Part shown: positions 1 through 38,853 of the stretch, piece by piece
Numbering within the stretch: the stretch's first letter is position 1
Layout: each line of letters starts with the position of its first letter
From: Ectocarpus siliculosus
Taxonomy: Eukaryota; Sar; Phaeophyceae; Ectocarpales; Ectocarpaceae
Reading direction: 5' to 3'
Assembly: GCA_000310025.1 (NCBI GenBank)
Contig: FN649737.1
Location: forward strand, 1,507,818-1,546,670
DNA length: 38,853 nt
Notes under the pieces: model-generated
What the model was told of the DNA's origin: nothing
What the model saw: the letters and a program-made list of their open reading frames with translations, nothing else
The model's database searches: none
Program-made: the position numbers and the translations under genes

Positions 1-130
1 AGCCCCCGGTTTCCCGAAAATTCCCCGAAAAGTGGCCCCCCCCCCCCCCCCCCAAGCCCCCCACCCCCCCCCCCCCCCCCCCCGGCCCCTCCGCCCCCTG
101 GGCCTGATCCGGCAGACGCCCCTTGGCCGA
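1..130. repeat. C-rich low-complexity edge
   Basis: Two long cytosine runs (about 36-53 and 64-83) sit in a C/G-biased stretch at the window edge. No coding signal is visible. Runs like this are unstable and often mark poor assembly, so the exact length is doubtful. From here to about 540 I found no exon I could defend, although the CFAP57-like gene must continue leftwards. Confidence 0.6.
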
Positions 131-630
131 TGGGGTAGGCGCGGATTCCTCCTGGCATCCCTGGCTGAGCAATGCCTGCGAAAAGCATCTTGACTTTGTC
201 AGCCACCTGTTACGGGGGAGGCGTGGGTCGACGCATCGGTTTGGACGGAGTGGGTGCTCGTGTCTGCCATGAGTGGAACGGGATAGAGAGCGCGCGGTGG
301 GAAGGATAGTTGGGTATCCTACAAGACAAACACGCCGAAACGTCAACGCGCTGAATTGACAAACTACGAGGCCACGAGTCAAAGAGAAGCGACAAACCGT
401 ACGCCCACTTTTCCTTGGGGAAAGTTTGCATAACTGATGCGCACATGCAAACGAGGATTTTCACCACCATGCAGTACGTGAAGCCTTCCCTTTTGGCAAG
501 CTGGGGTTTGGGCAAAAACAAAAGGCCAGTTGAGTTCTCCTAGGTGCGGTGTGACGTCACGGCAAGGTAGTATTGCGGAGAAATTGTGATACTTGAGCGG
601 CGGTAACACGCATTGGACGGCGTTACCCAC

Positions 631-3600
631 CTGTAGCACGCCGAAGGGGACGTTGGTGGAAACTAGCGCTTTCACCCCGGTAGCAGCTTCGGGCGAGGCT
701 TTCACCAGGTTTAACTCCCTGCGGAATTGACCAATGAAGTCATACAATACCACGTCATCATGATTTTACCGCATCATCCCGTAAGCCTTTCTGGTTTGAA
801 AAAGGAAGTGCTAGCACTTGCAAGTAATCTAAAAGGCTGTGAGCTCGACGTTGACGATATACCTGATCTGCATGTCGTCTCCGACGCAAAACTGCCTCGA
901 GAAGTCCCTCGTTGCAGATGCGGCGTGAAGGGCACACCGAGCCTGTGAGTTACACCCCCAGAGAGCGAACACCGTTGTAAATGTCCATACAAAATGGTGA
1001 CAAAAGGTGTACAAGTTTGTGGACTTGATGGCTGGCAAGATAAGACGCTGGAGGGATGCTTGTCCGCATGAAACTGTTTGGCGGGTCTCAATAGAAGACG
1101 CACATGGAATTGTCAAGGGAAGCAAAGGTCCTTGCACCTCTTCATTCCTTTCGATGTAGTGTATGTACCCCATGCGAGAGAATGCTGCTGTACCTGGTAG
1201 ATGTCGGGCAGCCTCTTTCCGGTGCACGTTTCCCACAGGTACACTTGCCCTTCGCTGCTAGCAGTCAAGATCCGGCGGTCCCTCTCTTTCCACACGATTG
1301 ACCTGGGGGTTGTAGAGGACACATATTAGGCTCGCAAGCACGGGCTTGACCTAAGAACAATGACCTCCAGTGGAAAATGACCGTTGTCCCTGGAAGTAAT
1401 CCTGTGACTAGAAGATTCTTGGAAACAAATCAGGTTCAAACAGGGATTGACGTACACAGGTCCTGCACAGGGAGATCTGCCGCATGTGCACTAAAGTTAA
1501 CCAGCCCTCTCCACGAATGTGCGATGCTCACAGATCATCACCGCATGACGCTGCCGAAACTCAACCTGTACAGGTGATGAAGTCCTACCTGATCCTTCCC
1601 TGGTGACCTTTAAGAGACGTCACGAGATTACACGTGAAAGTTTCGTACACCAGGATCTGTTTATCGTTGGCAAGGGTAGAGAGACACGGCAGGGCAGTGA
1701 TGTTGGAAGGGCAGGATCGACACGGATATCAATATATTGTGCCATACCTTCTTCCACCACCAAGGTCAAATGGGGACCAGCTTGGTGTGTGTCACTAACT
1801 ACATTTACCTTCTATTCACCTCTTTAGTGCCCTTTAGGGCATATAAACCACATGCAAGTTTCGTGGTCACGATAAACTAAACAAAAACAAGCTAACAATA
1901 ACATCAAGAGAAGACGCACCGAAAGTCCCACCAGAAGCGAGAAAGAACAACCTCCCAATAAGGAGACCCGCGTACGCAAGATCGACTTAACAAATTATGT
2001 GTTTGTTTGACAAAGAATTCATCTCCCGAGATAACGAAAATGTCCCACCAACAAAGGAGACATCTCAAGACTACCAAAGGCAATGGTAGCAATTCCACCG
2101 GATGCATTTTGAAGGCATAGGGAAGGAAAATTAGCGACAAGCCATTTCGTACTTCTGTGCTGCATCAAACAGCGATGCCCCCCCCCCTTGTGCTAGCGTT
2201 CAATACTGTAAGCACTTGGAATCTTCGCGACATGTTGAATTTCGTTTAACAGGAGCCACGTGTTTCCCACCTGAGCGTTGTGAGAAAAAGAAAAATATTG
2301 CCCCCCTCCGCTGAAGCACACCACTCGGCAGTGTTTGACGACGAACTCCTTCAACTCGCGCACGTCCTCCATGAGGATGCTGTACAGCCGAACCTTTTTC
2401 ATGCGGTGAGTATCGATCGAGCATGCCCATGGCGGACATCCGGACAGGTGTATTTTCACGGGAATGGGCGAGAGTGTTTAGTTAGAGAACGTATTATCGC
2501 TGGCCTCGACATCCATCCAGTCAACACCGTTGTTCACTCCTAGAAATGACAGCAGCACCGAGTCTGCTCGAACGTTACGGAGAAGCCTGCTTTTCATCAC
2601 CTTTTCGCCGAAGGAAACGAGGAGGTACAGGCCGGAGGGGTGGAGGGAGACGGCGAGGGGTGCGGCGTCGAAGAAGCTGATGAGCTCCGAAGACTTGTCC
2701 TGGAAGTTCCAAAGTCGAAGAGCCTTGTCCATGCCCACCGTCGCCACCTATTCCCACGGTGTACGGAGAACGGAGAATGATACAATACAATCGCAGTCGG
2801 CACATTGCTACCAAGCGGCAATCCGTGTCACTCGTAAAATTCATCGAGGTTTCCTGTAAGTGTGATGCCGTAACACATATTTGTAGCCCAATACTCCACT
2901 GCTACATAAACCTTGCAGGCAGAAGGCCCAACGCATGCTTTTATTACCGCTAGTGCTTCAAGGCGCTTTCATTGCTTGTAACAGTGCCAGGGTAGCTTAT
3001 GGCAGCACCCCGGAAGCACGTGACAGCCCCTTGGTCTCATCGCGACAGACTCCACCTCCATCCGTTTCAAGTCAGCCATTTTACTCGGACTGGCACTCGG
3101 GGTTTAGCTCGGTCAGAAGTATCTCACCAGGGGCTTCCACACCGCCACCGAGACGCCGGTGATTCGCGACGAGGGGACCCCTGTTGTCCCCCCGCCAGGG
3201 CGCGTAGGAGCGGTTGGAATGGGAAACGGCCCCGCCATCCTCTCGAAATTCATGGTGTCCTCTTTCAAGATGTCCGTGTTCGACAAGGCAAGGCTGCCAC
3301 AGGCAGCAGACAGGAGGGAGAAAATCGTGGTGTTAGCGATGCAGTCGTCGCGATAAGTCCGCGCGCAACGTGCGCGACGCAGATGGTCATGAAACGTCAG
3401 TAGACACATCTTCGTTCCCTGCACGGGACCAGGCCAAGAACAAGACGAGCAGAGGTACAGTACAATGTGTCGTGTGAGCTGTCAGCCAGAAATCTCCATT
3501 CTACTCACCTGTATATCTGGTTGTTGGATGTCGTAAGAGCCAGCTGGTCTTCGCTAGGGCTGATCGCAAGGTTGGTGATGGAGCTCACGTTAGCTTCAAT

Positions 3601-5348
3601 TCGAAACGTCTGCACCGGGCGGAGGGAGGGCACAAGAGTGCAGCAACAAGCGTGAGGGCTTGCGGGGCAAGTCGTGTCCGTAGTTTGGTTGCCAGATTGA
3701 AGCACCTGTTGGAGGCGAGTTGTACTGAACCCAACCGCACTACTCGCAGAACACAGCAGTACACAACAAAGAAACAACACAGCTGCTGCACGATGCGTAC
3801 GACCGAAACAGAGCTAAGCATGGTGTCCCGCAAGACTCGTCACAATCTCCTGAACCGGTTGTACAGCAGTTTTTCCGCCCAATGACGTGTTCAGCCGACA
3901 CTAACCAACCTCACGCCAAGAAAACCTTCGTCACCTTGAGGCACTTAAAGAACTCTCCGGGTTCGTCCGATCTTTCGAACACCCTTAATACCCCGTTGGC
4001 ACCGCCAGCGACGAATCCCTTGGTGAAGGCGGCCAGGATGCAGATAGCCTCGACTGTGGGGGTCCCTAGCGCGCACCGAAACTCCAAGGTTTCGAAAAGG
4101 TACAAATCGCCTTGATCTGTTGATACCACGACCTGTTTCGGGCACATCGAGATTGCATGTTTATGGTGTTGACGTTGTCAAAGTTGGTTTTACATCAAAT
4201 CGTCCATACCCCGTGGTGAAGTGGTATGAGAGCCACCACGAGCAGACTTTGTTATTCTCCACCAACACGGGAGTTGTCAACGAAACAAATATCAAGGGGA
4301 TCTGCAAAGAGTTTGCGTGTACCACTTTGCCTAAAAAGCTGATGACGGACTGGCCAACTTTCCCCACCTGATCGTCCGCAAGCCAACAATGTGCCGTGTA
4401 CACCTGTAGCTCCATCTTTAGACTCAGCGGTAGAGGCTTGAACTGAGCGTCAACCACACGGAAAAATCGTAGAATTTTATCCCCGGTAACGCAAACCACG
4501 GCGGGATCTGAAGGACAGAAGTCCGCTTGATTCACTGCCGGGGCCGGGTCACCGTTTGCTCCTGGGCTAGAGATCTTGACCGAGCAGATGACTTTCGCCG
4601 CCTGCCGAGGTGTAGTGTAGCAGTCACCCCACGCATTGTGACGCCGAGGTTTCTTCGAAAGAGCAATGCGTGTTCCGATTGTTATTGCTGCCTCTCGTTA
4701 CGGCTAACGTTTTCTGGTTGAGCTGGACTGGTCCGTGTGTGGGATACCGCATCGGAATAACCTGTTGGGACCTCTGGCCACTCCGTTCATCTTGTAGCAA
4801 CTACTCGCACCAACTTGTGGAACGGTGTGACACCTCTTCAGCAGTGTTGCACTCTCATGTAGTCTAACAATCCACCTTCTCAGCCGTCCACAGCACCAAC
4901 TTCCACTCCGGCGCGCCTCCCTGGGTCAGGCAAAGTCTGCCGTCTGCCGAAAACGCCACGGAAACAATATTCGGAGAGCCCATTTCGGGCCAGGAGAGCA
5001 TCTTGCGACGCCTCAGATTGACCACATCGTAGATGTTAACGGTGGGGCAGCCCTTTTCCGTCATTGCCGACTCCGCCACCGCAAGGAGACGGCGGTTTGT
5101 TGTGAGCGCCAGAGCTGTAATGCCTGCCGAAGCGGTCCCGCTTATTAACTGTGACAACGGGACGTTGATGAGTGGCAACAGCATGCGATGGGCAGGTGGT
5201 GGTCAGGCTACAAGCGCCACCCCGGTACCACCACCGTTCGTGGTACTGATGCCGAGGACGTGATGCTGACATTTTAGACGTATCAATCGTTGGACCAGCG
5301 GACATTGGAAGGTACTGAGCGGAGACCAGAACGGTTTTTAATGCGAAG

Positions 5349-5404
<56 letters not shown>

Positions 5405-6043
5405 AACAACAACAACAAAAACATATCTCTAGGACGTGTTTCTGGTGCGCATCAGAATTTCAGAACACAAGTAAGAAATGTCGATATTGATTGTCCTGCC
5501 ATTAGGCCCTCGAAGCAGCATGTAGGCTAATGCTGTATTTGGAACCTACAAATTCTGTGGAGGACACCCGCTCCGGCAACGGCGACTTTGTCGTTTCCAA
5601 CCCGTTTAGCTTGTACAATGTGCGTGGCAACACTGCCGTGCCGTTGATTGAGGTAAATCGTACATCTCCCCATTTGATATCTATTGGCAGTCAGTATACC
5701 GGTTGTAAGGCGAAGAAACAAGAAACAATGGCGCGCGGCAGACGTACGTACACCTGGTGCATATCCTATTTCTCCAGGCCATGGGGTTTCGATATGGACG
5801 GTCTGTGTGGTCTTCACCGAACACGGACAGCACCCACGGCGTGCGCAATGTGTACAATAATTCGATTGCCATTCTCACCTGCTGCGCACGTGATTCGACG
5901 TGGAGGAAGACAACACTATGGCCGCAAGGGTACACCACCAAGTGTTCATCGACAAAGTGGACGTTGCTCTTCACGTCGGTCTTGAGGCCAAACAGGTGCC
6001 CGTGACTCAACACATCCCCGGTACGCGCGTCCGGGGCTGCCAT
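631..6043 (-). CDS. CFAP57: CFAP57/WDR65-like axonemal WD40 protein, 5' part
   Basis: This is the WD-repeat half of a cilia- and flagella-associated protein 57 homologue, an axonemal component of the inner-arm/regulatory region. Exons from the start (minus strand): 6043-5879, 5148-4876, 4574-4368, 4132-3935, 3609-3509, 3293-3128, 2747-2601, 2393-2271, 1656-1589, 1302-1194, 942-863 and 718-631. All are phase-consistent, giving about 575 codons. Family landmarks are HGHLFGLKTDV near the N-terminus, NRRLLAVAE, CPSDPAVVCVTGDK, the WLADDQ/VVVSTDQGDLYLFE junction, ISPSEDQLALTTSNNQIY, VGMDKALRLWNF, VSLHPSGLYLLVSFGEK, LMEDVRELKEF, SLKGHQGRI and SIVWKERDRRILTASSEG. The ATG at 6043 is chosen because the family's N-terminal block follows directly; an in-frame ATG at 6106 is the alternative. 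The last exon may extend left of 631 to about 540. The coiled-coil half lies outside the window. The 942-863 exon is the least conserved. Confidence 0.88.
5348..5421. repeat. (AAC)n microsatellite in CFAP57 intron 1
   Basis: About 24 AAC units with one AAT interruption near 5404 lie inside the first intron (5149-5878) of the CFAP57-like gene. On the transcribed strand this is a GTT repeat. No coding function is implied. Confidence 0.95.
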
Positions 6044-8536
6044 CGTGAAGGTGTGTGGCTCCGAGGAGGGGAGTGGTCCACCACAGCAACAGTCGATATT
6101 ATTCACGGGGAAGTTGGTGACGTTGGTGACGAGATTAGCCGCGCCATCACTTTGGATCTACGCTCATGTCGAGCGGCCGACGCGAGGCGGACAGTTTCAG
6201 GAGCTCCGCAACATCCATCCTGCTTTTTACAGGAACGGGGGTAGGCATTGTCGAAAATGAAAAATAGCGAGGGGTGGGGTGTAAAATTGAGAAAAAATGG
6301 CCGTTGCCCCTTTTCTCTCGGGGAACCTTGCTTGCACGGGACGGCAAAGCTCGGAGAGCTAGGGCCCTCGTCGTGGGTGGTGGAGAGCAACGCCAGGGAA
6401 GGGGGAGTGGGAAGGAATCCGACCTTCGTCCGCGATCTGTGGCTGGAAAACTGCCCGGAGACTGCCCTAAGGGAGCCAAGGTGTGTGTGCAGGATTTTTG
6501 AACGAGCAAACGGTCGGCGGATCGATTTGCGACCACGCGACAACCAACATCGCTGGTCGACAACGTGCGTTGGGGGAGCTTGTTGCGCACCAGGTTGGTC
6601 CCACGGAGAGGTGTTGGTGAAAACATCAACCTCCAAGCAATCGAGTTTGAACGGAAAAACATACCAACCGTGGTTGAAACAGCACCTGCAACGTGTTTGC
6701 GGATTGATTTTCGAGGTCATACACACATGCGGCACCCGAATAACCGATGACCTCGGCCGGTCCCAATGATCCAAAACGGGGTAGGGCAGAGAAATCAGCG
6801 CTCCGTACCCCGTCATCCAGGTGCACAGAAAGTTCTGTTGGTATTTCTGCTGCAGATATGCTGCCTGTATCCTTTCCCATGTATTTTGCGCGTACGAAGC
6901 TACCCTCTGCGCGCAAGTCTGTGTAGCAGACGAACTGACCTGGGGGTCGGCGTGTACAACACACAAAACACAAACGATTATGTAACGATTCCCCAAAAGG
7001 CGAACCCAACGAAATGGGGACGCTCGGGGTTCTTTCGTCTTTGTTTGTCCAACGAAGCATCATTCATGTCGTGGCACTTAACCGGTAGTCAGGGTCCAGA
7101 AAAGGCGTCGCTCCACGCCCTTTCCTTACACAGAGTTAACGCAACGTCCAGCAGGAACCGGTGATGACGCCGAATACCCCCCCCCCCCAACAGAGCGTTT
7201 TTGTCCGCCTTCGGTTGTTGTTGTTGTTGTTGTCTTCACATTAAAAAACGGTCCGGTCTCCGCTCTATACCTAATGTCCATAATGGTCCAACTGACGCGC
7301 ATGCCTTCCGGTTCTATGAACAAAAACACTATCCCTGCTGTCGCGGCACTTACTGCTGTGTAGTGGGTACAGTACATTAGTCAAGGCCAAGAAAGGCTGT
7401 TGCTCCACGCCCGTTCCCATGGGTACATACACAGCAGTCACAAACACATTCCGCCGATTGCCACCGCCTATCGTGCGACTCAGGATGGTGCTGCTTCTGC
7501 TGCCACCGAAGACACATCCAAGAAGTGGCACCCACCTAGACACATTCTTAGGCTTGATTTGTCCAAATTAAGAGGTTGCCAATGCCGCCAATGCCGATTT
7601 TGGAACTATCTCGTTGAGAGCTTTCACCAGTTTCTCTAGATATAATGATTGGTCGGTTTTCGCAACCGCGGTACTGTACAGTAGTGTAGAGCCATCATGA
7701 GCATATCGTTCAAGAGGGGTGCGCCTCCGAAGATCGGGTATCTTCATTAATGTCTTGGTGCAGCCGTATCACCCCGACATGACAGAAAACATCGGGCATC
7801 AATTACGGATATGCCACTAAGAGTATCCGACGGTGGATCCGGCTGAGTTGCCACTGGCTGGGTTCCTGGGCTCAAAATTGTACATCCTCCCTGACGCAGA
7901 ACAAGTGTCGTAAATCTAATCCATCATCAGCAGCTCCTGTCGGCTGCAGCTTGGTTTCATATGCTTGCATCACCTGTTTGCCATCAAAAGTAGAACCGCC
8001 CTGTATGAGCGCCCTGACAACAACGTCCATTGGTCAGTTGCGACCTCCAGATACACTCGTCTCTACCATTCCGGCCAGCAGAGTTAAACACATCCATACC
8101 CGCCCACGTCTCTTGAGTTGCAAACGATCTACAGACCGGATTATCAGGGTCCTTGCTGATTACACCCACCACATGCTGTCCTGTACAGTAGTCCAACCTC
8201 CTGGCATGTACGCAAAGGCCGTTTTTTTTTTTCTCTGGGTCATGCCTCTTAATACAGGATGTGATACGTAAGACGGCAATTGCGTAGTTCAATTCAACAC
8301 CACCTAACTACTTCGGCAACGCGTAAGTTTTCGACCTGATGGAGATGCCTCATGCAATCGCTATGGAACATCTATCTCTACACATGTGCCGCACGTTTGG
8401 CCTCTACCACTGCTTTTGACACCCATCGTCTTGGTGGTTCTTTGGCAGATTTGATTTTGCCACCGACGAGCCAGTGGCACTTGATCAAGGAGAGTCAACG
8501 CGGAACCTCTCGCACAAGAGAAGAAGCGGATTTGAA
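6044..8536. other. Divergent intergenic region between CFAP57 and NCAPH2
   Basis: The two genes point away from each other across about 2.5 kb, so this region should hold both promoters and 5' UTRs. It contains a (TTG)n run at 7213-7232, a short C run near 7181-7188 and a T run near 8221-8231. A long open frame on the minus strand (6996-6103) has no family resemblance and no conserved composition, so I do not call it a gene. No TATA box or other promoter element could be placed with confidence. Confidence 0.55.
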
Positions 8537-11500
8537 ATGAGCAGCTCAGCGGACAGTGACCGCGAGGAGCGGTTCAAGCACATCTTGCAGCCGATCAGGT
8601 GGGGACGTAGCCTTTCCCGAATGATCTTGCAACCGCTAGCGCTTCTCCTGCTTCTCTGCGGTGCACACAACATGTCGCCGTCGTAAGTATGCGGGTGATG
8701 GAGTGTTGGGCACGAGTTGGCATGCTACACGTTAGGAGAATACTGGTGGCCGAACAACGCCACTGATTGTCAAGTCATCTTGGAGTAACCTCGAGTACAC
8801 CCGAAACCTAACCAGGGACTTGGCCCAGAACTGGGATGTGGACATCGCAACGAGTCTTGAGGATTACTTGGAGGACCTGGAACACATCACCATCACCTTG
8901 GATGGCGGTGCTTCCAAGGTTAACTTCGCAGAAGCGGCCCTGCTGATTCAGGTATGGCTTGCTGTGAGCACGACGGTCAGGACTGGGCGCCATCGAAGAG
9001 CTATCAACTCGCTGTGTAGTTGCGCCCCTTGCGATACTCTGCAGCGAGAGATGCTTCGTTTTTTCTCGCTGGCAGTGCGAGGCCTCAACCAGTCCCTCAC
9101 GTCTCGGCCGATTTATTGCGACGTCCATACAGGTCCCGCATCAGTACATATGTACATAGTGCGTCCACGTCCGTCTCAAACACGCGCTTTTTGCCTGTGT
9201 CGGTGGCCTTGCATGTTTCGTGCGTGTGCAGGGGTCGACTTGCGTGTACAGCCGCAAGGTGGAGCACGTGTACCAGCTGGTGCAGAGGACGATAGACTTC
9301 CTGACCCAGCAGAAGCAGCAGAACAACAACAACGCCGCCAAGAGCAAGAGCGGCGACGGAGATGTCGGCGACGACAGCATTATGGGAGGAGATGTGCGTA
9401 CTGTGTATGTCGAGATGCTGTTGTTACGGCGGCGTTGAGTGCGACACGGTGCAAGATGGAACCTAGGCCGAGTACAACAACGGTGGGGCGAGCCATGACT
9501 TCGGAGTGTGGCATCGGAGCGTGGATGCCCGACATTTTAGAGCGTGTGTTGTCTTCAAGAGTCCTGTTCGAATCGTCGATATACATTGTCGATCAGTAAT
9601 TCACTCTCACCAACGTTGTAGCTCCGTGTTTGCTTCCCGAACCCCTATCGCAACCAGCAACGCGTAGAAACTCTTAACGTTGAACGTCTCCGGTCCTCTA
9701 TCAGTGCCTCTTCGCGTGCATGCCTGCAAAACTTGTGTAATGCGGTGCATGCCTGACCACGTTTTTCAGGAGACGGCCTTTCTTCCTCTGGATGACATCA
9801 TCCTCGAGGGGAAGCACATTGACATCGGATCTACTTCTAGCAGATCGAGGAACCGGCGCCGCTCTTCCATCGCCCCTAGTAGCGGCTTCCACGGTCGCGG
9901 CCATGGTCAAGGCGAGGACGGGGGAGCCGGCGGCGGTTTGCCGGGGGGTGGGGACGTGCCGGATATCACCCGCCCGCCGATGTTTCTCATGGAGCAGGAC
10001 TATGGAAATTCGTTCAAGATGAGCACCTGTGCTCCGCAGCAGCTGGTAGGTCAACGTACTTGGCAAGCGGTGGTCAGCCATCATACACGCACCGCTTCGT
10101 GCTCCTGTTTTCTCGACTTGTACAGCGGAGGCGTTTGTGTGAAACGTTGACATTCGGTTGAATTTTGCCAAAAGATCGTATGGCATTGGTAAATAATGTG
10201 CTCGGGATATGTTGCTGCCGTTTTGAAGCAGAAGGGCCGCGGCATCGGAGCCCGTCGCAATACCCAGGCGGGACCCACCCCTCAGGACACTAAACCAGTG
10301 TCCTGTTGCGCCCCACGTTCTTCCTGCCCGCTCCCTTCTTTTTGCCGCTAAACAAACACCCTCTTATTGTCTCCATCTATGCGGTCGAGACCAGTCCGGC
10401 ACGCTCCTGATAGAAGGCGGTGCGCTGGACGACTCGCTTTTTGCTCAAGGCGATGCCGAGACGAGTGAAGCAGCAAGGGCGTGCGACTTTTGGCGAGGTT
10501 TGGGCCGGGAGGGGGACGGAGGGTTGAAGGCGCGGGCTGACGGGGAGAGATGGACGGGCTCTGGCATGGACATGGGCGGCGGCGATGACGGCGACGATTC
10601 TGATGGGGGCGGTGGAGGGTTTGATGGAGACTTTGGGCCGGGTGACGACTTCGATGACCCGAGAGATGACGTGAGGCACTCAGGGGGGGAATGGGAGCAG
10701 GGAGGTCGGCAACTTGCTCGAACACGGGTGGTCATAATTATGGGTATGCCCATTGGTCACAAGTAGATACATACATCCATTGGTCGCAAGCACTCACTAT
10801 CTTTGTTTCCACCTCCATCCGTTTATTTTACCCGGCCGCAGATACTGAATGTACCCGCAACATCTCTGCCTCATGGGTGGCATGTTGATGCCCCTTTCCG
10901 CACAGACTTTGGGTATCTAGCGTGGTTTCATGGTGACACTGCGGTGGCGTGGGTGATGGGGATAGAATGTTTTGAACCATTTTCTTGGTGGAGATGGAGT
11001 TTCACCCACATCACCGCTGACTGCTGTCGCGTTCGGGATTGACGCGTTTTGACGTGCAGGTGCCAGTCGACGGCCCGCGGACACCCGAAGGTTCGGTGTC
11101 GGGAAGGCGGGAGCTGCGGCAACGCGAGTCGATCGAGAAGGAGGTGCTAAAGGCCGACAAGGCGGTAAGTTTGAGATGTGTGTCTACCATCACTGGTTGT
11201 CGACGCCATGGTCTTGCGTCTTGTGCGTCTCCAATGCCCCGGAGCAGGACGCTTCAGTAGTGACGCCGTTTCGTTGGCGTGCTTTGGCGCTTTGGGGGCG
11301 CTGGATTGTTGGCACGTGAAAATACTCCGAATCAAGATTGCGCTTGTGCAAAGCTCTTGTCTTTTGCGTGATCTATACACTGCTGTTCTACTACAGTGCT
11401 ATTTACGACCGTTTTGGCGGTTTTTCTTTTCTTTTCTACGGTGTGTTGGGGTGCGAAAAGGCTCTTCATGCCCAGTAAGATGCAGATTTGCGACATTCCG

Positions 11501-14500
11501 TTCGTGTGTTCTGAATATGTTGTAGTTTCACGTGAGCATCGTGAGCACCTGGCTGTGCCTCAACTCGTCTTGTCACGCCTTCCGCGATCAATTCTGCTAC
11601 TCTATTTTTGCATCAGCCGATCGACCCGTGGGCGGCGTTAGATCCGCATGATCCCGGAACGTCGCAGGCACGGCCTATCCGCAAGGGCAGGACGTACAAG
11701 ATTCCCGCACAGGTCCGCAAGCGCCGCGGCGGGAAGAAAATCCAGGGGGAAGCCAAGGGGGGTGGAGAGGAGCAGAAGGGCGACGGCGGCAGCTGGGTTG
11801 GCCGTGACGGTAGAGTCATGTGAGATGCGGACGTATGCAGTATATCCGCCCTAAATATGCGGCTTAGGACAAACGTGGTTACTCGGTATTGCTGGCTCAT
11901 ATTGGCGTCGATAGTCGCTGAAGTCGACCGAATGAGCGACGTGTGTCTCGATATGGGTTGCTTTCGGGACGACGGGTGAATAGGGTACTGTAGTCTCCTT
12001 TCACCCCCCAACCCTCCTCGACTCGTCGATTGTGTAGGAACGACGTTGATTTCCCCCAGGAGTACTTGTTTTCTACTTTGTTGTATTTACCTCCGGATTG
12101 AATGTTTAACGTGAAGCCTCTCCGTGTTCAAGCATCACAACGCATGAGGGTGGTTACCTTGTGTGAGATGCGGAATACCTTTAGTCTGCGTTCGACCCTT
12201 CCAGTGCGTTGTGCTATGTGAAAGGCAAATGGGTGGCGATGTGGCGACACAGTGGGCATGATACGTAAGTTGTTGTTCACGTACGATCCCTTCCTTCTTG
12301 GGGACATTCTGCAATATTTGACACGTAAGGACAGAGGCCAGACATACTCAACAACCCAACGTTCCCGCAATGTTGCTGAAAGGAAGCCAAAGAATCCCTA
12401 CGAACTCACTCACTGATATTTGGAATGATTCGTATGCATACAAGCCCTTATCCCCCGGAATGCTGGCTCCTAGGTCTTGTCCATCGTGATACATACCAGC
12501 GGACGAGCGATAAGCCCGCGCCTCTTGGTTTCTTGAACTTCCATCGACTACCCTAACCGACTGAACCGATGGGAATGGGTGTTTTTTTTTGTAGTCTCCA
12601 CCTCTCGTGAATATTTACCCCAGGGGGATGGAGTGAGCCAATATTGTATAGATCCCCCGTGAGTCTGTATTGAACTTCCGGGGGGTGCCAGAGGATATGA
12701 GTTGAGTTTTTGGAACACCGGATTCGAGCTTATATGTTGTTCCACCTTTGTGCCGTTCGTTCACGTGGACGGCTTGGATCGATTGTATGGCTTGAGCAGG
12801 GCTAGGTCTCTCTTGCAGCAACTAAGTCGGTTTTGTGTCTTGAAACGTCCTTTGCATTACTCTGCTGTTGGGCAGCAGTCTACCTTCATGGGAGCGCGGT
12901 CACTTTGCCAAGACACGACTGACTGACTGCGTGTTTGTGTTTGTGCCGCATTCCTGCAACGTTGTGTCGCACATGCTTTCGCTTGCCTCGTTGCGACGGT
13001 ACTCGTGCACTCGTGCAGGCTATCCGTACCCCTGCTCGGACTGGCCTACCCGGAGTTCCAATACGTGTGGAACAGGGAGCGCCAGCGGAAGGCTGCCCAA
13101 ACCCGATTGGCCCGCCAACAAGCTCGCGGGTTTATGGGGGTAAGCATTTCACGTGTGTTTGTCCTCCTTTTGTTTCGGATCGTCGAACTGGGAACGTGTG
13201 TGAGAGGGGTGGCCGTTGTCCTTTGACTGACGAGCCTATGCTTTTTTTCTGGACTGCCTTTGGTCTGATGTGAGCTAAATACACGCCTCTATTCGCGGGA
13301 CATTGGCAACCGGGAATGCTTTTTTCGTTTCCCTGGGTTCTTTTTGCCGCAGTCCTCTTCTGTTTGTAGAGCTCTCTATACACCCGCAACGTGCCCTCCC
13401 GATCCACCCCTAGTGCACTATACTAATGAGGAAACAGGTCTACTGTGTAGGAGACTAAATTACTTGGTAGCCACACCAAGCCAACAACGAAGAGGGATTG
13501 ATACGCAAGGATTCCCGATGTAGGACAACCCAGATGTGTCAAGAGCGCGTGCGAGAGCGTTGGTGGTGTCCCGAAGAACAACATCTAATAGGATGGGTTG
13601 ACGCGCGGCCAGTGGTGCCAAGTGCCCGAGACAATCAACAAACGAGCAAACCCCCGTTCGCCGCCGCCCCCCGCTTCCGTTCCCATCGTGCGAAATCAAA
13701 TATTGTCGTTGGTGTTGGATTTAGCGGGAGGATTTCCTTCCCGAATCAGCACCGCCCGACTCCGCGGGTATGAATGACGTGGGCACCGACTATGACGGCT
13801 ATGGGTCTGACGGATCCTACTGCAGCGATGGGGGAGGGGGCTACGCAGACTACGGCGACCAGAGCGACGGGGGTGGGGACATGGGTGGATACGGTGATGG
13901 TGGTGGTGAAGCCTATGGTGGGGGAGACGGAGAGGGTGATGCCGGTGTCGCGCCGATCTCCCTGGAAGATGCTTTCCGCAACAAGCCGCAGACGTACGAA
14001 GACCTATGTCGCAACCATATCGTGAGTGTCGTAACCATGCTGGATTATACGGCAATCTGGAGAGTAGATGTTGTGATGCACTGCAGTTAGTTCAAGCTCC
14101 CATGTGCGTCGTTCGATGGCATTGCCTGATTGATTTCCGCTGCCTACAACTAGATTATTGCTTGGAACTTTTGTTCTGTTCCGGATTGCAGCAGAATGGC
14201 GGGGGTACCCAGAACCGAACTCCAGAGGCTGCGGCGACTGTCTGTGTTCAAAGCGCACCGTTGTACGAGCACGAAAGAAGTATTGGCTCTCTCTGTGGTA
14301 TTTGTGTGGCAGTAGTATGCTATGGTCGGGTAGGTCGTTGCAGGCCTGTGGTGATGCATCTCGTGTCGGTCTCGCAGCATCCTGGTGGCAGTTTCTAATA
14401 CGACGGTCTGGTCGTGGCATTGACCCTCTTGCCGCTGGTCTATATCGAACGGCATTACGTGCTAGTCGTCCCTCCTTGACTTGCATTGGGCGGATGATGG

Positions 14501-16808
14501 ACGCTGCGTGTGTTGGTGATGCCGATTGTCTGCACTAACAGGAGGCGTTTATGCGAGGGACGGAGAAGTACGCGCACGAGACGCAGCTGTCAAAAAGAGT
14601 CGGGGCGTGGCAGGAGAAGCTCGAGCCGCTCATGGAAAGGCAAGCTCGAGGGAAACGACGCTCTGCCGTTTGTACTGGACTGCTCGTCGATGTCCTTGTT
14701 GTTCAATCTCGAAGCTCTCCCTTCTCTTCAATGGCAAATACTTGTACGGTTTTTGTTAGTAACAATACCTACTACAGCCCCAACATAAGGGACACACACG
14801 CAAAAATATAAAAATATGACTCGAGTGAGTCCCAACATTTGCGAAGCAAATACCGCTATTATCATGTGGAACCACAACAAGCTCAGAGAGACGAAGAACT
14901 GCTGGAACAGATACTGTAAGGCCTGAGAGGGAAGCAGATCCCATCTTGGTGAGGCTCGTAATTGTTTCCGCAGCGACAACGGGGAGCTTGAGGTGGATTG
15001 CGTGCCATTGATGACCGTCCGCGACTGTTCGTGCCGCGCTTTGACCTTGACCAAACGTCCGTACAACACGGTACCAATGTTTTCAGCCAGGAGAAGAGGC
15101 AGGCGTTCGATATCCACGCTTACGGGCAGTCCGTCCTTTCGAGGGTGGCGTCGGTGTTAACTCCTGCCCAGAGGGCGAGAGCACACACGGCCGCCAAGGG
15201 AGTACACCCCAAGGTGCGGTGCGGTTATTGCCATGGTGCAATCATCGGTCGCCCCGGTAGTCTAGTTGGTATCCTCGAAAACCTTCTATAATAGTGGTAA
15301 GGGTCGGGGGTTCGAATCCCGGCGTAAGCGAGAGTTTCTTGCAAAGTGAGTAGAGTTTCTTGCAAAGTGAGTTTTTCTCTCGCTTCTGTTCCTGGCCTGG
15401 GTGGAAAACGCTAGTTCGTGTGTACACAGAGAGAGAAGAGAGTGCTGCACTCTTCTCGCATTAATAATCGAAGGCGAACCACCGCAGGAGGGGTGGGTAG
15501 GGGAGCTCAGTGGAAGGAACCCTTCTGTGTGACCACGGGTTAGAGTAAACGGCACAAGTGCTGTGTGACCACGGGTTGGAGTACACGGCACAAGTGCTGT
15601 GAGCGCTATTTTCAAGTGAAGACAAAAAAAAAATAGTACGGTTATTACCTTGTTTTCACCTTTGGGCTTGACCAGGTGGCAGGGGTGCATACATGTCTGC
15701 CTCGCGCTATCCACGTCTCTTTCTTGCCCTTCCCCGAACCGAATAGTCTACTTTTTTTAGCCATGGGCCGTATGCCCCTGCGTGTCCTGCCGGTCGAAAC
15801 AAAACTAACGCTTTCAACTAAGAAAACAGAGACCAGTACTGAACACTTAAGGGCTCCGCCGTGCGAAAGAGCTGAGCCACCCCGGGATTTATATCACCGT
15901 GATGTTTCGTTACTGCATGTTTTTTTTTCTTAGGTGGCGGACGACGCCGCAGCAAGTCCGGAGGAAGCTGTGCAGGCCGACACCGCTGAGCCTGACGTTC
16001 CTTTGGTCGACTTCGGCACGGTAGTGGCCGGGAAGGAGCGCTTCGACGTATGCCGGCTCTTCCTAGCGTCCCTTCAGCTGGTGAGAGAGGGGTCATTGAT
16101 AGCTGACGCGTAGAAGCGCCGCATTCTGAATCGCTAGAATGTCTGCTGCCTACCCGTGAGGGCGGAGGAGTATTAGTATTCGCTATACATGATGTATGGT
16201 CGTTTGAGACTGCCGTATCTGACCTGTACCCATCAATCGTGCGTGCGTCGGTGCAAGGAATGAGCTCGATACCTATCTATCAACGAATACGTCGAATCAC
16301 TCTGCTTGCTACTCCCACAGCTTCTCAATCCCCTTTGTCGCATCCATCCCCCGTGCTCCCGATTTCGTGCGTACTTTTCCCCGCCGGTCGTGGCCACCTC
16401 GACGGCATCCTGGCGCACCTTTTGGCGCATCCACCCTTGATTGATGATGCTTCCACGGGGGTGATGTTTGCCCTTGGTGGCACGACGGGGAACACCCACC
16501 AGGCGAACAATGGAAACGTCCGTCTCTTCCATGGGGACAACGCTGCCGACCAAGAGACAACTCCCTTCCGGCTCGAGCTACTCACGCTGCAAAACTCCGA
16601 CAACATGAGTGGGTATTTCGCGCCATCCGCTTCCGCAGCCGGCACCGGACCCGAGAACGTTCCGGCGAATGGCACGACGAAGAAGGGCACCAAGAACGGC
16701 GCTAGGAAGGGCGCAGAGGCGAAGACCAAGACGGGGGGCAGAAGAGGAGGTCGGGGTGGTATTGTGGGGACGAAAGAAACGCCGAGCATGATCCAGGCGG
16801 CCGTATGA
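8537..16808 (+). CDS. NCAPH2: Condensin-2 complex subunit H2 (kleisin)
   Basis: NCAPH2 is the kleisin of condensin II; it bridges the SMC2/SMC4 heads and binds the HEAT subunits during mitotic chromosome folding. The 14 exons are 8537-8598, 8816-8951, 9232-9393, 9770-10045, 10395-10670, 11060-11164, 11617-11819, 13019-13139, 13725-14021, 14542-14639, 14974-14992, 15091-15213, 15934-16080 and 16503-16808. Together they give 2331 nt, about 776 aa, with phase kept throughout. Signatures: [39 protein letters not shown] and [15 protein letters not shown] form the N-terminal family block; [10 protein letters not shown] with KGRTYKIP is the central block; [28 protein letters not shown] and [19 protein letters not shown] form the C-terminal block. 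Exons 5 and 9 encode long Gly/Asp-rich acidic spacers, and the end is a basic K/T/G-rich tail, so the protein exceeds the roughly 600 aa of the human form. The start is the first in-frame ATG, five residues before an acidic stretch. Confidence 0.93.
14640..14992 (+). other. GC-AG intron plus 19-nt microexon in NCAPH2
   Basis: Exon 10 must end in phase 2 to join the next coding segment, and no GT offers that phase nearby. The sequence AAAG|GCAAGC at 14639/14640 is a classic GC-donor context and gives phase 2. The intron ends at TTTCCGCAG (14973), followed by a 19-nt exon (14974-14992) that closes with GAG|GTGG. The microexon encodes roughly S-DNGELE and joins exon 12 ([12 protein letters not shown]) in phase 0. 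Confidence 0.72.
15233..15638 (+). mobile_element. tRNA-derived SINE in NCAPH2 intron 12
   Basis: The element carries a pol III A-box-like sequence (TAGTCTAGTTGG, about 15257-15268) and a perfect B box (GGTTCGAATCC, about 15309-15319), then a body shared with 24289-24590 and 38250-38552, and an A-rich tail (about 15623-15633). Flanking 11-mers CGGTTATTGCC (15222-15232) and CGGTTATTACC (15639-15649) differ at one base and look like a target-site duplication. This copy has two internal short tandem duplications missing from the others: TTTCTTGCAAAGTGAG twice (about 15331-15371) and a unit of about 36 bp twice (about 15525-15596). Confidence 0.8.
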
Positions 16809-19800
16809 TGAAGGGACAAGGGGGAAATGGCGGAGCTGTAATTTTTTGTGGGTGTTTTGGGCGCGGTGTTGATTTTTTTTTCATACCATGCACAGCAGCA
16901 GTCGAGTGTCTATCGATTTGTATTTTTGTACAAAATCATAACATCGGTTTTGTGAGAGTCATTTAGGATGCATGGGACACGGGTACGCAGCCTGGAAGGG
17001 GTCCCTGCAGATGGTGCGTGGGGGGGGGCAGAGGTAAGAAGACAAGAGGGACGGCCTTGGCGAGCAATTTAATTTATCAGGAAATAGAACAGGGAGACGA
17101 AGAAGGCTTGCAGGGGTCGGAAGGGGGGGGGGGGGAGGTAGCTGTTAGAAAAGGGTCGCACACGTTTGCGGTGCGTTCGCAACAAACGAGCGTGAAGACC
17201 CACACATTAAGCTTCCGACACCGCGATATTGTAGGCAGGCGGCGCGTCTAGAACGAAAGTCGGGGGGGTGGGGGAGGTTCGTCGCGTGGTGTGTGTCTAC
17301 GTGATACCGTGCAGGTATTACACAAGGGCACGACGTGTAAGTAGAAGTAGCAGGGAAAACCAATCAGAACTGAACAGCAGTCTTGCCTCAAGGTTGTACA
17401 GCGCAACCGGCAGCCTGACACGTTTTGATGGCAGCGGCAGTTCGCCATCCAAGATGTTGGAACGCAAATATGTAGTTTCTTACGGTTTGGTGTATGTCGA
17501 CCACATGGCGAAGAGCGGAAATGGTGGGCCAAACGTCCGTGAAGTTGTTGTGTTGAATATTTTTTCAGTGCTTTCTTTTCCTAAATACTTCCATTTTCTG
17601 TCTCGGGATACATGAGATGTTGCACCAGGTATCGTGCCATGGGCGCAGCACGTAACGTGTAAAGTATCTATCATGCTCCCGCCGCCGTCGTTGTCCTCGG
17701 TTTTTTGTTCGGCTTTTTCGATTATGGTCTCGTTGTTTCTTTTTCTTCTGTCCTGCTGCTGTTTTCCTTGCCAGTCACGTCGCCTGTGCGCTGCTGCAGG
17801 TAGGTGCGGGGAACATCCGATAGAGGCAGATAGGCAATGGGGTGAGTCCGCCGTGAGGCTGGTCAGAGAGAATAAACCAGCCGGTCCCATTAAATCTACG
17901 TGTGTATCTACCTGTGTGCCACTCTTTACTTGGCGCGCGTTTGCCGGGAACACATTTGGTTCTTGCCCGGTCGTGAAGCGCGTGCATTTACGCTGGATTA
18001 AGCCCATGAGTCGACCTTGGATGTGTTCATCGTCTAGCATCTGACCCATTATGATGTTATACACACGTGTCCAAGACACAACGAGATAGATTTAGGCAGC
18101 AAAGCATTTAACGCTGTTGTGTATATGAGATTCCTCACTGCTACATTATCCTGTTGAACCTTTTCATAGTCTATACGCTGTCTCCGAAAAGTGTGCCAGA
18201 GGCTGGGAGGAGTTTTTCTAGATCGAGAAAATACACGAGGACGCATGGACGGATGGATTTCATTGCGCCTTGTGGCACTCCATCATCCTTCCGTCTACTT
18301 CGACATGGCCCATTATCAACGCGGGCGGGCCTGGTCTTTCCTTAGGTTGTGGATAAAGATATCACCCCCCCCCCCTCCCTCTTGACCAAATTTCAAACCC
18401 TGACTTCTCCACGACGAAGGAGATGCCACACCTGTGAAACAGTCCATTTTCGGAAAGGTCTCGACGAGGTGGTCCCAACGCCACCATGTTCGACCCCGTT
18501 CGCGCTATTGATGCTGAGCCATCGAGCTCTGAACAGTCGGGTGTGGTATGTTGGCAACCTACAAACTACAGCCGTCTACATGCGCACGCGGGTAAACTCA
18601 ATGACTCGATGATCCATGTGGTTGATGGATGAAACTGCCTTCAATGAACGGTGGGATCCATGTGGTTAATGGATGAAACTGCAAGCAGTGAACGGTGGGG
18701 AAAAAATGCCAAACAGAGGTGAGCGCGCAGTTCAACGCTATGTGCGAAGCACAGCAGCTGCCGGTCCCTTCTATCACCCCCACAGCAGTAGTATCGCTGC
18801 TGGGTGCCTGTTCGATTTTTTCTCTCTTCCCATCGCAGCAAGGTGCGTGGCGAGAAATTTCTGGTTCTCCAGATATTTCTTTGGGCTTGTTGGGAACGGG
18901 GAGGAACATCGGGAGTTACGCATCACAACACACGCAACACGTGGGTACAGGTTTTGGCGTCTGTCAAACAACAGGATTCACGCAGACAGCCGAGGCGGGA
19001 AGAGGGGCGAGGTGAGCACCGTGCGTAGCACTCGTTTTCAATTCCCTCTCTGTGGCAATCAATGGTTGGTTTCTGACCAAAGACATGATTGCTGAACACG
19101 AACCAAACCCCGTTCTTGCGCATGCAGCAAAGCACAGCTTACGCGGGGCGAGCCGTTGCGGGGTTGTGTTTATTTATGTGTGAGAGTGCCTCCTCCGAGA
19201 TTCCTGATGCCTGATGCCTATCACAGCAGTAGTACACGTCTGCTGTCCTGTGCTTGTTGTGCACTACTCAAAGGTTTTCAAGTGTGCAAGCGCTGAGCGT
19301 TGAGGGGATTCATCGCACCCAAAGGTTAATTGAGGTTGGTCGCACGACAACTGCGAGAAAACTTCGGCGTGTCTCTTGCGCAAGTTGGCGCTTGCACTGA
19401 CTGCGGGATCAGGGAGAGGCACCCCGATCCCAAAAGGTCTGCGATTGCAACGAATTGTTTTCCGAATTGTTTTCCGGTTGGCAGCTCAAGTGTCGCCGCT
19501 CTGATTGAGTTCGCACGCAGCTTTATGTAGCCCAAGGTTTGCGGTATTTCCGCGCAGTCTATGATGGGAAGCACCGTGCGCGCTGTCAGCTCTTCCGAAA
19601 ACCAACGAGCTTATTTGGCAGAGTGTGGACCAGGACCCCTGATTACCTTGAAAGTACACTGTTGTAGTAGGAGCTTTCATCACATCCTACACACGAGCAC
19701 AGAAGGGTATCCACATCGTGACAATTACTCGAAAGGTAGCGCGGATGGTGCTCATCTCCTTTCCACGTAACTCCACAGCCGAATAACAGTCAGCAAGCTG

Positions 19801-20289
19801 GCTACACTCACACATCTCCCTTCGTAGAGTTCCCCCCCCGCTCTCTGAAGTATCTGTGTCAGTAGTTACAAACCGGACACATGGCAACTGTGTCTGGCCC
19901 TGTCGATAGTTTTGTGATGCTCTGCCGTCTTCAACCCGTGATTATAGGGAGTGGGTTTCGAGCACGCATGCTGTTGGACATTTCATCCTTCCTTGACACG
20001 TGTTGACACGAGTTGAAAGTAGCATTCTTGATCTTGAGTTGCACACCTGGACATTTACGGATGCATAGGCTGGACCAACGTCGCAGAGGATGTAGATGCA
20101 ATGTTTAGGCACTGTTAGTTGTTTGAGCTTGGCATGAGCGCTGTTTGAAAACAACATTTTCCGTAGGACATTCCCAATACTCGGTCAGCGACCTGGACCT
20201 GGAGAAGTCCCCAGACTTGGTGCCGAACATGCAGAAGCTCTGTAGTTTTTCGAAGATTCAACAGCAGTACAAGTACAAGAGCGCACGAC
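16809..20289. other. Gene-poor stretch downstream of NCAPH2
   Basis: The first several hundred bases are probably the NCAPH2 3' UTR; brown algal UTRs are long, so the end is not placed. A G run lies at about 17124-17136 and a C run near 18364-18374. Open frames here, such as 18079-17480 on the minus strand, show no recognisable domain or coding-like conservation. A dispersed repeat lies at 18737-19100. Part of the region before 20290 may hold the first exon of the downstream membrane-protein gene, but I could not identify it. Confidence 0.5.
18737..19100 (+). repeat. Diverged dispersed repeat, copy 1
   Basis: Ordered blocks match 25985-26350: TGTGCGAAGCACAGC, then GAGAAATTTCT with TTCTCCAGAT, then CAAACAACA followed by GACAGCCGAGG, then a long shared core GAGGGGCGAGGTGAGCACCG with TGCGTAGCACTC, and finally CCCTCTCTGT with TGCAATC or GGCAATC. 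The middle differs in length. Its type is unknown; no terminal inverted repeats or pol III boxes were seen. Confidence 0.75.
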
Positions 20290-20432
20290 ATGCACCATGA
20301 TATGCGTGTAGGACTTGTACTTTATGCATGACATACAAAAGTTGCACGTCGATGCTTCCATGTCCGTCCGTCCAACGTTACCATGGCAAACAATGCAACA
20401 GTGCTTGCGCGTGTTCCTCTCGACACGTGCAG

Positions 20433-23400
20433 GCAGCAGGTTTGGCGGCTGTGCTGGTGATGTCGGCAGCATTTCCTGAGTTCGACGAGGTGTGGCGTTG
20501 GGACGGATGGACAACTCTTGATGAGCATACCAATGATGGTGCGGTGGACTTGGACGGCAATGTCGTGCTCGTGGGGTCACAAGGCTACGCGGCCGCAGAA
20601 GACCTTCTCGATGACACTTTCGTAGATGCCTATTCCGGAGATTTTGCCGCCGTCAAGTTGGAGGGCGCGTCAGGCGAAGTGCTGTGGACTTGGACAGCTT
20701 CCTCTTTGGGGAGCGAAGCGGATATGTTTCTCGCAGTGGACACTGACAGCAACAACGATATCGTCATGGGAGGTCGGACGGAGGGGTACTGGTCATCGTC
20801 CAACCCCGACAGTGTCGCACATATAGCGGTCGTGAAGCTTGATGGGGGTACGGGGGATGAGATATGGAGGTACCAAGAACACCCTCCGGACTCGTACACG
20901 TCTTTGGGAAGTTATTTTTATTACGGTTACGGCAGCGTGAGCGGTGTGGCTGTCGACGGCGACGATAATTGCCTTTTGGTGGGCCAAACCTATGGCAGCC
21001 TGGTCTACGGCGAGGGTGACCCTGGAGATTCTGATTTCTTCGTCATCAAGCTAGACGGGACGGACGGTAGCGAGATCTGGACAGTACAAGGCGGAGAGTC
21101 GGCGAGCTTTGATTCATTGCACCACGTAAAGGTGGACTCGGGCGGAGATCTGATCGTCGTCGGCATAGGTGGAGACGAAGACGCGGTGAATGTTGTCGTG
21201 GTGAAGTTCAGCGGCACCGACGGCGCGGTTCTCTGGGAATATTCACCTGTCACGTCGTCCACTCATGATGTTCCCGCGTCGGTCGACGTTGACACCCAGG
21301 ACGATGTGTATATTGCTGGCGGCTACGATGCCCTGAATCTGCAGGGCACTCTAGCAGAAACTCCGGTGGTGCTGAAGCTAGACGGGGCGACAGGCGATGT
21401 CGTGTGGACCTACGAGGGCGTAGCCACATCGAGCGCTGGGTTCCGATCCGTAGCCGTGGATCTCACCACGGGGTGGGTTGTGGGTGCTGGCTGGACGACG
21501 GGGACCTGGTTGACGGGTGCAGCTCAAGGCGGCTATGACTTCGCGGCGGTGGTGCTAGATGGGGTCACTGGAGATGAACTAGGGCGCTACCAGGATGGTA
21601 CCACCGATGACGACAGTCTTAAGTTCGTTGGATTTGATTCTGTTGGGGGCTTAATCTTGGGGGGATCCTGGACGGACACCGGCGAAGCTGAGTTCGTCGC
21701 GATCAAATTTGCACCCTTCGAACTTGTAGCGCCTACACCGGCCCCTACCCTCCCTCCAACGCTCGCGCCAACGCTCGCCCGAACACCCGCGCCAACGGTC
21801 GCTCCAGTCACCTTGGCTCCCATGACGACTCCTTCCCCTCTAGCCATATCGGCGGATGCGGGCGATCCAACACCTGCTCCGTTTCAGTTGAACCAACCAC
21901 CCCAAACCACCGAGTCTCCAGTCGGCCGTGGCTTAACGACACCGGCCCCGACAACTTCGGCGGCTGCTGCAGCAGTGCTCTCCGAGTGGGAGATTGCGGC
22001 CATCGCAGGCGGGGGGTCGTTCCTCCTTCTACTCCTCGGGCTCTGTGAGTGCCGATAGCTGGCGAGGTCGATGGAGCGTGTCCGTTTTACCTTCGTTGCC
22101 GTACCGATTGAGCACAACGGTGATGCGTTAACGTCTGCCTTATGAGGCCGATTCCTTTTCCTTGTGTAGACCGAGCCTCTTGTCTCCTGATCCCGCCTGG
22201 TACTGGTCGTTTTGGAGGCTGTCGGGCGAGGTTCTTGGAGGACAGACAACACCATCATCCATGTTTGTTTTGTTGGCGGGTACCGCGTGAAAGGCCGTTT
22301 CGATCACTGCGTTCTTCGACGTGTTGTATCCTAACCGCACCTCAGGCCTTTTCTGCTTCAGACGCAAGCGCCCTGAAGGTCAGCAAGGTGCAGCCAAAGG
22401 TGCGTGCGTCGAACTAGCCAGCACCGGTAGGCCTTGGTGTCGGTTCAGGGCTTCCCCGGAGTCAGAGCAGCGAACTGGCGAAGCGGCGCTTGTTCATACC
22501 CTCAGTGCGATGCCCCAGTCATGCATGCAACCTCTGTCATGCGATCACCTTCCTCTCAGCAGGTGCATCGCGACCTCTTCCAGTGGAAGGTTTCGGCGGT
22601 TTGAGTGTGCAAGGCGAAATTCTTCAACCTCGACCGCCAGTCAAAGGTGGGAACGGCCTGTCGCTCTCATTTGGGCCTGCGGAGCACTCGGCATTATCTA
22701 TTGTTTTGTGGTGTCAATTGATGTCAGATTGGCAATATGTGGGACACCGTTCATGGTTCTGACGGCAGAAAGCACACGTGCTAGCTCCGTCGGTCGCTTT
22801 CGGCGGTGTACGTGTACTCTTAGTTTCGCCCTCGATGCAGAAACTGAGGTATCATTCTCTATCGTGACCCAGCGTGTTCGGGGGCTACTTGGAGCTGGTG
22901 TCTAGCGCAACCCTCACGTTCATGCAACGGCCTTGGCAATTGCAGGAACCACCTTAGCACTAGCACTTCGCCACGCTGGGATACCCAGCCGTTGTTGCAC
23001 ACATGCACCCACTCGTTTGCCAAAACAAAACCCTTAATCGCTTGTCAGAGGCATCACTTCACACCGTCCCCATTCGCTGTATCGACCAACCGCAGCGAGC
23101 GGAGTGGCAGAGTTTGCACCTCCTGCACCTCCTGCTCCAAAGACACCCCTGCCCCCACCGGCAGAACCCCCTCTCCCGCCACCACCGGCCTACAACTCGC
23201 CACCCCTTCCACCGCCTGAAGGTCAGAGCTGTTCGGCGATCAGGCACGGTTAATTTACGGCGTGCAATTTAGGAGGAATTATGCCGAAAAATCGGACAGT
23301 GTGCGGCGGGTCCGCTGTTGTTCTGTCGACTTGGCTGGGCAGTGACACTTTGATCGTGCCTGCCCTGAACCATCTTGCTGACAACATCTGAGTGAAGCAG

Positions 23401-24130
23401 GTGTTCATTCCGTAGATCAAGAACTTTCACCGCCATGGGATGTCCGTCGAGTTGAACGCCGTTTTGTTTGAAACCCCACGCAGTTGTTGCCACCGAGACC
23501 GAGGAGGTTCCGCCACCGCCACCCTACGAGGAGATGAATGCCCCGGAGCCTGCGGCAGCCCCGGCTGAAGCACCATGGGAACGACTAGGTGTGTTTTGCA
23601 GTCAAGCCTTCGACGAGCATGGTTTCGCGCCACCAACGTCGAGAATCCGGCACGTGTTGTATTTTTGGTCTCCTTGTTGATGAGCTGGTGTCATGACGAG
23701 GCTTGAGACCTCGATCTCATTGAATAGTCTCGAGTTCGTTGATAACCCTGTTTGCCCACTTCGTTTTTCGTCGGATGCTCCGCGGTCGTTTTTTGGGCAT
23801 GATTGTAACCATGCGGACGTGCATGCGGGTAGAATACTTTTTTGAAAACACTGTCACCCGAACAGGCGAAAGAGGCACGAGGCAAGCAGTGACACCGTTA
23901 CACCTACGGTTGAAGCGTTGATGGTGTCGAGTTGAAAGACAATTTCGTTTTTCCACTCTGCTTCAACTTCTGACATCGAACACGATGCGTTTCTGCCTCT
24001 TCGCCTTGTACTGTCCTGCACAGCCAAGCGAGTGGCCCGCGTCCCCAGCAAGAAAGCGTTCGAACAGAACTACCGAAACATTTCGGTCAGCCAGTACGCA
24101 CCGTACGCACCGTCTACAACCAACCGGTAG
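20433..24130 (+). CDS. Propeller-TM-PPxY surface protein, copy A
   Basis: I recognise no named family member; the gene looks like a single-pass membrane protein. Exons: 20433-22044, 22346-22399, 22560-22646, 23096-23221, 23484-23588 and 24024-24130 (stop TAG); 2091 nt, at least 696 aa. Exon 1 begins with a hydrophobic run (AAGLAAVLVMSAA, signal-like), then a beta-propeller built from repeats such as VKLEGASGEVLWTW, VKLDGGTGDEIWRY, IKLDGTDGSEIW and LKLDGATGDVVWTY (SBBP/PQQ-like). A Thr/Pro/Ala stalk (about 21730-21990) follows, then the helix IAAIAGGGSFLLLLLGL. Splicing at CTCT|GTGAGT adds CLFCFRRKRPE, a stop-transfer. The tail is Pro-rich with PPPPPYEEM and ends APYAPSTTNR. Without splicing the frame stops at 22058, just after the helix. 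The start is unresolved: an upstream exon, or the in-frame ATG at 20328, which gives a region not conserved in copy B. Confidence 0.82.
22560..22562 (+). promoter_or_regulatory. NAGNAG tandem splice acceptor
   Basis: CTCTCAGCAG|GTGC offers two acceptors three bases apart before tail exon 3. Using the second removes one codon (GCA to G..; A/G boundary) and keeps the frame. The same sequence is present in copy B at 36518-36520. Confidence 0.5.
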
Positions 24131-24288
24131 TCTAGACCGCTTTTTCGTGGAGGCTTTGTTGTGCACCGCTACCTGGATATTCCGTTCGGCACGAGGGTTG
24201 TAGTTATAGAGTTCAGTACCGGTTGCCCTCATGATGATCTTGAAATCAGGCTCAGCCTGGGTTTTCCCATTGTATACCCCCCCCGGTC

Positions 24289-24590
24289 GCCCCGGTGGTC
24301 TAGTTGGTATCCTTGAAACCATTTAGAGGTCAGGTCAGGGGTTCGAATCCCGGGGTAAGCGAGCTTTTCTTGCAAAGCAAGTTTTTCTCTCGCTTCCGCT
24401 CCTGGCCTAGTGGATAGCGCTAGTTCGTGTGTACACAGAGGGAAGAGAGTGCTGAACTCTTATCGAAGGCAAAGTACCGTAGGAGGGAAGGGTAGAGAGG
24501 GGCTCTTCTGTGTGACCACGGGTTGGAGTAAACGGCACTAGTGCTGTGAGCGCTGATTTGAAGTGAAGACAAAAATAAAAATAAAAATAC
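24289..24590 (+). mobile_element. tRNA-derived SINE, copy in duplication A
   Basis: The element starts GCCCCGGTGGTCTAGTTGG (A box) and has GGTTCGAATCC (B box, about 24340-24350). A second perfect A-box-like motif TGGCCTAGTGG lies at 24403-24413, suggesting a dimeric tRNA-like head. It ends in a degenerate A-rich tail (AAAATAAAAATAAAAA). It lies about 160 bp beyond the stop codon of the membrane-protein gene, so it may fall in the 3' UTR. Confidence 0.75.
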
Positions 24591-25984
24591 CAGTTTAGTG
24601 TCGGCTTCCATGCTGAGGCTCGATATTTTCTTGTTTGGTTCCAGGCCCTTAGCTTGATTTTCTCAGCATCCACATATGAGCTGGCCTGTAATGTACAAGA
24701 TCGGTAGGATGGTTGCCATGCTGAGGTGATGAGGAATAACAACATGCGATACGGGACAGCCAAAGTGTACAGTAGGATAAAAGACTGAGAGACCACCGAG
24801 TCGGGGGTGGGGGATGCGGGCGGGGGCAAGGGAGAAGAAGCGTCGAAGGACCTCGTTGGAGGAGACGACTGTCGTTGCGGAGAGCAGGACGGAGTGAATG
24901 CGAGACATGTACCGGACTGAATATGATGGAGGCGGACTGGAATATTAGTCAAAGACCTCTCGCTTGTGCTTCTTCGCTATGCCCCCCGCCTGGTCATTAC
25001 CCCCGAGGTGTAATAATGTCGTTATCCTAATTATCTTGTGTTTTGTAAATTTTGGTTGTCCCGGCGTGGAGTGATCTTAGAACTACCCACGTTTTCGTTT
25101 GCGTGTACGTGTGGGGAACGGCTTGGCCGGTGTAACCCCGGCGGTTAACACAGCCCGCCCTAGGAGGGGGAATCAGGCGATTTATGTGATGTTTCACACG
25201 TCGTGAACTTGTGGTTTAATGAGCATGATGAGCGACGGGCTCTCTTTCTTTATTATTGGATGAGGCCATTCGTTCTAGTTTTCTTATTCCCAGTTCGCCT
25301 TTCCGGTTGTCATCGTGTTATTTTGATCTGCTATCATCGTGTTTGAGGTTTTTCGGGGTCTAATTATTTGTGTTTCCGTTTGGTTCTCAATAATATTAAA
25401 GTGAATGTGTACCCTTTTTGTTGTAGTTGGCCTGTGACCATGGAAGGCGTCCGCGTCAGCTGGACCGGTACTGGGCAGAAATCGGAACGGGTTTTGTGAA
25501 GAACACGACGACAACAACAACACTACTGCTGTTGTCTTTGGAACTACTATGTATCTATGTGCAACGCATACACAGCAGGCTATCGCGAGAACAGAAATAT
25601 ATAATAAGTAAGTGTTGTTCTTCGCAAAACTTCATTCACCACATTCGCCTCAAGCAATGCTACAGTTTCAGTTCTATCCGCGGATGTTAGATAGCTACCT
25701 ACAAATCTACCGAGAGAGATGAAACATCTCACGCTGATTTGTGCCCGCACTGCTGTTGCCTTCTCGTTCGATCTTTCCAACGTACGCACAACTGCAGCGG
25801 ACTACGATAAAATACTGCGAGTGACAGATAGCAGCACACAGAGACCGGAGAAGAAACGTTTGTGTGAGTCATTTGTAAGCAGCAGGAAAAATAGCGGTCC
25901 ACCAGAGTCCACATGGTTGTTAGTATATAGAAGAAGTAATAGATTTGACGGTGATAACGAAATGACAAACAACGGTAGGCACGC

Positions 25985-26350
25985 TGTTCAATATGGTGTG
26001 TGCGAAGCACAGCCGCCAGTACCAAACAATCACCATTTATTTCCCCGTGACGAGAGTTCCGTGTGTTTGGCTTTTTTTTCATGCAGGGGCGGGGAGAGAG
26101 AAATTTCTTTTTCTCCAGATGGTTCTTGGCTTGTGGGTTCAGTTTGTGGTGTGTGGGGAGAGAGGAGTCACATGCATGTGTGCATACATGTGCAACTGTT
26201 GCTCCTCGCCGCGTAGCAAACAACAGCATTCGCCAAGACAGCCGAGGAGGAAAGAGGGGCGAGGTGAGCACCGTGCGTAGCACTCACTTTCAGTGCCCTC
26301 TCTGTTGCAATCGAAGGGTGTGGTCCCTGACAAAGAGATAATCGCTGAAC
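25985..26350 (+). repeat. Diverged dispersed repeat, copy 2
   Basis: This is the partner of 18737-19100, in the same orientation and with the same block order. It carries an additional CA/TG-rich stretch (about 26170-26195) in the middle. The strongest shared block runs through GACAGCCGAGG and GCGTAGCACTC (about 26238-26285). Confidence 0.75.
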
Positions 26351-26880
26351 CTGCAGCCATCGATCGCGTCCATAGGCTCCCTGCAATTGGGCCGCCAATT
26401 TCCCAAAAGTGGCTGTGGGGGGGGGGTCAGGCTGATTCCCAGTCTATTTTGAAGCACATTTGACCCTTTGTTCTCGCTGTGGTGAGCCCGTCAACCTTGC
26501 ACCGCCCTCGGACGCACAGGCCTCACAACGTTGTTCCAGCGCCGGACACGGGTTACACACACACCCTTACGCACCGCAGGCCACTTTCTGCGCCAAGGGC
26601 GTGGACACAACCACAGCCACGAGATGATACGCCTGGCTTGAAGAACACCCACAACGTCACACCAGCGCAAATCTCACCGCATTTCGCCTTACGTGACTGG
26701 GTTAATTTGATTTGTTTTTTTTTCCTCACAACTGGCTCTCTGCGGTCAAAGATTTTCCAAGCATGCGTGTACACCCGTAAATCACGGCGGCAAGGATGGT
26801 GCAGCAGTGGGTCCTTGTGTGGGGCTCACAGGGATGGGGACGCGGTATATGTAAGGGTGACGAACAGGAGCACAGTAGTA

Positions 26881-26900
26881 CTACTGCTGTACAGCAGTAG
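26881..26900. repeat. Perfect 20-bp palindrome
   Basis: CTACTGCTGTACAGCAGTAG reads identically on both strands. A related half (GACTGTACAGCAGCAGTAGTAG) follows at about 26920-26941, so the region can form a cruciform or hairpin. Short TACAGCAG/TACTGTACAGTAG-like motifs recur elsewhere (near 7673 and 18783). Confidence 0.85.
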
Positions 26901-27277
26901 CAGCTATGAGGAGAGAAATAGACTGTACAGCAGCAGTAGTAGTTTTAGTTTCTGAGCAGGTGTGCATGCCTGTCTCCGACAGCAACCATCCGCACAGAGG
27001 ATGTACCTGTGCAAGCAATACCTGTTGGCACATCTTCTCCACCTCATCCTTGGACAGAGCATACGGCAAACGCAAATGCTAGCGGCGCTAGATGCGAAGA
27101 CGCTGACGGGAAACCGCCTCACAGAAGCGCCAGATCGACGAAAAAACGGCCCGCTCATCAGAAGATCGAGACCAACCCAACGCTAGGCCCGAAAAAAGAA
27201 CTCGTTTATCAGCAAAAAAGAAAAAACTCCAAACTCCAACAGGAGATAAAAAAATAAATAAGAGAAAACAAACAAAT

Positions 27278-28777
27278 TTACTTATCGCTCTTGAACGGCT
27301 GCTGAATCATGTTTACTAGAGCTGCAACCACATGGAAGCACATCTCCAAGTGATCGAGTTGCTTATGGTTGAATTTCTTGTCGACGATACTCCACTTCTT
27401 CATGGCCCCGATTGCCCGCTCTACATGAATGCGCAAATTCGCTACCTCTCAGTTGGATTCCATGTCGGCTTGCGTGAACTGCTTCTCCTTCTGTCGCTTG
27501 TAAGGGGGCGCCACGTACAGGAAACCTTCCTCGGTCAACAACGGCGGCACTGAATTGAACCTCTTGTCCGCCATGACCATGAGGCCTTCGTGACCAAGGC
27601 CATTGTCCCTCATGGCGTCGACAAAACCAGACGCCTTTACAACCTCAACATCGGACATCCTACCGGGATACGCGGGCCCAATGTAACGAATCGCACCCCC
27701 AAGGGTGGCCGCGACAAGTAATTTCGCCGTCTGTCGCCCTTGTACGTGGAATATGTGATCCAGTTCCAGTCAATTTGCCAAGACCTGAAAATCTCTAACT
27801 CAGTGGCGTCCAGAACTAGAACACACTTTGCATACCCATGATCGACAAAGTTCTGCGGGACGAACTCGTCCACCTCTGCTAAAGTAGGAAGACGAACCAA
27901 CGGCCGAAGACTACGCCAAGGGAAGTTCAACCACGTCGTGAACGCCCTTCCCCCGGTAGTCTCGTGGACACCAAACAGGGCCGATGCCACCACAATTGGC
28001 GTTGCGGTGCGCAGGACCATCAACGTGAAAGAAAGTCCGTTCATTCCCCGAAATATATTTCGCCTCTGCTCAACCCTTGTCCCCTCTGCTGTTAACCCGC
28101 CTCCCTCTCGCTGGTCATAGAACACCATATTCTCCGCCTGACCCTCAGCATCCAGGAACTCGTACAACTTCTGCAGGCAGTGGCACGTGGGGTGATGGCG
28201 ACGATGCGACGAAGGTTGCATTGCGGGTATCAGCACATGAAAACTATCTGCATGGCTCGGTTAACAGTAGATGTAACATAAAATATTCTGACTCTGCATC
28301 CGACGGGCGCGGAGTTTTCGTGACCTTTCGTTGCCGTTAAACAAAACACGACCCCTCCACTTTCCCAACAGAAGAGCAGCAACAGCAGCAGTCACCCTAT
28401 AGCAGTCACCCTATAGAGGCGAAAAACATCAAGGGTCGATCCGGACTCTGCTAGATTGGTAGCGAAACCAATACAATGGAAGGAACTTACATACCGCACT
28501 ACCGCGCTAGCTCATTCTTGACGAGAAATATGTCATTATGGCCTTTTATGTCAAGAACAACGATTTACGCGCTGCTGTATGCATGTATGCATTCTTCAGC
28601 AGCGGTCTGTGGAGCATATACTTATTTTACAACTGCTGCTGTGTCGGCGGCATGCAGTAATGTGGCGTGCTCGTCGATTACGGAACTGGCCGGTTTAGAG
28701 AGAGACAGAGCGAGAGACAGAGGGAAAGAGAGGGAGAGAGAGGGAGGGACACATGGGCAGAGAGAGACAGAGCGATT

Positions 28778-28861
<84 letters not shown>

Positions 28862-29512
28862 AAGAGACACACACACAGCGAGAGCGAGAGAGAGACGGAG
28901 AGTCGCGCAGCCGGCCGAGCAAGTAAGTGCTAGGACCTACAAACATGCCTATGTATCCTACGTTACGGCCCGTCTTGGGTACTCTGATGACGCGCACAAG
29001 CCTCAAAACACTGACCTCGATCCCAACCACACCAGGGGCTGGTCCTGCTGCTTCCTTTGCACTCTTCTCGTTCTGCTTCGCTTCCTTAAGCTCCGCCTCC
29101 AGCACCGAGATGCGTAGCCTAAGCTTCCTCGCCTCGTCATTGAGTCGTTGCTCTTCCTCGTTGTCATCCAGCAGTACTGCCCTGTATCTTGTCACCAGAG
29201 CATCGGACTTCCGACTCCATGAAAGGGCACCCCCGAAGCATTGAACATTTCCTCGCTTGACTGATCTGGCAGAGCTCCATCTTTTACCCTTACACCCACC
29301 GTACTACCATCCACCGAGTTGATAGTGTTATCGGTTTCTAGGCTCCCAGCTGGGAAGTGAGCAGCGGAAATCCTTGCGTCGCGTACTGGCCTCGGGAGGT
29401 CGCTCCGTCCGAAAAGGGCGTGGCACCAGCTTGCTCTCTTCTCAGGGTCATTCGGCATCCGTATGGTTGCGTGTCCGCCGTCTACTCGGCAGAATCCAGC
29501 ATCACAGACGCA
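27278..29512 (-). pseudogene. Decayed THAP-DDE transposase (Harbinger/ISL2EU-like)
   Basis: Minus strand, 5' to 3'. 29512 to about 29215 encodes a THAP zinc-finger-like region with CVCDAGFC, RMPNDPEKRASW and RISAAHF; the third zinc-ligand Cys appears to be Ser. About 29225-29016 encodes a coiled coil (NDEARKLRLRISVLEAELKE). An intron (29015-28171, donor GAG|GTCAGT, acceptor CTGCAG) holds an AG microsatellite. 28170-27278 is the DDE_4-type transposase with LVLDATELEI (first Asp), GPAYPGRMSDVEVV, MADKRF (second Asp) and RIHVERAIGAMKKW (Glu). Breaks: a frame change near 29215-29225, a one-base frameshift near 27725 and an in-frame TGA at 27449-27451. All three catalytic acidic residues remain, but the ORF is not intact. 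Terminal repeats were not located. Confidence 0.83.
28697..28866. repeat. (AG)n microsatellite inside transposase intron
   Basis: GA-rich sequence becomes a pure AG run at about 28782-28846, then an ACAC stretch. Open frames through it, encoding Arg-Glu or Leu-Ser runs, are artefacts of the repeat. A small tandem duplication (AGCAGTCACCCTAT twice) lies nearby at about 28389-28416. Confidence 0.95.
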
Positions 29513-31003
29513 CTAGTGGTTCCCCATCGGGGTGTCGGTCGCAGCAATCGAGTCGGATGTGAAGGCGATACCGGAGAGAGTGGGTGTAGATTGCTGCCTT
29601 GGTGCTGTGCTTGCTTTCGCTGCGGCTTGCTGTGGCTTGTGTTTTTTTTTTTTTAACCCTTATGTGACTACAGGCCGATTCAGCTCCGTTCTCAGCTCCG
29701 ATCACTTTGCGTGCCGAAAGATCGCCGTTGTGTCTCGGCTAAGGGCAAAAAACATACATAGAGACCAGCAGGGAGACACAGGCAGCCCACCCCAAAAGCA
29801 TGCTTATCAGCAATGCGCACAGGACTAGTAGCACAATACTGTTCACCCATGCCTAATATCTCTCTGACGTGGGGCAGATATCCTTTCCAGATCCAATCTA
29901 CTGCCTACAGGCTGCAAGATTCAAACGCAAAATACCACCGGAGGGTACATACAGCACCCTGAACATGTGATCAACCCGGTGCCGCATCCGCGTGGGAGAG
30001 CAGAGCAAGCGCACACCGGAGCCGATGCTAACGTACTGCCGCGGTGCTTGATGTTGTTGTGATTGCGGTGCGTGTGGTTCCCAATATTGGGAGTGAAGGG
30101 TGGTTCGTCTGCTGTGTCCAAAATTTCGCTCAAAGGCAAGGGTTTTCGGGACTTCAGCTCCGATTACAGCTCCGATCACAGCTCTCTATTTGTAGTACAG
30201 AATAGTTAAATTTATCACGATTTTTATGCATTTTGTGCGATAGTGTTGGGTGAACGGCATACCGGCCCATGACTTGCATCGGTTGTTTCCAGGCCTCGAA
30301 CGGAATACTAATTGTTTGGTAACCCTCGCGAACGTTGGACATCCTTAACGTGGAGTTAGATTATCGCGTCTGGAATTTCCTTTGGGACGGAACCAGATGA
30401 ATCTCTTGCGGCGTCAGTTCTGTCCTCGTGGGACGTTAGGTATTGCGGCGAACAGCAAGCGTGCGAATATTAACACGGGAAACGGAAAGACGCCTAGGAT
30501 GACGACTTCATCGCGCTGTATTGCCTAGGGCTTGGCACAACCCAACCCCGCGTTTCGGTGCCATGTTAGAGGTTTCGGGCATCTTGCTGGCTCCCCGTGC
30601 GACACAGTGCGAAAAATGGGGTATTGGGTTTGAAGAGTGCAACCTGTCGTCGATTGTTGTAACGTTGTTTTTTAGGCATCGAGGTATTCGCATCACAGCG
30701 TAGAATCGGTGTCAAAGTGTTTCAAGGCGAGAGCAACACATACTTCGTAGCGGAAAACACCATGTTGTATCCCCAGGCAGGTCCATGTGCAAAATTAGCC
30801 TAAATCCATAAAAAAAAAGTACCCCCCCCCCCCCTCCGCCCCCCTCCCTCCTCCTGTACCGCATTCCTCCATCAAGTTCCCCTCCGGGCAAGAAAGAAAC
30901 ACGCCCCAGCTTGGGTCGTGACAATTACAGCAACCCACGACCCCCCCTGCCACACACACAGAATCACTTCACGAGTGCACACGCAAGCACTTTTTCAACG
31001 TGG
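29513..31003. other. Spacer without a supported gene
   Basis: Nothing here resembles a known protein. Repeated CAGCTCCGAT(C)AC motifs occur at about 29687-29706 and 30152-30182. A C run lies at 30821-30835 in a pyrimidine-rich stretch. The upstream part may contain 5' sequence of the THAP transposon. Confidence 0.45.
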
Positions 31004-31830
31004 CTACGCAGAGTGTGCAGAATTGTTATCTTCGCGTACACTTGGCGGTAGATAATCCAGGCACACCTCTTGGTGGTCCGATCGCCTCTCGTGATGTACG
31101 AACGCCATTAATTTGTCCCTCTTGAGTTTACTGATGTCCTCGCCAGCATCGAAGTGCACTCTGCGTTCGGCCCATATTCCCCCGGTAGGATGCGGGTTGA
31201 ATTGGTTCATTCGATCTATGGAACCCCACTCGCGTGGACTTGTTTGTCGTCGTCCCATCCTACATTCCCTTTCGGGTCCCGAACACTCCGGACGACCGTG
31301 GTTCCTTCCGACATACTCATGCCGTATAGCTCGCGCTGTTTGGCCGATCGAGAACCCTTGCCATGCTGCATTATCCAGCGGCATGCCATTCCCGTACACG
31401 TGGTAGGATTGAACGTGGCTAACTGTTCTTCAGGCATCTGGAGCAGTCTACCTAAAAACAGCGCCATGGCGGCGTGGGAGCACCCCCCCTTAATGCCTGC
31501 AGGACATTCGCAGAGAGCCGCGATGACCTCCAGGGCTGCCAGGGTTTGCGCCGACCGAGGGTCGTTGCCCACGACCTCCTCCTCTTCCTCCCTCTCCTTC
31601 TCCTCTTGCTCCGTCGGGGGTGCGTTCTCATCCACTTCTTCCACTCGTAGTTTGGTGCGGACGCGGTACTCCTTGTCGGCCGAGAAGGAGGCGCCCGCGC
31701 TGTGTGTTGTCAGTTGGAGATTATTCCATCGGGATGGGAAGGTTGCTAGGCGCAGTCTTTTCATTTTCGAGTTATTAATCTCCACTACAACGTTGCTGAC
31801 GGAGCAGGCAGCGATCGAAAACAAAATCAA
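31004..31830 (-). pseudogene. SWIM zinc-finger ORF, frameshifted
   Basis: The first frame (31830-31216) holds a charged Glu-rich linker and then CECPAGIKGGCSHAAMALFLG, which fits the SWIM pattern CxCx(n)CxH (about 31515-31465). The reading then jumps near 31220-31260 into a second frame (to 31004), which continues coding-like with RMNQFNPHPTGGIWAE. SWIM fingers of this kind accompany mobile-element proteins (MULE transposases, YqaJ-type nucleases) in many eukaryotes; which one applies here is not visible. A splice acceptor at about 31796 (CTCCGTCAG) could mark the true 5' edge. Calling it a pseudogene rests on the frame change; a short intron is the alternative. Confidence 0.6.
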
Positions 31831-32277
31831 CGAAATTCAGCGTACCGCACCGTCATGACGTGCGGGGAAACGAGGCAAGAACACGTGGCGGACCGGGTCT
31901 GTCCCTCGAGTATCGTAGAGGGTAACTTGTTTTGTGTACGATGCTGGCATCAGCGTCATTCCGATGGGAACATCTACACAGTTGTAAACATGGTGAAGAC
32001 AGAAAAGCACGAATGCAACGGAAAGTACGTGTGCGCATGGTGCACAAAGGCCCGGGTGGCAATATGCTGCGCTGTCACCGTCGAATCGTACGTCGGGACT
32101 AGATCAAGCATACTCCATCTAAGTAATCCGAACATCAAAACACAACAACGTTAGAACACACACCGGAAACGTTATGACGGCAACGCGAAGCAGTCTACGC
32201 CTATCCTCCTTCCAGGGTGCATATCGTGCGCCTCACCTAATTCCAATCCACATTATGCCCCCTGCTGCCGGAACGGC

Positions 32278-32697
32278 TCAGAACCTGCTGAGGTTCCCCA
32301 TGCCCAACACCCGCTGCAGCGATCTATACCAGAGCCGTGAGCCCTCGCCGGCGAGTTTGTTCACTTCTCCCATGAACCGTAAGATGACGGCTTTCGATAT
32401 CTCGGGGAGATACCGCCGCATAGCGGACCACTCCTTTATGCGCAGCCCTGTCGCAGGAAGATCCGGCATAAGCCTGGCCTCCTTTTCGTCAAAAGAGCTG
32501 AGGTCCGGAACGGGATGGCGAAACGCCAAGTTGGTGTCCAACACACCGCAGCTCCTATTCAGCCTGACGATATCCCCAGCCATCTGAGCAAGAAGTGCTT
32601 TGTTGAACCCGCTGGTCCCGGCGTCGTCGAGACACCTCAAAACCTGACGGCAGAAATGCACACGACAAGAGGAGTATCCCAAGCGTGTGGGGCGCAT
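32278..32697 (-). CDS. Unrecognised ORF upstream of the SWIM ORF
   Basis: A 139-codon open frame on the same strand as, and about 450 bp upstream of, the SWIM zinc-finger remnant. Its composition is globular (SFDEKEARLMPDLPATGL, then SAMRRYLPEISKAVILRFM) and it looks more coding-like than its overlapping frames. It has Cys/His near the start but no motif I can name. It may be an earlier exon of the same decayed element. I infer no function. Confidence 0.3.
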   Translation of the reverse strand: MRPTRLGYSSCRVHFCRQVLRCLDDAGTSGFNKALLAQMAGDIVRLNRSCGVLDTNLAFRHPVPDLSSFDEKEARLMPDLPATGLRIKEWSAMRRYLPEISKAVILRFMGEVNKLAGEGSRLWYRSLQRVLGMGNLSRF

Positions 32698-33835
32698 ATA
32701 CGTTCATGCTTTGCTGATGACGCACACCGAAACTCACCCGCTTATCTGAGGCGAAGAACAATGTGTATGTTCGGTTACAATTTGCTATCTCCACGTGCAG
32801 TTGCCGCGTGCATCTCGTACCCCACCGCTGCCTCGAACAAAGCGCGAAGAAACCAAAACCTCTCCGTTCGTTGTTACCCTACGCACAATTATCCCGTGTT
32901 CGCACTACTGCTGTTACAACGAGGTTAACGCACATCAATATCTGACTTGTGATCAATGTGATCATGACGGTAAACAGACTGCGAGGGGGGCTGAATTGCA
33001 CATATCCGGCGCCAATGGTGTACTTAATCTGCTTTGAGGGTGGCCCACCGTACGCGAACAATTTAACTACAGTCCAAAATCGCACAACTTGTGGGGTACC
33101 ACTATGGCGCCATTTCAATTACAGTACTACTTAAACCAATCGGGACATCCGCCCCGAACCTTATTAACAGCAGCCGTAGTGCGCTGTGTGCAAAGCGGAA
33201 CGTGGTGTGTGGTCTCTTTTGTGTGCGGACGAACATAGGTACGCGTGTGTGCGTACATCGCTCAACCTGCTGCTGGATGGTCGACAGGCGCACTCGGAAA
33301 CCAGTAACGGCAGTCTGAAATATGACGAAACGCCAAGTTTACAACACAGGATGCACCCTTTACACAAAGTATACTTAAAAGTAGCAACGTAGGAGTACGC
33401 CCCCCCCAAAATCACTCCCCCCTCCGCCGCCACGGATCCCGGTTTTCGATTATTCGTAGACCTACGTGTCTTGAATGTTTTTCAGGAAGACCCTTGGGTA
33501 TGCATAGATCCTGCTGTCGAAGTGGCCGAGAGCAAGGGTCACCAAGGGGTGAGGATGCATAATGAAGATAAAAGCAGGCAGCAGGAACAACCCACAGCAG
33601 CGGTGTGGCGTAAGGTCAACAGCTCACTCACACAGCTGACGGCCGACGACGTGTTATTGTCTCGAACAGCCCAGCGAACCTACGCGAACCAAAAACAACC
33701 ACACGCCGCTAACCAAGGATCAACACGGAAGCACGGAACAAACTGCTGTTCCGTTGGCATACCGCTGTATGTGATCTGTCTTCCATGGGTGCCACATACA
33801 GAATACCCATTATTGTACGCGGACGACATTCACGA
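32698..33835. other. Spacer before duplication copy B
   Basis: No coding region could be supported. Short frames occur on both strands with no resemblance to known domains. Sequence upstream of 33836 shows no match to the sequence upstream of copy A. Confidence 0.45.
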
Positions 33836-33990
33836 ACACCATGACATACGTGTAGGGCTTGTAATCTTTATGATATCAAAAGTTGCACGTCGATGCTTAT
33901 GAGTCCCGCCGTCCAACGTACTCGTCATGGCAAACAATGCAACACTGCTTGCGTGTGCGTTCTCAGGTTCCTTCCTCTCGACACGCGCAG

Positions 33991-36900
33991 GCAGCAGGTT
34001 TGGCGACTGTGCTGGTGATGTCGGCAGGAACACCTGAGTTCGACGAGGTGTGGCGTTGGGACGGATGGACAACTCTTGATGACCATGCCCATGATGGTGC
34101 GGTCGATTTGGACGGCAATGTCGTGCTCGTGGGGTCACAAGGCTACGCGGCCGCAGAAGGCCTTCTCGATGACACTTTTGTAGATACCTATTCCGGAGAT
34201 TTCGCCGCCGTCAAGTTGGAGGGCGCGTCAGGCGAAGTGCTGTGGACTTGGACAGCTTCCTCTTTGGGGAGCGAAGCGGATACGTTTCTCGCAGTGGACA
34301 CTGACAGCAACAACGATATCGTCATGGGAGGTCGGACGGAGGGGTACTGGTCATCGTCCAACCCCGACAGTGTCGCACATATAGCGGTCGTGAAGCTTGA
34401 TGGGGGTACGGGGGATGAGATATGGAGGTACCAAGAACACCCTCCGGACTCGTACACGTCTTGGGGGATTTATTTTTACTACGGTTACGGCAGCGTGAGC
34501 GGTGTGGCTGTCGACGGCGACGATAATTGCCTTTTGGTGGGCCAAACCTATGGCAGCCTGGTCTACGGTGAGGGTGACCCTGGAGATTCTGATTTCTTTG
34601 TCATCAAGCTAGACGGGACGGACGGTAGCGAGATCTGGACAGTACAAGGCGGAGAGTCGGCGAGCTTTGATTCATTGCACCACGTAAAGGTGGACTCGGG
34701 CGGAGATCTGATCGTCGTCGGCATAGGCGGAGACGAAGACGCAGTGAATGTTGTCGTGGTGAAGTTCAGCGGCACCGACGGCGCCGTTCTCTGGGAATAT
34801 TCACCTGTCACGTCGTCCACTCATGATGTTCCCGCGTCGGTCGACGTTGACACCCAGGACGATGTGTATATTGCTGGCGGCTACGATGCCCTGAATCTGC
34901 AGGGCACTCTAGCAGAAACTCCGGTGGTGCTGAAGCTAGACGGGGCGACAGGCGATGTCGTGTGGACCTACGAGGGCGTAGCCACATCGAGCGCTGGGTT
35001 CCGATCCGTAGCCGTGGATCTCACCACGGGGTGGGTTGTGGGTGCTGGCTGGACGACGGGGACCTGGTTGACGGGTGCAGCTCAAGGCGGCTATGACTTC
35101 GCGGCGGTGGTGCTAGATGGGGTCACTGGAGATGAACTGGGGCGCTACCAGGATGGTACCACCGATGACGACAGTCTTTCGTTCGCTGGATTCGATTCTG
35201 TTGGGGGCTTAATCTTGGGGGGATCCTGGACGGACACCGGCGAAGATGAGTTCGTGGCGATCAAGTTCGCCCCCTGGAACTCGAGTTACCCCACAACGGG
35301 GACGGAAGCACTTGCCCATTGGGAGATCGGGGCCATCGCAGGCGCGGGGGCTTTGTTCCTTTTACTCCTCGGGCTCTGTGAGTGCCGATAGCAGGCTAGG
35401 TCGATGGAGCGCGTCGGGTACAGATTTCGTTTGCTACCGTGAAGACCGAAGTAAATATATGCTTTTTGTTCAGAATATCCATATTTACCTTCTTCCGGAG
35501 ATATTATCAATCCTGCAATTTTTCTTTGGCCAGGGGTTGGGAGTGTTTGCCAGGGATTGGAGAGTAACTTCGGGGGAGACAATCCTCAAGAGGACAGCTG
35601 AGAATCGATGTCGTTTACACCCCCAGCATGCTAAGCCATCGCTTCCCGCGGAAATAAATCTCTACACCGTGACGGAGAGTCTCTACACTATCCACGAGCA
35701 TTGAGATGACAGTTTTTCATACATTCCATAGTCAGACGCCTTCCACTCGAACAATCCTGTACGTCGCCCATTGGGCAAGTTCTACCAGACTGGAGCACCA
35801 TGTGTTGGGGTGAGATCACGACCCTCCCCGGCCGGTTCAGCGTTGGCATCGAAATTTGTAGCTACGTGGTCGGTCGTTTTATTGCGAGAGAAAGGTGGGC
35901 GTGAATTGAAAGGCGACAACGCCAACTGATGGAAAGCGGGAATCAGTGTCCCCTGTTGGCTTCCGAGAGGTGAAACCCATTTTTTCTGCCGAGTGGAGTT
36001 GCTCGCAGCGGGCCCGTGTAAAGAACGCACGTCGGCTCGTTAGGTCGGTTTTACCTTCGTTGCCGTACCGATTGAGCACAACGGTGATGCGTTAACGTCT
36101 GCCTTATGAGGCCGATACCTTGTGTAGACCGAGCCTCTTGTCTCCTGATCCCGCCTGGTACTGGTCGTTTTTGAGGCTGTCGGGCGAGGTTGTTGGAGCA
36201 TAGACAACACCATCATCCATGTTTGTTTTGTTGGCGGGTACCGCGTGAAAGGCCGTTTCGATCACTGCGTTCTTCGACGTGTTGTATCCTAACCGCACCT
36301 CAGGCCTTTTCTGCTTCAGACGCAAGCGCCCTGAAGGTCAGCAAGGTGCAGCCAAAGGTGCGTGCGTCGAACTAGCCAGCACCGGTAGGCCTTGGTGTCG
36401 GTTCAGGGCTTCCCCGGAGTCAGAGCAGCGAACTGGCGAAGCGGCGCTTGTTCATACCCCCAGTGCGATGCCCCAGTCATGCATGCAACCTCTGTCATGC
36501 GATCACCTTCCTCTCAGCAGGTGCATCGCGACCTCTTCCAGTGGAAGGTTTCGGCGGTTTGAGTGTGAAAGGCGAAATTCTTCAACCTCGACCGCCAGTC
36601 AAAGGTGGGAACGGCCTGTCGCTCTCATTTGGGCCTGCGGAGCACTCGGCATTAGCTATTGTTTTGTGGTGTCAATTGATGTCAGATTGGCAATATGTGG
36701 GAAACCCTTCTTGGTTCTGACGGCAGAAAGCACACGTGCTAGCTCCGTCGGTCGCTTTCGGCGGTGTACGTGTACTCTTAGTTTCGCCCTCGATGCAGAA
36801 ACTGAGGTATCATTCTCTATCGTGAACCCAGCGTGTTCGGGAGCTACTTGGAGCTGGTGTCTAGCGCAACCCTCACGTTCATGCAACGGCCTTGGCAATT

Positions 36901-38091
36901 GCAGGAACCACCTTAGCACTAGCACTTCACCAGGCTGGGATACCCAGCCGTTGTTGCACACATGCACCCACTCGTTTGCCAAAACAAAACCCTTAATCGC
37001 TTGTCAGAGGCATCACTTCACACCGTCCCCATTCGCTATATCGACCAACCGCAGCGAGCGGAGTGGCAGAGTTTGCACCTCCTGCACCTCCTGCTCCAAA
37101 GACACCCCTGCCCCCACCGGCAGAACCCCCTCTCCCGCCACCACCGGCCTACAACTTGCCACCCCTTCCACCGCCTGAAGGTCAGAGCTGTTCGGCGATC
37201 AGGCACGGTTAATTTACGGCATGCAATTTAGGAGGAATTATGCCGAAAAATCGGACAGTGTGCGGCGGGTCCGCTGTTGTTCTGTCGACTTGGCTGGGCA
37301 GTGACACGTTGATCGTGCCTGCCCTGAACCATCTTGCGGACAACATCTGAGTGAAGCAAGTGTTCATTCCGTAGATCAAGAACTTTCACCGCCATGGGAT
37401 ATCCGTCGAGTTGAACGCCGTTTTGTTTGAAACCCCACGCAGTTGTTGCCACCGAGACCGAGGAGGTTCCACCACCGCCACCCTACGAGGAGATGAATGC
37501 CCCGGAGCCTGCGGCAGCCCCGGCTGAAGCACCATGGGAACGACTAGGTGCGTTTTGCAGTCAAGCCTTCGACGAGCATGGTTTCGCGCCACCAACGTCG
37601 AGAATCCGGCACGTGTTGTATTTTTGGTCTCCTTGTTGATGAGCTGGTGTCATGACGAGGCTTGAGACCGTGTCGATCTCATTGAATAGTCTCGAGTTCG
37701 TTGATAACCCTGTTTGCCCACTTCGTTTTTCGTCGGGTGCTCCGCGGTCGTTTTTGGGCATGATCGTAACCATGCGCACGTGCATGCGGGTAGAATACTT
37801 TTTTGAAAACACTGTCACCCGAACAGGCGAAAGAGGCACGAGGCAAGCAGTGACACCGTTACACCTACGGTTGCAGCGTTGATGGTGTCGAGTTGAAAGA
37901 AAATTTCGTTTTTCCACTCTGCTTCAACTTCTGACATCGAACACGATGCGTTTCTGCCTCTTCGCCTTGTACTGTCCTGCACAGCCAAACGAGTGGCCCG
38001 CGTCCCCAGCAAGAAAGCGTTCGAACAGAACTACCGAAACACGTCGGTCAGCCAGTACGCACCGTACGCACCGTCTACAACCAACCGGTAG
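33991..38091 (+). CDS. Propeller-TM-PPxY surface protein, copy B
   Basis: Paralogue of the gene at 20433-24130 with the same exon plan: 33991-35377, 36304-36357, 36518-36604, 37055-37180, 37443-37547 and 37985-38091 (stop TAG); 1866 nt, at least 621 aa. All junction phases are kept (phase 1 at every tail boundary), as are the propeller repeats, the helix (IGAIAGAGALFLLLLGL), the RRKRPE stop-transfer, PPPPPYEEM and the APYAPSTTNR end. The Thr/Pro stalk of copy A is replaced by a short linker (WNSSYPTTGTEALAH), placing the propeller close to the membrane. Substitutions in the tail are few and none breaks the frame, which suggests that both copies are functional or very recently duplicated. An in-frame ATG at 33937 would give a short basic N-region before the hydrophobic run; it does not align in frame with copy A, so the true start may lie in an unseen exon. 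Confidence 0.82.
35413..36048. mobile_element. Insertion in intron 1 of copy B
   Basis: About 631 bp is present here but absent from the matching place in copy A (22080-22085). GTCGG occurs at both edges (35413-35417 and 36044-36048), while the empty site in copy A reads GTCCG, consistent with a 5-bp target duplication. I see no inverted termini, pol III boxes or ORF of note. A deletion in copy A is the alternative. Confidence 0.5.
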
Positions 38092-38249
38092 TCTAGACCG
38101 CTTTTTCGTGGAGGCTTTGTTGTGCACCGCTACCTGGATATTCCGTTCGGCACGAGCGTTGTAGTTATAGAGTTCAGTACCGGTTGCCCTCATGATGATC
38201 TTGAAACCAGGCTCAGCCTGGATTATCCCATTGTATACCCCCCCCGGTC

Positions 38250-38552
38250 GCCCCGGTGGTCTAGTTGGTATCCTTGAAACCATTTAGAGGTCAGGTCAGG
38301 GGTTCGAATCCCGGGGTAAGCGAGCTTTTCTTGCAAAGTAAGTTTTTCTCTCGCTTCCGCTCCTGGCCTAGTGGATAGCGCTAGTTCGTGTGTACACAGA
38401 GGGAAGAGAGTGCTGAACTCTTATCGAAGGCAAAGTACCGTAGGAGGGAAGGGTAGAGAGGGGCTCTTCTGTGTGACCACGGGTTGGAGTAAACGGCACT
38501 AGTGCTGTGAGCGCTGATTTGAAGTGAAGACAAAAAAATAAATAGAAAAATA
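38250..38552 (+). mobile_element. tRNA-derived SINE, copy in duplication B
   Basis: Same element and same position relative to the gene as 24289-24590, so it was duplicated with the gene rather than inserted independently. A and B boxes are intact, and the second A-box-like motif TGGCCTAGTGG is present. The A-rich tail differs in length and sequence from copy A. Confidence 0.75.
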
Positions 38553-38853
38553 GCAGTTTAGTGTCGGCTTCCATGCTGAGGCTCGATATTTTCTTGTTTA
38601 GTTCCAGGCCCTTGGCTTGATTTTCTCAGCATCCACATATGAGCTGGCCTGTAATGTACAAGATCGGTAGGACGGTTGCCATGCTGAGTTGATGAGGAAT
38701 AACAACATGCGATACGGGACAGCCAAAGTGTAGGATAGAAGACTGAGAGACCACCGAGTCGGGGGTGGGGGATGCGGGCGGGGGCAAGGGAGAAGAAGCG
38801 TCGAAGGACCTCGTTGGAGGAGACGACTGTCGTTGCGGAGAGCAGGATGGAGT

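Follow-up and report, generated by a model that had tools for sequence, protein, structure and literature searches.

The gene and its spliced model

The window analysed here, a stretch of 38,853 nucleotides of Ectocarpus siliculosus DNA, holds two copies of a gene, A and B, on its forward strand (Table 1). The locus is a nuclear brown-algal gene, of which six exons were found. When the exons of copy A (1612, 33, 87, 111, 105 and 107 bases) are joined and translated they are all open, and all five introns between them lie in phase 1 with GT-AG borders. Read from the acceptor at 20433, the spliced product has 684 residues before the stop at 24130; the last 147 of them, from exon 2 on, are mostly Pro-rich as read from the sequence.

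The frame of the first exon would, if left unspliced, end at a stop at 22058, just beyond the hydrophobic helix. The initial annotation of this DNA had claimed that a donor (CTCT/GTGAGT) 14 bases before that stop opens five further exons joined in phase 1, and that the product so obtained carries RRKRPE, PPPPPYEEM and a C-terminal APYAPSTTNR. The donor is there, the five exons are open between GT-AG introns, and each of the three motifs was found in the copy A product. Two further acceptors were noticed by eye in copy A, neither of which changes the frame: a tandem CAGCAG acceptor at exon 3, and an alternative acceptor 15 nt upstream of exon 4.

Table 1. Features of gene copies A and B; positions are counted from the first letter of the window.
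Feature	Positions	Strand	Basis
Copy A, hydrophobic stretch AAGLAAVLVMSAAFP, probable signal peptide end	20433..20477	+	sequence
Copy A, seven-repeat SBBP-like ectodomain, probably beta-propeller	20478..21722	+	aligned repeats, NCBIfam NF047494
Copy A, Pro/Thr-rich stalk	21723..21974	+	translations
Copy A, exon 1: ectodomain, stalk, most of membrane helix; GTGAGT donor after 22044	20433..22044	+	
Copy A, membrane helix, running on into exon 2	21993..22044	+	Kyte-Doolittle
Copy A, exon 2: helix end and basic stop-transfer LFCFRRKRPE	22346..22378	+	
Copy A, exon 3, presumably cytoplasmic; broken in copy E	22560..22646	+	
Copy A, exon 4, Pro-rich, PPAY motif at 23182-23193	23111..23221	+	
Copy A, exon 5, PPPPPYEEM at 23510-23536 (PPPxYxx-hydrophobic)	23484..23588	+	
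Copy A, exon 6, C-terminus ...QYAPYAPSTTNR and stop	24024..24130	+	
Copy B, ectodomain exon, short linker	33991..35377	+	
Copy B, exon 2	36304..36336	+	
Copy B, exon 3	36518..36604	+	
Copy B, exon 4	37070..37180	+	
Copy B, exon 5	37443..37547	+	
Copy B, exon 6	37985..38091	+	

A local family of paralogs

Copy B, at 33991-38091, is identical to copy A in 95.0% of the DNA of the ectodomain block and in 97.7% of the tail block, introns included, with 88.5% over a block of 96 bases between the two. A search of the genome with the ectodomain brought up four more copies on the same contig, in a local cluster within about 79 kb: C (93% identity), D (74%), E (79%) and F (47-55%, depending on the exon). 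There is also a partial, truncated copy on another contig (contig C24; here called X24), with 75% identity over residues 4-218. Scans of the collections genome_contigs, viral_contigs and plasmids found no relatives.

These copies are in quite different states of repair. In B and C, as in A, the six-exon model is complete. Copy D, with a stop in the ectodomain, another in exon 2 and an altered exon-2 donor, is a pseudogene. In copy E the ectodomain is open and exons 2, 4 and 5 are kept; exon 3 has a stop and has lost its donor, and a TGA ends exon 5. The tail of E is decaying. Copy F has its ectodomain split over four exons and shares the same helix and the same phase-1 donor; its tail is a different, acidic one without PPxY. 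A search with the tail of copy A (136 residues, exon 2 left out) gave 10 matches in the genome, all in A, B and C; it failed to pick up the tail exons known in D and E, and thus says nothing on absence elsewhere. More distant tails may be present elsewhere in the genome.

The 5' end of the gene calls for a separate comment. Position 20433 is that of an acceptor rather than a start, and no ATG opens the copy A model there. In B and C, an ATG in frame stands 54 bases upstream of the equivalent point; copy A is without 14 of those upstream bases, which puts the matching ATG out of frame, and it has other in-frame ATGs farther upstream. By eye, B, C, D and F share the AG at 20431-20432, E has lost it, and in X24 an indel has shifted its position. 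Either the start is supplied by an upstream exon, or it is different among the copies.

Conservation of the tail exons among the copies

For the tail, A was compared with C. The exons are identical at 390 of 437 positions (89.2%), versus 1025 of 1353 (75.8%) in the introns and 60-base flanks (Fisher p = 3.5e-10). The two exon indels, of 9 and 6 bases, are both multiples of three, and the six exons stay in frame in C; among the intron indels, multiples of three account for 7 of 29. The GTGAGT donor of exon 1 is kept in A to F, that is, in all six copies that reach that point. The stop of the unspliced frame, on the other hand, is common to A and B only, and is shifted or missing elsewhere.

Between A and E, the identities of exon 2 (84.8%), exon 4 (85.3%) and exon 6 (78.6%) stand against 63-74% in the introns, while exon 3, which is broken in E (72.9%), and exon 5 (68.7%) are not above the conservation of the introns; the exon-1 rows of this multi-copy exon/intron alignment were misaligned and left aside, and exon 6 of B, C and D, truncated in it, was read separately. 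Copies A and B are identical at 437 of 443 exon positions vs 1441 of 1461 intron positions (p = 1), and with exons and introns diverging equally copy B adds little on the tail; the pair is also too shallow for NG86. Between A and C the tail gives dN/dS = 0.104/0.161, or about 0.65, which points to weak to moderate constraint. Taken across the paralogs, the conservation argues for the spliced tail that had been proposed for copy A.

The ectodomain, the stalk and the membrane segment

Copy A has seven repeats of 48-71 residues, which align with seven in copy F (54-66 residues), and most of them carry the pattern W...VD..G...G...DF..VKLDG.TG. With the NCBIfam model NF047494 the E-values are 2.8e-12 (A), 1.2e-12 (B) and 1.5e-11 (E); the corresponding scores are 46.1, 47.3 and 43.7 bits, where the equivalog cut-off is 400. 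The Pfam SBBP family (PF06739) scores 7.5 bits in A, 7.9 in B, 20.2 in E and 10.7 in X24, all below the cut-off of 20.5, and no match to it for F is among the Pfam matches listed. The SBBP-like ectodomain of the initial annotation is supported by these matches and the seven repeats; judged by these sequence scores, it is a case of SBBP kinship, not of family membership.

The fold of the ectodomain is probably that of a seven-bladed beta-propeller. AlphaFold, run on the window's ectodomains with a two-row alignment, gave a pLDDT of 31.7 and no usable model, and a profile search of the PDB listed only two matches, with E-values of 0.54 and 0.56. No match to the integrin-type FG-GAP repeat was listed at E up to 10, a range in which the HMMER filters drop most weak matches. 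Several other candidates were considered and rejected. In Pfam, the FAM234A/B propeller (E 0.29 in A and 0.15 in B), the PQQ_2 and WG repeats in X24 (E 0.09 and 0.07) and TMEM51 in F (E 0.018) all remained below their cut-offs; the idea that acidic loops of the blades are calcium sites was dropped, as by eye these are not kept in F.

Between the ectodomain and the membrane the copies differ. The stalk that had been made part of the architecture is indeed a long Pro/Thr-rich segment in A, E and F, but it is not a constant element: in B and C its place is taken by a linker of some 17 residues. The hydrophobic segment behind it is a shared feature of the complete copies: the window-19 Kyte-Doolittle maximum across the exon 1/2 junction is 2.31 in A, 2.56 in B and 2.60 in C, and in all three RRK follows directly after it. 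Hydropathy and RRK together support the membrane-spanning segment and basic stop-transfer of the earlier reading, and from the basic residues directly after the helix we infer that the tail would be cytoplasmic. A receptor kinase was considered and set aside, as the mostly Pro-rich 147 residues after exon 1 show no kinase domain when read from the sequence.

The PPxY motifs of the tail

There are two PPxY motifs in the tails of A and B, PPAY in exon 4 being the second beside PPPY; copy C, which has lost the motif of exon 4, has PPSY, and copy E has PPAY and PPSY. The exon-5 motif is part of a longer form, PPPxYxx-hydrophobic, which is PPPPYEEM in A and B, PPPSYEEM in C and PPPSYGDL in E, and which is lost in D and absent in F. 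It should be mentioned that in E the hydrophobic residue at Y+3 is kept even though YEEM has turned into YGDL. In our analysis the exon-5 motif reads best in this longer form, in which a putative WW-binding motif and a putative endocytic signal would overlap.

How much weight such motifs can bear is another matter, and shuffling of the tails gives a measure of it. Of the shuffles of the copy A tail, 31% contain one PPxY or more and 4.5% contain two or more; over A, B and C the ranges are 26-31% and 3-4.5%, and for the tail of E at least two appear in 1.2%. With the motif this frequent in shuffled compositions, a bare PPxY is not strong evidence and needs the support of the paralogs. The form PPxYxx-hydrophobic is seen in 2.6-5.9% of the shuffles, and PPPxYxx-hydrophobic in 1.6% (A), 1.5% (B), 1.2% (C) and 0.9% (E), figures which are not to be multiplied with each other, since the copies descend from a common ancestor and the form was picked with the sequence already in view.

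The chief rival to the WW and endocytic reading is that the gene encodes a real membrane protein with a flexible, weakly constrained Pro-rich tail in which PPxY is a by-product of the richness in proline. The 26-31% of shuffles with a PPxY, the dN/dS of about 0.65, the loss of PPAY in C and the lack of PPxY in F are in keeping with it; the longer form, expected in 0.9-1.6% of shuffles and yet kept in A, B, C and E, speaks against it. On balance we regard this explanation as unlikely, though with enough in its favor to be taken seriously, and the reading of the exon-5 motif as a double WW-binding and endocytic signal is the one we prefer.

Candidate partners in the genome

If the motif does recruit WW domains, the genome offers many to choose from. 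There are 75 WW matches in 40 same-strand clusters (gaps below 20 kb), and the pattern His...Lys/Arg/Gln-x-Thr, which we take to be the signature of the PPxY-binding (group I) type, is found in 18 of the best 40 of these 75 matches; among the 40, two (L036 and L037) are identical. A cluster on contig C15 (1688048-1696410) has nine WW matches in nine open frames, with runs of N in its flanks, and all eight of the members that were fetched have the pattern. These matches support the suggestion of the initial annotation that there is a WW-domain partner in general. The more specific suggestion of a Nedd4-type partner did not hold up. The genome has 28 HECT matches in 14 clusters, and no WW-HECT pair of the kind expected for a Nedd4-type gene was found among them, although a gene with weak or intron-split exons may have escaped the search; the nearest pair on the same strand is 88 kb apart, a distance that leaves a Nedd4-type ligase without support. 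As to the endocytic half of the motif, clathrin adaptors of the mu type are represented by 14 matches, 9 of them above the cut-off.

A different use of a WW partner is also conceivable. In dystroglycan, PPxY is reported to be bound by the WW domain of dystrophin, and the tail to have two PPxY motifs with partial redundancy in the fly (PMC2660313). By this precedent the protein could be a wall or adhesion anchor whose WW partner links it to the cytoskeleton, with endocytosis uninvolved, and the class IV myosins with WW domains that have been reported from heterokonts (PMC3942036) would be of the right kind for such a link. In the present genome, 25 of the 96 myosin-head matches were compared with the WW matches, and none has a WW match on its strand closer than 83 kb. 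Also against a purely anchoring role is the hydrophobic residue at Y+3, which belongs to the YxxPhi signal and is kept. We consider such an anchor distinctly unlikely.

Proposed function

Putting the double-signal reading of the tail together with the probable propeller, we arrive at the following proposal. The product would be a single-pass type I protein of the cell surface, its extracellular part a seven-bladed propeller of SBBP type, followed by a Pro/Thr stalk of variable length, the helix and stop-transfer, and a Pro-rich cytoplasmic tail. Its head would bind a ligand in the wall or another extracellular ligand; the PPPxYxx-hydrophobic motif would recruit a WW-domain adaptor, and the YxxPhi signal overlapping with it would recruit clathrin adaptors through the same tyrosine. 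Binding of WW domains and endocytosis would together govern the level of the receptor at the surface or its link to the cytoskeleton, in a mode resembling that of the tails of ENaC or dystroglycan, without kinship to either. To a surface receptor of this description, with its level or cytoskeletal link set in this way, we give an even chance. Very improbable is that the gene simply ends at 22058, with a tail-less or intron-retained form ending in CECR and the downstream exons as chance open stretches: the frame does run on to a stop 14 bases beyond the donor, the A-B comparison cannot separate exon from intron, and a tail-less form may occur as a minor isoform, but the constraint between A and C follows the exon borders, the exon indels are in frame, and the donor is kept in A to F where the stop is not.

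The receptor proposal can be carried one step further. These proteins could belong to a class of matrix receptors that evolved independently in brown algae, in which an SBBP propeller would read a wall polymer or protein and the tail would connect to multi-WW scaffolds and clathrin uptake. The nine-WW cluster on C15 would be an example of such a scaffold, and copy F, together with two SBBP-like genes on contigs C15 and C33 described below, would represent the same kind of head on other tails or anchors. We offer this as a speculation that is rather improbable as it stands; if true, it would mean a path leading inward from the algal wall that involves neither kinases nor integrins. This small family of brown-algal membrane proteins is a testable candidate for linking the cell wall of a seaweed to the cell. 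Its value lies in the combination of a large extracellular domain with a definable internal docking motif, and paralog F, whose head is related but whose tail differs, provides a natural comparison.

Relation to known proteins

The closest likeness of the head is to the SBBP or LipL53-type propeller proteins, which share the repeat pattern and a detectable sequence kinship with it. Those proteins have a bacterial lipoprotein anchor, whereas here there is a membrane helix and a tail, and the scores lie far below the family cut-offs. For the tail, a parallel is found in ENaC, where a PPPxY overlapping a YxxPhi has been described in the C-terminal tail (PMC7973139); the PPPxYxxL of the ENaC subunits has the same overlap as the tail of copy A. 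ENaC is, however, a channel and an unrelated protein, and no Nedd4-type WW-HECT gene was detected in this genome. The likeness to dystroglycan, as that protein is described in PMC2660313, is one of layout, an extracellular part followed by a single helix and a tail with two PPxY motifs; the head is propeller-like here, and no dystroglycan family is among the Pfam matches listed.

A brown-algal protein that likewise has a seven-bladed propeller is the integrin-alpha-like CBN77719.1 (PMC3192720). By the account in that source it belongs to the integrin type and carries calcium motifs, unlike the copy A family, for which no FG-GAP match is listed. Among the top papers listed in searches of the open-access literature, none dealt with a receptor combining a propeller with PPxY in brown algae, and the earlier view of the architecture as undescribed is consistent with this.

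Two other genes in the genome, seen by eye in their open frames, share with copy A a series of SBBP-like blades and a C-terminal hydrophobic segment, and differ from it in their tails, in which no PPxY was seen by eye. In the gene at C15:415500-425400 the blades are accompanied by a segment resembling a helix and by a long tail that lacks PPxY; in the gene at C33:1985500-1994000 each exon holds about one blade, and there are a Thr/Pro stretch and a C-terminus that is hydrophobic. A search for the rubisco large subunit gave no match. The assignment to a brown alga is based on at least 150 matches to the EsV-1-7 repeat (150 of 880 candidates were scored), a family reported to be expanded in brown algae (PMC7457493).

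Paralog Cluster and Associated Features

The gene with the SBBP-like ectodomain and PPxY tail (A) belongs to a local cluster of three intact copies, one pseudogene, one decaying copy and one distant relative (F). The ectodomain is encoded by a single open frame in A, B, C and E, whereas in F it is divided by three introns. Between A and C, the dS of the ectodomain (0.12) is lower than the divergence of the tail introns (24%), and this sequence comparison therefore suggests a mosaic history or gene conversion among the copies.

The window also carries a repeat with a tRNA-like start, which is probably a tRNA-derived SINE. ARAGORN called no tRNA at its three copies, and the block at window 24283-24593 matches an intron of F at 88.9%. 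The transposase fragments in the window are presumably PIF/Harbinger-like.

Elsewhere in the genome, the tandem WW array, with runs of N in its flanks, is a candidate scaffold; of its nine matches eight were fetched, and the PPxY-binding pattern was present in all eight. In the SBBP-like gene L020, each exon encodes roughly one blade, and the C-terminus is hydrophobic.

Features in the window and on contigs C12, C15 and C33 of the same assembly (G000)
Feature	Location	Strand	Profile match
Local paralog cluster	G000:C12 1528250-1607076		
tRNA-like start, 3 copies	window 15247, 24285, 38246		
Tandem WW matches, n = 9	G000:C15:1688048-1696410		
Transposase fragments	window 27449-28260	minus	DDE_Tnp_4, E 1.8e-11; HTH_Tnp_4, E 2.3e-5 (under family cut-off)
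SBBP-like gene, L020	G000:C33:1985500-1994000		
Open frame with match to CAP-H2 (condensin II subunit) N-terminus	window 8736-9599		PF06278, E 2.2e-19
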